Assembly (NCBI GenBank): GCA_903970145.1
Contig: CAJCHO010000064.1
Location: 1 to 64,000, forward strand
Length of the DNA: 64,000 nt
DNA from: Mycobacteriaceae bacterium
Lineage (GTDB): Bacteria; Pseudomonadota; Gammaproteobacteria; Burkholderiales; Burkholderiaceae_D
Direction: 5' to 3'
Part shown: positions 1-64,000 of the stretch, piece by piece
Layout: each line of letters starts with the position of its first letter
How positions within the stretch are numbered: position 1 is the first letter of the stretch
Made by a program: the position numbers and the translations under genes
The notes under the pieces: model-generated
What the model was told of the DNA's origin: nothing
What the model saw: the letters and a program-made list of their open reading frames with translations, nothing else
The model's database searches: none

Positions 1-5
1 CCTCT

Positions 6-2072
6 TCACGCAAGTCTCGTCACAACGAGCAGGACATCGATCAGCTTGATGCCGATGAAGGGCACGATCAAACCGCCCAGACCATAGATCAGAAGATTTC
101 GCCGCAACAGGCTAGCTGCACCCAGGGGCAGGTAGCGCACACCGCGCAACGCCAGCGGGATCAGGGCGACGATGACGAGCGCATTGAATACGACCGCCGA
201 GAGCACCGCACTCTGCGGACTATGCAGACGCATGACGTCAAGCACGCCCAGTTCCGGATAGGTAACGGCAAACGCGGCCGGGATGATCGCAAAATACTTG
301 GCGACGTCGTTGGCAATCGAGAAGGTCGTCAGCGAGCCGCGCGTAATGAGCATCTGCTTGCCGATCTCGACGACTTCGATCAGCTTGGTCGGGTTCGAGT
401 CCAGATCGACCATATTGCCGGCTTCCTTGGCCGCCTGGGTGCCGCTGTTCATGGCCACCGCCACATCGGCTTGCGCTAAGGCCGGCGCATCGTTGGTGCC
501 GTCGCCCGTCATCGCCACCAGGCGCCCTTCTGCCTGGATGTCGCGAATCAGCTTAAGCTTGGCCTCCGGGGTCGCCTCCGCGAGAAAATCATCGACGCCG
601 GCTTCTGCCGCGATCGCTGCGGCCGTCAACGGATTGTCCCCGGTAATCATGATGGTGCGAATCCCCATGCGCCGCAGCTCGCGAAAGCGCTCCTTGATTC
701 CGGGCTTGACGATATCCTTTAACTCGACGACCCCAAGCACCTGGCGCCCATCGGCGACAACGAGGGGCGTGCTGCCGCGTCGCGCCACCTGGTCGGCGAG
801 CTTGCGCACGTCCCCCGCGAGATTGCCGCCCAGCGCCTCGACATGCTGGGTTACCGCGTCAAGCGCACCCTTGCGTAAACGGCGCACTCCGATATCGACT
901 CCGCTCATGCGCGTGTGCGCCGAAAAAGGGACGAGCACCGCCCCATCGACCACCTGTGCACCGCCCGAGTCCTTGAGAAGCCGGTCGGCCAGAACCACGA
1001 TCGATCGCCCCTCGGGAGTTTCGTCAGCGCGAGACGCGGTGCGCGCCGCCTCCGCCAGCTGGTGCTCCGTGATGCCCGGCGCGGGATAGAACTGGAAGGC
1101 CTGGCGATTGCCCAGAGTGATCGTGCCAGTCTTGTCAAGCAAGAGCACATCGACATCGCCGGCCGCCTCGACCGCGCGGCCGGACTTGGCGATCACGTTG
1201 GCGAGTAGCATGCGTCCCATCCCGGCGACGCCGATTGCCGAGAGCAAGCCACCGATCGTCGTCGGAATCAGGCAGACCAGGAGAGCCACCAAAACCGTCA
1301 TCGAGACCGGCGCGCCGGCCTCATTCACGCTCACGGCAAAACTGGAGAAGGGCGCAAGCGTCACGGTCGCAAGGAGCAGGACCAAGGTCAGCGCGACCAG
1401 AAGGATCGTCAAGGCGATTTCATTGGGGGTTTTCGCACGCTTGGCGCCTTCGACCATGGCAATCATGCGATCGAGAAACGATTCGCCGGGATTGGCCGTC
1501 ACGCGTACGACGAGCCAGTCGGACAATACCCGTGTGCCGCCGGTCACCGAAGAAAAGTCGCCGCCTGCTTCGCGGATCACCGGTGCGGACTCGCCGGTGA
1601 TTGCGCTCTCATCGACCGACGCGACACCCTCGATCACCTCGCCATCGGCCGGCACCACTTCTCCGGATTCGACGAGATACATGTCATCGCGACGCAGCTC
1701 GCTGGCCTGCACGGCGACCGCAGGTGATCCATAGCGTGCCTGCGCCAGCTTTTTCGCCGCGACACTCTTCTTGATGCCGCGCAAGGCGGCGGCCTGGGCT
1801 TTGCTGCGGCCTTCGGCGAGCGCCTCGGCGAAGTTTGCGAACAGCAGTGTGAACCACAGCCACAAGGAGATGGCGAGGATGAAGCCGGACGGTGCCTCAC
1901 CGGCACCTCCGAGCGACTGGAACCACAAGCCAGTGGTCAGGATCGAACCGATGTAGACCACGAACATCACCGGATTGCGCAGCTGCACCTGCGGAGCCAG
2001 CTTGCGCAGCGCATCGACGAGTGCAGGCGCCATGAGCGCCGGATCGAACAGGGAAAGACCTTGGGATTTCAC
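6..2072 (-). CDS. kdpB: K+-transporting P-type ATPase, subunit B (KdpB)
   Basis: Catalytic subunit of the inner-membrane KdpFABC pump, which hydrolyses ATP to import K+ when external K+ is scarce. The P-type ATPase phosphorylation motif DKTGT is at about residues 313-317, with the actuator motif TGES at 159-162 and the [11 protein letters not shown] hinge further on; several membrane segments are present. An upstream in-frame ATG at 2099 would overlap the end of kdpA. I prefer the GTG at 2072 because AGAGG lies 9 bases before it and the resulting N-terminus ([12 protein letters not shown]) lines up with the start of E. coli KdpB. The serine of TGES is the residue reported as an inhibitory phosphorylation site in E. 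coli KdpB. It follows kdpA in the same operon; kdpC should lie just outside the window. Confidence 0.95.
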
Positions 2073-2085
2073 GCTCGGTATCCTC

Positions 2086-3867
2086 TTAGCGAGGCGCAAA
2101 CAGTTTCAGATGCTCGACCACCGGCCCCAGGGCAAGCGCTGGAACATAGGTCAAGGCCCCGACCAGGATGACGGTGCTGATCAAGAGAATCACGAATAGC
2201 GGACCGTGGGTGGGCAGAGTTCCCGAGCTCACTTCGATCCGCTTTTTGGCGGCCAGCGATCCGGCGAGCGCAAGAACCGGAACGATGATCCCAAAGCGCC
2301 CGAACCACATCGCAATAGCCGTCGAGACGTTGTAGAAAGGGGTATTGGCTGACAGTCCCGCAAAAGCACTGCCGTTGTTGTTGGCGGCCGACGAATAGGC
2401 GTAGAGGATCTCGCTAAAGCCATGAGCGCCAGGATTGCCTACTGCGGAAGTACCGGCGTCCACGCTGACCGCGATCGCCGTCGGCAGGAGCACGAACAGT
2501 GGCACCACGAGGATGGCGAGCGAGGCCATCTTCATGTCGAAAGCCTCGATCTTTTTCCCGAGATACTCCGGAGTACGGCCGATCATCAGGCCGGCGATGA
2601 AGACCGCCAGGATGGCATAAACGAGCATGCCGTAGAGACCGGAACCAACGCCGCCAAAAACGACCTCGCCCAACTCCATGAGAAACAGCGGCACAAAGCC
2701 GCCCAGGGGCATAAAGGAATCGTGCATGCCATTGACGGCGCCACACGAAGCGGCGGTCGTGATCGCGCCAAAGAGCGCGCTGGAAAACGAGCCAAAGCGC
2801 AGCTCCTTGCCTTCCATATTGCCTTGTGTGGCGTCCATTCCCAGCGCAGTCAGCTGCGGGTTGGCCACCAGCTCGGCGCCCAGCACGATCGCAGCCATGA
2901 CAACGAAGAGCACCGTCATGGCTGCGAAAACCGCCCAGCCCTGGCGTTGGTCACCAACGATGTGTCCGAATGCGAAACACAAAGCTGCCGGGATCAGGAA
3001 AATCGCGACCATCTGCAGGAAGTTTGATAGTGGAGTCGGGTTTTCGAAGGGATGTGCGGAATTGGCGTTGAAGAATCCACCACCATTGGTGCCGATCATC
3101 TTGATCGCCTCCTGCGAGGCGACCGGTCCCATGGCGATCACCTGGGTCGTCGAAACGGCAGGATCTGTCAGCGGATTGCCTTTGTCGTCCAGTTGCACCT
3201 GACCAGCGGCGTCCAGGCGCGGCTTGTCGTAATGACTCGCGTCAAGGGTATGAACAGTGACGTAGCCATCGAGGTTCTGGATACTGCCAGCGGCGATCAA
3301 ATAGCCCGCGAAGACCGCGCTCAATGGCAACAGAAGATAGAGGACGCCGCGCGTCATATCGACCCAGAAGTTGCCGAGCGTAGATGAGCCGCGACGCGCG
3401 AAAGCGCGCATCAGCGCGAAGGCTACCGCTATGGCGCTGGCGGCCGACAGGAAGTTCTGGACGGTTAAGGCCAGCATCTGGGTGAGATACGACATCGTCG
3501 ATTCGCCCGCGTAGGCCTGCCAGTTGGTGTTGGTCACAAAGCTCACCGCGGTATTGAAGGCAAGGCCTGCCTCAACGCCAGTCATGGCCGCAGGATTCAG
3601 AGGCAGTGCGCCCTGAACGCGCTCAAGTGCATAGACCGCGAGAGCGCCGAGCGCGTTAAAGACGATCACGGCCAGCGCATAGGCGCGCCAGCCCATCTTC
3701 CGATCGGCATCAACGCCAGAGATTCGGTAGAGGGCGCGCTCAAGAACACCGAGACGCCCCAGAGAGTCAGTGCCAGCAAGGCGCGCAAGCCAGCTGCCAA
3801 GCGGGTAGCTTAGTCCGACGAGCGTCACCGCATAGGCCGCGATCAAGCCTATATCTTTGATTTGCAT
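2086..3867 (-). CDS. kdpA: K+-transporting ATPase, subunit A (KdpA)
   Basis: Channel-like subunit of KdpFABC that selects and binds K+ in the inner membrane. At 593 residues it is of normal size. The four degenerate selectivity-filter loops are visible as [24 protein letters not shown] and NNNGSAFAG, set between many hydrophobic segments. The ATG overlaps the kdpF stop in a TGATG arrangement, which implies translational coupling, and kdpB follows 13 bases downstream. In well-studied bacteria the operon is induced by KdpD/KdpE under K+ limitation; neither regulator is in this window. Confidence 0.96.
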
Positions 3868-3956
3868 CAGAATTTCTCGGCGCGCAAGAGTGCATAGAGA
3901 AGATAGAGAAATACCAGGCAGGAAGTGCCCGCACCGATCCAGTGCCAGATATCCAT
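3867..3956 (-). CDS. kdpF: KdpF small membrane subunit
   Basis: A 29-residue hydrophobic peptide (begins [10 protein letters not shown], ends ALLRAEKF) with a single membrane helix, directly before kdpA and sharing the TGATG stop/start overlap with it. Position, size and the one-helix layout match KdpF, the small subunit that stabilises the KdpABC complex. It is identified by context and general character rather than by a strict motif. Confidence 0.85.
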
Positions 3957-3958
3957 GT

Positions 3959-4045
3959 TCAGTTCTTCAGGTAATTGCAGACGAGGACAAGGCCCCAGGT
4001 GAGGGCGGCAAGAAGCACGCCCAAGGCGAGATAGACGAGATCCAT
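3959..4045 (-). CDS. Putative 28-residue membrane micro-protein upstream of kdpF
   Basis: An ATG-initiated ORF (begins [12 protein letters not shown], ends LVCNYLKN) encodes one hydrophobic helix followed by a short basic tail. It stops 2 bases before the kdpF start on the same strand, so it would be the first gene of the kdp transcript. The Shine-Dalgarno is weak (GGGCTG). No function can be assigned from sequence. By position it could be an extra small Kdp subunit or a leader peptide. It may also be a chance ORF, although the hydrophobic pattern and tight spacing argue for a real gene. Confidence 0.55.
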
Positions 4046-4354
4046 TGACAGCCCATGCCGATCAAAGCGCGAAGCTTAGGCGCACCGATGTCAAAAAGCG
4101 GCACAGTTGCCCGGCTGCGGTGTCAATATCGTGTAAACGGTGGGCTCGACACTCCACGCAAGAGTGCCCGCTACCGCTACAATGAAAGCCCCGCTTAGTC
4201 CAGCCTTATGGGAATTGCGCAACGAAGCGGCGCAAACCGGTGAAAATCACCCCGGAACGCTTCGCGAACTGTCAAAAATGTGGCATTGTTGTAAGCAAGA
4301 AACAACCCGGCGGCGCTCGGCGCACCCGCCCATTACGCACCAGAGAATCCTCCC
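4046..4354. promoter_or_regulatory. Divergent intergenic region, kdp operon / response regulator
   Basis: A gene-free stretch of 309 bases between two divergent transcription units, so it should hold both promoters. On the minus strand two TTGACA hexamers occur (4089-4094 and 4121-4126) upstream of the kdp genes, but I could not pair either with a convincing -10 box at 16-18 bases. No recognisable KdpE site was identified. Confidence 0.4.
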
Positions 4355-5119
4355 ATGCGCATAGCCATCATTCAAAAAGACATCGCCGACTCGAACCGGG
4401 CACGGGTGGTACTGACGCGTGCCGGTCATCGCTGCTGGGTGTTCACATCGCACAACGAACTGCTCGAGTCGCTTTCGCGCGTCACCGTGGATCTGCTGCT
4501 CGTCGACTGGCAGTGTCCGGATTGCTCGGGCATCGACATCATGCGCTCGATCGCCGCGGATACACGCATCGCCCTGATCGGGGTTTTCTATGCGAATTGC
4601 GAAAAACCCGAAGACGTTGCGGCGGCACGCGCTGCTGGTGGACACGACTTCATCATCAAGCCGGTTACCGATGAGGAATTGACCGCACGAGTCGAGGCCC
4701 AGCTCAAGCGCGCCTTCCCGACTCATTTCGGGGTCGAGGTGATGAGCATCGGTCCGCACCGGATCGACCGCGCCGCCAAACGATGGATTTACCACGACCG
4801 CGACATGGAGCTGACTTCAACCGAGTTCGGCATCGCGCTGTGCCTGTTGGGCAATCTGGGGCGACCCATGTCGCGCGACTACATTCAGGAATGCGCGACC
4901 GGCGAAGCCGGTCCGGCCAATTCGCGCTCGCTCGATTCGCAGATCTCGACGATCCGCATCAAGTTGCGCCTGATGCCCGAACGCGGATTTCAGCTGCGTT
5001 CGCTCTATGGTTTTGGCTATCGCCTGGACACGACGCCGGCACGCGAGGCGCCCACCGATGGGCGCGCCCGCATGGTCGACTGGAGCATGATCACCAACGT
5101 CTCGGCCGAAAACTCCTAG
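4355..5119 (+). CDS. Orphan OmpR-type response regulator, atypical receiver
   Basis: A 254-residue protein with an N-terminal receiver domain (about 1-118) and a C-terminal winged-helix DNA-binding domain (about 128-232; ends with the family-typical GFGYRL). The likely phosphoacceptor is D51 (LLLVDW) and the conserved lysine is K102 (IIKP). The position normally occupied by the Thr/Ser switch residue reads VFYA, and only one acidic residue (D9) is seen near the usual N-terminal pair, so receiver chemistry may be altered. No histidine kinase gene is adjacent. It probably acts as a transcription factor; targets are unknown. Confidence 0.85.
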   Translation: MRIAIIQKDIADSNRARVVLTRAGHRCWVFTSHNELLESLSRVTVDLLLVDWQCPDCSGIDIMRSIAADTRIALIGVFYANCEKPEDVAAARAAGGHDFIIKPVTDEELTARVEAQLKRAFPTHFGVEVMSIGPHRIDRAAKRWIYHDRDMELTSTEFGIALCLLGNLGRPMSRDYIQECATGEAGPANSRSLDSQISTIRIKLRLMPERGFQLRSLYGFGYRLDTTPAREAPTDGRARMVDWSMITNVSAENS

Positions 5120-5125
5120 ACGCGG

Positions 5126-5575
5126 CTAGCGCACCTCCAGCAGTTCAACGTCAAATACCAAGGTCGCATTGGGCGGAATAACACCGCCCGCGCCGCGCGC
5201 GCCGTATCCGAGCTCGGGCGGGATGATGAGCGTACGCGAGCCGCCGACCTTCATACCGGCCACCCCCTGATCCCAGCCCTTGATGACCCGACCGGCCCCC
5301 AGAGGAAACGGAAAGGGCTCGTTGCGATCGCGCGAACTGTCGAACTTCTTGCCATGGTGGTCAGGCGCGCTCTCGTCATACAGCCAGCCGGTGTAATGGA
5401 CAACGACGGTATGGCCAGCGACGGCCTCAGCGCCGGTGCCTACTTTGTGATCGATCATGTTCAATCCCTGTGGAGTAGTAGCGGAATCGTCTGCCGCCTG
5501 GACAGTCGTCCAGAGCAGACCTGCGAAGGCGACCAGAAACGTCGCGCGCAACAAGCTTAAGCAACGCATATTCAT
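5126..5575 (-). CDS. Periplasmic FKBP-type peptidyl-prolyl cis-trans isomerase
   Basis: A 149-residue secreted protein. Residues 1-27 form a signal peptide ending in TTVQA, and the rest is one FKBP domain with the hallmark [25 protein letters not shown] and PPELGYG motifs. It would catalyse proline isomerisation and assist folding in the periplasm. It is convergent with the response regulator, with only 6 bases between them, and lies downstream of rnpB on the same strand. Single-domain, short FKBPs of this kind are common in proteobacteria. Confidence 0.92.
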
Positions 5576-5683
5576 GGAATTCCTCTTTCAGTAATGCCCG
5601 CTTGGGGCGGCGCGCGCATTGTGCACCAGAACCGATGAGCAAGTCATCCCGGGAACCAGCTGAGCCAGGGCGCGGTAAACAGC

Positions 5684-5988
5684 GTGAAGTGGGCCGATAA
5701 GCCGGATTCTGTTACGGCGCAACGCGCTATGACAGTCATTCCTCTAAACCGCGCATCGCTGCACGGCTCTAGCCGCCTACCCGCACGCTCCCCGAGCAGG
5801 GTCACAGCGTGCCTACTTGACGTTGCTCCGCGTAGAGATTGCCCGTTTCACCCGGACTGAACCGGCTCGTCTCTGTTGCTCTGATCCTCGCCTCACGGCG
5901 GACAGGTGTTACCTGCTACGCTGCTCTTCGGAGTCCGGACTTTCCTCCCGCGACAGATGTCGCCGGCGACTGTCTGGCCCACTTCACT
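5684..5988 (-). ncRNA. rnpB: RNase P RNA, class A
   Basis: On the minus strand the sequence opens with GTGGGCCAGACAGTCGCC and GAGGAAAGTCCGGACTCC and ends with ACAGAATCCGGCTTAT followed by GGCCCACTTCAC, the conserved 5' and 3' elements of bacterial type A RNase P RNA. The two termini pair to form P1. About 305 bases, slightly short for the class. It processes the 5' ends of tRNA precursors. Boundaries are set by the paired ends and may be off by a few bases. A CATAAAAT sequence just upstream is a plausible -10 box. Confidence 0.95.
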
Positions 5989-6039
5989 GCCCTCATTTTA
6001 TGCGACCATTCGGGCTTCGAGCCAGCATTAACTTCCCCC

Positions 6040-7743
6040 ATGACCACCCATATCCCGGCGCGCACTGCTGCGCGCCTGATCGTTGATCAACTGCTGATCC
6101 ACGGCGCCGACACGGCCTACTGCGTACCCGGCGAGAGTTACTTGCCCGTTCTGGACGCACTCTACGAGAGTCGCGATAAATTGCGCCTTATCGTCAACCG
6201 CCACGAATCGGGCGCCGGCTTCATGGCCGAAGCCTACGGCAAGCTCACCGGGCGACCTGGCCTGTGTTTTGTGACACGCGGTCCGGGTGCCACCAATGCC
6301 AGCATTGCGGTGCATACGGCAATGCAGGATTCAACACCTCTGATTCTGTTCATCGGTCAGGTTGGCAGCGACTGCCTGGATCGCGAAGCGTTTCAGGAAA
6401 TCGATTACCGCGCGATGTTCGGCTCGATCGCGAAGTGGGTCGCGCAGATCGAGCGCGCCGACCGGATTCCTGAATACATCGCGCGCGCCTACCAGACCGC
6501 GACCAGCGGTCGCATGGGTCCGGTCGTGCTCGCGCTACCGGAAGATCTCCTGAGCGCAAGCGCCGCCGTCGCGGACGCCCGACCCTACCATGCAAGCGAC
6601 GCAGCGCCCGGCGCCGACCAACTGTCTGCATTGCATGCGCGCCTGGCGCGCGCGCAGCGTCCGCTCGTGCTCCTCGGCGGATCCGGCTGGACCAGCAAGG
6701 CCTGCCAGGACATACAGGCATTCGCACAAGCGAATCACCTGCCCGTTACCTGCTCGTTCCGACGACAGGATCTGTTTGACAATCACCTGCCCAACTACGT
6801 GGGCGACGTCGGAATCGGCATCAATCCGAAGCTATTCGCGCGCATCCGCAGCGCCGATCTGGTGATTGCGATCGGGGCTCGACTCGGTGAAGTGACTACC
6901 TCGGGGTATACGCTGTTCGATGTGCCGGTGCCGGAGCAGGCGCTGGTTCATATTCATTCTTCCGAAGCGGAACTCGGACGCGTGGTGCAGCCGGTACTGG
7001 CCATCAACGCCGGCATGGCACGCATCGCTGCCGCGCTACGCAATCTCGATCCGATCCCCGACGCGCCATGGCGCCAGAGCCTCGCCGCGGCGCGCGCTGA
7101 ATACGAGGCCTGGCAAAGCGAGCCGCAGTGGCTCGTCGAACGCAAGGCCTCGCTCAATCTCTGGCGCATTGTCGAAGAGCTCTTTGCGCAGGTGCCGCGC
7201 GATGCGCTGCTCGCCAATGGCGCGGGCAACTTCGCGACCTGGGGACATCGCTTTCACCGCTATGCCGGACTCGCTGCCGGTCGGCGCAGCCAGCTCGCGC
7301 CGACCAGTGGGGCCATGGGTTATGGTGTGCCGGCGGGCATCGCCGCGAAGATCCACGATCCCGACCAGACGGTGATCGTGATCGCGGGCGATGGTGACTT
7401 CCTCATGACGGGTCAGGAACTGGCGACCGCGGTACGCGAGAAGGCAGCCGTGCTCTTCATCATCGTCAACAATGGCATGTACGGGACGATCCGCATGCAT
7501 CAGGAGAAGCACTTCCCGGGACGCATGCATGGCACCGATCTGGTCAATCCCGATTTTGTGCAACTGGCGCGCGCATATGGTGCATTTGGCGAGCGCGTGA
7601 CGCGCAATGACGAATTTACTGGCGCGCTCGGCCAAGCGCTGAGCCACATCGGTCAAAGGCAGTCACCTGCCCTCATCGAACTCATCACCGACCCCGAAGT
7701 CATAACGCCGGGTGCGACGCTCGCGATGCTCTCAAAACTGTAG
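6040..7743 (+). CDS. Thiamine-diphosphate enzyme, acetolactate synthase large-subunit-like
   Basis: A 567-residue ThDP-dependent enzyme with three domains in the usual order: Pyr (about 1-170, with the cofactor-activating glutamate E56 in NRHESG), central (about 190-320) and PP. The ThDP/Mg binding segment GDGDF...NNGMYG is clear. It resembles acetolactate synthase catalytic subunits, but no small regulatory subunit or ilvC lies nearby, so the substrate is uncertain; related 2-oxo-acid decarboxylases or carboligases are possible. The reading frame stays open back to 5839, but that would run through rnpB, so I place the start at the ATG at 6040, which precedes MTTHIPARTAAR and has no strong Shine-Dalgarno. 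Confidence 0.85.
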   Translation: MTTHIPARTAARLIVDQLLIHGADTAYCVPGESYLPVLDALYESRDKLRLIVNRHESGAGFMAEAYGKLTGRPGLCFVTRGPGATNASIAVHTAMQDSTPLILFIGQVGSDCLDREAFQEIDYRAMFGSIAKWVAQIERADRIPEYIARAYQTATSGRMGPVVLALPEDLLSASAAVADARPYHASDAAPGADQLSALHARLARAQRPLVLLGGSGWTSKACQDIQAFAQANHLPVTCSFRRQDLFDNHLPNYVGDVGIGINPKLFARIRSADLVIAIGARLGEVTTSGYTLFDVPVPEQALVHIHSSEAELGRVVQPVLAINAGMARIAAALRNLDPIPDAPWRQSLAAARAEYEAWQSEPQWLVERKASLNLWRIVEELFAQVPRDALLANGAGNFATWGHRFHRYAGLAAGRRSQLAPTSGAMGYGVPAGIAAKIHDPDQTVIVIAGDGDFLMTGQELATAVREKAAVLFIIVNNGMYGTIRMHQEKHFPGRMHGTDLVNPDFVQLARAYGAFGERVTRNDEFTGALGQALSHIGQRQSPALIELITDPEVITPGATLAMLSKL

Positions 7744-7882
7744 AAACGAGATTCTGTGGTGGCTGCGATACGGCGAAGTGACGCAACTATTGCGCCAAGC
7801 CGGCGCTTCGGGGCAAAGTAAGACGCCGGGGGAGCGAGCGTGTTGTGATCGCTTGGCCCTCGTGCCTGCAAAGGACTTCGCT

Positions 7883-8674
7883 GTGGCTCAGCCGATCAAC
7901 ATGAAACGCGTCTTACCTGGCTTGCGCGCACTCGCCTGCGTGCTCGCGCTCGCCGCACTCGCCAGCTGCGGCAAAAAGGCCCCCGCACCTGGACCGAACG
8001 CACCGACGGTCAACACTACTCCGAACCCCTCGTCCGATCCGGTCGCCACTCCAAGTCCGCCACCCACGGCCGAAGCGACAGCGACGCCTGCTGCGCATTC
8101 GGATAAATCGGGCGACGTGCTGAAGTGGCTCTCGATGCTCTCTGACAAGGCCAAGCCTGATCCCCCCAAGCCGGCAGCGAACCCCGCGGCAACGTCGGTT
8201 GCAAGCCCGGCTAGCGCGCCAGTCGTCCCTGCATCGCCGTTGGTGGCAAGCGTACCGACACCCGAGGCGACCAGAGTAGAGGCGAGCAAAACCGAAGCGC
8301 CGAGACCCGCGCCGGTGGCGCCGCGGCCCGCACCGGTCGTCGTACAGGAGCCTCCCACGCCTGCTCCGGTTGTTGCTACTGCCGCGCCCACACCCACACC
8401 GGCCGCCAATATCGCGCACAGCGAACCCAAGGTACTAAGCCGGGAGCAACCGACCCTGTCGCGTGAGGTCCTGCGAACCGGGATCAGGCAGGGTCACGTG
8501 CAGGCGCGCCTGTCGATTAATGCCGACGGCTCGGTCTCAAAGGTCGAGATCATCCAATCCGAACCGCGCGGTGTCTTCGACAAGGCTGTCGTCGCGGCCG
8601 GATTACGCTGGAAGTATGCGCCGATGCCGGCGCCCGAGACGGCGATCGCCGACTTCGACTTCAATCTCGACTAG
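7883..8674 (+). CDS. Lipoprotein with proline-rich linker and TonB C-terminal domain
   Basis: About 263 residues. It starts with a lipoprotein signal (LAALASCGKK lipobox), continues through a long Pro/Ala/Thr-rich low-complexity segment, and ends with a TonB-type C-terminal domain of about 60 residues (QGHVQARLSINADGSV..., then VVAAGLRWKYAPMP). I chose GTG 7883 because AAGGA lies 7 bases upstream; ATG 7901 is the alternative. True TonB is anchored by a transmembrane helix that contacts ExbB/ExbD. Here the anchor is a lipid-modified cysteine and no exbBD genes are nearby, so a classical energy-transducing role is doubtful. It may be an envelope protein that reuses the domain for binding. Confidence 0.75.
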   Translation: MAQPINMKRVLPGLRALACVLALAALASCGKKAPAPGPNAPTVNTTPNPSSDPVATPSPPPTAEATATPAAHSDKSGDVLKWLSMLSDKAKPDPPKPAANPAATSVASPASAPVVPASPLVASVPTPEATRVEASKTEAPRPAPVAPRPAPVVVQEPPTPAPVVATAAPTPTPAANIAHSEPKVLSREQPTLSREVLRTGIRQGHVQARLSINADGSVSKVEIIQSEPRGVFDKAVVAAGLRWKYAPMPAPETAIADFDFNLD

Positions 8675-8696
8675 CTGCGCCTAGCGCATTTGGCGG

Positions 8697-9749
8697 TCAG
8701 ACCTGCCCGAGTCGCCAGTTGATTTGCTGGCCCGCGAGGAGCGGCACCAGCGGTTCGTCGCCAAACGGCAGGCTGGCGGGCGCGGTCCACGGTGAGCGCG
8801 TGAGCGTCACCGATCCCTGATTGCGCGGCAGCCCGTAGAAATCCGCGCCGAACTCGCTGGCAAAGCCTTCGAGTCGATCAAGCCGGCCCGCGTCCTCGAA
8901 TGCCTGCGCGTAGAGTTCGAGCGCATGGAGCGCGGTGTAGCAGCCCGCGCCGCAGCACTCGGCCTCCTTGGTCGAGCGCGCATGCGGGGCGCTGTCTGTG
9001 CCCAGAAAAAATCGCGGGTCTCCCGACGTAGCGGCCTCTACCAGGGCGCGCCGATGATTCTCGCGCTTTAGCACGGGCAGGCAGTAGAAATGCGGTCGCA
9101 GTCCGCCCGTGAAGATCGCGTTGCGGCTAAACAGCAGGTGATGCGCCGTCAGGGTAGCGGCCAGCGTATTGCACGCGCCCGAGCAGTCGCGCACATATTG
9201 CACGGCCTGCGAGGTCGTGATGTGCTCAAACACGATACGCAGCGCCGGGAAGGCCGCCCTCAAGGGGATCAGCTGTTCATCGATGAAAACCTGTTCGCGA
9301 TCGAAAATATCGACGGCTGCATGGGTGACCTCACCATGCACCTCCAAGGGCATGCCGACGGCTTGCATCGTCTCGAGGGTGCGCCAGCAGCGCTTTAAGT
9401 CCGTCACGCCGGCGGCCGAGTTGGTCGTCGCACCCGCCGGATAGAGCTTCACGCCGTGCACGAGGCCACTGTCCTTGGCGCGGCGGATCTCGTCGGGCGC
9501 GGTGTCGTCAGTCAGGTACAGGGTCATGAGGGGTTCGAAGTGCGCGGATTCCGGTAGTGCTGCCAGGATCCGCTCGCGATAGGCGAGCGCCGCTGCGGTC
9601 GTGGTCACGGGCGGTTTCAGATTAGGCATGACAATGGCGCGGGCAAACTGGCGCGCCGTATGGCCAACCACGCTTTGCATCTGGGCTCCGTCGCGCAGGT
9701 GCAGGTGCCAGTCGTCGGGACGCCGGATAGTGATGCTTTGCTGGGACAT
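8697..9749 (-). CDS. pyrC: Dihydroorotase (class II)
   Basis: Converts carbamoyl-aspartate to dihydroorotate in pyrimidine synthesis. A 350-residue amidohydrolase with the zinc-binding HLHLRDG motif near the N-terminus (about 15-21), the lysine that becomes carbamylated in GVKLYPAGATTNS, and the later HITT and GTDSAPH metal and active-site motifs. Length and motifs match the E. coli-type enzyme. It lies 24 bases downstream of the glycerate kinase gene on the same strand and may be co-transcribed with it. Confidence 0.96.
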   Translation of the reverse strand: MSQQSITIRRPDDWHLHLRDGAQMQSVVGHTARQFARAIVMPNLKPPVTTTAAALAYRERILAALPESAHFEPLMTLYLTDDTAPDEIRRAKDSGLVHGVKLYPAGATTNSAAGVTDLKRCWRTLETMQAVGMPLEVHGEVTHAAVDIFDREQVFIDEQLIPLRAAFPALRIVFEHITTSQAVQYVRDCSGACNTLAATLTAHHLLFSRNAIFTGGLRPHFYCLPVLKRENHRRALVEAATSGDPRFFLGTDSAPHARSTKEAECCGAGCYTALHALELYAQAFEDAGRLDRLEGFASEFGADFYGLPRNQGSVTLTRSPWTAPASLPFGDEPLVPLLAGQQINWRLGQV

Positions 9750-9773
9750 GGGACGGTGGCTAGGCCAGATCGG

Positions 9774-11087
9774 TCAGTTGACGAGAATAATGCGGTAGTC
9801 GTTCACATTGGTACGCGTTGGTCCGGTTACGATCAGATCACCGAGTGCGGCAAAAAATCCCCAGGCATCGTGTCCTTCGAGCAAAGTCCGCGCGTCAAGC
9901 CCCGCGGCCACACCCCGCGCCAGGCTATCCGGTGTCATGCGTGCCCCGGCATTATCCTCCGATCCATCGATGCCATCGGTATCGCAGGCCAATGCCCAGA
10001 CATCGGCGACGCCCTCGAGCTCAACTGCCAGCGCCAGCAGAAACTCGCTGCAGCGTCCACCGCGCGCCGAGCCGGGCACGGGCGATGGCAGCGTGACCGT
10101 ACACTCTCCTCCCGATATCAGCGCCACGGGCGGCTGCCACGGAGCACCATGGGACCTGATCTCGCGCACCAGCGCGGCGTAGACCCGCGCCACCTCACAC
10201 GCTTCCCCGGTCACGCTGTCGCCGAGGATGACGCTCGCGATACCCCGTGCGCTGCACCAGGCGGCAGCGGCGGCAAGACTCGCATGGGCGCTGGCGATGA
10301 CACGGTTCTCAACCCGCGCAAATAACGCCGCTTCGGGTTTGGGCGTCTCGGCGATCTGGCCCGCAGCGCCCGCCGCAAGGTGTCTCGTCACCGCGTCGGG
10401 CAACTGCAGACCATAGCGCCGCACGATCGCCTGAGCCTCCCCGAAGGTGCTCCTATCGGGGGCGCAGGGCCCTGAAGCAATTGCGCTCGGATCGTCCCCG
10501 GTTACATCCGAGATGATCAAGGCAAGCACGCGTGCCGGGCCGGCTGCCGCGAGTCGGCCGCCACTGATCGCCGAGAGGTGCTTACGCACTATATTCATCT
10601 CGGAAATCGGCGCCCCGCTGCGCAAGAGTTCGCGATTGCTTGCGCGAAGATCGGACATCGACAGGCCCGGTGCCGGCAGGCTCATCAGACTGGAGCCGCC
10701 GCCTGAGACCAGAACCAGTAACAGATCCTCGGGCGAAAGCCCCTTCGCCAGGTCGAGAATCTCGCGCGCCGCCGTCTCTCCGGCCTCATCGGGCAGCGGA
10801 TGGCCGGCTTGCACGACGCGAATTGTGCGCGTCGCCAGCTCATGGCCGTAGCGCGTGATGACAAGCCCTTCGAGCTCGCGACCGGGCCACGCCTCTTCCA
10901 CTGCCTGCGCCATCGCAGCGGCTGCCTTGCCCGCCCCGACGACGACGACTCTCCCGGCTTTGGGCGCCGCTGGCAGGTGTGCGGCCAAGGTCTCGCGCGC
11001 GGCCGCCGCCGCTACGGCCGCGGCAAAACTGCCTTCGATGATCTCGCGCGGATCAGGACCTGGCATGAAGGGATATTCCGGATGCAC
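9774..11087 (-). CDS. Glycerate 2-kinase (GckA/MOFRL family; often annotated hydroxypyruvate reductase)
   Basis: A 437-residue type II glycerate kinase that phosphorylates D-glycerate to 2-phosphoglycerate. The N-terminal DUF4147 domain contains GKAAAAMA and LVSGGGSSL, and the C-terminal MOFRL domain contains ISGGECTVT and ACDTDGIDGSEDNAG. Homologues are frequently annotated as hydroxypyruvate reductase (TtuD) although the fold is that of a kinase. It starts 12 bases after the ABC transporter gene on the same strand. No tartrate or glyoxylate pathway genes accompany it here. Confidence 0.9.
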   Translation of the reverse strand: MHPEYPFMPGPDPREIIEGSFAAAVAAAAARETLAAHLPAAPKAGRVVVVGAGKAAAAMAQAVEEAWPGRELEGLVITRYGHELATRTIRVVQAGHPLPDEAGETAAREILDLAKGLSPEDLLLVLVSGGGSSLMSLPAPGLSMSDLRASNRELLRSGAPISEMNIVRKHLSAISGGRLAAAGPARVLALIISDVTGDDPSAIASGPCAPDRSTFGEAQAIVRRYGLQLPDAVTRHLAAGAAGQIAETPKPEAALFARVENRVIASAHASLAAAAAWCSARGIASVILGDSVTGEACEVARVYAALVREIRSHGAPWQPPVALISGGECTVTLPSPVPGSARGGRCSEFLLALAVELEGVADVWALACDTDGIDGSEDNAGARMTPDSLARGVAAGLDARTLLEGHDAWGFFAALGDLIVTGPTRTNVNDYRIILVN

Positions 11088-11099
11088 CCAGGCCGCGAC

Positions 11100-12986
11100 T
11101 CAGACCGGTTCGGCGGTCTTGTCACTGGCCCGATCGAGCCAGGCAGAGACCTCAACGCTCGCATCAGCCGCCGGTTGCTGCTGGCGCTCCCACATGCGCG
11201 CATAGATACCGTCGGCCGCCAGGAGATCCAGATGCGTACCGCGCTCGCGGATGCGGCCGTTCTCAAGCACAAGTATCTGGTGTGCATCAACGATCGTCGA
11301 GAGCCGATGCGCGATCACGAGGGTCGTGTGATTGCGCGCGAGCGCGCGCAACTCGGCCTGGATTGCCTGCTCGGCCCGCGAATCAAGCGCCGACGTGGCC
11401 TCGTCGAAAATCAGTATCGCCGGGTTCTTCAGAAGCGTGCGCGCGATCGCGACGCGCTGCTTCTCACCACCCGACAATTTAAGCCCGCGCTCGCCAACCG
11501 GTGTCTCGTAGCCGGCGGGCAGTGAGATGATAAAATCATGAATGTAGGCGGCGCGGGCGGCCGCCTCAATTTCCTCGCGGCTTGCCTCCGGACGTCCGTA
11601 GGCGATGTTGTAGTAGATCGTATCGTTAAATAGCACGGTGTCCTGCGGAACGATGCCGATGGCTGCCCTCAGACTCGCCTGGGTCAGCTCGCGCAGCTCG
11701 GTGCCATCGACCCGGATCGATCCGCGATTGACGTCGTAAAAGCGGAACAGGAGCCGCGCCAGCGTCGATTTTCCGCTGCCGCTGGGACCGACGACGGCCA
11801 CTGTTTGTCCCGGGCGAATCTCGAAATCGACATCAAACAGGATCTGGCGCTTGGATTCGTAGGAAAAATCGACGTGCTCAAAGCGCACCCGGGCGCCGCG
11901 CACCGCGTCCTTTAGCACCAGCGGCCTGGCGTCGGCCGAGTCGGCTATCTCGCGATGCTCATCGAGCAGCGAAAACATGCGGTCGACGTCGGCGAGGCTC
12001 TGCTTGATCTCCCGATAGATCACCCCCAGAAAATTGAGCGGCACATAGAGCTGGATCATGAAGGCATTGACCAGAACCAGGTCGCCGATGGTCATGGATC
12101 CGGCAACCACGGCCGCGGTGGCGCGCCAGACAATGAGCGTGACTGCGATGGCGATGATTGCTGCCTGTCCGGTATTGAGCAGCGACAGTGAGATCTGGGA
12201 CTTGACGGCTGCCTGTTCCCAGCGCGCGAGACTCTCGTCATAGCGACGCGCCTCATAGCCTTCATTGTTGAAGTATTTTACGGTCTCGTAGTTGAGCAGC
12301 GAGTCGATGGCGCGCACATTGGCTTTTGAATCGAGCTCATTCATGCTGCGGCGGTATCCGGTGCGCCATTCCGTGACAAGGATCGTGAACAGGACATAGG
12401 CAGTCAGCGCCACTACCGCGATGATCGAGAAGGCAAGCGCGTAGCGGACCGCGAGAATCGCGAGCACCAGGCTTACTTCGACCAGGGTGGGCAGAATGCT
12501 GTAGAGCGTGTAGCCAACCAGACTGGATATCGCGCGACTGCCGCGCTCGATGTCACGCGTCACACCACCGGTTTGGCGCTCGAGGTGAAAGCGCAGCGAC
12601 AGCGCGTGCAGATGCTCGAACACCTGCAGGGCGATATGACGTACGGCGCGCTGGGTAACGCGCGCGAAGATGATCTCGCGCAGTTCCGTGAACACCGAGG
12701 TCGTCAGTCGCAGCGCGCCGTAGGCGACGAGCAAGGCAAGCGGCAGAGCCAAGGCCGCGCCGGCGGACCCCGGCACGATCGTCAGGCGATCGATGATGTC
12801 CTTCAAGATCAGCGGTACACCGACATTGCCGACCTTGGCTGACACGAGACACAGCAGCGCCAGCACCACGCGCAGCCGATAGTCCCACAGATAGGGCAGG
12901 AGCGTTCCGAGGACAGCCCAGTCAGAGCGCTCGCTGCGCGGCGCGCTGCGTGGCGGACTCTGAGACGAAGCGGTACGATGACGCAT
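11100..12986 (-). CDS. Atm1-type ABC exporter, fused permease/ATPase
   Basis: A 628-residue half-transporter: an N-terminal six-helix ABC exporter domain (about 40-330) followed by an ATPase domain (about 370-610) with Walker A GPSGSGKST, signature LSGGEKQR and Walker B ILIFDEATSALD. The YREIKQSLADVDRMF stretch and overall layout match the Atm1/HMT1 family, which in other organisms exports glutathione-linked sulfur or metal species. The open frame extends to 13187 into the divergent thioesterase gene, so I use the ATG at 12986 (MRHRTASSQ). It would work as a homodimer in the inner membrane. Confidence 0.9.
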   Translation of the reverse strand: MRHRTASSQSPPRSAPRSERSDWAVLGTLLPYLWDYRLRVVLALLCLVSAKVGNVGVPLILKDIIDRLTIVPGSAGAALALPLALLVAYGALRLTTSVFTELREIIFARVTQRAVRHIALQVFEHLHALSLRFHLERQTGGVTRDIERGSRAISSLVGYTLYSILPTLVEVSLVLAILAVRYALAFSIIAVVALTAYVLFTILVTEWRTGYRRSMNELDSKANVRAIDSLLNYETVKYFNNEGYEARRYDESLARWEQAAVKSQISLSLLNTGQAAIIAIAVTLIVWRATAAVVAGSMTIGDLVLVNAFMIQLYVPLNFLGVIYREIKQSLADVDRMFSLLDEHREIADSADARPLVLKDAVRGARVRFEHVDFSYESKRQILFDVDFEIRPGQTVAVVGPSGSGKSTLARLLFRFYDVNRGSIRVDGTELRELTQASLRAAIGIVPQDTVLFNDTIYYNIAYGRPEASREEIEAAARAAYIHDFIISLPAGYETPVGERGLKLSGGEKQRVAIARTLLKNPAILIFDEATSALDSRAEQAIQAELRALARNHTTLVIAHRLSTIVDAHQILVLENGRIRERGTHLDLLAADGIYARMWERQQQPAADASVEVSAWLDRASDKTAEPV

Positions 12987-13074
12987 GGCAGCTGCCGATG
13001 TCGCTCTAAAGTGAGCATGATAGCAAGGGCGCCCCGGGCACGACGATTCACCCTTTTTCGACTGGACCAGGCCC

Positions 13075-13530
13075 ATGTCATCCGACGCACCGCCAAACAG
13101 TGAGCTGACAGCGCAGGCACAGCGCGTGCGCCTGCCGGCCAATCGCATGCCGACCCTGCGCGTCATGCCGATGCCGTCTGACGCCAATATTCATGGCGAC
13201 GTGTTTGGTGGCTGGATCATGGCCCAGGTCGACGTCGCCGGTTCGCTGCCCGCTGTACGGCGCGCCAATGGACGTGTCGCGACCATTGCGGTCAATTCCT
13301 TCCTGTTCAAGCAGCCGGTGTTTGTGGGCGACCTCTTGTCCTTCTATGCCGAGGTCGTCAAGGTCGGCAACACCTCGGTGACTGTGCAGGTCGAGGTCTA
13401 CGCCGAACGCAATCGCCTGAACGTCGAAGTGGTAAAGGTCACCGAGGCGACCCTCACCTATGTGGCAACGGATGCTTCGCGCAAACCGCGCCAGCTACCG
13501 GCCCTCGAATCGCTCGCCAAAGACGACTAG
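13075..13530 (+). CDS. Acyl-CoA thioesterase, YciA-like hotdog fold
   Basis: A 151-residue single hotdog-domain protein. The motif NIHGDVFGGWIMAQVDVAG carries the catalytic aspartate typical of YciA/acyl-CoA hydrolases, followed by NSFLFKQPVFVGD. It hydrolyses acyl-CoA thioesters in the cytoplasm. It is transcribed divergently from the ABC exporter (88 bases between starts) and convergently with the beta-oxidation operon, so functional proximity to fatty-acid breakdown is plausible but not proven. Confidence 0.9.
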   Translation: MSSDAPPNSELTAQAQRVRLPANRMPTLRVMPMPSDANIHGDVFGGWIMAQVDVAGSLPAVRRANGRVATIAVNSFLFKQPVFVGDLLSFYAEVVKVGNTSVTVQVEVYAERNRLNVEVVKVTEATLTYVATDASRKPRQLPALESLAKDD

Positions 13531-13547
13531 AGGGAGACGGCGCCTGT

Positions 13548-14381
13548 TCAGAGAAACAGATCCGGCAGCAGCTTCTTGCTGCCTGGGACAACCGAATAGG
13601 GCTCCAGATCGGTGACACCGTGTGCCCGCAGCACCTGCTCGTCAATATAGAAATTGCCGGTATTGGCGTCAGCTCGAGCGTCACTCTCGAGAATGAAGAA
13701 CGCGGCGTCAGCCATGATGGCGGGTGTGCGACAGTGCTCGGGCAGGATCCCCGGGATCATCTGCAAGGCAGCGGTCTGAATGACTGTGCGCGGCCAGAGC
13801 GCGTTCACAGCGATGCCGTAGGACTTGAACTCCGCGGCGTGGCCTAGCACGCACATCGACATGCCGTACTTGGCCATGGTGTAGGCGGTGTGCGGGGCAA
13901 ACCAGCGCGAATCCATATTGAGCGGCGGCGCAAGGGTCAGCACGTGGGGATTGCGCCCCGCCTGTGCGGATTTCTTCAGGTACGGCAGGCAGGCCTGGGT
14001 ACAGACAAAGGTCCCGCGTACGTTCACGCCAAACATCAGATCAAAGCGCTTGATCGGAGTCGCTTCCGTGCCGGTCAGGCTGATTGCGCTGGCGTTGTTG
14101 ACAAGGATGTCAATGCCGCCAAAGTGTTCTGCGCCGCGCAGGACCGCCTCGGCTACCTGTACTTCCTCGCGGATGTCGACCTGCAGGGGCAGGCATTTGC
14201 CACCAGCCGCCTCAATCGCCGCTGCCGCGCTGTATATGGTGCCCTCAAGCTTGGGATTGGCTTCAGCCGTCTTGGCCGCGATGATGACATTGGCACCGGC
14301 GCGCGCCGCATGAATTGCGATCTCGAGCCCGATGCCGCGCGAACCGCCGGATACGAAGAGGGTTTTACCTTGAAGCGTCAT
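13548..14381 (-). CDS. SDR family oxidoreductase, HSDL2-like
   Basis: A 277-residue short-chain dehydrogenase/reductase: cofactor loop SGGSRGIG (11-18), NNAS (96-99) and YTMAK (Y167, K171). It resembles the hydroxysteroid dehydrogenase-like 2 group (PPLNM...AYTMAKYGMSM). The serine that normally precedes PPLN in that group is alanine here (LTLAPPLN, A151), so the usual Ser-Tyr-Lys triad looks incomplete. It is the last gene of the TetR-led fatty-acid operon, 44 bases after the enoyl-CoA hydratase gene. Substrate unknown. Confidence 0.88.
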   Translation of the reverse strand: MTLQGKTLFVSGGSRGIGLEIAIHAARAGANVIIAAKTAEANPKLEGTIYSAAAAIEAAGGKCLPLQVDIREEVQVAEAVLRGAEHFGGIDILVNNASAISLTGTEATPIKRFDLMFGVNVRGTFVCTQACLPYLKKSAQAGRNPHVLTLAPPLNMDSRWFAPHTAYTMAKYGMSMCVLGHAAEFKSYGIAVNALWPRTVIQTAALQMIPGILPEHCRTPAIMADAAFFILESDARADANTGNFYIDEQVLRAHGVTDLEPYSVVPGSKKLLPDLFL

Positions 14382-14425
14382 GATGACCTTTGCGGGATGC
14401 CCGGAGCGGGCGATGGATGGGAACC

Positions 14426-15190
14426 TTAGCTAAAGCGCGAGAAGTCCGGCTGGCGCTTCTCGAAGAAGGCACTGAAGGCCTCGCGCGCTTCGGGCGAAAC
14501 CAGTTGCGCCCGGAACTGCTCGCCTTCGATGCGCATGCGCTCTTCGATGTGGCCGCGTAAGTCAGCATTCATGAGGCGCTTGGTGGCACGGACCGCGGCC
14601 GGTGGCAGGGATGCCAGACGTGCCGCGCGGGCGCGCGCGTGCGGCAAGAGCTCGGCCTCGGGAAGGATGGCGTTGACCAGTCCCATGGCGTGCGCCTCAT
14701 CGGCGCTGAAGAATTCGCCGAGCAAAAGCCGCTCAGCGGCACGCTGGTAGCCAGCCAGGCGTGGCAAAAGATAGCTTGATGCCGCCTCGGGCACGAGGCC
14801 AAGCTGAGTAAACGGCAGCTGAAAGCGCGCGCTCTGGCTTGCGTACACGAGGTCGCAATGCAAGAGCATGGTCGTGCCGACCCCGACTGCGGCTCCCGAG
14901 ACTGCCGCGACCAGCGGTTTGTCGGTGTGACTGATTGCATTGAGAAAGCGGAACACCGGGCTATCGGTGCCACTCGGGGGATGATTCATGAAGTCGTGCA
15001 GATCGTTGCCGGATGTGAAGATCTCGGGCTTGCCCGAGAGGAGCAACACGCGCACTGCGGGGTCGGCCGCGGCCTCCTCGAGGGCATCGGCCAGTTCAGC
15101 ATACATCGCTGAGGTAATGGCGTTCTTCTTGTGGGCCCGGTTGAACTCGATGCAATAGATGCCACCGTCCCGACTGGTCAATACATCCAT
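14426..15190 (-). CDS. Enoyl-CoA hydratase/isomerase family protein
   Basis: A 254-residue crotonase-fold protein. The first oxyanion-hole segment is seen at SGKPEIFTSGNDLHDF and the second at AAVSGAAVGVGTTMLLHCDLVYA. The frame is open upstream to 15265, but that would overlap the thiolase gene; the ATG at 15190 follows a GGGAG-type ribosome site. At the second glutamate position of true hydratases the sequence reads LPFTQLGLVPEAAS, so isomerase activity or a specialised hydratase is possible. Member of the beta-oxidation operon. Confidence 0.88.
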   Translation of the reverse strand: MDVLTSRDGGIYCIEFNRAHKKNAITSAMYAELADALEEAAADPAVRVLLLSGKPEIFTSGNDLHDFMNHPPSGTDSPVFRFLNAISHTDKPLVAAVSGAAVGVGTTMLLHCDLVYASQSARFQLPFTQLGLVPEAASSYLLPRLAGYQRAAERLLLGEFFSADEAHAMGLVNAILPEAELLPHARARAARLASLPPAAVRATKRLMNADLRGHIEERMRIEGEQFRAQLVSPEAREAFSAFFEKRQPDFSRFS

Positions 15191-15218
15191 CGCTCGCTCT
15201 CCCGTTAACCTGCCTCGT

Positions 15219-16415
15219 TCACACGCGCTCGAAAATGCCCGCAGCGCCCATCCCGGTGCCGACACACATGGTTACCATGCCATAGCGCAGATTGCGTCGG
15301 CGCAGAGCATGCACCACGGTCGCCGAACGAATCGCACCGGTTGCCCCAAGTGGGTGACCCAGCGCAATGGCTCCGCCAATCGGATTGACCTTGGCAGGAT
15401 CGAGATTCAAGTCGCGAATGACCGCAAGCGATTGCGCCGCAAATGCCTCGTTGAGCTCGATCCAGTCGATCTGATCAATCGTCAGACCCGCCGACTTGAG
15501 CGCGGCCGGGATTGCTTCCTTGGGACCGATACCCATGATCTCGGGCGGCACACCGCGCACCGCGAAGGATACGAAGCGCGCCAGCGGCGTGAGATTAAAG
15601 CGCTTCATGATTTCTTCCGAGACCACGATCAAGGCGCCGGCTCCGTCGGAAGTTTGCGAGCTGTTGCCCGCGGTCACGCTGCCCTTGGCGGCAAACACCG
15701 GGCGCAGTTTTCCGAGCGCCTCGAGATTCGTGTCGGCGCGCGCGCCCTCGTCGACGCTCACGGTCGATTTGGCGCTGTCGATCTGCCCCGAGGCGAGGTT
15801 GGGACGGCGATCAATGACCTCGACAGCGGTGGTCTCGTCCTTGAACTCACCGGCCTTTTGTCCGGCGATTGCCTTCTGGTGCGATTCGAGTGAAAACTGA
15901 TCCTGGTCGGCGCGCGACACCTTCCACTGCTGGGCAACCTTTTCGGCAGTCAGCCCCATGCCGAAAGCCATGCCGATGTTCTCATCAAGCACGGCGATCG
16001 GATTGATCGAGGGCCAGTGTCCCATGGTCGGCACCAGGCTCATCGACTCGGCACCGGCCGCGATCATCGCCTGGGCCTCACCGGTTCGGATCCGGTCGGC
16101 GGCAATAGCGACCGCGGTCAGGCCGGACGCACAGTAGCGGTTTACCGTGGCGCCCCCGACCGACTTGGGCAGACCCGCCATCAGGACTGCCATGCGCGCC
16201 ATGTTCAGGCCCTGCTCGGCTTCCGGGAAGGAGCAGCCGACGATGGCATCCTCGATGACCGCCGGATCAAGCCCGGGAACCTGCGCCTGGACCGCCTGCA
16301 GGACACGTATCAGCAGATCGTCGGGTCGGGTATTGCGGAACACACCGCGCGGCGCCTTGCCGATGGGCGTACGCGTCGCGGCTACGATGTAGGCGTCCTG
16401 GAGTTGTCTGGTCAT
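15219..16415 (-). CDS. Acetyl-CoA C-acyltransferase (3-ketoacyl-CoA thiolase)
   Basis: A 398-residue thiolase. The nucleophilic cysteine is in NRYCASGLTA (about residue 92), the histidine is in GHPLGATGA, and the second cysteine is in MCVGTGMGAAG. It cleaves 3-ketoacyl-CoA to acetyl-CoA and a shortened acyl-CoA, the last step of beta-oxidation. It follows the HAD/ECH fusion gene by 12 bases, the usual FadB-FadA pairing, and together they should form a trifunctional-like complex. It acts in the cytoplasm. Confidence 0.95.
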   Translation of the reverse strand: MTRQLQDAYIVAATRTPIGKAPRGVFRNTRPDDLLIRVLQAVQAQVPGLDPAVIEDAIVGCSFPEAEQGLNMARMAVLMAGLPKSVGGATVNRYCASGLTAVAIAADRIRTGEAQAMIAAGAESMSLVPTMGHWPSINPIAVLDENIGMAFGMGLTAEKVAQQWKVSRADQDQFSLESHQKAIAGQKAGEFKDETTAVEVIDRRPNLASGQIDSAKSTVSVDEGARADTNLEALGKLRPVFAAKGSVTAGNSSQTSDGAGALIVVSEEIMKRFNLTPLARFVSFAVRGVPPEIMGIGPKEAIPAALKSAGLTIDQIDWIELNEAFAAQSLAVIRDLNLDPAKVNPIGGAIALGHPLGATGAIRSATVVHALRRRNLRYGMVTMCVGTGMGAAGIFERV

Positions 16416-16427
16416 GATCGTGTTCCT

Positions 16428-18803
16428 CTAGTTTCTTACCGGCTTGCCGGTCTGCATCATGCCCATGATGCGTTCCTGGGTCTTGGGATGGGTCAACAGG
16501 CTCATGAAGGCGGCTCGCTCATGGGCGAGCAGCCACTCCTCGGAGACCAGTGAACCCGGTTCGACATCGCCGCCGCACATCACCTCGGCGATGGTGCGTC
16601 CGAGATGAAAGTCATGCGCCGAAATGAAACCGCCTTCGCGCATGTTGATGAGCTGCCCCGTGATGGTCGCAAGGCCCGAGCGACCAGCGACCGGGATACC
16701 TGCCTTGAGCGGCGCACGGTAGCCACTGGCATACATCGCGCGCGCCTCATTGATCGCCACGGCGAGCAGCTCGTAGCGATTCAACACGATCACGTCTGCG
16801 CCCAGCAGATAGCCCATCTGGCGCGCCTCGATGGCCGACTTGGAGACGCTCGCGGTGGCCGCGTTCATGAGGTACTTCTTCAGGTAGTCGAGCAGGTAGG
16901 TATCGGGGGCCAGTGCCCGCTCCTCGGCGGCACGCCGCGCCCCGTACATCAGGCCACCTCCTCCGGGTACCAGACCCACGCCGACCTCGACCAAGCCCAT
17001 ATAGCTTTCGAGATTGGCGACGCGCCGCGCACAGGCCAGCGCCAGTTCGCAGCCACCGCCAAGCGCCATCCCGGAGACAGCGGCAACCGTTGGCACATTG
17101 GCGTAGCGCAAGGCCAGCATTGCTTCCTGGAGCTTTTTCTCCTCGGGTTCAATCGCCTTGACGCCGCCGGTCATGAACAGCGGCAGCATGGCCTGCAGAT
17201 CGGCTCCGACCGAAAACGGCTCGTCCGGACTCCATACGACGAGGCCGTGGTAGTCGGCCTCGGCGAGCGCGATGGCACGACCGAGGCCAGCGATTACGCC
17301 GGGCCCGATGGCATGCACCTTGGTCTTGATCGATACGATCAGTATTTCGTCGTCGAGCGACCAAAGCCGGATCGACTCGTCCTCGAAGCTGGTCTTGCCG
17401 GACGGTGGCGCTGCTTCACCGAAGAGCACGGCCGGAAACAGCTGACGACCATACACCGGCAATTGCGCACGTGCTTCGTAGCGATTGGTGCGCGCCGAGT
17501 AGGAGCCCTCGGCAGTGTGCACGCCGGCGCGCCCGTCAAACACCCAGGCCGGTAGTGGCGCGCTCGACAGGGCCTTGCCGGCATCGATATCTTCCTTGAC
17601 CCACTGCGCCACCTGGGACCAGCCGGCCGCCTGCCAGAGCTCGAATGGTCCCTGGTCCTGACCAAAACCCCAGCGCAGCGCGAAGTCGACATCGCGCGCG
17701 TTATTGGCAATCGCGCCCAGGTGTACCCCGATGTAGTGAAACACATCGCGAAAGATCGCCCAGAGGAACTGTGCCTGCGGGTTGGTCGACTCGCGCAACA
17801 GTTTCATGCGCTCGGCGACATCCTTTTTCTTCAGGATGCGCATTACGACATCATCGGCCTTCTTACCCGAGGCGACGTAATCGCCCGTCGCCGGATCAAG
17901 GCGCAGAATGTCCTTTCCCGACTTCTTGTAAAAACCGGCGCCGCTCTTTTGTCCGAGCGACCCCTTGGCAATCAGATCGGCCAATGGCTTGGGCGTTACG
18001 TATACGCTGGCAAAGGGATCGTCCGCGAGGTTGTCCTGCATGGTCCGAATGACGTGCCCCAGGGTGTCAAGGCCGACCACGTCGGCGGTGCGAAAAGTTC
18101 CCGATTTGGCACGACCGAGCTTGGCCCCGGTCAGGTCATCGACCACGTCGTATGAAAGCCCGAATTTATCGGCCTCGGCTATGGTCGCAAGGATGCTGAA
18201 GATGCCGACCCGGTTGGCAACGAAATTGGGTGTGTCAAGAGCGCGTACCACCCCCTTGCCGAGGGCACTGGTCAAGAAGGCCTCGAGGTCGTCGAGAATG
18301 TCGGCGCGCGTACCGGTCGTCGGTATCAGTTCGACCAGGTGCATGTAGCGCGGCGGATTGAAAAAATGGATCCCGCAAAAGCGCGCCTTGAGTTCGCTCG
18401 AAAATCCTTCGGCCAGCGCGTTGATCGACAGGCCCGAGGTGTTCGATGCGAAGATCGCGTGCGGCGCGATGAACGGCGAGACCTTCTGATAGAGCCCATG
18501 CTTTAGGTCCATGCGCTCGGCGATGGCTTCGATGATCAGATCGCAGCCGCGCAGTTGCTCGAGATCGTCGTCGTAATTCGCCACTCCAATAAAGGCCGCA
18601 TCCGCCGGGTTGCCAAGCGGTGCCGGGCTCAGCTTCTTGAGATTCTCCACGGCCTTTATTGCAATGCCGTTCTTCGGGCCTTCCTTGGCCGGCAGATCGA
18701 ACAGCACCACCGGGATACGTGCATTGATGCAATGTGCGGCGATCTGCGCACCCATGACACCGGCGCCCAGAACGGCCACCTTCTTGACAATGAAGTTACT
18801 CAT
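16428..18803 (-). CDS. 3-hydroxyacyl-CoA dehydrogenase / enoyl-CoA hydratase fusion
   Basis: A 791-residue bifunctional beta-oxidation enzyme. The NAD-binding 3-hydroxyacyl-CoA dehydrogenase domain is at the N-terminus (GAGVMGAQIAAHC, then FFNPPRYMHLVEL), followed by the helical dehydrogenase C-domains. The enoyl-CoA hydratase domain lies at the C-terminal half (GMALGGGCELALACARR, then GLVPGGGG). This HAD-first order is the reverse of E. coli FadB and matches the FadN-like arrangement. It oxidises the hydroxyacyl-CoA and hydrates the enoyl-CoA. It lies between the acyl-CoA dehydrogenase and thiolase genes in one operon. Confidence 0.93.
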   Translation of the reverse strand: MSNFIVKKVAVLGAGVMGAQIAAHCINARIPVVLFDLPAKEGPKNGIAIKAVENLKKLSPAPLGNPADAAFIGVANYDDDLEQLRGCDLIIEAIAERMDLKHGLYQKVSPFIAPHAIFASNTSGLSINALAEGFSSELKARFCGIHFFNPPRYMHLVELIPTTGTRADILDDLEAFLTSALGKGVVRALDTPNFVANRVGIFSILATIAEADKFGLSYDVVDDLTGAKLGRAKSGTFRTADVVGLDTLGHVIRTMQDNLADDPFASVYVTPKPLADLIAKGSLGQKSGAGFYKKSGKDILRLDPATGDYVASGKKADDVVMRILKKKDVAERMKLLRESTNPQAQFLWAIFRDVFHYIGVHLGAIANNARDVDFALRWGFGQDQGPFELWQAAGWSQVAQWVKEDIDAGKALSSAPLPAWVFDGRAGVHTAEGSYSARTNRYEARAQLPVYGRQLFPAVLFGEAAPPSGKTSFEDESIRLWSLDDEILIVSIKTKVHAIGPGVIAGLGRAIALAEADYHGLVVWSPDEPFSVGADLQAMLPLFMTGGVKAIEPEEKKLQEAMLALRYANVPTVAAVSGMALGGGCELALACARRVANLESYMGLVEVGVGLVPGGGGLMYGARRAAEERALAPDTYLLDYLKKYLMNAATASVSKSAIEARQMGYLLGADVIVLNRYELLAVAINEARAMYASGYRAPLKAGIPVAGRSGLATITGQLINMREGGFISAHDFHLGRTIAEVMCGGDVEPGSLVSEEWLLAHERAAFMSLLTHPKTQERIMGMMQTGKPVRN

Positions 18804-18825
18804 GAATTCTCCACGGGACTCGATT

Positions 18826-18849
18826 GGCCGCCGCGCCGTCGCGGCGGCC
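18826..18849. other. Intercistronic GC-rich hairpin (ACAD / HAD-ECH)
   Basis: A perfect 10-base stem GGCCGCCGCG / CGCGGCGGCC around a four-base loop CCGT, lying 4 bases after the acyl-CoA dehydrogenase stop and before the next gene's ribosome site. No T-tract follows on either strand, so it is not a standard intrinsic terminator. It may stabilise the upstream mRNA or set the expression ratio of the two genes. Confidence 0.6.
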
Positions 18850-18853
18850 GGGT

Positions 18854-20644
18854 TCAGAACAGCTCTTCGGGCATTTGCTGGAGTACGGCCACGCCAGCGC
18901 GCGCCTGGCGGATCAGCATGGCGGTCTCGGGCAAGAGACGGGAGAAGTAAAAGCGCACCGTGGCGAGCTTGGCCTTGTAGAAGTCGTCGCCCGAATCCTG
19001 TTTGGCAAGACTGATCTTCGCCATGCGCGCAAACAGATAGGCATAAACGAGGTGTCCGGCGATGCGCAGGTAGGGTACCGCGGCGGCACCCACCTCATCC
19101 TGGTTCTGAAAGGCTTTCATCCCGACTTCCATGGTTAGCTTGGTCAGCTTCTCGCCCAGATCGGCGAGAGGCGTGACGAATTCGGCGAGCGACTCGTCAG
19201 TACCGTTCTCCTCGACGAACTGCTGGACCAGCTTCCCGAACTTCTTCAATTTCGCACCATTGTCGGAGAGCACCTTGCGTCCCAGCAGATCGAGCGACTG
19301 GATGGTATTGGTGCCTTCGTAGATCATGTTGATGCGTGCATCGCGCACGTATTGCTCGATGCCCGTCTCCCAGATGAAGCCATGACCACCGAAGACCTGC
19401 ATGGCTTCCGAAGTAGCCTGCCAGCCATTGTCCGTAATGAAGGCCTTCACGATCGGGGTGAGCAGCGCCACCATGTCGGCTGCATCCTTGCGTGCATCTT
19501 CGTCGGAATGGCCCAGCTCGACATCGATCTGGGTCGCAATGAAATAGGTCAGCGCGCGCGCACCTTCGGCCCAGGCGCGCGCGGTCAGGAGCATGCGCCG
19601 CACGTCCGGATGCACAATGATCGGATCGGCCGGTTTATCGGGTGCTTTGGGACCTGACAGACTGCGCGACTGGATGCGATCCTTCGCATACGTGCGCGCC
19701 TGCTGGTAGGCCGCCTCGGTCAAGCCGAGCGACTGCATGCCAACACCCAGACGCGCCGCGTTCATCATCACGAACATCGCTTGCAGTCCCTTGTTGGGCT
19801 GTCCGAGCAGCCAGCCGGTCGCGCCATCGAGTGAAATCTGTGCGGTGGCGTTGCCGTGAATCCCCATCTTGTGCTCGAGTCCGCTGCAATAGACGGAATT
19901 GCGCGCGCCTAGCGAGGCATCAGCGTTGGGAATGAATTTGGGAACGATGAACAGGGAAATCCCCTTCGAACCCGGCGGCGAGTCGGGCAGGCGCGCCAAC
20001 ACCAGATGGACGATGTTCTCGGCCATGTCATGTTCGCCCGACGAGATGAAGATCTTGTTGCCATCTATCTTGTAACTGCCATCGGCCTGTGGGGTCGCCT
20101 TGGTACGCAGCATGCCAAGGTCGGTACCGCAGTGCGATTCGGTCAGACACATCGTGCCTGTCCATTCACCCGAAGTCAGCTTGGGCAAATAGAGCTTGCG
20201 CTGTTCGGGCAGGCCATGGGCTTGCAGACATTCGTAGGCGCCGTGGGTGAGCCCGGGATACATCGCCCAGGCCTGATTGCAGGCATTGAGCATCTCGTAG
20301 ACGGCACTATTGAGCACCACCGGCAAGCCCTGGCCGCCAAACTCGGTGTCGCATGCCAGCGCCGCCCAGCCACCTTCGACATACTTGGCGTAGGCTTGCT
20401 TGAAACCCTTGGGGGTGGTCACCTCGTGGGTGGCATTGTCGAGGTGGCAGCCGTTCAGATCGCCCACGGCATTAAGCGGCAGGATCACCTCGGTCGTAAA
20501 GCGCGCGCCTTCCTCGAGAACCTGATCCATGAGCTCCCGGTTGGTTTCCGCATGCTGCGGGATTTGTGCAAACTCCTTTTCGACATCGAGGAGTTCATAG
20601 AGCACGAACTGCATGTCGCGCAGCGGAGCCGTGTAGTGGGCCAT
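18854..20644 (-). CDS. Acyl-CoA dehydrogenase, long (about 600-residue) type
   Basis: A 596-residue FAD-dependent acyl-CoA dehydrogenase that introduces the first double bond in beta-oxidation. Its N-terminal, central (TESHCGTDLG) and helical C-terminal domains are followed by the extra C-terminal region of the long family. The probable catalytic glutamate is in MIYEGTNTIQ. A TTG at 20650 is also in frame, but ATG 20644 sits 6 bases after AGGA and is preferred. It is the first enzyme gene after tetR, separated by about 50 bases. Confidence 0.93.
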   Translation of the reverse strand: MAHYTAPLRDMQFVLYELLDVEKEFAQIPQHAETNRELMDQVLEEGARFTTEVILPLNAVGDLNGCHLDNATHEVTTPKGFKQAYAKYVEGGWAALACDTEFGGQGLPVVLNSAVYEMLNACNQAWAMYPGLTHGAYECLQAHGLPEQRKLYLPKLTSGEWTGTMCLTESHCGTDLGMLRTKATPQADGSYKIDGNKIFISSGEHDMAENIVHLVLARLPDSPPGSKGISLFIVPKFIPNADASLGARNSVYCSGLEHKMGIHGNATAQISLDGATGWLLGQPNKGLQAMFVMMNAARLGVGMQSLGLTEAAYQQARTYAKDRIQSRSLSGPKAPDKPADPIIVHPDVRRMLLTARAWAEGARALTYFIATQIDVELGHSDEDARKDAADMVALLTPIVKAFITDNGWQATSEAMQVFGGHGFIWETGIEQYVRDARINMIYEGTNTIQSLDLLGRKVLSDNGAKLKKFGKLVQQFVEENGTDESLAEFVTPLADLGEKLTKLTMEVGMKAFQNQDEVGAAAVPYLRIAGHLVYAYLFARMAKISLAKQDSGDDFYKAKLATVRFYFSRLLPETAMLIRQARAGVAVLQQMPEELF

Positions 20645-20695
20645 TGCCAATCCTTCTAGTAGAAATAGTGCAGGTAAGCGGAACTTGCCGGTGAT

Positions 20696-21301
20696 CTACG
20701 CGGCCTGTGCCAGGGGAGCGCTTGCGGCGCTCATCAATCGCTCGAAGGCACGCTCGGTTCTCTCTATAGCATCATCGACGCGCAGAAAACGCGCGTCGTG
20801 GTGCAAGGCGAGCACAAGAGCACGCATCTCATAGACCAGTTGTTCGCAATCGGTGTCGCTGCGCAGCTGTCCCTCGTCGACGGCTTGGCGCGCAGCGCGC
20901 AACAGGGCGCGCTTCCAGGCCAGCACCATCTGCAGGAGCTCGTCACGAATCGGGCCCGGCCGGTCATCGTATTCGACCGCGCCGCTGATGTATATGCAGC
21001 CGCTGGCGATTTCACGCGAATGACGCTCGACCCAGCGGGCGAACATCGCCGCCAGTCGCGGCAGCCCGCGCGGCTCGCGGATGCTGGGCAGGAAAACCTC
21101 CTCCTCAAAACGGCGGTGGTACTCCTGGATGACCGCGATCTGCAGATCTTCGCGTGAACCAAAGTGGGCGAACACGCCGCTCTTGCTCATCTGCATGCGC
21201 TCGGCAAGACCGCCTATGGTCAGGCCTTCGAGACCATCGCGCGCGGCCAGTTCCAGCGCCGCGTCGAGGATAGCTGCCCGAGTCTGCTCACCCTTGCGCA
21301 T
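20696..21301 (-). CDS. TetR family transcriptional repressor of the beta-oxidation operon
   Basis: About 201 residues. N-terminal helix-turn-helix LTIGGLAERMQMSKSGVFAHFGSR (roughly 28-51) and a ligand-binding C-terminal domain without close identity to a named member. The gene opens an operon of fatty-acid degradation genes, and its own promoter carries a palindrome just past the -10 box, so autorepression relieved by an acyl-CoA-type ligand is a reasonable inference. Start at ATG 21301 (MRKGEQTR); an in-frame upstream ATG at 21322 exists. Confidence 0.88.
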   Translation of the reverse strand: MRKGEQTRAAILDAALELAARDGLEGLTIGGLAERMQMSKSGVFAHFGSREDLQIAVIQEYHRRFEEEVFLPSIREPRGLPRLAAMFARWVERHSREIASGCIYISGAVEYDDRPGPIRDELLQMVLAWKRALLRAARQAVDEGQLRSDTDCEQLVYEMRALVLALHHDARFLRVDDAIERTERAFERLMSAASAPLAQAA

Positions 21302-21334
21302 GATGGGAATCCGCCCTGTCAAAACTCATTTTAT

Positions 21335-21344
21335 CGAACGTTCG
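21335..21344. promoter_or_regulatory. Palindromic operator candidate, TetR-type
   Basis: A perfect 10-base palindrome CGAACGTTCG immediately downstream of the -10 box of the tetR promoter and about 34 bases before the tetR start. A bound repressor here would block RNA polymerase. The link to the adjacent TetR protein is an inference from position. Confidence 0.6.
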
Positions 21345-21345
21345 T

Positions 21346-21375
21346 ACTATTCTTTGGATTGGGGCTGTTTGTCAA
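21346..21375 (-). promoter_or_regulatory. Sigma-70-type promoter candidate for the tetR/beta-oxidation operon
   Basis: On the minus strand a consensus TTGACA (21370-21375) is separated by 18 bases from AATAGT (21346-21351). The operator palindrome follows directly. The position upstream of tetR fits the operon layout. The -10 match is only moderate (4 of 6). Confidence 0.5.
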
Positions 21376-21447
21376 TGTTTCCCGCAGCATTTTGCAGCCA
21401 TAGAGCGTCTGCTGCACCGCAACAATTCCTGCCGCCCGCGACGCCCT

Positions 21448-23037
21448 TCAGCTCAGGCCCATTGGCGCCTGGTCAAACAGGCGTGCGTCCATCTGCACCA
21501 GGTCGTGCGCCACGGCCACATCGCATTCGCAGCGCGCCAGTACATCCTGCGCGAGGTCAATCCCCGGAGCAAGTTCCACTACCGTTAAGCGCCCGTCGCG
21601 AATCTCAAACACTGCGCGCTCGGTAATATAAAGAATACGTCGTCCGAGCCCGGCCACGTAGGGCCCGTTAAAGCTCAGATGACTGACGCGCTCGACGATC
21701 TTGGCCTGGCGCCCTTCAGCGACGATCTGCAGCCTACCGGCCGCGCATGCGACTTCGAGGCCACCGGCGGTCAGGGTACCGAGAAAGACCACCGTACGCG
21801 CGCTCTGGCTGATGTTGATAAAGCCCCCCACCCCGGCCAGCACGGTCTTCTGCGCACCGCCGCCAAAGCGACTGACATTGACGTTGCCGTGCATGTCCAA
21901 CTCGGCCATCCCGAGGAAGGCCATGTCGATACCGCCGCCCTCATAGAAGTCGAATTGCGCCGGCTCGTCGACTACTGCTTCGGGATAGGCGCAGGCGCCA
22001 AATGAGAGGGCGTCCGCGGGCACCCCGCCGGTCGCGCCTGCCTCGACAGTCAGGGTAAAACCGCCAATTCCCTCTTCATGCGCCACCGCGCCGACATTGG
22101 CGGGCATGCCGACCCCGAGGTTGACCACGGAGGGCCGATGGCGCGCGAGCTCGAGCACCGCGCGTCGCTGGATGAGCTTGCGCACATCGAAGGCCAGGGG
22201 TGCGGCTAGCGGCAGATCGCTGCCATTGCCGGCACACAGGTAGCTCGGATTGAAGGCCTCGGCAAAGGTCATCGGCGAAGTCGCCAGATCGTCGGAAACG
22301 ACCACGAAATCGACCAGGTTCCCCGGCACCTTCACCGCATGAAGATTGGCGTGGCGCTCGACCATGCGCTTGACCTGGGCGATCACGATCCCACCGCTGT
22401 TGCGCGCCGCAGCGGCGAGCGCCAGCAGTTCGTGAAAAAAAGGATCCTCCTCGGAGGATAAATTGCCCCTCGCGTCGGACGCGGTGGTACGCAGCAATGC
22501 GACGTCGATGCGAAACGAGGGATAGAACAGATATTCCTGACCGCGAAACTGCACCACTTCGACCCAGCTGTCGTCGCGGTTTGGCCGTGCAAGATTTGCA
22601 AAGCGCACCGAGTTCAGGCGCGCGCCACCATGGCGTGGATCAACAAAAGTATGCAGACCGATCGGAGTCAGAACACCCGGCTTGCCGCCGGCAATCGCGC
22701 GATACAGCTGCGCAATTACACCCTGTGGCAGATTGAACCCTTCGGCCTCGTCATCAAGGACCAGTTGTCCGAGTCGGTGCGACGAGCGCCAGTGACCGCC
22801 AACGATGCGCCTCACCATGCCGACATTGCCAAAGTGATTGGTGCCGCGCGTGCCATAGTCACCCTGGCCGGCCGAGAACACGAGCGTCAGGTCGCGCGGA
22901 TGCGCAGTCGCAAGAAAGCGCTCTTCGAGCGCGGCCGTGACCGCCTCGGCATGACCGACCCCGCTAAAGCCCGCGCTGGCAACGATGGCGCCGTCCCGGA
23001 TGTGCTGTGCCGCCTCGTGGGCACTCAGTATTTGCAT
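21448..23037 (-). CDS. Acyl-CoA:acetate/3-ketoacid CoA-transferase, fused alpha-beta
   Basis: A 529-residue family I CoA-transferase with both half-domains in one chain, as in YdiF and propionate CoA-transferase. The N-terminal part has SAGFSGVGHAE, and the C-terminal half has GVGMPANVG and TVEAGATGG, where the glutamate is the expected catalytic residue, plus GGGIDMAFLG. It transfers CoA between short-chain acids. The open frame reaches 23166; the ATG at 23037 (MQILSAHEAAQH) is the likely start. It lies upstream of tetR on the same strand but behind that gene's own promoter. Confidence 0.9.
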   Translation of the reverse strand: MQILSAHEAAQHIRDGAIVASAGFSGVGHAEAVTAALEERFLATAHPRDLTLVFSAGQGDYGTRGTNHFGNVGMVRRIVGGHWRSSHRLGQLVLDDEAEGFNLPQGVIAQLYRAIAGGKPGVLTPIGLHTFVDPRHGGARLNSVRFANLARPNRDDSWVEVVQFRGQEYLFYPSFRIDVALLRTTASDARGNLSSEEDPFFHELLALAAAARNSGGIVIAQVKRMVERHANLHAVKVPGNLVDFVVVSDDLATSPMTFAEAFNPSYLCAGNGSDLPLAAPLAFDVRKLIQRRAVLELARHRPSVVNLGVGMPANVGAVAHEEGIGGFTLTVEAGATGGVPADALSFGACAYPEAVVDEPAQFDFYEGGGIDMAFLGMAELDMHGNVNVSRFGGGAQKTVLAGVGGFINISQSARTVVFLGTLTAGGLEVACAAGRLQIVAEGRQAKIVERVSHLSFNGPYVAGLGRRILYITERAVFEIRDGRLTVVELAPGIDLAQDVLARCECDVAVAHDLVQMDARLFDQAPMGLS

Positions 23038-23211
23038 GGCTGCTTCGCTCTGGTTGTCATCGATAGCAGGCACCGGATCGCGGCGGCGCTTTCCGCGGCA
23101 TTCTAGCCGCATCGAGCCCGGTCCTCGAAGCGGCAATTGGTGACACCTCCCGGTCAAACTGCGCACGAGGAGTTATAGTCACTTCCTTCGCGACCGTATC
23201 CGAGCACCGCC

Positions 23212-25086
23212 ATGTCACCCCATAAGCGCCTGGTAGAGGTTACCGAGACGATCCGCTCGCGCAGCCGCGTCACGCGCGCAAGCTATCTCGCGCGCGTAGC
23301 CGAGAATCAGCTATCGGGCAGCGCCCGGGCAGCGGTTTCCTGCACGAACTTTGCGCATGCCATTGCCGCCGAGCCCGCACATGACAAGCTTGTGCTACGC
23401 GTCGCACGCAGTGCCAACATCGCAATCGTATCGGCCTACAACGACATGCTGTCGGCGCATCAGCCCTTTGCCCGCTATCCGGAACTCATCCGCGATGCGG
23501 CGCGCTCAGTCGGCGCCGTGGCGCAGTTCGCCGGGGGCGTTCCGGCGATGTGTGACGGTGTGACCCAGGGGCAGCCGGGGATGGAGTTGTCGCTGTTCTC
23601 TCGCGACGTGATCGCCATGTCGACCGCCGTCGCCCTGGCACATAATGTCTTTGACGCTGTGCTTTGTCTCGGAGTGTGCGACAAGATCGTCCCGGGCCTT
23701 TTGATCGGCGCGCTGCAGTTTGGTCATTTGCCGGTAATTTTTGTGCCGGCCGGCCCAATGACCAGCGGCTTGTCGAACGCCCAGAAGGCCAAGGTGCGCC
23801 AGGAGTTTGCACAGGGCAAACTGGATCGCTCTGCCTTGCTTGAAGCCGAGACCCAGGCCTATCACGGGCCCGGAACCTGCACCTTTTACGGCACGGCCAA
23901 CAGCAACCAGATGCTCATGGAAATAATGGGCCTGCACCTGCCAGGCGCTGCCTTCGTCAATCCCAATACACCGCTGCGTGACGCGCTCACGCGTGCGGCC
24001 GCTGAACGAGCGGCCGCCATCAGCTCGATGGGTACGGAACCAACCATGCTCGCCCAGATCATCGATGAGCAGGCCATCGTAAATGGCATAGTCGGCCTTC
24101 TCGCCACCGGAGGTTCGACCAACCATACGATTCATCTGGTGGCGATCGCCCGCTCGGCAGGGATCCACATTACCTGGGACGATTTCGCTGCGCTCTCGCA
24201 TGTAGTGCCACTGCTCACACGGATCTATCCGAACGGCGAAGCGGACGTCAATCAGTTTCATGCGGCAGGCGGAATGGGATTTCTCGTGCGCGAACTGCTT
24301 GAGGGCGGCCTATTGCATGAGGACGTGCGCACTGTCGTTGGCCGCGGGCTCTCAGCCTATGCGCGCGAGCCCTGGCTTGACGAAGGCAAGCTGGCTTGGC
24401 GCGCCGCGCCCGCCGCGAGCCTTGATCAAACTATTGTACGCAGCGTCGCTGCGCCCTTTTCAGCGGATTCCGGCCTGCGCCTTCTGACTGGCAAGCTCGG
24501 ACGCGCCGTCATCAAGATCTCGGCCGTGAAGCAGCAGCATCGCCTCATCGAGGCCCCAGCCATCGTCTTTGACGATCAGGATGAGGTACTGGCGGCGTTC
24601 TCGCGCGGCGAACTCGAGCGCGATTTTGTTGCCGTGGTGCGTTTTCAGGGCCCGCGTGCCAATGGCATGCCGGAGCTGCACAAGCTCACGCCGGCCTTGG
24701 GTGTGCTGCAGGACAAGGGATTTCACGTTGCGCTGGTCACCGACGGACGCATGTCGGGTGCTTCGGGCAAGGTACCGGCGGCCATCCATGTCTCCCCCGA
24801 GTGCCTCTCAGGCGGTGCGATTGGTCTGGTGCGGACCGGCGATATGATTCGCCTTGATGCCGAGCGCGGCGAGCTGGAAGCACTGGTTGAGCCAGCTATC
24901 TGGGCAGAGCGGAGCCTACCTCCCTTCCGGCCCCAGCCGGCAAGTCTGGGTCTTGGCCGGGCGATCTTTGCCAGTGCGCGATCGGCGGTTACCGGCGCCG
25001 AGGATGGGGCTTCGATTCTCGGTCTGGACGAAACCGTCGTCCCCGTAGCGAACACCCCTGAACTGGCCGCGAGTCTCGTGTCATGA
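23212..25086 (+). CDS. edd: Phosphogluconate dehydratase
   Basis: Entner-Doudoroff enzyme converting 6-phosphogluconate to 2-keto-3-deoxy-6-phosphogluconate. A 624-residue IlvD/Edd family protein with cluster-binding cysteines in [16 protein letters not shown] and [12 protein letters not shown], and [14 protein letters not shown] further on. Length and motifs fit Edd rather than dihydroxyacid dehydratase. It overlaps eda by 4 bases (ATGA), which indicates translational coupling. Confidence 0.96.
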
Positions 25087-25742
25087 AGGTGCGCGAAATC
25101 CTCGCCGTCGGTCCGGTCATGCCGGTGATCGTGGTCGATGAGGTGGGAGCAGCGCTAAACCTCGCGGCCGCCCTCCTCGCGGGTGGCGTGCGCGTACTCG
25201 AGGTCACCCTGCGCACACCTGGCGCATTGGCATGCATCAGTGCCGTGCGCCGTGCACATGCGGATGCGATCGTCGGCGCCGGCACGGTCACCAATGCGCA
25301 CGAGTTGCGTGCAGCAATCGACGCTGGTGCCCAGTTTGGCGTTTCACCCGGTACCAGCCGCACCGTGCTCGAAGCCGCGCGTGAGGCTCATTTTCCCTTC
25401 CTGCCCGGGATCATGACACCGACCGATCTGATGGCGGCCCTTGAGGCTGGATACGACACGGTCAAACTCTTTCCGGCAGAGCTCGCCGGCGGACGCGCTT
25501 TTCTGAAGGCGCTCCAGGGGCCCTTCGCCAATGCCATGTTCTGTCCGACCGGCGGCATCGACGCGGCAGCGGCGCCCGCTTATCTCGCGCTATCGAATGT
25601 CGCCTGCGTGGGAGGATCCTGGCTCGCGCCGGTCGACCTCGTTGCGGCTTCTGACTGGGCAGCGATCACCGCACGCGCACGCACTGCTGCTGCCCTGGCA
25701 CGCGCCTGGTCCGGCGCACAGACTCCCCAACCCCCGCTCTGA
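25083..25742 (+). CDS. eda: 2-keto-3-deoxy-6-phosphogluconate aldolase
   Basis: A 219-residue class I aldolase that splits KDPG into pyruvate and glyceraldehyde-3-phosphate. The Schiff-base lysine is in [10 protein letters not shown], and the glutamate of VLEVTLRTP and the GAGTV motif are present. It is translationally coupled to edd, and zwf starts 5 bases after its stop, so edd-eda-zwf form one operon for glucose-6-phosphate catabolism. Confidence 0.96.
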
Positions 25743-25746
25743 AACG

Positions 25747-27228
25747 ATGTCCCCCATGACCCAAGACGAACTAGGCAAGGATTGCCAGGCCCTGGTACTT
25801 TTCGGCGCGACCGGCGATCTCACACGGCGCATGCTATGGCCCTCACTCTATGCCCTCGATTGCGACCAGATGCTGCCGCAGGGATTTCGCCTGATTGGCG
25901 TGGCGCGCTCGGAAACCCCCCAGGACGAGTTCATTGAGCGGGTGCGCGAGGCGATCAAGACCTCCGCCAATGCCGCGTTGTTCGATGCCGCGCGCTTCGC
26001 GGAGTTCGCGCGGCGCATCAGTTACGCCCAGGTGTTTGTCACCGAGAAGGAGGGTTTGGAGCCTCTTGCCAGACTGCTCGATGGCAAGGCACGCGGCATC
26101 ATCTACTACCTTGCGACCGATCCGCAGCAGTTCGGTCCGATCTGTCGCGCGCTCAAGGCGGCCGGCCTGACCGACCCGAGCTGTCGCATGGTGGTGGAAA
26201 AGCCAATCGGCAGCGATGAGCAAAGCGCCCACGCCACCAACGAAGCGATTTCCGAAGGCTTCGCCGAGCACCAGGTTTTTCGCATCGACCACTATCTTGG
26301 CAAGGAGGCCGTGCAGAACCTTCTGGCGCTGCGCTTTGCCAACGCGATCTTCGAGCCCTTGTGGAACTCTTCTGCCATCGAGCAGGTTCAGATTACGGTA
26401 GCCGAGACGGTCGGCGTCGAAGGTCGCTGGGGCTATTACGACCGTGCCGGCGCCTTGCGCGACATGGTTCAGAGTCACCTCTTGCAGCTCTTATGCCTGG
26501 TGGCGATGGAGCCGCCGGCACGCTTTGATCCGGGGGCGGTGCGCAACGAGAAGGTCAAGGTCCTGTGGTCGCTGCGCTCGATCGATGCGTCCAATGTCGC
26601 CCACAACACGGTGACGGGTCAATACACCAGCGGCTTTAGCGGCGACCGGGGCGTGCCGGGATACCGCGAGGAAGAGGGCTCGAATCCGCGCAGCGATACC
26701 GAGACCTTTGTCGCCTTGCGTGCCGAGATCGACAACTGGCGCTGGGCCGGTGTCCCCTTCTACCTGCGTACCGGCAAGCGCCTGCAAAAGCGCGTCTCGG
26801 AAATCGTCATACAGTTCAAGTCCGCACCGTTCAACATCTTCTCGGGTCTGGGTGCCACGCTCGCCCCGAACGCGCTCTTGATCAAGCTGCAGCCCGAGGA
26901 AATGATCCGGCTGACCCTGATGCACAAGCGCCCTGGCATGCATCATCTCGAGCTCGGCGAAGTCGGCTTGAACCTGTCGCTCAACGACGCATTCGGTGAC
27001 GTGCGTCGACGCATCGCCTATGAACGCATGCTCCTTGATGTCCTGCGCGGAAATTCCGCCTTATTCGTGCGTCGCGACGAGGTGGAGGCATCCTGGAAGT
27101 GGGTCGACGGTATCGTGGCCGGCTGGCAGGCCACCAACCAGAAGCCGCGACCCTATGGGGCAGGCAGCTGGGGACCGAGCGCGGCCATTGGCCTGCCCGA
27201 ACGCTTCGGTCATTCCTGGCACGAATAA
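25747..27228 (+). CDS. zwf: Glucose-6-phosphate 1-dehydrogenase
   Basis: A 493-residue enzyme oxidising glucose-6-phosphate to 6-phosphogluconolactone with NAD(P)+. The coenzyme loop GATGDLTRR is near the N-terminus and the active-site signature RIDHYLGKE is in the first half. The frame is open far upstream inside eda. ATG 25747, five bases after the eda stop, gives the expected N-terminus (ATG 25756 is an alternative). It feeds the lactonase made from the convergent pgl. Confidence 0.96.
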   Translation: MSPMTQDELGKDCQALVLFGATGDLTRRMLWPSLYALDCDQMLPQGFRLIGVARSETPQDEFIERVREAIKTSANAALFDAARFAEFARRISYAQVFVTEKEGLEPLARLLDGKARGIIYYLATDPQQFGPICRALKAAGLTDPSCRMVVEKPIGSDEQSAHATNEAISEGFAEHQVFRIDHYLGKEAVQNLLALRFANAIFEPLWNSSAIEQVQITVAETVGVEGRWGYYDRAGALRDMVQSHLLQLLCLVAMEPPARFDPGAVRNEKVKVLWSLRSIDASNVAHNTVTGQYTSGFSGDRGVPGYREEEGSNPRSDTETFVALRAEIDNWRWAGVPFYLRTGKRLQKRVSEIVIQFKSAPFNIFSGLGATLAPNALLIKLQPEEMIRLTLMHKRPGMHHLELGEVGLNLSLNDAFGDVRRRIAYERMLLDVLRGNSALFVRRDEVEASWKWVDGIVAGWQATNQKPRPYGAGSWGPSAAIGLPERFGHSWHE

Positions 27229-27245
27229 GACTGATGCCAGAGTGC

Positions 27246-27276
27246 CTCGCGTCGCCCCGATCCGTTGCGACGCGAG
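27246..27276. terminator. Hairpin between convergent zwf and pgl
   Basis: A perfect 10-base stem CTCGCGTCGC / GCGACGCGAG with an 11-base loop fills the gap between the two converging stop codons. There is no clear T-run on either side, so it may act as a weak bidirectional terminator or an mRNA 3'-end stabiliser. Confidence 0.4.
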
Positions 27277-28008
27277 TTAGCCGGGACAGGCCGATGTCGG
27301 CCTGGTTTGTTCAGCGAGCGCCCCTGCGATGAGCACATCAACCCCGGCTCTCGGGCAGATCGCCCGTGCCGGAATATCTTCACCTCGACGCCAACGCGTG
27401 AGCGCGTCACGCTTGCCATCCCCCGCCACGAGAAACAGCACTTCGTGCGCGCGTGCGAGACGCTGCGCACTGAGCGAAACACGTTCGGGCGGAGGTTTGG
27501 GCGCGGCATAAACCGCCATCACATCGGCTGCCGCACTCGAATCGCCCCAGTCGTGCCCCGGAAAAAGACTCGCGGTATGACCATCTTCTCCAAGCCCGAG
27601 TAGCACCATGTCAAACGGTCCAAGTCCGGCTAGAACCGCGGCATAGTCCTCGGCTGCGCGTTGCGCGCCCAATTCGCCCGCAATCGCGTGCACCTGACCC
27701 GTCGGGATCGCCACCCGATCGAGCCAGTCCGTGCGCGCCATGTGCGCATTGCTCTGACTATCGCCAGCCGGCACGCAGCGCTCGTCACCGAAGTAAATGT
27801 GCCAGTGGCTCCAGTCGCATGCTGTCTGCGCGAGCCGCCGGTAAACGCCTTGCGGGGTGCTGCCACCAGCGAGGACGATGCGAAAGGGTCGCCGCGCAGC
27901 CGCAGCCGCGCTGGCAGCGCCAAGGATGCGCGCCAGCGCGGCGATCTCGAGCTCAGCCGCATCCGCAAGGCTATGCCAGCGGGCGACCTGGTCCGGTGAA
28001 TGGGTCAT
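27277..28008 (-). CDS. pgl: 6-phosphogluconolactonase
   Basis: A 243-residue SugarP isomerase-fold protein with GGSTPQGVYRRLA, IYFGDERCVP and GLGEDGHTASLFPG, the family signatures of bacterial DevB-type lactonases. It hydrolyses 6-phosphogluconolactone, the step between Zwf and Edd. It is encoded opposite to zwf, tail to tail, so it must be transcribed separately from edd-eda-zwf. Confidence 0.95.
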   Translation of the reverse strand: MTHSPDQVARWHSLADAAELEIAALARILGAASAAAAARRPFRIVLAGGSTPQGVYRRLAQTACDWSHWHIYFGDERCVPAGDSQSNAHMARTDWLDRVAIPTGQVHAIAGELGAQRAAEDYAAVLAGLGPFDMVLLGLGEDGHTASLFPGHDWGDSSAAADVMAVYAAPKPPPERVSLSAQRLARAHEVLFLVAGDGKRDALTRWRRGEDIPARAICPRAGVDVLIAGALAEQTRPTSACPG

Positions 28009-28179
28009 ATGAGGCGCAATTCCTGAACGATGAGCAAAAGCCTACTCCACCGGAGCCCATGTCGCGGTGCGGCAGCGAACTGTCGATTGGCGCGCTTATG
28101 CAACGCGCCAGGACGCCAGCGGTCCGCAAATGGGCATTTTGACTCGCTTTGGCCACGCAGCGCGTGTTAGCGTATCAGC

Positions 28180-29424
28180 ATGGCAAAGCGCATCCCGCTC
28201 CCCAGAACCAGCCGCGTCCTACCCAGCCGGGCGATCGAGCGCTGGCTCGGCATCACCGCTCTGCTCGCCGCGCTGATCCTGGTGGCGGCGGCACTGCTGG
28301 TGCGCGAGGTCAACAATCGCTCAATCGAGGCCGGCAAGCGCGTGGCCCACTCTTCGCAGGTCGTGGCCGAGCTGGACCAGTTGCGCATCGCCCTTGAGAT
28401 GGCCGAGGCCGGCCAGCGCGGATTTGTGCTTATCGGCAAACCGAGCTATCTGGAGCCCTACCAACAGGCGCATTTCGATGCCAACCTGCACCTGGCGGCC
28501 CTGCGACCTCTAACCTACGATCGACCCGACCAGACTGCAGACCTGCGCAACCTCGAGCCCCTGGTCGCGGCGCGTTTCGAATACCTGTCGCGCTCGATCA
28601 ACATACGCAATGACAGTGGCCTGGACGCCGCACGCCACCAGCTGGAGGCGGACCCGGGCAAGAAAACCATCGAGCCCATCGAGATCCTGGTCGACAAGAT
28701 GCAGCGCCGCGAGGCCGAACGATTGGCCGACGAACTGGGCAAGCAGGAGAGCACCGCCCTGTACGCTCAGGCCGTCATGGTTGTCACGCTGACGGCGCTG
28801 GCGATTCTGTCCCTGATATTCTGGCTGGTCCTAAAGCGCGAATTCGCGGTGCGCCAGCGTCTGGAAAAAGTACTGGTTGAGTCTGCCACCAGCGATGAAT
28901 TGACAGGCGCCATCAATCGCAGCGAGTTCGAGCGTCTGCTGTCCGAGGAATGGGCTTTCCGGGAGCGCTACGGCACGCCGCTGTCCCTGCTTTTGATTGA
29001 TCTCTTCAGCATTGAACAAGTCAGCGCAACCTGGGGCCTGCGTGCTGCCGACTCGATCATGCGCGACGCGGTGCGGCGCCTGCGCTCGCGCATTCGCTCG
29101 ACCGAACGGGTGGCGCGCTACAGTGGCCAGCAGTTTGCGCTGCTCGTGCCCCAACAACGCGCGGCTGCCGAGCAGCTCGCCCAGCAACTCATCGAAGTCA
29201 TCTCGGTTGCCGGCTATACGGTGCGTGGTGGCGGCGACATTACCGAAGAGGGCATTCAGATGGAAGTCTGTGTCGGTCTTGCCGACGCCAGCGATGTTGA
29301 GGATCGCACCGAGCTGGTTGAGGCAGCCAACGCTGCGCTGCATGTGGCACGCGCCAAGGGACCCAACGAGGCACAGACCTATCGGGTCACGATGCGGCCG
29401 CCCATGCGCCGCGCGCGCGCCTAG
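28180..29424 (+). CDS. CHASE3-GGDEF membrane protein with degenerate GGDEF site
   Basis: A 414-residue inner-membrane protein: a membrane helix at about 22-42, a periplasmic CHASE3-like sensor at 45-195, a second helix at about 197-218, and a C-terminal GGDEF-fold domain from about 235. The active-site loop reads SGQQF (315-319) instead of GGDEF/GGEEF. Of the metal-binding DxD only D274 remains (IDLF), and the nucleotide-binding NDxxGH region reads SATWGL. It is therefore unlikely to make cyclic-di-GMP and may be a signalling receptor or scaffold. No partner gene is adjacent. Confidence 0.85.
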   Translation: MAKRIPLPRTSRVLPSRAIERWLGITALLAALILVAAALLVREVNNRSIEAGKRVAHSSQVVAELDQLRIALEMAEAGQRGFVLIGKPSYLEPYQQAHFDANLHLAALRPLTYDRPDQTADLRNLEPLVAARFEYLSRSINIRNDSGLDAARHQLEADPGKKTIEPIEILVDKMQRREAERLADELGKQESTALYAQAVMVVTLTALAILSLIFWLVLKREFAVRQRLEKVLVESATSDELTGAINRSEFERLLSEEWAFRERYGTPLSLLLIDLFSIEQVSATWGLRAADSIMRDAVRRLRSRIRSTERVARYSGQQFALLVPQQRAAAEQLAQQLIEVISVAGYTVRGGGDITEEGIQMEVCVGLADASDVEDRTELVEAANAALHVARAKGPNEAQTYRVTMRPPMRRARA

Positions 29425-29485
29425 GGGCGAGCTACCAAAGTCGGGTTGAACTAGGAAGTACAGGACAGCTGAATGCCTTCGAGGC

Positions 29486-29659
29486 TTGGGGAACTATCAT
29501 GGAAAGAAGTTGCGTGAGTTTCGTAAGTGGCTCGCCGAAGAGGGCATTGAGCAGGAGTTCACGGGCCTGAGTGGTGAGGAGGCACGAAGCATGATGTTTG
29601 AACTTGAGAAGCTCAGGACCCGAGCGGGCCAACTGCTAAAGCGCCTGAAGGAAGGCTGA
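29486..29659 (+). CDS. Orphan 57-residue charged helical ORF (possible remnant)
   Basis: This frame encodes a highly charged, probably helical peptide (HGKKLREFRKWLAEEGI in the middle, ending QLLKRLKEG). It has no ATG; the only start candidate is TTG at 29486, with an in-frame stop upstream at about 29449. I do not recognise the family. It may be a small protein with an unusual start or the 3' end of a gene that lost its beginning. Confidence 0.35.
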   Translation: MGNYHGKKLREFRKWLAEEGIEQEFTGLSGEEARSMMFELEKLRTRAGQLLKRLKEG

Positions 29660-29874
29660 GGTCCATCCACCGAGCCGAAGGACCCAATAGACGATCAAGT
29701 GTGCCTACGCGAGACGCGGGACGGCCTACTCCCAGTCGCGGCGCAATCCAAAAAAGCCTTCTGCCTGCGGCGGTACGGTTGGCTTACCCAAGAGACGCGG
29801 TAAGCGTCAGCCGCGCCGAATTCTCTGAAATCGCGCGAGATTCTGCGCAAACTGGTCGCTAAAATCAAAAACAT

Positions 29875-29902
29875 GGTACAGATAACTTCTATTATCTGTA
29901 CC
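29875..29902. repeat. Perfect 11-6-11 inverted repeat, XerC/D-site-like
   Basis: Arms GGTACAGATAA and TTATCTGTACC are exact reverse complements separated by the six bases CTTCTA. The 11-6-11 geometry and inner ends ATAA/TTAT are those of dif-type XerC/XerD recombination sites, although the outer halves differ from the proteobacterial consensus. A large palindromic operator is the main alternative; there is no T-tract for a terminator. Confidence 0.5.
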
Positions 29903-29991
29903 CATGTTTCCGCCGTCAAAACACGCTTATTGGATGACCTTAGCAGCCAGCGCGGCCAAATTCTTGGACCGATTTATGCCACACACCCAAG

Positions 29992-30828
29992 TTACGGCAG
30001 TTTGAGGTCGACCACGATGGGTGCATGATCGGACAGCTTGTGCCATCCAGGACCATGCACGACTGTCGCATCGACGACATCGAACCCACGCACGTAGACC
30101 CGATCGAGCCGCAGGATCGGAAAGGCTGCCGGAAAGGTCCTTGCCGGCAGCACGCGCTCGTAGGCCGTTCCCGACCACAGCGGCGAATCCACGGACGAAG
30201 GCTTGTCGCGCCGTGCCTCGGGCACCAGTTCAAACACTTCGCGCAGGCCAAGCTCGTGGGTCAAGCGCATGCCCAGCCGGTTGCGCCAGTCATTGAAGTC
30301 ACCGGCGACCAATAGTGGCTGATCGAGCGGCACGGCCGCGAGCACGCGCTCGATAAGCGCACCTGCCTGATGGCGCCTGCTCTGCTCGAACAGGCCGAAA
30401 TGCGCGCACATGCAGTGGACGGTGCGCCCGTGGACATCGAGCGTACAGTGCAACAGGCCACGCCCTTCGAGGCGATGGTGCGAGACGTCCAGGTTCTCCG
30501 CCTCGAGTACTTCAAAACGCGACAACAGCGCATTGCCATGGTCCCCGTCAGCGCGCACGACGTTACGACCATAGACCGTGTGCTCCCAGTCGGCGGCTGC
30601 CAGGTAGTCGTGCTGTGCCGCGCTCGGCCAGTTGGCAAAGCGTCGTGCGTGCCTCTCGCTACGGCCCTGGACTTCCTGGAGAAACACGATATCTGCACCG
30701 AGGCCTGCCAGCGATTGGCGCAGATCATGGATGCGATTGCGGCCGTAAAGCGGTGAGATGCCCTTGTGAATGTTGTAGGTCGCGATGCGCAGGTGCGCGC
30801 CTGGCGCGGCTTTTTTTCTGGGGTTCAC
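29992..30828 (-). CDS. Endonuclease/exonuclease/phosphatase family protein
   Basis: A 278-residue metal-dependent hydrolase of the EEP fold: TYNIHKG near the N-terminus, FLQEVQ, GDFNDWR in the middle and the catalytic SDHAPI at the C-terminus. It is related to the proteins found near cardiolipin synthase genes in many proteobacteria; substrate (nucleic acid or phospholipid) unknown. The open frame extends to 30927, but GTG 30828 overlaps the nudB stop by 4 bases (GTGA), typical of coupling, and precedes NPRKKAAPGAHLRIATYN. A run of seven A residues lies just after this start. Confidence 0.85.
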   Translation of the reverse strand: MNPRKKAAPGAHLRIATYNIHKGISPLYGRNRIHDLRQSLAGLGADIVFLQEVQGRSERHARRFANWPSAAQHDYLAAADWEHTVYGRNVVRADGDHGNALLSRFEVLEAENLDVSHHRLEGRGLLHCTLDVHGRTVHCMCAHFGLFEQSRRHQAGALIERVLAAVPLDQPLLVAGDFNDWRNRLGMRLTHELGLREVFELVPEARRDKPSSVDSPLWSGTAYERVLPARTFPAAFPILRLDRVYVRGFDVVDATVVHGPGWHKLSDHAPIVVDLKLP

Positions 30829-31289
30829 TGCGCGACTACGCCGGTCTCCCGTCGCTCCAGTTGCAGGATGGCCTCGGCATTGCTTGGCGAGAAGCACCGC
30901 CTGGCCGCTTCGCGAAAATCGAGCCACACATATCGCAGGTGCTCGCGCGGGGAGAGAGTCACCGCCAGCTCGTCAGCCACGCGTAAACCGAACCAGTGCT
31001 CGCGATTGCGCGTCACGCCGGGCGCGTAGCGCGCCCGCCAGCGCGGATAGATTTCATACTCGATACTGTGCTGCCAGTCGGTAAGCACCTGGCGTGTCGC
31101 GTCGATGCCCGTCTCCTCGGCGACCTCGCGGCGCGCCGTCTCGACAAGTGCCTCGTCCGGCTGGTCCTTGCTGCCCGTTACCGATTGCCAGAACCCCGGA
31201 TGGTCGGCGCGCTCGAGCAAAAGCGTACGCAGCTGCGCCGTGTAGATTACAACCAGCACCGACTCGGGAATCTTGAATATCACACTCAT
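30825..31289 (-). CDS. nudB: Dihydroneopterin triphosphate diphosphatase (NUDIX)
   Basis: A 154-residue NUDIX hydrolase. The Nudix box is recognisable as GSKDQPDEALVETARREVAEETGI (about 39-62). It removes pyrophosphate from dihydroneopterin triphosphate in folate synthesis. The gene follows aspS, as in many proteobacteria, and this context supports NudB over other NUDIX types. Start ATG 31289 has GGAAGG upstream; the longer open frame to 31514 would run into aspS. Confidence 0.9.
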   Translation of the reverse strand: MSVIFKIPESVLVVIYTAQLRTLLLERADHPGFWQSVTGSKDQPDEALVETARREVAEETGIDATRQVLTDWQHSIEYEIYPRWRARYAPGVTRNREHWFGLRVADELAVTLSPREHLRYVWLDFREAARRCFSPSNAEAILQLERRETGVVAQ

Positions 31290-31411
31290 TGCCGGCCCTT
31301 CCCGCCCATGGGACAGATTGAGTCTACCGCGATCGGCAGGCCTGACTCGGTGCGCTGGTTCGGCCAGACGCCGGTACATGTACGCTAGCGCACACGCACC
31401 GGCATGGGGCA

Positions 31412-33214
31412 CTAAGCCGTGGTGGTTGGCTTGACTTCGGCAGCGCGCAGACGAATGTGCAACTCGCGCAACTGGCGCTCGTCGACGGCGCTCGGTGCCT
31501 GGGTCAGCAGGCACTGGGCGCGCTGGGTCTTCGGGAAGGCGATCACATCGCGGATCGATTCGGCTCCGGTCATCATGGTGACGATCCGGTCAAGGCCGAA
31601 GGCAATTCCGCCATGCGGAGGAGCACCGTACTGCAGCGCGTCTAGCAGAAAGCCAAACTTCTCCTGCGCTTCCTCGGCTCCAATCTTGAGCGCCCGAAAT
31701 ACCTTGCTCTGCACGACCTCCCGGTGGATACGCACCGAGCCGCCGCCGATTTCCCAGCCGTTCAGGACCATGTCATATGCCTTGGCGATGCAGCGCGACG
31801 GATCTTTCTCGAGCCAGTCCTCGTGACCGTCCTTCGGACTCGTGAAGGGGTGATGGGCTGCGGTAAAGCGTTGCTCCTCTTCATCGTATTCAAACATGGG
31901 GAAGTCAACCACCCAGAGCGGACTCCAGACCTGGTTGAACAGTCCATTGGCGCGTCCGAACTCGGAGTGGCCAATCTTGACGCGCAAGGCGCCAATCGAA
32001 TCGTTGACGATCTTGGCCTTGTCAGCACCGAAGAAAATCATGTCGCCGGTCTGGGCACCGCTGCGTGTTATCAGCTCGCCTAACACCTCATCGGAAAGAT
32101 TCTTGACGATTGGCGATTGCAAGCCCTCACGTCCGCGCGTCGCGTCGTTGACCTTGATGTAGGCAAGGCCCTTGGCGCCATAAATCGCCACGAATTGCGT
32201 ATAGGCATCGATCTCGGCGCGTGTCATCTGACCGCCGTGCGGCACCCGCAAGGCAACCACGCGCCCGCCTTCCATCGCTGCGGCTCCCGCAAAGACCTTG
32301 AACTCCACGTTCCGCATGAGTTCGGTTACGTCGGTGAAGTGCAACAGCACCCGCAGGTCCGGTTTGTCCGAACCGTACAGAGCCATGGCCTCGCTGTAGG
32401 GCAGAACCGGGAACGGCGGCAGGTCGACCTGCATCACGGTGCGAAACACGTGACGGATCATGGTCTCAAAGAGCACCCGGATCTGGTTTTCGTCGAGAAA
32501 TGAAGTCTCACAATCGATCTGTGTAAATTCGGGTTGGCGATCGGCACGCAGGTCTTCGTCGCGAAAGCACTTGGTGATCTGGTAATAGCGATCAAAGCCC
32601 GCCACCATCAGCATCTGCTTGAACAGCTGGGGCGATTGGGGCAGCGCAAAGAACATGCCGGCGTGCACACGCGAGGGCACGAGGTAGTCACGTGCACCTT
32701 CCGGGGTCGAGCGTGTGAGCATCGGCGTTTCGATGTCGATAAATCCATGCTCATCGAGGAATTTGCGCACTTCGATCGCCACGCGATAACGCAGCATCAG
32801 ATTCTTTTGCATCTGGGGACGACGCAGATCGAGCACCCGGTGCGTCAGGCGCGTCGTTTCCGACAGATTGTCGTCGTCGAGCTGGAAGGGCGGCGTCACC
32901 GAAGGGTTCAGCACTTCGAGTTCGTGGCACAACACTTCGATCCGACCGCTGCGGATGGTCTCGTTGGCAGTCCCTTCAGGACGATGTCGCACCACCCCCG
33001 TTACACGCACGCAAAACTCGTTACGCAAGGTGCCAGCGGTGGCAAACATGTCAGCGCGGTCGGGATCGCACACAACCTGGACAAGACCCTCGCGATCGCG
33101 CAAGTCGATGAAAATCAGACTGCCGTGGTCGCGGCGGCGATGCACCCAGCCGCACAGCGAGACGGTCTGGCCGAGTTCCGCATCGGTAACCAGGCCGCAG
33201 TAGTGAGTACGCAT
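31412..33214 (-). CDS. aspS: Aspartyl-tRNA synthetase
   Basis: A 600-residue class IIb synthetase that charges tRNA-Asp (and perhaps tRNA-Asn, since the non-discriminating form is common in this group). N-terminal OB anticodon-binding domain ([13 protein letters not shown]), class II motif 2 ([18 protein letters not shown]), a bacterial GAD insertion, and motif 3 (GIAFGLDRI). ATG 33214 has AGGAG five bases upstream; the 12 extra upstream codons in the open frame are unlikely to be used. Confidence 0.97.
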
Positions 33215-33462
33215 GAAAACTCCTGTTTCTTTTTTTCGTTCAGATGGCACAGGCGCGTTGCCGAGAGGCGCGCGCGGCAGAATCCGGGGAGGCTTTAAAT
33301 TGACAACGCGGGTTGGGCAGGGGCCTGCTGACCAACCCTAGCGGTTTCGCGTGGCGAGCGTGCCCCAAGTGACCGCATCGGGAGCGGCAACTGGATCGGC
33401 GAAGCAGTACATAGGCATGAGGGGCACCATCGTTTGAAGTTAGCACACGCTTGTTACGGGGG

Positions 33463-34113
33463 TCAAATCGTCTTCGGTTCGGCAAGCGATGCATCGCTTG
33501 CGATGGCGCGAGCATCGGGCACCACCACGCCCATCGACAGAATGAACTTGAGCGCCGCATCGACACTCATATCCAGGTCGATGATCTGCGAATTAGGCAT
33601 CACGAGGATGTAGCCGGAGGTCGGGTTGGGTGCAGTGGGCACGTAGACCGTCTGCACGTCGGAACCAATGGTGCGCTTGATGGCGTCACCCGGATCGCCG
33701 ACCACAAAGGCGACAGACCAGATGCCATCGCGCGGGAACTCGATCAGGACCGCCTTGCGGAACGCCTGTCCGGACGGCGAGAGCAGGGTATCGGAGACCT
33801 GCTTGACACTGCCATAGATCCAGCGGACCACGGGGATGCGCTGCAGAAGGGCTTCCCACCACACGACCAGACGCCTACCAACGAAATTGCGCCCGATCGC
33901 GCCCACAGCGATCACGACGGCTATCGTCAGCACGGTGCCGACACCGGGCATATTGAAGGGGAAGTCATTGCGCACCGAACCTGGCAGCAGGAGCAGCGAT
34001 TGATCCAGCAAGGAAATAATCAGCAACAGCACCCAGGCGGTGATCCCAAGGGGCACCAGGATCAACAGGCCCGTGCCGATGTAGCGTCGCAATAGCGCGA
34101 TCACGGGGGCCAT
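33463..34113 (-). CDS. DUF502 family inner-membrane protein
   Basis: A 216-residue protein with two membrane helices in the N-terminal half (GLLILVPLGITAWVLLLII and VLTIAVVIAVGAIG) and a soluble C-terminal domain with the family's PTAPNPTSGYILVMP motif. Function is not established. In betaproteobacteria this gene commonly sits between fmdB and aspS, as it does here. ATG 34113 leaves one base after the fmdB stop; the open frame continues upstream only as overlap with fmdB. Confidence 0.9.
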   Translation of the reverse strand: MAPVIALLRRYIGTGLLILVPLGITAWVLLLIISLLDQSLLLLPGSVRNDFPFNMPGVGTVLTIAVVIAVGAIGRNFVGRRLVVWWEALLQRIPVVRWIYGSVKQVSDTLLSPSGQAFRKAVLIEFPRDGIWSVAFVVGDPGDAIKRTIGSDVQTVYVPTAPNPTSGYILVMPNSQIIDLDMSVDAALKFILSMGVVVPDARAIASDASLAEPKTI

Positions 34114-34114
34114 G

Positions 34115-34474
34115 TCAGTGGCAGCCACATCCGGGCGCGCACGATGCGCTTGAAGCCGGGGTGCTGGAACTGCTTGCGCCGCTCTCCGACTTGGCAGGAG
34201 CAGCCTCGCCCTTGCTGCCGCCATCTGCTGGGGCGCTCTCGGTCGCAGCCTTGCTCGCTCCTTCGTCGGACTTGCTCGCGGCAGGCTTATTGCCATTGCG
34301 AAAATCCGTGGCGTACCAACCCGACCCCTTCAATTGAAAGCCGGCCGCAGTAACCTGCTTTTTCAGGGCCTGGGCATGACACTGGCCGCATTCGGTGAGC
34401 GGTGCGTCCGAGATCTTTTGCAATGCATCCTGGGTATGGCCGCAGACTTCGCATCGATAGGCATAAATAGGCAC
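34115..34474 (-). CDS. FmdB-type zinc-ribbon protein with cysteine-rich tail
   Basis: About 119 residues. The N-terminal zinc ribbon has CEVCGH and, about 18 residues later, CGQC, typical of the FmdB/CxxC regulatory-protein family. A low-complexity Ser/Ala/Lys linker follows, and the protein ends SCAPGCGCH, an additional cysteine cluster. The start is GTG 34474, six bases after GGAG, giving the family N-terminus (M)PIYAYRCE. Probably co-transcribed with the DUF502 gene. Confidence 0.88.
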   Translation of the reverse strand: MPIYAYRCEVCGHTQDALQKISDAPLTECGQCHAQALKKQVTAAGFQLKGSGWYATDFRNGNKPAASKSDEGASKAATESAPADGGSKGEAAPAKSESGASSSSTPASSASCAPGCGCH

Positions 34475-34779
34475 GGGGTTCTCCGGTACAGCGGTTTCGC
34501 GGCGGGGCGTCGAAGCGTCAGTACAAAGCTTTGAATTATATACGGTTTTTCCCGACAAACCGAGGCCTGCTGCGCACCCGTGGCCAGGCCTACGAAATTG
34601 CCGTTACCCACATATAAGGCCAAGGTCGGCCAAAGCCAATGCTTGCCGGATTCTTCAATGTCGCACAGCCGCAAAGTACGGCTTGGTAAGATCGCTATTT
34701 AGTGCCCAATCCCTAGAGATTCATGTGCGGCCAGAAACGTGGCGCATCCCCATTGCCAGACAATCGGAGAAAAATCACC
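34475..34779. promoter_or_regulatory. Divergent intergenic region, fmdB / 3-hydroxybutyrate dehydrogenase
   Basis: A 305-base gap between divergent genes. On the minus strand a perfect TATAAT (34535-34540) sits about 60 bases before the fmdB start, with a poor -35 region. No comparably good plus-strand promoter was found for the dehydrogenase, and no other structure was seen. Confidence 0.4.
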
Positions 34780-35562
34780 ATGCAACTAACCGGAAAAGTA
34801 GCCTTTGTCACCGGCGCAGCCAGCGGTCTGGGAAAGCAGATCGCCCATTTGTACTCCCAGGAAGGCGCCAAGGTCGTGATCGCCGACCTGAATCAGGGGG
34901 CTGCGGATGCGACCGCAAGCGAGATCAAGGCAGCTGGCGGCAGCGCGCTAGGGGTCGCGGTCGACGTCACCGATGAAGCGCAAGTCGAGGCCGCAGTCGA
35001 TCGCACTGTCAAGGAATTTGGTGGTGTTGATATCCTGGTCTCGAACGCGGGCATCCAGATCGTGCATCCGATCGAGGAGTTCAGCTTTGCTGAATGGCGC
35101 AAGATGCTGGCGATCCACCTCGATGCGGCATTTCTGACCACGCGCGCCTGCATGAAGCACATGATCGCCGCCAAGCGCGGCGGCTCCCTGATTTACATGG
35201 GTTCGGTGCATTCCAAGGAGGCCTCGGTTCTCAAGGCTCCCTACGTGACCGCCAAACACGGGCTGCTCGGCCTTGCGCGCACCATGGCCAAGGAAGGTGC
35301 CAAGTACAATATCCGCGCCAACGTCATCTGCCCGGGGTTCGTACGCACCCCCCTGGTCGACAAGCAGATCCCGGAGCAGGCCGCTGCTCTTGGCATCAGC
35401 GAAGCCGATGTCATCAAGAATGTCATGCTAAAGGACACCGTGGATGGCGAATTCACGACGGTTGACGATGTCGCCCGGGTTGCCCTGCTGTTTGCAGCCT
35501 TCCCGACCAACGCACTCACCGGTCAATCACTCAACGTCAGTCATGGCTGGTCAATGACCTAG
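34780..35562 (+). CDS. 3-hydroxybutyrate dehydrogenase (SDR)
   Basis: A 260-residue short-chain dehydrogenase with TGAASGLG (11-18), SNAG (88-91), S142, Y155 and K159 (YVTAK). The segments [20 protein letters not shown] and the C-terminal [13 protein letters not shown] are characteristic of D-3-hydroxybutyrate dehydrogenases, which oxidise the monomer of polyhydroxybutyrate to acetoacetate. ATG 34780 is preceded by GGAGA. No PHB depolymerase is in the window. Confidence 0.88.
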
Positions 35563-35654
35563 CCGCACCCTCTGCTGCCGTTCGCGTAGCAGCAGCGTCA
35601 CGGCGCGATCACGCGCCCGTCAAGACTGCCCCAGCGCCCGCTCCTAGTCTTTGA

Positions 35655-35684
35655 GAGCGGCACGCGGATTTCCGCGTGCCGCTC
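35655..35684. repeat. Perfect 14-base hairpin in the autotransporter leader
   Basis: Arms GAGCGGCACGCGGA and TCCGCGTGCCGCTC are exact complements with a two-base TT between them. It lies 92 bases after the dehydrogenase stop and about 30 bases before the autotransporter start. There is no T-run after it. It could be a terminator for the upstream gene or a structured leader that limits translation of the downstream one. Confidence 0.65.
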
Positions 35685-35716
35685 CCATCGATTCGCCCAA
35701 GACGAGGAGCACTGCC

Positions 35717-38497
35717 ATGGCGCGTCACCAACGTCGTATTCGAATCCCGCTGCTGCGCCGCACGGGACACTGGTCAGCATGGACGCGCAACTGGCTGGCG
35801 TTTTTCATCGGGCTTGCACTGTGCTGTTGGGTCGGGCACGTCTACGCACAGGTTACCTGGACGGGTGCCTCCAACAACCTGTTTACCGACATCGGCAACT
35901 GGTCGCCGGGGCAAATCCCGACTGCGAGCCAGATCGCCGATTTCCCGACTTCGTCGCAGACCACCATCGCTGTCATCGGGGCTTCGAATAGTGTCGCAGG
36001 ATTGCATTTTACCGCCGGTGCCAGTGGATACACCTTTCAGATCGGCTATCCACAGGGCGCGGCTGCCACCCTTAGCATCGGCGCCTCAGGGATCCAGAGT
36101 GCGAGCGGCGCGACGCAGTCGTTTCTGCTCGCCGCACCGAACGATGTGCTCAACTTCAGCGGCGCTGGCGCAAGTATCAATGGCCTCGTGACGATCAACG
36201 CCAACTCGACGCTAGCGGGGGTGAATTTTGGAGCTGGCACGAGCGCTGGTCTCGCGGCAATCATCATCAGCGATGGTGCGAGCTGCACCTTGACGAACGC
36301 AAGCGCAGGGGAAGCATTGCTGAGGGTGACCGCGAACTCGGTCGTGACCCTGGCCGGCACTTCGAGCGCGGCGGGGAGCAATATCATCAATGTCGGCGGC
36401 AACCTCTTTTTCAACCAGCAATCGAGCGGCGGCACCGCTTCAATCCTCAATGAGGGCGTTGTGATCTTCGCGGGCAACGCCAGTGCCGCCACTGCGCACA
36501 TCACCAATGACACAAACCTGCTGTTCGACAACCAAAGCAGCGCAGGCACGGCACGCATCGCCAATCTCGCCGGTGGGAATGTGGATTTTCTTGCACAAAG
36601 CAGTGCAGCTCGCACAATTATCACCAATGCCGGCACACTGACGTTTGGCCAGCAGGCCTCGGGGGGGCTCGCGCAGGTGGACAATATCGCCTCCGGGCTC
36701 ATCGCCATTACCGGCACTGCATCGACTGGGGGTTTGAGTGTCCAGAACGCAGCTTCGGCTCAGATCGACTTTCGGGCCGCGACTGCGGTCGATGTCGCGC
36801 TTGGCGCCTTGAATGGCGCAGGTCAGGTGATGATCGGCGGCCATACGCTGACGCTTGGCCTGTTGAATGGAAACGATAGTTTTGCGGGTTCAATCACCGG
36901 CAGCGCCGGCACTCTCGTCAAAGCCGGCACCGGTAACTTCATCGCGTCGGGGCAACTTAATTTCGGTGGCCCGCTTGAGATCTCCTCAGGAAGCATGGGG
37001 ATTGACGGCAGGCTCTTTGGCACGGCCGATGTCGCGTCCACGGCCGTCGTAGGTGGCGATGGCACGATTACGGGCAACCTGCAGCTCGCCTCGCGCGCCG
37101 AACTCCTGAACGGCGGCAGCCTGGGCAGCCTGCACGTCAACGGCGATGCCGCGTTCGCGCCTGGCGCGGTCATGCTCGCCAGCGTGGGTGGCTCATCGTC
37201 CAATGCACCACTGACGATCGGCGGATTCGTGAACCTCAATGGGGCGGACCTGCAGCTGCATGAGCTGTCGGCGAGTCCGGTCTCCGGCAGTACGGTCACC
37301 CTGATCAGCGCCGCTGGCGGGGTCGATGGCCGCTTTGCCGCGATCAGCGGCGCTCCTGCCGGATGGACCCCCTTCGTGCTCTATGAGCCGGACGCGGTCG
37401 TGCTCGAGTGGCTTCGCACCGGGTCGCTCGGGCTCGGGCTGCCGCTGTCGCCAAACCAGCAGGCTGTCAGCGGAGCAATCAGCCAGGACCCGGCGGTGGC
37501 GGCATTGGTGACCGGCCTTGACGGTAGCCAACTGGCAAGTGCCTTGCGGATGCTCTCGGGAGAAAGCTATGCCAGCGTGCGCGCGGCCAGCTTCGCTGAA
37601 TCGAACGACTTCCTGCGTGGCGTGGTTTCGCACCAGATCAACTTCGACGCCGCAGTGCTTGGCGCAGACGCCCTTGCGATTCCGGCGTGGCTATCGATCG
37701 AGCAGGTGGGCAGCCACGTCGGTGGTGACGGCAATGCCGGCGGTTACCAGCTAAGCACACAAGGCATGATCGGTGGCACGTCGCTGCCGCTACCGGTACC
37801 GGGCCTTTTATCCCTGGCAGCTGACGCCAGTCACGGTGAGATGGGTTTTGCCAACGCCGTGGCGAGCGCGCGGCTCGAACGGGCCGATCTGGCACTCACC
37901 TGGCAAAGTGCGCCGGGGCGCTGCAGTGTTCTTGCCGTCCTTGCCGCAGGCCAGACGATGGCCCATACGGCGCGTTCCGTGGCGCTTCCGGGCTATGCGG
38001 TCGACCCCAGCCCACAGCTCAATGAAAGCGATGTCGATGTGCATGGCGAACTGGATTGTTTCTGGCAGTCAGGTGCGACTCGCGTCATGCCGTTTCTGTC
38101 CTGGCAATGGAGTGGCGCTCGAAACGACGCCTTTGCCGAGCAGTCGAGCGACCCAAGCACCCTTTCTGCCACCGGGCAGAGCACAACGTCGATCTGGACC
38201 AGCGTCGGTGCACACCTCACCTGGCAGCCCGCTGCCGATTCGCACCTGGCGGCATCGCTTGCGATTGAAAATCTGAACGGTGCGCGAGCGAACTTCCTTA
38301 CGGCGCGCTTTGATTCACCGGGCACGCAGGACTTCACGGTGTCGTCTCCAGAAATCAGTCCGACGCGTCTCGTCGCCTCCGTAAACTGGGAACACCGCCT
38401 CGCAGATGGACTGGCAGTCGAGGCACAACTGGCGAGCCAGTCGAGTCGTCGCGATCGTGACTCGCAGGCTTACCTCGGAGTGCGGATAGCCTGGTAA
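35717..38497 (+). CDS. Type V autotransporter with beta-helix passenger
   Basis: A 926-residue secreted protein. Residues 1-43 form an extended signal peptide (basic start, hydrophobic core FFIGLALCCWVGHVYAQ). The passenger opens with TWTGASNNLF...GNWSPG and carries imperfect repeats of about 25 residues containing FxxQSSxGTAxIxN, as expected of beta-helix rungs. A junction (LRMLSGESYASVRAASF) leads to a C-terminal beta-barrel domain that ends in GVRIAW. ATG 35717 has GAGGAG upstream. Likely surface-exposed; ligand unknown. Two cysteines occur in the barrel, which is uncommon. Confidence 0.85.
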   Translation: MARHQRRIRIPLLRRTGHWSAWTRNWLAFFIGLALCCWVGHVYAQVTWTGASNNLFTDIGNWSPGQIPTASQIADFPTSSQTTIAVIGASNSVAGLHFTAGASGYTFQIGYPQGAAATLSIGASGIQSASGATQSFLLAAPNDVLNFSGAGASINGLVTINANSTLAGVNFGAGTSAGLAAIIISDGASCTLTNASAGEALLRVTANSVVTLAGTSSAAGSNIINVGGNLFFNQQSSGGTASILNEGVVIFAGNASAATAHITNDTNLLFDNQSSAGTARIANLAGGNVDFLAQSSAARTIITNAGTLTFGQQASGGLAQVDNIASGLIAITGTASTGGLSVQNAASAQIDFRAATAVDVALGALNGAGQVMIGGHTLTLGLLNGNDSFAGSITGSAGTLVKAGTGNFIASGQLNFGGPLEISSGSMGIDGRLFGTADVASTAVVGGDGTITGNLQLASRAELLNGGSLGSLHVNGDAAFAPGAVMLASVGGSSSNAPLTIGGFVNLNGADLQLHELSASPVSGSTVTLISAAGGVDGRFAAISGAPAGWTPFVLYEPDAVVLEWLRTGSLGLGLPLSPNQQAVSGAISQDPAVAALVTGLDGSQLASALRMLSGESYASVRAASFAESNDFLRGVVSHQINFDAAVLGADALAIPAWLSIEQVGSHVGGDGNAGGYQLSTQGMIGGTSLPLPVPGLLSLAADASHGEMGFANAVASARLERADLALTWQSAPGRCSVLAVLAAGQTMAHTARSVALPGYAVDPSPQLNESDVDVHGELDCFWQSGATRVMPFLSWQWSGARNDAFAEQSSDPSTLSATGQSTTSIWTSVGAHLTWQPAADSHLAASLAIENLNGARANFLTARFDSPGTQDFTVSSPEISPTRLVASVNWEHRLADGLAVEAQLASQSSRRDRDSQAYLGVRIAW

Positions 38498-38568
38498 CGT
38501 ACGCTGTGTCGCAGTCAGCGATTGGGCGGACGCAATACCACGCCCAGAAGCGTGCCGTGACTAGATGG

Positions 38569-39420
38569 CTAGCGGATCCACTGTTCGCTACGGGTCCAGA
38601 GTTCGCCAGCAAGCGCAGGGTCGCGCGCCAGCCTGCCTGGTTCCTTGGGTCGGGATTCGTCGTAGTAGAGACCGCTCTGGCCGGCCAGCGCTGCCGAGGT
38701 CGCACAATGCAAGGTCGTCTGGGCGCCCTCTTCGGTGGAAATCATCCCGAGCTTCATGAGCGGTCTTAGCGGCCACGGCACATGACGCCAGACGTCGCTC
38801 GCCACCACGCCGGGATGAAGCGAATAGGTAGTCACTCCGGTTCCTGCCAAGCGGCGCCCAAGCTCGGCGCTAAATAGGACGTTGGCCAGCTTTGAGGTGC
38901 TGTACTCCGGCAGGGCAGTCCGACTCGCGGTCTTCGCCCGTACTGCCTGCCAGTCGATCCCGGTACTGCGGTAGTGCGCGCGGCTAGCGACGGTCACGAT
39001 GCGCGCCGGCGCGCTTGACTTGATCCGGTCGAGCAAGAGTGAAGTCAGCAGGAAAGTTCCCATGTGATTCACGCCGAAGGCGAGCTCGAAGCCAGACTCT
39101 GACATGCCGCGCGCACCAGCGAGCCCGGCGTTGTTGATGAGCAGATGCAAGGCGGTGCCACGCGCCAGAAACTGCTCGGCGCATTTGCGGATCGAAGCGA
39201 AGTCACCCAGATCAAGTTCGAGCCACTCTACCGCTGTCGGACCGGCAAGCGCTCTGATCTCGTCAAGCGCGTCCTCCGTGCGCTCCTTCGAGCGCGTCGC
39301 AATGAAGACCTGCGCCCCCTGGCGCGCCAGTTCCCGTGCCGTGACCCGTCCGATTCCGGTGTTGGCACCAGTCACTAGCGCAACGCGCCCGGCTAGCGGC
39401 TTTTCCAGTTTGGATGACAT
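38569..39420 (-). CDS. SDR family oxidoreductase, retinol-dehydrogenase-like
   Basis: A 283-residue short-chain dehydrogenase with TGANTGIG (17-24), NNAG (96-99), S146, Y173 and K177 (YSTSK). The pattern LHPGVVASDVWRH and the overall length resemble the retinol/WW-domain oxidoreductase-like group of bacterial SDRs. Substrate unknown. It lies downstream of ssb on the same strand with a 30-base gap. Confidence 0.88.
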   Translation of the reverse strand: MSSKLEKPLAGRVALVTGANTGIGRVTARELARQGAQVFIATRSKERTEDALDEIRALAGPTAVEWLELDLGDFASIRKCAEQFLARGTALHLLINNAGLAGARGMSESGFELAFGVNHMGTFLLTSLLLDRIKSSAPARIVTVASRAHYRSTGIDWQAVRAKTASRTALPEYSTSKLANVLFSAELGRRLAGTGVTTYSLHPGVVASDVWRHVPWPLRPLMKLGMISTEEGAQTTLHCATSAALAGQSGLYYDESRPKEPGRLARDPALAGELWTRSEQWIR

Positions 39421-39450
39421 AGGACTCGCGCTCTTTCTCTGGGCGAGGCG

Positions 39451-39930
39451 TCAGAACGGAATATCGTCGTCCATGTCCTCGAAATTGCCGGCGGGCTTTT
39501 TCGCGCCTGCCGACTTGCTGGCCGGCTTACTGCTGGCAGCTTCATATTCGCGACCGCCGCCTTCATCCATGGGGACGCTTGCGCCACCGGATCCGCCGCG
39601 ACTGCCAAGCATCTGCATGACGTCAGCGATCACTTCGGTGGTGTATCGATCCTGCCCTTCCTTGTCCTGCCATTTGCGCGTACGCAGCTTTCCCTCGACG
39701 TAGACCGAAGAGCCCTTCTTGAGGTATTCGGCAGCAACTTCAGCAAGTCTGCGATAAAAAGTCACTCGATGCCATTCGGTGGCTTCCTTTTTCTCGCCAC
39801 TGGTCTTGTCTGTCCAGGTATCTGAAGTCGCGATGGTCACGTTGGTAACCGCTTCGCCATTGGGCATATAACGCGTTTCCGGATCACGTCCGAGGTTACC
39901 TACGAGAATTACTTTATTGACCGAAGCCAT
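39451..39930 (-). CDS. ssb: Single-stranded DNA-binding protein
   Basis: A 159-residue SSB: an N-terminal OB fold ([18 protein letters not shown], then [21 protein letters not shown]), a flexible Gly/Ser/Lys-rich linker and the acidic partner-binding tip MDDDIPF. It coats single-stranded DNA in replication and repair. It is divergent from uvrA, an arrangement widespread in proteobacteria. I looked for an SOS box (CTGT-N8-ACAG) between the two and did not find a clear one. Confidence 0.97.
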
Positions 39931-40130
39931 TGAAAATCTCCTGGGCGCGGGTGCCAGCGCGCGGGACTATCGGCGCGGCCCTGATGAGGGTGACTAGTTG
40001 CGCTATATTAGCAGGTTGCCCAAGCACGCCGCAGCGCTGGTGCAGTCCGGAATGCACTTACGAACCGGCGCGCCTGCGACCAGTGCACATCGTGTGCACG
40101 CCGGCGCCTGGGCGCGCAACCAGACCAGAC

Positions 40131-42971
40131 ATGGACCAGATTCGAATCCGCGGTGCCCGCACTCACAATCTCAAGAATGTCAGCCTCGATCTACCGCGCG
40201 ATCAGCTGGTAGTCATTACCGGCCTGTCCGGGTCGGGGAAGTCATCGCTGGCTTTTGACACGCTCTACGCTGAAGGCCAGCGACGCTATGTCGAATCGCT
40301 CTCCGTGTACGCGCGCCAATTCCTGCAACTCATGGAAAAGCCCGACGTCGATCTCATCGAGGGCCTGTCGCCCGCAATATCGATCGAGCAGAAGGCGACT
40401 TCGCACAATCCGCGCTCAACCGTCGGCACGGTTACGGAGATTCACGACTACCTGCGCTTGCTGTACGCCCGCGTCGGTACACCCTATTGTCCGGAGCATC
40501 AGTTGCCGCTTGAAGCGCAGACCGTGGCGCAGATGGTCGATGCCGTCCTGGCGATGCCGGAGGGCACACGCCTGATGATCCTGGCGCCCGCGGTGCGCGA
40601 ACGCAAGGGCGAGCACCTCGACCTATTCCAGGCTATGCAGGCCCAGGGCTTCGTGCGCTTTCGGGTCGATGGCAAGATTGTCGAGGCCGAAGCGCTTCCC
40701 AAGTTAAAGAAAACCGAGAAGCACAATATCGATGTCGTCGTCGATCGCTTAAAGACCGACCCGGCATTAAAGCAGCGCCTGGCCGAATCATTCGAAACCG
40801 CGCTGCGTCACGCCGACGGGCGGGTCATCGCGCTGGAGATGGACGGCGGTCGTGAACATGTCTACTCGAGCCGCTTTGCCTGTCCGATCTGCAGTTACAG
40901 CCTGCAGGAGCTCGAGCCGCGCCTGTTCTCGTTCAACAACCCGATGGGCGCCTGCCCGACCTGCGACGGTCTGGGCTCGATCCAGTTTTTTGATCCGCGC
41001 CGGGTCGTGGCTTTTCCCAATCTGAGCCTTGCCAGTGGCGCAATCAAGGGCTGGGACCGACGCAATCAGTTCTACTTTCAGATGCTGCAGAACCTCGCGG
41101 CCGCTTACGAATTCGATATCGAGACGCCGTTCGAGAAACTGGACAAGGCGGCCCAGGATGTCGTGCTCTACGGATCGGGTAAGCGCGCCGTTGCCTTCAC
41201 CTATATCAACGAGCGCGGACGCAGCGTGGTCCGCGAGCACCCCTTCGAGGGGGTCATCACCAATCTTGAGCGGCGCTACCGCGAGACCGACTCGGTGACA
41301 GTGCGTGAGGAACTCGCGAAGTACCTCAATAACAAACCCTGCCCGGAGTGCGCCGGTACGCGCCTGCGTATCGAGGCACGCAACGTGCGCGTCGGAGCGC
41401 GCGGCAATGATCGGCCGATTTTCGAAGTGAGCGCCATGCCGCTGCGGGAATCGCTCGGCTGGTTCGAAGGCATGCATCTGGAGGGCGCTAAGCGCGAAAT
41501 CGCCGAGCGCATCATCAAGGAAATCGTCTCGCGCTTGAAATTTCTCAATAACGTCGGCCTGAACTATCTGTCGCTGGACCGCAGCGCCGAGACGCTGTCT
41601 GGCGGCGAAGCCCAGCGCATACGCCTGGCCTCGCAAATCGGCTCGGGCTTGACCGGGGTGATGTATGTGCTCGATGAACCGTCGATCGGCCTTCATCAGC
41701 GCGACAACGATCGGCTGATTGCCACCCTGAAGCATCTGCGCGACCTCGGAAATTCGGTGCTGGTGGTTGAACATGACGAGGACATGATTCGCGCGGCCGA
41801 TCACGTCGTCGATATGGGACCAGGTGCCGGTGTGCACGGCGGCAGGATCATCGCCCAGGGCACTCCGGCAGACATAGAGGCCGACAAGGAGTCGCTCACC
41901 GGACACTATCTGGCCGGTCAATTGCGCATCGAGGTGCCGAAAAAGCGTACGGCGCGGCGCAAGGGCGCGCAGCTGGTGATTGAAGGCGCGCGCGGCAATA
42001 ATCTGCGCCAGGTCCGCCTCGAATTGCCCGTCGGCCTGCTGGTGTGCGTGTCGGGCGTCTCGGGCTCGGGCAAATCGACCCTCGTCAATGACACGCTCTA
42101 CCATGCCGTCGCACGCCATCTGTACGGCTCCTCGGCGGAACCCGCTCCATTCGAAGCGATCAGCGGACTCGAGCATTTCGACAAGGTCATCAATGTCGAT
42201 CAGAGCCCGATCGGCCGCACGCCGCGCTCGAATCCGGCGACCTACACGGGCCTGTTCACGCCGATTCGCGAATTATTCGCGGGTGTGCCGGCGGCCAAGG
42301 AGCGCGGCTACGAGGCCGGTCGCTTCTCCTTTAACGTCAAGGGTGGGCGTTGCGAAGCCTGTCAGGGCGATGGTGTCCTGAAGGTGGAGATGCACTTCCT
42401 GCCGGACGTCTATGTGCCGTGCGATGTCTGTCACGGCAAGCGCTATAACCGGGAGACGCTCGAGATTCGCTACAAGGGCAAGAGCATTTCCGAGGTACTG
42501 GAGATGACCGCTGAAGACGCCCACGAGTTTTTCAAACCGGTGCCGGCGGTTGCGCGCAAGCTGCATACCCTGCTCGAGGTCGGTCTGGGCTACATCTGCC
42601 TTGGGCAGTCGGCCACGACCCTGTCGGGCGGCGAGGCGCAGCGCGTCAAGCTCTCTCTTGAACTGTCCAAGCGCGACACCGGGCGCACGCTCTACATCCT
42701 CGACGAACCGACAACCGGCCTGCATTTTCACGACATCGCGCTCCTGTTGCGCGTCATTCACGCGCTGCGCGATCACGGCAATACGGTGGTGATCATCGAG
42801 CACAATCTGGATGTCATCAAGACTGCCGACTGGGTGATCGATCTGGGACCCGAAGGCGGAGATGGTGGCGGCCAGATCATTGCCGAGGGAACGCCCGAGC
42901 AGGTCGCAGCCAATCCGGCGAGCTATACCGGCATGCACCTCGCACCGCACCTGCGGCAGCAGAAATCCTAG
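40131..42971 (+). CDS. uvrA: Excinuclease ABC subunit A
   Basis: A 946-residue damage-recognition ATPase of nucleotide excision repair. Two ABC modules: Walker [10 protein letters not shown] near the start and GVSGSGKST in the second half, each with a signature (LSGGEAQR). Zinc-binding cysteine pairs are seen at CPICS...CPTC and CEAC...CDVC. The open frame reaches back to 39930, but the family N-terminus ([16 protein letters not shown]) starts at ATG 40131. Its stop overlaps the convergent esterase gene by 4 bases. Confidence 0.97.
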
Positions 42972-43867
42972 GCGCTGCGCTTGATGATGAAGGCGCTCAT
43001 GTCGTCGAGCACCGGTGCCAGGCCACGCAAGGGCCACGCCAGGGCGCCAATGAGCGTCGTATGGCTCACGCGGTCGTAGATTTTCAGCTCGACGCTCGCT
43101 CCGACCTCGCGCAGGCGCATTGCCAGCACCTCGCTATTGCGATCCGGAAACACGGTCGTGTCGTCGCGTGCGGCGAGCAGCAGACTCGCGGGTGCGCGCG
43201 CGCTGACGTGCGCGACGGGTTGTGAGTCAGCGGGTGAATCAGGGAAAAAGAAAATCGGCTTGACCGCCTCGGCGGTGATCGGCAGGAAATTGTAGGGGCC
43301 GGCAAGGCCGATGAAGCCACGCAACTGGGCTGGATCGATTCCGTAAGGCGCGGTCCAGCGCGGATCCAGGGCGATCATGGCTGCGTTGTATGCGCCTGCG
43401 CTATGCCCGGCTACGAATACGCACTGCGGATCGCCGCCGTAGTCATTGACGTGCTCGACGGTCCAGGCGAGCGCCGCAGCGCTGTCCTCCACAAAGCCTG
43501 GGTAGCGCACCTGAGGATAGACCCGGTAGTCGGCAATGACCACCACGAAGCCGCGCGAAGCGAGCGCCTCGCCGACGAAGAGGTAATCACCGCGGCGCCC
43601 CGATCTCCAGCTGCCCCCATAGAAAAACAGCACTACCGGTGCACGGCCGGCCCGGGTATCGGGTTGATAGACGTCGAGCATCTGGCGCGGGTCGTTGCCG
43701 TAGGCAATCTCGCCATGGCGCGTATAGCCGGGTGCACGCGCAGCCAGTCCGTTGAGGATGCCTACCGGGGAGCAGGCCGTGAATAAAGCGGCGAGGCTCG
43801 CAAGGACACCGCGCCGCGTGATACGTGCCGCGGCGCTGTCTTGCGGCTGCTTACCGGATTGACTCAT
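42968..43867 (-). CDS. Alpha/beta-hydrolase, Tat-exported lipoprotein esterase
   Basis: A 299-residue hydrolase of the BD-FAE/carboxylesterase type. The N-terminus has a twin-arginine motif (ITRRGVLAS) followed by a lipobox (LFTAC), so it is probably a folded, lipid-anchored envelope protein. The nucleophile elbow is GHSAG, an oxyanion segment FFYGGSW lies before it, and the later aspartate and histidine are in AARDDTTVF and RVSHTTL. Substrate unknown. Confidence 0.85.
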
Positions 43868-43900
43868 CTAGCGTGGTACGCGCACGCGCGGTCCACGGAT

Positions 43901-44926
<1,026 letters not shown>

Positions 44927-44984
44927 TTACGAAAATTTACAGATATGTGCGCTAACGCACTCGAACTTTTCAGATATGGCCCAA

Positions 44985-45098
44985 TCATACGTTACAGATG
45001 GCTTCGGTCATCTCCCGCTTCACCTCCCTGAGCGGGTGCCTTTTACGAGAAGGCGTTCCTACCCCGGCGTCATTCCCCTTGCGCCGGGGTTTTTTTTT
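44985..45098 (+). ncRNA. Predicted structured small RNA with anti-Shine-Dalgarno loop and terminator
   Basis: Four consecutive stem-loops can be drawn: GATGGC-TTCG-GTCATC (44997-45012, a C(UUCG)G tetraloop), CCCGCT / AGCGGG with loop TCACCTCCCTG (45014-45036), GCCTT / AAGGC (45038-45054), and an intrinsic terminator with nine Ts (45062-45098). The second loop contains TCACCTCC, matching the anti-Shine-Dalgarno end of 16S rRNA, as in C-rich-loop regulatory RNAs that bind ribosome sites. The 5' end is a guess; no convincing promoter was found. Confidence 0.5.
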
Positions 45099-45721
45099 GC
45101 CTCTTTCAGACCAAGCAGTTCGAGCACGCGTTCTTGCGCCTCTTCAACGCCGCTACGCTTAAGACTCGACAGAAGGGCCGCCGAATTCGCGCCGCCATAT
45201 CCGCGCAAGGTGCGCAGTGACTCTTCGAGTACCCGAGCCGCCTCGGCGCGATTGAGCTTGTCCGCCTTGGTCAAAAGCGCGTGTACCGGCTTGCCAGTCG
45301 GCGCGAACCAGTCGAGCAGCGCGCAGTCGAGATCAAGAAGCGGCCGGCGCGCATCCATCACCAGCACAAGCGCCACGAGCGTGTCGCGCTGACGGATATA
45401 GGCGCCTAGCGCGTCCGACCAGTAGCTCTGCGTCGTGTGGCCTGCCTTCGCATAACCGTAGCCGGGTAGATCGACCAGAAACGCCGCGGGGACGTCAGGA
45501 TCCCCGGTCTGCGCGCCGATGCCAAAATAATTCAAGTGCTGGGTGCGCCCGGGAGTCTTGGACGCGAAGGCCAGACGTTTTTGCTGGCACAGCGCGTTGA
45601 TGGCGCTCGACTTGCCGGCGTTCGAGCGACCGGCAAAGGCGATCTCGGGAACTCCCAGCATCGGCAACTGCTCGAGCACCCCCACCGTGGTGAAAAAACG
45701 CGCCTGCTGCAACATCGACAT
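45059..45721 (-). CDS. engB: Ribosome biogenesis GTPase YihA/YsxC (EngB)
   Basis: A 220-residue TrmE-Era-EngA-like small GTPase involved in large-subunit assembly. G1 GRSNAGKSS, G3 DLPGYG and G4 TKADKL are all present. The open frame extends to 45847, but ATG 45721 (MSMLQQARFF) matches the family N-terminus and avoids overlap with the divergent cytochrome c4 promoter. The stop lies beside the plus-strand terminator. Confidence 0.95.
   Translation of the reverse strand: MSMLQQARFFTTVGVLEQLPMLGVPEIAFAGRSNAGKSSAINALCQQKRLAFASKTPGRTQHLNYFGIGAQTGDPDVPAAFLVDLPGYGYAKAGHTTQSYWSDALGAYIRQRDTLVALVLVMDARRPLLDLDCALLDWFAPTGKPVHALLTKADKLNRAEAARVLEESLRTLRGYGGANSAALLSSLKRSGVEEAQERVLELLGLKEAKKNPGARGMTPG
45062..45098 (+). 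terminator. Intrinsic terminator ending the predicted small RNA
   Basis: An 8-base stem CCCCGGCG / CGCCGGGG followed by nine T residues on the plus strand. It slightly overlaps the stop of engB, which is on the other strand. No plus-strand protein gene ends here, so it should terminate a non-coding transcript. Confidence 0.85.
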
Positions 45722-45788
45722 GGGGCAATGCCCCGGCGGCACGGCGGCGCTGCACCGTCTGCCTATAGGGCGGGAATGGGAAGTTCGG

Positions 45789-45794
45789 TATAAT
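45789..45794 (+). promoter_or_regulatory. -10 box candidate for cytochrome c4
   Basis: A perfect TATAAT on the plus strand about 80 bases before the cytochrome start. The -35 region at the expected distance does not match the consensus, so activator dependence or a false match are both possible. Confidence 0.35.
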
Positions 45795-45873
45795 AAATCG
45801 TTTGCCGCCCGACAATTCGATTTGCCCGACATTGATCCGGCCTGCACTGAAAATTAGACCAATAGGACCACCG

Positions 45874-46509
45874 ATGACCCGCGCCGTCGCCCTTTTCACG
45901 ACACTCGCAAGCCTTGTCCTCATCATCTGCCCGGCATGGGGTGAAGACACGCCCGCAGCAGCGACCGGACCTGATCTCGCCAAGGGACAGGCCGTTGCCA
46001 GCCAGGTATGTGCGGCCTGCCATGGACCGGATGGCAATGCGATCGCGGTGATCTATCCGAAGCTGGCCGGACAGCCTGCGCAATACATCGTCAAGCAGCT
46101 CAAGAATTTCAAGACCGGTGATCGTGTCAATCCGATCATGGGTCCGTATGCCGCGGCGCTGAGTGAATCCGACATGGAGAACGTGGCGGCCTATTTCGCG
46201 AAGCAATCGGTCAAGCCGGCGATGGCCAAGATCGCCCTCGACAAGAACGTGCTCGGACAGAAGATCTATCGGGCCGGCCTCGCCGACAAGGGCGTTCCCG
46301 CCTGCGCTGCCTGCCACGGCCCGGCGGGAGCCGGTCTGCCGGCGCAGTATCCCGCGCTTGGTGGCCAGTGGCCGGAGTACTCCGCTGCACAGCTGACGGC
46401 CTTCCACGACGGCGTGCGCCACAATGGCCCGATGATGCTCACCATCTCGCAACGCATGTCCGACAGCGAGATCAAGGCCGTGTCCGACTACATGGCCGGA
46501 CTGCATTAG
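45874..46509 (+). CDS. Diheme cytochrome c4
   Basis: A 211-residue periplasmic electron carrier with a signal peptide (ends about IICPAWG, residue 23) and two homologous class I cytochrome c domains. The heme sites are CAACH at 46-50 and CAACH at 144-148; methionine ligands are likely in NPIMGPY and NGPMMLTI. It passes electrons to terminal oxidases. ATG 45874 follows AGGACC. Convergent with lysA. Confidence 0.94.
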   Translation: MTRAVALFTTLASLVLIICPAWGEDTPAAATGPDLAKGQAVASQVCAACHGPDGNAIAVIYPKLAGQPAQYIVKQLKNFKTGDRVNPIMGPYAAALSESDMENVAAYFAKQSVKPAMAKIALDKNVLGQKIYRAGLADKGVPACAACHGPAGAGLPAQYPALGGQWPEYSAAQLTAFHDGVRHNGPMMLTISQRMSDSEIKAVSDYMAGLH

Positions 46510-46518
46510 CCTGATCGA

Positions 46519-47799
46519 CTAGAGCGCGGGCATCGTCTCGCCGCAAAAGAGGTCTTCCGGAGTCTCCCGCTTGCGCACCAGATGGGCGTGTGCCCCATCG
46601 ATCAGAATTTCGGCCGCGCGCGGGCGCGTATTGTAATTCGACGCCATGGCCATGCCGTAGGCACCGGCGTTCAATATCGCTACCAGGTCACCTTCGCGCA
46701 GCGCCAGGTCCCGTGCTCGCGCGAGCCAGTCTCCTGACTCGCACACCGGTCCGACCAGATCCCAGTTCACTACCGGGGCATCGACCTTTTCCAGCGGCAG
46801 CACTTCGTGCCAAGCGTCGTAGAGGGCCGGCCGCAAGAGGTCATTCATCGCGGCGTCAACTATGGCGTAATTGCGAGCGCTGCCGGGCTTTAGGTACTGG
46901 ACCCGGCTTAACAGCACGCCGGCAGCCGCCACGATCGATCGGCCCGGCTCGAACAGGACCCGCAGCGCCGCGCCACCATGGAATTGCTCGCGCCAGCGAT
47001 CCACTCGCGCCAATGCGCGGCGCACGTACTCTTCGATCGCCACCGTTGCCTCGCCCTGGTAAGCGACCCCAAGTCCTCCGCCCAGGTCGAGATGCGTCAG
47101 CACAATCCCCTCGTGCGCCAACTCATCGATCAGCTCGATCAGCCTTTCCAGCGCCTGCATGAAGGGGCCGTCATCGAGCAGCTGCGAGCCGATGTGGCAA
47201 TCGATCCCGATGACGCGCAGATTGGGCAGCATCGTCGCCTCGCGAAAGGCAGCCAGCGCCCCGTCGATGTCGATTCCAAATTTGGTATCGCGCAGCCCGG
47301 TTGCCACGTAGGGATGGGTCTTTGCATCGACATCGGGATTGACGCGCAGGGACACTGGGGCGGTTTTGCCGCAAGCGCCCGCAAGCCGATCGAGCAGGCG
47401 CAGCTCCGAGAGCGACTCCACGTTAAAGCAGGCGATGCCGTGCGACAGGGCGAGTTCCATCTCCGCGGCCGATTTGCCGACACCCGAGAAAATGATCCGC
47501 TTGGGATCGCCGCCGGCGGCCAATACCCGCAACAGCTCACCCCCTGAAACGATGTCAAAACCAGCGCCCTCGCGCGCCAGCTGGTTCAGGATCGCAAGAT
47601 TCGAGTTGGCCTTTACCGCATAGCAGATGAGCGCATCGTGACCGGCACAGGCGCTGGCGTAGGCGCGAAAGCGCTCCTGCAGTGCGGCGCGCGAATAGAC
47701 ATAAAGCGGCGTACCAAACTCGTCAGCCAGCGCCGCCAGATCGCAATCCTCGATGAACAGGCGCGTGCCCCGATAGGCAATACCCCCGGACGGACTCAT
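46519..47799 (-). CDS. lysA: Diaminopimelate decarboxylase
   Basis: A 426-residue PLP-dependent enzyme performing the last step of lysine synthesis. The PLP lysine is in CYAVKANSN, with HIGSQ, GGGLGV and the C-terminal CESGDWLA active-site motif. It overlaps the preceding lipoprotein gene by 4 bases (ATGA). The lptM-lysA pairing with divergent cyaY is common in gamma- and betaproteobacteria. Confidence 0.97.
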   Translation of the reverse strand: MSPSGGIAYRGTRLFIEDCDLAALADEFGTPLYVYSRAALQERFRAYASACAGHDALICYAVKANSNLAILNQLAREGAGFDIVSGGELLRVLAAGGDPKRIIFSGVGKSAAEMELALSHGIACFNVESLSELRLLDRLAGACGKTAPVSLRVNPDVDAKTHPYVATGLRDTKFGIDIDGALAAFREATMLPNLRVIGIDCHIGSQLLDDGPFMQALERLIELIDELAHEGIVLTHLDLGGGLGVAYQGEATVAIEEYVRRALARVDRWREQFHGGAALRVLFEPGRSIVAAAGVLLSRVQYLKPGSARNYAIVDAAMNDLLRPALYDAWHEVLPLEKVDAPVVNWDLVGPVCESGDWLARARDLALREGDLVAILNAGAYGMAMASNYNTRPRAAEILIDGAHAHLVRKRETPEDLFCGETMPAL

Positions 47800-48128
47800 T
47801 GGTTGGCCGGAGCCGGAGTCACCGTGGAGTTCGACTGCGGTGCGCGCTGGCGACCGTCGGTCGTCTCAGAGTTTTGCAGCGGGTCGATCGGGGGCGGCAA
47901 GGGTGCCGGGTCGGAACTCATGGGCGGAACCGGGAACACCGGCGTCAGCGGGGCAAGGGTTTGCGGGGGCCGCGGCGGCAGGGGTTCGTCCTTGGGCAGA
48001 TAGAGCGGTCCGCGCTGGCCGCAACCGAAAAGACCCACGCAACCAAGGAGGGTAATGGACGCTAGAATGAGCCGCGCACGCGTCGCGCCGGTCCCTGCGA
48101 TTTGGCGAATCATCGATCGCGATTTCAT
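47796..48128 (-). CDS. lptM: LptM-like small lipoprotein
   Basis: About 110 residues: a lipoprotein signal ending in lipobox LFGC, then the family hallmark GQRGPLYLP, then a proline-rich tail. LptM (formerly YifL) assists LptD maturation in the outer membrane of E. coli. This version has a longer C-terminal extension than the E. coli protein. ATG 48128 is used; a TTG three codons upstream is possible. Confidence 0.8.
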   Translation of the reverse strand: MKSRSMIRQIAGTGATRARLILASITLLGCVGLFGCGQRGPLYLPKDEPLPPRPPQTLAPLTPVFPVPPMSSDPAPLPPPIDPLQNSETTDGRQRAPQSNSTVTPAPANQ

Positions 48129-48189
48129 GTTGCACAACGGCGGGGCACAGAGGCCTCAATAAGCCCTCGGGGGTGAAGTGGAGTTTAGC

Positions 48190-48510
48190 ATGACCGATAG
48201 CGAGTTCCTGAACGCGCTCGACGAGACGCTGGCGCAAATCGAGCGCGCCGTCGAGGACTCGGGCGCCGATATCGAAAGCTCGCGCAGCGGCCCGATCCTG
48301 AGTCTCGAATTCGAGGACCGCAGTCGCATTGTCATCAATGGCCAACCGGCGATTCAGGAGCTCTGGGTAGCAGCGCGCAGCGGCGGCTATCACTATCGCC
48401 AGTCGCCACAGGGTTGGGTCGACACGCGCACGGGATGCGCTCTCTTCACGGCGCTCTCCGAGGCGGTCTCACTACATGCCGGACAGCCGGTCGACTTGCG
48501 CACCGCCTAG
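48190..48510 (+). CDS. cyaY: Frataxin homologue CyaY
   Basis: A 106-residue iron-binding protein that modulates iron-sulfur cluster assembly. It has the acidic first helix (MTDSEFLNALDETLAQIERAVED), the IVINGQPAIQELWVAA strand region and the YHYR...W pattern of the family. ATG 48190 follows GTGGAG. Convergent with the PBP1a gene, 8 bases apart. Confidence 0.95.
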   Translation: MTDSEFLNALDETLAQIERAVEDSGADIESSRSGPILSLEFEDRSRIVINGQPAIQELWVAARSGGYHYRQSPQGWVDTRTGCALFTALSEAVSLHAGQPVDLRTA

Positions 48511-48518
48511 GTACCGCG

Positions 48519-51017
48519 CTAGTTGTGGATCATTCCGTAGGGCAGATCCGAGCGCGGCTGCTGTACGGGTGCATTGGCAGGCGGCGCCACGGCAGGTGTC
48601 CCGGGGACTGTCGGGCCGGGGGGAGCGCCGCTCTTGTCGGTCGGAGCCTGTGAGGGCGGCGTCTGCGGCGTCTCGCCTGCTTCGGTCGCATCGAGGCCCA
48701 GCGAATTGACGCTCTGGCTGGGGCCGAACTCGGAGTAGTAGAACTCGCCGCCGATGCTCACAACTCCCGGCGGCACGACCCGTTCGGTCTCGGGCACTCC
48801 CTTGACTGCTGTCTGCATGTAGGAGATCCAGATCGGCAGGGCAAGACCGCCGCCAGTCTCGCGATCGCCGAGCGAGCGCGGCTGGTCAAATCCAACCCAG
48901 ATGATCGCTACTTCCCCGCCATTTATATAGCCATCAAACCAGGTGTCGTGTGAATCGTTGGTGGTGCCGGTCTTGCCCCCGATGTCAGAGCGCTTTAGCA
49001 CGGCGCTTGCGCGCGCGCCGGTGCCGTAGCGGGCCACACCCTTCAAAAGGCTGTCCATGATGAAGGCGTTGCGCACGTCGATAACGCGATTGGCCTCGTC
49101 GTTGGCCAGAAGTGGCGCTGCGCGCGCCAGCTCGACCCCGTTCGAATCGGTGATCCGGCCGATCAGGTAAGGATTGATCTTGTAGCCGCTATTGGCAAAT
49201 ACCGAGTAGGCGCCAAGCATCTGCCAGGGAGTGACCGATCCCGCGCCAAGCGCCATGGGCAGGTAAGCCGGATGCTTTTCAGGGTCAAAACCAAAGCGCG
49301 GAATATAGCCCTGCACGTACTTGGGAGTAATGGCCTGCAGGATGCGGATCGTCACCATGTTCTTGGAGAGCGCGATGGCGCGCCGCAGCGTGATCGGCCC
49401 TTCGTACTTGCCATCGTAATTCTTGGGTTCCCAGGTCGTGCTGCCGGTCTGTGCCGCGTCAATCACGATCGGCGCATCGTTAACGATCGTCGCCGGAGTG
49501 AAGCCCCGCTCCAATGCAGCCGAGTAGACAAATGGTTTGAAGCTCGAACCCGGCTGGCGCCAGGCCTGCGTCACGTGATTGAACTTGTTTCGCGCAAAAT
49601 CAAAACCGCCGACCAGCGCATGTACCGAGCCGTCAATCGAGCTACCGGCAACGAGCGCCGCCTGGACCTGCGGAATCTGGATGATTTCCCAGGCACCTTT
49701 CTGACCGCGGATGATGCGAATGATCGCACCACGGCGCAGCTTCTTGTCCGGTGGTGCCTTGTCTGCCAGGGCCGAAGCGCAGGCCTTGAGGCCATCGCCG
49801 GTGATCTCGTAGGTTTCGCCGGGCCGTGCTGCGTGCACCACCTTGGCCGAGGCGTCGAGCACTACGGCGGCCAGAATGTCGTCCGCATCGCTGTATTCGA
49901 GCAGCGCATCCTCGATCGCCTGGTCCAGTTCTTCGCGGGCGTGGGCGTTCTCGGCGCCATCGGTTGCGGCTGGCGCGGGCAGCTCCACGAAACCTTCCGG
50001 TCCTTCATAACGCTGGCGCCGCTCGTAGTCGAGCACGCCCTGGCGCATCGCCTGATAGCCAACATTCTGATCGGCCGCGATGATCGTCGTGTAGATGTTC
50101 AGCCCGCGCGTATAGCTTTCTTCCTTGAACTGGTCGTAGGCGATCTGGCGCGCCAGTTCGGCCACGTACTCGGCATGCACCGCATAGCCGATGCCCTCGG
50201 CGCGCACGCTGGGCCGCTCCTTGACGGCCGCATCGAACTGGTCCTGGGTAAGAAAACCGAGCGCCAGCATGCGCCCGAGCACATAGAGCTGGCGAGTGCG
50301 CGCGCGCGTCGGATTGACGACCGGGTTAAACGTCGACGGCGCCTTGGGCATGCCGGCCAGCATGGCCGCCTCGGCGGGGGTGATGTCCTTCAATGCCTTG
50401 CCGTAGTACACGCGCTCGGCAGAAGCGAAACCATAGGCGCGCTGACCGAGGTATATCTGGTTGATATAGACCTCCAGTATCTGGTCCTTGGTCAGCGTCG
50501 ACTCGATCTTGAAGGCCATCAGGATCTCGTAGAACTTGCGCGTATAGCTCTGTTCCGAGGACAGAAAGAAGTTGCGCGCGACCTGCTGGGTGATGGTCGA
50601 TGCGCCCTGACGGCGCGCGCCGGTATGCAAGGCATTGGCCACTGCGGCGCGCAGGATGCCGACGTAGTCGACCCCGCCATGCTGGTAGAAGCGATCGTCC
50701 TCAGCCGCGAGAATCGCCTGCTTCATGAGCAAGGGCACTTCGCCAATGCTCACGACATTGCGGCGCTCCTCGCCGAACTCACCGATGAGCACACCATCGG
50801 CGGTAAATACGCGCATCGGGATCTTCGGCCGATAGTCGGTCAAAGTATCGATCGCCGGCAGATTCTTGTAAGCCAGCGCGGTCGCCAGCATAGCCACCAG
50901 AAGCCCGCTCAATGCCAAGCCTGCCACTACCAGGGCGGTCCATGCTGCCGCGCGCCCTAAGGAGCGCAAGATGCTTTTGGCGGAGCTACCCCCGGGGTGA
51001 TCTTCGTTATCAGTCAT
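48519..51017 (-). CDS. mrcA: Class A penicillin-binding protein 1a
   Basis: An 832-residue bifunctional peptidoglycan synthase. A short cytoplasmic N-terminus and one membrane helix (about 24-49) precede the glycosyltransferase domain, with catalytic glutamate E106 in AAEDDRFYQHGG. An OB-like insert and the transpeptidase domain follow, with the serine in GSSFKPF and the KTGTT motif. The tail is Pro/Ala-rich. It is divergent from pilM, as in many proteobacteria. Confidence 0.96.
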   Translation of the reverse strand: MTDNEDHPGGSSAKSILRSLGRAAAWTALVVAGLALSGLLVAMLATALAYKNLPAIDTLTDYRPKIPMRVFTADGVLIGEFGEERRNVVSIGEVPLLMKQAILAAEDDRFYQHGGVDYVGILRAAVANALHTGARRQGASTITQQVARNFFLSSEQSYTRKFYEILMAFKIESTLTKDQILEVYINQIYLGQRAYGFASAERVYYGKALKDITPAEAAMLAGMPKAPSTFNPVVNPTRARTRQLYVLGRMLALGFLTQDQFDAAVKERPSVRAEGIGYAVHAEYVAELARQIAYDQFKEESYTRGLNIYTTIIAADQNVGYQAMRQGVLDYERRQRYEGPEGFVELPAPAATDGAENAHAREELDQAIEDALLEYSDADDILAAVVLDASAKVVHAARPGETYEITGDGLKACASALADKAPPDKKLRRGAIIRIIRGQKGAWEIIQIPQVQAALVAGSSIDGSVHALVGGFDFARNKFNHVTQAWRQPGSSFKPFVYSAALERGFTPATIVNDAPIVIDAAQTGSTTWEPKNYDGKYEGPITLRRAIALSKNMVTIRILQAITPKYVQGYIPRFGFDPEKHPAYLPMALGAGSVTPWQMLGAYSVFANSGYKINPYLIGRITDSNGVELARAAPLLANDEANRVIDVRNAFIMDSLLKGVARYGTGARASAVLKRSDIGGKTGTTNDSHDTWFDGYINGGEVAIIWVGFDQPRSLGDRETGGGLALPIWISYMQTAVKGVPETERVVPPGVVSIGGEFYYSEFGPSQSVNSLGLDATEAGETPQTPPSQAPTDKSGAPPGPTVPGTPAVAPPANAPVQQPRSDLPYGMIHN

Positions 51018-51336
51018 GCGCTAAGTTCAGGCTCGAAGGTAGGCGATTATAGCTGCGCGCGCGCAACATCCTTGCGCAGTCCCCAGTGCCTCTCTATCAT
51101 GGGTCATGAGTTCAATCAGACCGGCAATTGCAATGCCGGCAGCGCACGCAGACGGTTATGTTGTTTTTTCTCCCGGCGCGCGCTCAAATGCCTTTACATT
51201 GGGCAAATCTTGTTGCTAGCATCTCAAGTAAAGTTTATAAATATTCCCTAACCCCTCGTAGTTAATAAGTTTTTTTATCATCCATCGTCCGGGTTGGGAC
51301 ACTGATTGACAACTGATCACCAGCGGAGAGCTACCT
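51018..51336. promoter_or_regulatory. Divergent intergenic region, mrcA / pilM
   Basis: A 319-base gap, AT-rich on the pilM side. Besides the promoter candidate at 51213-51241 it contains a GCCGGCAATTGCAATGCCGGC inverted repeat near 51122-51142. No coding sequence is supported here. Confidence 0.45.
51213..51241 (+). promoter_or_regulatory. Sigma-70 promoter candidate for the pilMNOPQ operon
   Basis: TTGCTA (51213-51218), a 17-base spacer and TATAAA (51236-51241). Predicted transcription start near 51248, leaving an untranslated leader of about 90 bases before the pilM start. Confidence 0.5.
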
Positions 51337-52416
51337 TTGGCCTTCGATTTTGGGGCACTCTTTTCTTCGCAGAGTCAACCGCTACTCGGGTTGGATCTGA
51401 GCACTTCCGGCGTGAAGCTTGTCGAGCTTTCGGGTTCGGAGGCCAACGGCTTTCGCCTTGAGCGCTATGCGATCGAGCCCTTGCCCAAGGGCGTCATAAC
51501 GGACGGCAACATCGAAAACCTGGAAGCGGTTTCCGAGGCGGTCAAACGTGCCTGGAAGAAGAGCGGCACCAAGATCAAGAATGTTGCCATGGCACTGCCA
51601 AGCGCGGCCGTGATCACCAAGAAGATCATCCTGCCCGCCGGCCTGACCGAGGAGGCGCTGGAGCTTCAGGTAGAAAGCGAAGCCAACCAGTACATCCCCT
51701 TCGCACTCGAAGAGGTCGCCCTCGATTTTAGCGTCATCGGTCAGTCGCCCAATTCACCGGAAGACATTGAGGTGCTGCTTGCCGCGTCGCGCCGCGAGAA
51801 GGTCGAGGATCGCGTCGCAGTAGCCCAGTCTGCCGGGATGAAGGCGGTCGTGATGGACATCGAGTCCTTCGCGGCGCGCTCGATTGCCGAGCGCATCATC
51901 CGCCAAATGCCCGACGAGGGCGAGGGCCAGATCATCGCCCTGTTCTCTGTGGGCGCGCACACCACGACGATATCGGTAACTCTGAACGGTCAGGGCATTT
52001 ACGAACGCGAGCAGGCCTTTGGTGGCGCGCAGCTGACCCAGGACATCGCACGCACGTATGGACTCTCGGTCGATGAGGCCGAAACCAAAAAGCGCAGCGG
52101 CGACCTGCCGGAAAACTACGAGCGCGATCTGCTGCAGCCGTTCGCCGACACCATCGCACTGGAAGTCACGCGCGCCCTGCAGTTCTTCTTCACATCGACT
52201 CCCTACAGCCGCGTCGACCAGATTCTGCTGGCCGGTGGCTGTGCGGTGATACCGGGACTGGTTGATGTCGTTGGAACTCGCACCCAGGCGGCGACTTCGA
52301 TCCTCAACCCTTTCAAGGGCATGGACATGGGGTCTTCGATCCGTGACAAGCAGGCTCGGCTGGACGCGCCCTCGCTGCTCGTCGCTACAGGCCTCGCAAT
52401 GCGCAGGAGTGCCTGA
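51337..52416 (+). CDS. pilM: Type IV pilus assembly protein PilM
   Basis: A 359-residue cytoplasmic actin-like (FtsA-fold) protein that nucleates the pilus alignment complex by binding the PilN tail. The N-terminus LLGLDLSTSGVKLVEL is the family ATP-binding signature, and GGAQLTQDIA and LAGGCAVIPG follow. The start codon is TTG 51337, with GGAG upstream at about 51325. The stop overlaps the pilN start by one base. Confidence 0.95.
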   Translation: MAFDFGALFSSQSQPLLGLDLSTSGVKLVELSGSEANGFRLERYAIEPLPKGVITDGNIENLEAVSEAVKRAWKKSGTKIKNVAMALPSAAVITKKIILPAGLTEEALELQVESEANQYIPFALEEVALDFSVIGQSPNSPEDIEVLLAASRREKVEDRVAVAQSAGMKAVVMDIESFAARSIAERIIRQMPDEGEGQIIALFSVGAHTTTISVTLNGQGIYEREQAFGGAQLTQDIARTYGLSVDEAETKKRSGDLPENYERDLLQPFADTIALEVTRALQFFFTSTPYSRVDQILLAGGCAVIPGLVDVVGTRTQAATSILNPFKGMDMGSSIRDKQARLDAPSLLVATGLAMRRSA

Positions 52417-53084
52417 TGATTCAGATCAACCTACTCCCCCACCGCGAGGAACGTCGCAAACAGCGCCGCACGGAATTCTACGTGATGACGGCGCTGGCGG
52501 TGATGTCCGCCGTTGTGATCGTCTTCGTGATTTTCGCTTACTACCAGAGCGCCATCGACAGCCAGGTTCAGCGCAACAACCTGATCAAGGCCGAGAACGC
52601 CAAGCTTGACGATCAGATCAAGGAAATTGCGGATCTGCGCTCCGAGCTGGACAGCCTGAAAGCACGGCAGCAGGCGGTTGAAGACCTGCAGAGCGATCGC
52701 AACCTGCCGGTCCATCTGTTCGACGAAATGGTCAAGCAAGTGCCCGAGGGTATCTACCTAATCTCGATCAAGCAGATCGGGATGAAGGTCACCCTGGTCG
52801 GGATCGCGCAGTCCAATGATCGGGTGTCCGAATTCCTGCGCAACATGAGCAACAATTCAGCGTGGCTCGACTCACCTGATCTGGTCGAAATCAAGTCGAC
52901 CATCGTCGGAGCCGACAAGCGTCGGGCGTTCCAGTTCACGATCAATGTGAACACCAAGCGTGCTGTGGCTAGCAAGGATGGCGACGCCGCTGGCAAGCCC
53001 GCTGGCGCAGCTCCCGCCGCATCCGGTGCACCAGCTGCCGTGGCGCCCGCTCCCGCGCCGGCTGCGCCCGCAGCAAAGAAGTGA
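52416..53084 (+). CDS. pilN: Type IV pilus assembly protein PilN
   Basis: A 222-residue inner-membrane protein. The conserved cytoplasmic tail INLLPHREERRKQRR binds PilM; one membrane helix (about 22-44) and a periplasmic coiled-coil/ferredoxin-like domain follow. The C-terminus is a long Ala/Pro-rich tail. TGATG coupling to pilM. It partners PilO. Confidence 0.95.
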   Translation: MIQINLLPHREERRKQRRTEFYVMTALAVMSAVVIVFVIFAYYQSAIDSQVQRNNLIKAENAKLDDQIKEIADLRSELDSLKARQQAVEDLQSDRNLPVHLFDEMVKQVPEGIYLISIKQIGMKVTLVGIAQSNDRVSEFLRNMSNNSAWLDSPDLVEIKSTIVGADKRRAFQFTINVNTKRAVASKDGDAAGKPAGAAPAASGAPAAVAPAPAPAAPAAKK

Positions 53085-53096
53085 TCGGATAACGCT

Positions 53097-53765
53097 ATGA
53101 AGCTCGATTTCAAGAAAATCGCTGACCAGTTCCGCAACCTCAATCCGCGCGATGTCGGAACCTGGCCGATCCTGCCGCGCGCGGCAACAGCTGTAGGCAT
53201 CATCGTGGCCGTGGTGGCGGTGGGCTACTTCGTGTTCCTCAACGATTACGTCAATACGCTGGATGCCGACCGGACCGAGGAAGAATCGCTGCGCACCCAG
53301 TACAAGTCGAAGCTATCCCAGGCGGTCAATCTTGAACCTCTGCGCAAACAGAAGGAACAGATCGCCCAATACGTGTTCCGCCTCGAAAAGCAGCTGCCCA
53401 GCAAGTCCGAGATGGATGCCCTCCTGTCTGACATCAATCAGGCGGGCGTCGGGCGGGGTCTGCAGTTCGAGCTGTTCAAGCCGGGACCGCAGAGCGTCAA
53501 GGATTACTACGCCGAACAGCCGATCGATCTGAAGATTACCGGCAGCTACCATGACCTGGGCCAGTTCACCAGCGACATCGCCGCCCTGCCGCGCATCGTT
53601 ACGCTCAACAACATAGCGATCGCCACCAACGACAAGGACAAGGGCACAAGCAACCTCGTCATGGATGCTCAGGCCAAGACCTTCCGCTATCTCGATTCGG
53701 ATGAGGTCGCGAATCAACGCAAGGCCAAGGCGGCGGCCGCTGCGGCGAAGGGACCAGGCAAATGA
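53097..53765 (+). CDS. pilO: Type IV pilus assembly protein PilO
   Basis: A 222-residue inner-membrane protein with a single helix (about 31-48, GIIVAVVAVGYFVFLND), a coiled coil, and a periplasmic domain (GSYHDLGQFTSDIAALPRIVTL) typical of PilO. It forms heterodimers with PilN and contacts PilP. Ends in an Ala/Lys-rich tail. It overlaps pilP by 4 bases. Confidence 0.95.
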   Translation: MKLDFKKIADQFRNLNPRDVGTWPILPRAATAVGIIVAVVAVGYFVFLNDYVNTLDADRTEEESLRTQYKSKLSQAVNLEPLRKQKEQIAQYVFRLEKQLPSKSEMDALLSDINQAGVGRGLQFELFKPGPQSVKDYYAEQPIDLKITGSYHDLGQFTSDIAALPRIVTLNNIAIATNDKDKGTSNLVMDAQAKTFRYLDSDEVANQRKAKAAAAAAKGPGK

Positions 53766-54286
53766 AGCGTACCTCTCTCTATCTCGCAGCCTGCGTACTT
53801 TTGGCCAGCTGCGGCGGGCAGGATGACGAATTGCGCGACTGGATGACTGCCGCGCGCAAGGACATCCGGCCGGTGACCAACACCCTGACCGAGCCGCGCA
53901 CATTCGAGCCCTTCGTATACGCCGATCGCGACCAGGTCGATCCCTTTGATCCGGCCAAGCTTGCCAATGCCCTGCGCAAGCTCGCATCCAAGTCGAACAA
54001 TGGCCTGGCACCCGACATGAACCGTCGCAAGGAGCCCCTGGAGTCCTTTCCGCTCGATTCGATTTCGATGGTCGGGATCATCTCGCGCGGCAGTGTAAGA
54101 ACAGCGCTGCTGCGTGCCGATAGCGTGGTCTATGAAGTACGCCTGGGGATGCATGCAGGCGAGAATTTTGGCGAGGTCACGAAAATTACAGACAGTGACA
54201 TCACTCTGAACGAACGAGTCCAGGACGCCTCCGGCGAATGGGTTGAACGCATCAGCACCTTGGAACTGCAGGAGGGGAAGAAATGA
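53762..54286 (+). CDS. pilP: Type IV pilus lipoprotein PilP
   Basis: A 174-residue inner-membrane lipoprotein: the lipobox is LLASC within the first 19 residues, followed by an unstructured stretch and the C-terminal HR-domain-like fold (SISMVGIISRGSVRTALLRAD). It connects PilNO to the PilQ secretin. It overlaps pilO and pilQ by 4 bases at either end. Confidence 0.95.
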   Translation: MKRTSLYLAACVLLASCGGQDDELRDWMTAARKDIRPVTNTLTEPRTFEPFVYADRDQVDPFDPAKLANALRKLASKSNNGLAPDMNRRKEPLESFPLDSISMVGIISRGSVRTALLRADSVVYEVRLGMHAGENFGEVTKITDSDITLNERVQDASGEWVERISTLELQEGKK

Positions 54287-56586
54287 AGCCAGTCGAACAT
54301 CCGTCGCAAGCAATCCTCGGTAAGCGCCTTATGGCGTTTGCCGCAGCCTTGCTCGCCTCCTTCCTGTCGGTCGCCGCGCTCGCACAGAGCAACACGATTG
54401 AGTCGATTACCTCGACGCAGGTGGGGCCGAACGTCGTGGTGAGGCTGCAGCTCTCGGCGCCGCCCGCCAATCCGCCAGCTGGTTTCGCAGTCGCGACGCC
54501 ACCACGCATCGCGCTGGATCTGGTTGGTACTTCCAACGGTATCGGCAAGAGCGCAATCGAGAGCAACACGGGCGATTTGCGCAATATCAACGTCGTTCAG
54601 GCAGGCGATCGCACGCGCGTCGTGTTCAACCTCAAGCGCATGGTCAACTACTCGACGACCATCGACGGCAAGAGCCTGCTGGTAACGCTCACCCCAGGAA
54701 CTCCCGATTCGTCCGTCGTGGCCCAGAACACCAGCCGCTTTGCCGAACCCGGCATTGGTACCAATTCGCACGCCCTGCGTGACATCGATTTCCGCCGCGG
54801 TCCGGATGGCGAAGGCCGCGTGATTGTCGATCTGTCGGACAGCCAGACTGGCATCGACATCAAGACCCAGGGTTCGACCATCGTCGTAGATTTCCTCAAT
54901 ACCGTGCTGCCGGACAATCTGCGCCGCCGCCTCGAAGTGGGCGACTTCGCGACACCGATCCAGTCCATCAATACCTTCACTCAGGGCGACACGACGCGTC
55001 TCGTCATCGAGCCGCACGGCCTGTGGGAACACAACGCCTACCAGACTGAGAACCGTCTGGTAGTCGAAGTCAAACCCGTCAAGGAAGACCCGAACAAGCT
55101 CTTCCAGGGCTCGCGTCAGGGCTATCAGGGCGAGCGCCTGTCGCTGAACTTCCAGAATGTTGAAGTTCGCTCCCTGCTGCAGGTGATCGCAGACTTCACC
55201 AACCTGAACATCATCACCAGTGACTCGGTGACCGGCAACCTGACCCTGCGCTTAAAGGATGTTCCGTGGGACCAGGCCCTTGCGATCATTCTCCAGACCA
55301 AGGGTCTGGACATGCGCAAGAACGGTAATGTGATCCTGGTGGCACCGCGTGACGAGTTGGCGACCAAGGAGAAGCTCGAACTCGAAGCCCGCTCCCAGAT
55401 CAACGACCTCGAGCCGCTGCGCAGTGAGGTCTTCCAGCTGAACTACCAGCGCGCCGATGCAATGCGGGCTTTCCTCAACGGCGACCCGGTTCCGGCACCT
55501 ACCGGTACTGCTGGAGCGGCGACTGCGCCCGTTGTCAGCGGCACCAAGAACCCGGTTCTCTCCAAGCGTGGCTCGGCCTCGGCGGACCCGCGTACCAATC
55601 AGCTGTTTGTGCAGGACATCCCGAGCAAGCTCGACGAAGTCCGCAAGCTCCTGGCCCGTCTGGACGTGCCTAATCGCCAAGTGCTCATCGAAGCCCGCGT
55701 GGTGGTAGCCGATGAAGGTTTCACGCGTGAAATCGGTAACCGCCTGGGCTACTACAACGTCAACCCCAATGGCGTTGGCATCGGCAACACCGGGCTGCGC
55801 ACCAATGTGACGGGTAACATTGCCGCGCAACCGTGGTACACAACCGGCTACGGCACCGCCAGCGGCACCTACCCCCAGGGCTTTAACTTCGTGCCTGGGC
55901 AGACGACAAAGAGCTGTCCGCAATGGTGGATCAACTGTCTGACAGGAACGCTGACAGCCCAGCAGCTGCAACCGCAGATCTCGACCAATACGCCTTTCGT
56001 GAGCCTGCCCGCAGGTGGAACAGCAACCCCGGGATCGATTGCCCTGTCGCTGTTCCGAAGTGGTTCCTCGCAATTCCTGAGCCTCGAGTTGTCGGCTCTT
56101 GAGCAGGACAACCACGGCAAGGTGATCTCCAGCCCACGCGTGGTAACGGGCGATCAGGTCAAGGCGATCATCGAACAAGGTACCGAGCTGCCCTATCAGG
56201 CTGCCACCAGCAGCGGTGCGACAAGCGTGCAGTTCCAGAAGGCCAACCTGAAGCTTGAAGTCACCCCGCAGATCACGCCTGAAGGCAACATCATCCTGAC
56301 GGTCGATGTGACCGATGACAGCGTGGGTCAGCAAACGGCAGCCGGCTATGCGATCGACACCAAGCACGTCAACACGCAGGTGCTGGTCGAGAACGGCGGC
56401 ACGGTGGTGCTGGGCGGAATCTATGAGTTGACCGACCGGGATGACGTCAACAAGATCCCGCTGCTGGGTGATATCCCCTACCTCGGCTACTTCTTCAAGC
56501 AGACGACCCGGACCTACCAGAAGACCGAACTGCTGATCTTCGTAACACCCAAGGTCCTCAACGAGAAGCTCAATAGCGTGAATTAA
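54283..56586 (+). CDS. pilQ: Type IV pilus secretin PilQ
   Basis: A 767-residue outer-membrane secretin through which the pilus passes. A signal peptide (ends about AALAQS, residue 37) is followed by two peptidoglycan-binding AMIN domains (about 40-280), N0/N1 domains (SLNFQNVEVRSLLQVIADFT) and the C-terminal secretin domain with VPLLGDIP-like IPLLGDIPYLGYFFK. The secretin domain contains an insert with two cysteines (KSCPQWWINC) that may form a disulfide. Last gene of the pil operon; a strong terminator follows. Confidence 0.96.
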   Translation: MKPVEHPSQAILGKRLMAFAAALLASFLSVAALAQSNTIESITSTQVGPNVVVRLQLSAPPANPPAGFAVATPPRIALDLVGTSNGIGKSAIESNTGDLRNINVVQAGDRTRVVFNLKRMVNYSTTIDGKSLLVTLTPGTPDSSVVAQNTSRFAEPGIGTNSHALRDIDFRRGPDGEGRVIVDLSDSQTGIDIKTQGSTIVVDFLNTVLPDNLRRRLEVGDFATPIQSINTFTQGDTTRLVIEPHGLWEHNAYQTENRLVVEVKPVKEDPNKLFQGSRQGYQGERLSLNFQNVEVRSLLQVIADFTNLNIITSDSVTGNLTLRLKDVPWDQALAIILQTKGLDMRKNGNVILVAPRDELATKEKLELEARSQINDLEPLRSEVFQLNYQRADAMRAFLNGDPVPAPTGTAGAATAPVVSGTKNPVLSKRGSASADPRTNQLFVQDIPSKLDEVRKLLARLDVPNRQVLIEARVVVADEGFTREIGNRLGYYNVNPNGVGIGNTGLRTNVTGNIAAQPWYTTGYGTASGTYPQGFNFVPGQTTKSCPQWWINCLTGTLTAQQLQPQISTNTPFVSLPAGGTATPGSIALSLFRSGSSQFLSLELSALEQDNHGKVISSPRVVTGDQVKAIIEQGTELPYQAATSSGATSVQFQKANLKLEVTPQITPEGNIILTVDVTDDSVGQQTAAGYAIDTKHVNTQVLVENGGTVVLGGIYELTDRDDVNKIPLLGDIPYLGYFFKQTTRTYQKTELLIFVTPKVLNEKLNSVN

Positions 56587-56615
56587 GCAGCGCCCGATCG
56601 GGACCAAGTCCAAAC

Positions 56616-56646
56616 GGGGTGGCGGAGCAATCCGCCACCCCGTTTT
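56616..56646 (+). terminator. Intrinsic terminator of the pilMNOPQ operon
   Basis: An 11-base perfect stem GGGGTGGCGGA / TCCGCCACCCC closed by a GCAA tetraloop and followed by GTTTTC. It begins 29 bases after the pilQ stop. This argues that aroK starts from its own promoter or read-through, and against an aroK start at 56619. Confidence 0.8.
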
Positions 56647-56729
56647 CATTGAGCCCGGCACTGCCGGCGGTGCACAGGCACTTCGCAGGCGGACAGCAAA
56701 GTTGGGAGCCCGAGGGATTAGAATGGCTT

Positions 56730-57308
56730 GTGAGCAATCCAACCTCCAACCTCTTTCTGGTAGGCCTGATGGGGGCCGGCAAGTCGACCGTGGGTCGTCA
56801 TCTGGCCAAACGCCTGGGCAAGCGCTTTGTAGACTCTGACCGCGAAATCGAGTCGCGCACGGGCGTGTCGATTCCGGTCATCTTCGAGATAGAAGGCGAG
56901 GAAGGTTTTCGCCGGCGCGAAGCCTCGATCATCGAGGAACTCACGCGCGCCAGCGATGTGGTGCTCGCCACCGGGGGCGGCGCGATCACCCATGCACAGA
57001 CCCGCCGCGTCTTGCGTGAACGCGGCTTCACGATCTACCTGTGTGCGGCGCTTGACGACCTCGTGGCAAGAACCCGGCATGACCGCCAGCGACCGCTGCT
57101 GCAGCAGGGAAATCGCCGCGAGAAGCTCGCCGAACTCTTGAATGCGCGCGATCCCTGGTACCGGGAAGTCGCGCATCTGGTGGTGCTTACCGGGCGTCCT
57201 GGCGCCGATCGTGTCGCCGAGACGATCATCGCCGCACTCGAGGGCCACGGCGAGCCCTCGGCGAGTCTGGTGCCTGAAGCCATCCCCAACAGTGGCGGCA
57301 GCGCATGA
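56730..57308 (+). CDS. aroK: Shikimate kinase
   Basis: A 192-residue kinase that phosphorylates shikimate in the aromatic amino-acid pathway. The P-loop is GLMGAGKST, the shikimate-binding DSDREIE and GGGAI motifs follow, and the lid carries the R...RPLL region. The frame is open from 56619, inside the terminator hairpin, so I use GTG 56730 (SNPTSNLFLVG). It overlaps aroB by 4 bases. Confidence 0.93.
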   Translation: MSNPTSNLFLVGLMGAGKSTVGRHLAKRLGKRFVDSDREIESRTGVSIPVIFEIEGEEGFRRREASIIEELTRASDVVLATGGGAITHAQTRRVLRERGFTIYLCAALDDLVARTRHDRQRPLLQQGNRREKLAELLNARDPWYREVAHLVVLTGRPGADRVAETIIAALEGHGEPSASLVPEAIPNSGGSA

Positions 57309-58420
57309 GACAAATCCCTGTCGAACTCGGCGAAGGTTCCTATCGCATCGATATCGCGGCCGGACTGCTTTGCGACGCCAGCTGGTGGGCGAGCCAAGTC
57401 GCGGGCCGACAGGTCGCGATCGTCACTGACACCCGGGTCGCGCGCCATTACCTCGAGCCCCTAGCCAAGGTAGTTGGGCAGGCTGCGGACGGAATCGTCA
57501 AGATCGTGCTCGAGGCCGGCGAGCACAACAAGGACTGGAAAACGCTCGACGAGATCTTCGATGGGCTCCTGGCCGCGCGCTGCGATCGCAACACGATTCT
57601 GATCGCGCTCGGTGGCGGCGTGATTGGCGACATCGCCGGCTTTGCCGCGGCGAGCTTCATGCGCGGGATCGAGTTTATCCAGGTGCCGACTACCCTGTTG
57701 GCCCAGGTCGACTCGTCGATCGGCGGCAAGACCGGCATCAATCACGCACGTGGCAAGAACATGGTCGGCGCGTTCTACCAACCCCGTGCGGTGCTCATCG
57801 ATCCGGCTACGCTAGCGAGCCTGCCGCCGCGTGAAGTAGCCGCCGGCGCTGCCGAAGTCATCAAACATGCGGCGATCGCGAGTCGGCCCCACTTCGAGTG
57901 GCTCGAAGTACGCATCGAGGCGCTGATGGCGCTTGAAGCGGAAACCGTCGCCCAGGCCATCGAGGAGTCCTGTCGCATCAAGGCAGGCGTCGTCGCAGCT
58001 GATGAGCGCGAGGGCGGCGTGCGGGCCCTCCTCAACTTCGGCCACACCTTCGGGCATGCCATAGAAGCCGGCCTCGGATATGGCACCTGGCTGCACGGCG
58101 AAGCCGTGGCAGCCGGGATGGTGCAGGCGGCCGAGCTGTCGGTCTTGTGCGGACGGCTGGCGCGCTCAGACGCCCAGCGCCTGACTGAACTGATAGGGCG
58201 CGCCCGCCTACCCGTCCGCGCGCCGGATCTGGGCTGGCAGCGCTGGCAGGACCTGATGGCCGTCGACAAAAAGTCTCTCAGAGGTGCTCCGCGCTTCGTA
58301 CTGCTCAAGGGCCTCGGCGCGGCCAGTCTTGAGGCCGTCGACGCGCAACTTGTAAAAAGGGCAATCGATGCGAACATCGCTGAGACCAGGACGCCGGTTC
58401 GCGGGGAGTTGCTGCCGTGA
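57305..58420 (+). CDS. aroB: 3-dehydroquinate synthase
   Basis: A 371-residue NAD+- and metal-dependent enzyme converting DAHP to 3-dehydroquinate. [13 protein letters not shown] and [19 protein letters not shown] are the NAD/substrate signatures, and metal-binding histidines lie in [11 protein letters not shown] and WLHGEAV. Translationally coupled to aroK upstream and dgt downstream by 4-base overlaps. Confidence 0.97.
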
Positions 58421-59559
58421 CGCGCAAGTCGGGATCGACATCCGGTCTCGCGCCCTACGCTGCGCAAGCGGCGGGCAGCGCCGGGCGCCGCCACGCCGAG
58501 CCCACCAGCAGCACGCGCAATGACTTCCAGCGTGACCGCGACCGCATCGTTCATTCGACCGCGTTTCGCCGGCTTGAGTACAAGACCCAGGTGTTCGTCA
58601 ATCATGAAGGCGACCTGTTCCGCACCCGTCTGACCCACTCTCTCGAAGTCGCCCAGATCGCGCGGTCGATTGCGCGCAACCTGCGCCTGAACGAGGACCT
58701 GGTTGAAGCGATCTCGCTGGCCCACGACCTGGGCCATACGCCATTCGGGCACGCCGGCCAGGACGCGCTCAATCTGTGCATGAAGAGCGCCGGGGGCTTC
58801 GAGCACAATCTGCAATCGCTGCGCGTGGTCGACGAACTCGAGGAACGCTATGGCGCCTTTAACGGCCTGAACCTGTGTTTCGAGACTCGCGAGGGTATTC
58901 TGAAACACTGCTCGATCAAACAGGCGCGCCTGCTCGGGGAAGTAGGCGCGCGTTTTCTGCAAAAGCGCCAGCCCTCGCTCGAAGCGCAGCTGGCCAATCT
59001 GGCCGACGAAATCGCCTACAACAACCACGACGTCGACGACGGGCTGCGCTCGGGCCTGATCACGCTTGACCAGATCATGCAGATCGATCTTTTCGCGCGT
59101 CATTCCAGAGTCGTGGAAAAAGAGTTCCGCGATATCGCGCCGCGCCGCCTGATCCTCGAAACCGTCAGACGCATGGTCAATTTCCTGATCGTCGATGTCA
59201 TTGAGACCAGTTCCGCGCTGATCGCTGCGGCACAGCCGGCAGACCTGGCGGCCGTGCGCCTCGCGCCTCCCCTGATTGCCTTTTCGACCGGCGCACGCAC
59301 CGAGGCCAACGAGCTTAAGAAATTTCTTCACGACAATCTCTATCGCCACTATCGTGTGCAGCGCATGGCGACCAAGGCCCAACGTATCGTTACGGAGCTC
59401 TTTGACGCCTTTCATGCCGACGCGCGCCTGTTGCCCGGGGACTATCAGCGGAGTGACTCCAGCTCGCAGGCGCGCGCAATCGCCGATTACATTGCCGGCA
59501 TGACCGACCGCTACGCGATGCGCGAGCACCGGCGGCTGTTCGCCGTTGACGAAATCTAG
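58417..59559 (+). CDS. dgt: Deoxyguanosinetriphosphate triphosphohydrolase-like protein
   Basis: A 380-residue HD-domain dNTPase that removes tripolyphosphate from dNTPs. Metal-binding residues are seen in [10 protein letters not shown] and [11 protein letters not shown], with the later aspartate in [10 protein letters not shown]. It is the shorter, non-E. coli type of the family, common in betaproteobacteria after aroB. The start is GTG 58417, overlapping the aroB stop. Confidence 0.93.
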
Positions 59560-59607
59560 CCGCGCGCGCCTGGCTCCGAGTTCATTCACAAAAAGCGGAT
59601 CCGGCCC

Positions 59608-60306
59608 TTGGCACGCTTGCAACGTCTCTATGTTCCGGGCCACGCCCAGCACGTGCTACAACGCTGTCGGCCCGACGAATTGATTGCGCACGACGCCGGG
59701 GATTTCGATGCATTGCTCGACTGCCTTAACGCAGCGATGCGCGAGCAGGGCGTCGCCCTGCACGCCTATGCGCTGCTGCCCGAGCATTTTCACCTGCTCG
59801 GCACGCCCCGCTCCGCCCAGTCGATGTCGCTCGCAATGCAGGCACTTGGACGCCGCTATGTGCGCTACTTCAATCGGCGCCATGGGCGCAGCGGCACGCT
59901 CTGGCAGACGCGCTACCGCTCGACGGTTCTCGAGGACCAGCCCTACGTATTGTCCTGCTATCGCTACATCGAGCAGAACGCCTGTCGTCGAGGTCTCGTC
60001 GATGACCCGCTCCACTACAGCTGGTCCAGCTACGCGCATCACGTGGGCAGCGTCAACTCGCCTGCCATCACCGATCATCCGGTCTACTGGCAACTGGGCA
60101 ATACCCCTTTTGAGCGGCAGCGGCGCTATCGCGAGCTGTGCGCAAGGTCGCCGGGACCGACGGAACTAGAGGCGATTCGCAGCGCCACCTGGTTCGGGTG
60201 GGCGCTCGGCAGCCCGGAATTTCTGGCGCGCCTTGATCAAAATGCCAATCGGCGGACTCAGAAACTGGCGCGCGGCAGACCCCGTGGCGAAGGCGCCCCC
60301 ATCTGA
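59608..60306 (+). CDS. REP-associated tyrosine transposase (Y1, IS200-like)
   Basis: A 232-residue single-strand transposase-like protein. The N-terminal RNRR-like strand is HAQHVLQR, the HUH pair is HFH in LPEHFHLL, and the catalytic tyrosine is in the YVLSCYRYIEQN segment. It lacks flanking IS ends of the IS200/605 type, so it is more likely a domesticated RAYT than a full insertion sequence. The start is TTG 59608. It is inserted between dgt and gltB, and an inverted repeat follows directly. Confidence 0.85.
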   Translation: MARLQRLYVPGHAQHVLQRCRPDELIAHDAGDFDALLDCLNAAMREQGVALHAYALLPEHFHLLGTPRSAQSMSLAMQALGRRYVRYFNRRHGRSGTLWQTRYRSTVLEDQPYVLSCYRYIEQNACRRGLVDDPLHYSWSSYAHHVGSVNSPAITDHPVYWQLGNTPFERQRRYRELCARSPGPTELEAIRSATWFGWALGSPEFLARLDQNANRRTQKLARGRPRGEGAPI

Positions 60307-60308
60307 TC

Positions 60309-60357
60309 TGACCCTTATTATTATGTCCGTCCAGATGGGCCACATTAATTAGGGTCA
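60309..60357. repeat. Imperfect inverted repeat after the RAYT gene
   Basis: Arms TGACCCTTATTATT (60309-60322) and ATTAATTAGGGTCA (60344-60357) are complementary at 12 of 14 positions and begin 2 bases after the transposase stop. The placement is as expected of a REP-type palindrome recognised by the adjacent enzyme. Only one copy is seen in the window. Confidence 0.55.
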
Positions 60358-60445
60358 TATCAAGTGATTATTTCTTGTATGTCCTGCTGCGCTGCATTAG
60401 AGTCTATCCAGTGCGCCCTCGTTTCGGGACGTCATGGAGAATCCT

Positions 60446-64000
<3,555 letters not shown>

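Follow-up and report, generated by a model that had tools for sequence, protein, structure and literature searches.

Between hemB and engB in the window (the 64,000-nucleotide stretch of DNA analysed here), positions 44985-45098 can fold into a row of stem-loops on the strand opposite to both genes, which raises the question of whether the gap holds a regulatory RNA and, if so, what switches it on and what it acts upon. The divergent neighbour hemB (porphobilinogen synthase; 43901-44923; NF006762, 509.8 bits) and the tail-to-tail neighbour engB (YihA/YsxC; 45059-45724; TIGR03598, 193.8 bits) both run on the minus strand. The site is therefore not the end of any plus-strand gene, as the initial annotation had observed. 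Direct reading and folding also bore out its description of four plus-strand hairpins, with a C(UUCG)G tetraloop among them and a nine-T intrinsic terminator at the end. In folding energy the segment lay 3.6 standard deviations below dinucleotide shuffles, none of 200 being equally stable. A 138-aa plus-strand frame from 44976 was considered as a protein gene and rejected; it begins before the point where the RNA is inferred to start and continues across engB on the opposite strand.

The same annotation had called the element unannotated, which was wrong. The covariance model search against Rfam that it recommended found RF02837 (anti-hemB) at 45011-45097, scoring 71.9 bits against a threshold of 49.5 (E 7.2e-15), and this score places the element in a known sRNA family. 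Our own covariance model R1, whose training set included the window sequence, matched 44981-45096 with 102.1 bits. The gene order is that of RF02837, the RNA being divergent from hemB and convergent with engB, with its terminator half (from ~45059) antisense to the engB 3' end. Rfam has one further match in the window, a bacterial class A RNase P RNA (5682-5985, minus strand, 232.5 bits).

The Burkholderia cenocepacia homologue, ncS04, is a 105-nt RNA whose gene lies between BCAL0264 and BCAL0265 and is oriented to them as the RNA in the window is to its neighbours. It has a start site from differential RNA-seq, a RACE-confirmed 3' end and a Northern blot signal, and is cited in these reports as having co-purified with Hfq in an earlier study (PMC4603805, PMC5688073). 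The window RNA (44995-45098, plus strand, 5' end inferred) is ~104 nt long and matches the published one in locus, strand, loop, hairpins 2-4 and terminator. The segment 44985-45098 is a real small RNA and a member of the catalogued family anti-hemB. No function for this family is assigned in the literature searched.

Comparison with relatives, the second check that had been proposed, revealed compensatory changes in hairpins 1 and 3 and in the terminator. An alignment of 37 diverse betaproteobacterial members was scored on one stated structure. Hairpin 1 (44997-45012, plus strand; GATGGC-TTCG-GTCATC), which carries the C(UUCG)G tetraloop and which the RF02837 model lacks, had changes on both sides at all six of its pairs; compensatory changes were found at four of five pairs in hairpin 3 (45038-45054, plus strand) and at four of seven in the terminator helix, hairpin 4. 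The terminator (45062-45098, plus strand) consists of an 8-bp stem and a second C-rich loop (UCAUUCCCCUUG), then nine T. The covariation score was 0.200 compared with 0.110 after shuffling (0 of 500 shuffles as high) and dropped when partners were slid, indicating that helices 1, 3 and 4 co-vary. The 5' hairpin absent from the Rfam model is therefore real, as judged from these sequence changes. The stem of hairpin 2 (45014-45036, plus strand; CCCGCT/AGCGGG) was paired in 99.5% of cells, and its sequence varies so little that covariation gives no test of it.

Since the terminator sits at the 3' end of engB, the element could be read as merely a two-way terminator for that gene, its upstream hairpins decorative and no regulatory RNA involved. 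What speaks against this is that hairpins 1 and 3 show compensatory changes, the loop is invariant, the promoter is conserved and a transcript of the homologue has been published; we give it practically no weight.

The feature most strongly preserved is the loop of hairpin 2, presumably the target-binding part of the RNA. This C-rich, anti-SD-type loop, UCACCUCCCUG, occupies 45020-45030 on the plus strand (loop TCACCTCCCTG in the folded structure), and its core, CCTCCCTG(A/G)GCGG, was kept in 28 of the 30 loci found by covariance model alone; loci L031-L150 were left out of this count because they had been collected with the exact loop pattern. The initial annotation had equated the loop with the anti-SD segment of 16S rRNA. 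The window does carry TCACCTCC, which has the letters usual for that segment, but the exact 8-base identity is mostly lineage-specific: it is a minority form, with TTCTCC in most relatives, and the A of TCACC is replaced by T (TTCTC in 20 of the 28 counted). The conserved element is thus CCUCCCUGAGCGGG rather than the full identity with 16S rRNA. A second C-rich run of the CCCCTT type is present in the terminator loop of many relatives, though not all. Nine relatives of the same GTDB family had no anti-hemB match over threshold (weak matches of at most 29 bits), which suggests loss or strong divergence of the RNA in one branch. A metagenome bin labelled Klebsiella pneumoniae (CAMDRJ010000108.1) contained the exact betaproteobacterial loop, which probably reflects a wrong label or a mixed bin.

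Upstream of the RNA, at 44963-44989 on the plus strand, lies a predicted sigma-E (RpoE) type promoter, GAACTT-N16-TCATA (the window reads GAACTTTTCAGATATGGCCCAATCATA), which the initial annotation overlooked along with the connection of the locus to ErsA and Spot 42. The exact pattern GAACTT-N15-17-TCATA occurs twice in the whole 3.47 Mb genome, and one of the two sites is this promoter. Among 27 relatives found by covariance model, with the upstream region ignored in selection, 26 carried [GA]AACT[TAC]-N15-18-TC within 100 nt upstream of the loop core, compared with a mean of 1.5 and a maximum of 5 in 200 shuffles. A stricter motif was present in 53% of 138 dereplicated upstream regions (0.7% when shuffled); its positions cluster between -62 and -56 relative to the loop core, and its spacing is 16 or 17. 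The upstream consensus, GGAACTTT...TCttA, agrees with the known sigma-E/AlgU consensus. Of 30 rpoE genes in the order, 26 have an equivalent motif in the 250 nt before them (0.56 shuffled), consistent with autoregulated rpoE. The source genome encodes RpoE, scoring over the curated cut-off, with anti-sigma-like and RseB-like frames (read by eye) downstream; in the 380 nt preceding this particular rpoE, however, no sigma-E motif turned up. Taken as a prediction from sequence comparison, a sigma-E-type promoter for anti-hemB is well supported. The published 105-nt length sets the start of ncS04 6 nt past the -10 element in Burkholderia relatives, and the same register puts the start in the window near 44995.

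The window and most relatives have the sigma-E-type form, whereas Burkholderia has shifted towards TATATSATA. Burkholderia sensu stricto has lost the upstream hexamer and has a TATATGATA element in the -10 position. AAACTT is retained along with TATATCATA in Pandoraea and in most Paraburkholderia. The -10 reads TATATSATA in Burkholderia, Trinickia, Caballeronia and Pandoraea, and the AAACTT -35 is missing in examples from Burkholderia, Caballeronia and Trinickia and in one Paraburkholderia. These differences point to an apparent promoter switch in Burkholderia and its neighbours. Seven loci showed a palindrome-like GGTATATCATACC at the -10 place, the GAACTT hexamer being lost in Burkholderia sensu stricto; read on the minus strand, this element could serve hemB.

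Such promoters lend some substance to the idea that the RNA acts in trans through its anti-SD loop but has a constitutive sigma-70 promoter, with GAACTT left as a relic or serving another ECF sigma factor. The level of ncS04 was constant across all conditions tested in B. cenocepacia (PMC5688073), as this idea would predict; however, because the Burkholderia promoter has diverged, the constitutive ncS04 neither contradicts nor supports sigma-E control elsewhere. Constitutive transcription is unlikely as a general account: all but one of the 27 unselected relatives have the sigma-E form, 26 of 30 rpoE genes have it too, and the window carries GAACTT-N16-TCATA exactly, while a sigma-70 scan of the locus found no plus-strand promoter.

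The family name raises a different possibility, namely that the RNA or its transcription controls hemB in cis, either as antisense to a long hemB leader or by collision with an overlapping hemB promoter. The divergent hemB start codon is only ~70 nt from the RNA start, and a minus-strand sigma-70-like site (45011 to 44984, ATGACC-N16-TATGAT) overlaps that start, so the two promoters may interfere locally. Of 120 named loci, moreover, 108 have hemB no further than 8 kb away. Gammaproteobacteria, however, keep the RNA beside polA and/or engB: 21 of 28 gammaproteobacterial loci, in whose discovery genomic position played no role, have one or both genes within ~1.5 kb. Moreover, cis-antisense pairing needs no nearly invariant loop in otherwise free sequence, and an association of the homologue with Hfq is on record, as cited in PMC5688073. 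A hemB-specific cis role is accordingly disfavoured and in our estimation quite improbable, and the hemB in the family name is probably incidental. Retention of the RNA in genomes without hemB as a neighbour makes action in trans the best inference, as the initial annotation had proposed on the strength of the loop; an independent sRNA with a conserved loop fits that proposal, but our target searches yielded nothing convincing in its favour.

Our preferred reading, to which we assign a probability of roughly two in three, is that anti-hemB depends on sigma-E for its transcription, associates with Hfq and acts in trans, using its invariant CCUCCC loop to block ribosome binding sites. Transcription from GAACTT-N16-TCATA by polymerase with RpoE, the envelope-stress sigma factor, would begin near 44995 and stop at the terminator at 45098. 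Hfq would bind the transcript in the source species, most likely on the U-rich tail, and the exposed loop, CCUCCCUG, may pair with G-rich ribosome binding sites of the CAGGGAGG type in a set of mRNAs, blocking their translation; the C-rich terminator loop may contribute further contacts. Porins were rejected as general targets, the loop duplex energies at ~28 porin starts being no better than shuffled in genomes with or without the RNA. A genome-wide search for CAGGGAGG-N2-13-ATG returned 14 sites compared with 4 in the reversed control, one of the 14 being anti-hemB itself; four long frames behind other CAGGGAGG sites had no clear common theme, and a longer pattern, CTCAGGGAGG, recovered mostly RNA genes again or scattered single sites. 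The porin and loop-complementarity searches thus produced no convincing targets of anti-hemB.

The gene neighbourhood suggests where such an RNA may have come from. In a class-wide sample of 274 gammaproteobacterial genomes, 124 had an RF02837 match at E up to 0.001, with 14 over threshold. The engB flank of Pseudomonadaceae carries ErsA (Pseudomon-1, RF01719; 110-134 bits) behind GAACTT-N16-GTCAGA. ErsA is sigma-22- and Hfq-dependent and located in the polA-engB gap (PMC8575079, PMC8395346); the window has engB on one side and hemB instead of polA on the other. Both RNAs adjoin engB convergently and have a sigma-E-type promoter, a 5' hairpin, a C-rich terminator loop and Hfq as a published or presumed partner, while the sequence of their middle parts differs and RF01719 matched neither the window region (E up to 1) nor the source genome anywhere. 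When the ErsA model was run on the gammaproteobacterial sample, it returned ten matches, one of them ErsA proper in a Pseudomonas-like genome. All nine of the weak matches adjoin engB, and six overlie anti-hemB matches on the same bases, so that these intermediate genomes match both models.

Convergence offers another explanation for this likeness: C-rich loops and sigma-E promoters would have arisen repeatedly beside engB and polA, and the resemblance to ErsA and sX13 would not be by descent. Unrelated bacteria do have C-rich-loop RNAs (PMC3771888), and C-rich families that are unrelated, mmgR for one, also gave weak cross-matches. Typical members of the anti-hemB and ErsA families, too, gave no convincing match to the other family's model (R1 made no convincing recovery of ErsA in Pseudomonadaceae), so common descent is likely but unproven. 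Set against this, six intermediate genomes have two independent models landing on identical bases, always next to engB and mostly with a sigma-E motif, and we consider convergence possible but doubtful. That anti-hemB is a betaproteobacterial member of an engB-anchored sRNA lineage including Pseudomonas ErsA appears well supported by these comparisons. We lean, by a small measure, towards the broader proposition that anti-hemB and ErsA, probably with sX13 and many gammaproteobacterial engB-adjacent RNAs, form one ancient sigma-E-driven, C-rich-loop lineage that has stood beside engB since before the split of Beta- and Gammaproteobacteria.

Direct membership in sX13, ar14, RF02278 or ErsA was rejected, all being below threshold. 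sX13 adjoins polA and uses C-rich loops to repress mRNAs that have G-rich ribosome sites (PMC3771888). It shares with anti-hemB the polA-side locus and, presumably, this working principle, as the initial annotation had sensed in comparing the element to the sX13 type, but sX13 works without Hfq and the window reached only 19.1 of the 50 bits required by RF02232. CcsR, the other comparison made, was not among the Rfam matches to the window region. The alphaproteobacterial ar14 (RF02344) has a CCUCCUCCC loop and a GC-rich terminator as the window RNA does; the window scored 22.5 bits against a threshold of 58.8. One intermediate locus (L178) scored 45.4 bits with the anti-hemB model, 40.5 with ar14 and 35.8 with sX13. 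Spot 42 (spf) of E. coli occupies the gap between polA and engB. Its location at polA is given in PMC3771888. Spot 42 differs from anti-hemB in being CRP-controlled, and RF00021 had no match in the window. RF02278 (ncS27) and Bordetella S17 are betaproteobacterial toxic or double-hairpin sRNAs whose CU-rich loops cover ribosome binding sites (PMC5688073, PMC11722255); their loci and layout differ from those of anti-hemB, and RF02278 was not among the matches to the window region (E up to 1).

Together, promoter and gene neighbourhood suggest that anti-hemB may be switched on by the envelope-stress sigma factor and belong to the same lineage as Pseudomonas ErsA. The family has so far been catalogued without a function, and a conserved RpoE-type promoter supplies a testable stimulus, envelope stress; much of the Betaproteobacteria would also gain a candidate sRNA under sigma-E control. 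The ErsA link offers a single origin for RNAs that are now separate Rfam families and, if the one-lineage proposition is true, this sRNA would be a counterpart of the MicA/RybB-type envelope-stress RNAs outside enterics. The sigma-E-type promoter, the support for hairpin 1 and the ErsA-locus link are unstated in the literature searched, whose reach left out most subscription papers; as far as that literature shows, the promoter, the hairpin 1 covariation and the ErsA-locus evidence are new relative to the catalogued record.

Tandem copies of the RNA were also observed. Two gammaproteobacterial genomes had four anti-hemB-like matches in a row (G230, C33:13148-13886; G322, C3:217579-218301), and two further loci (L155 and L158) each contained two tandem anti-hemB-like RNAs, every one of them behind its own predicted sigma-E-type promoter.
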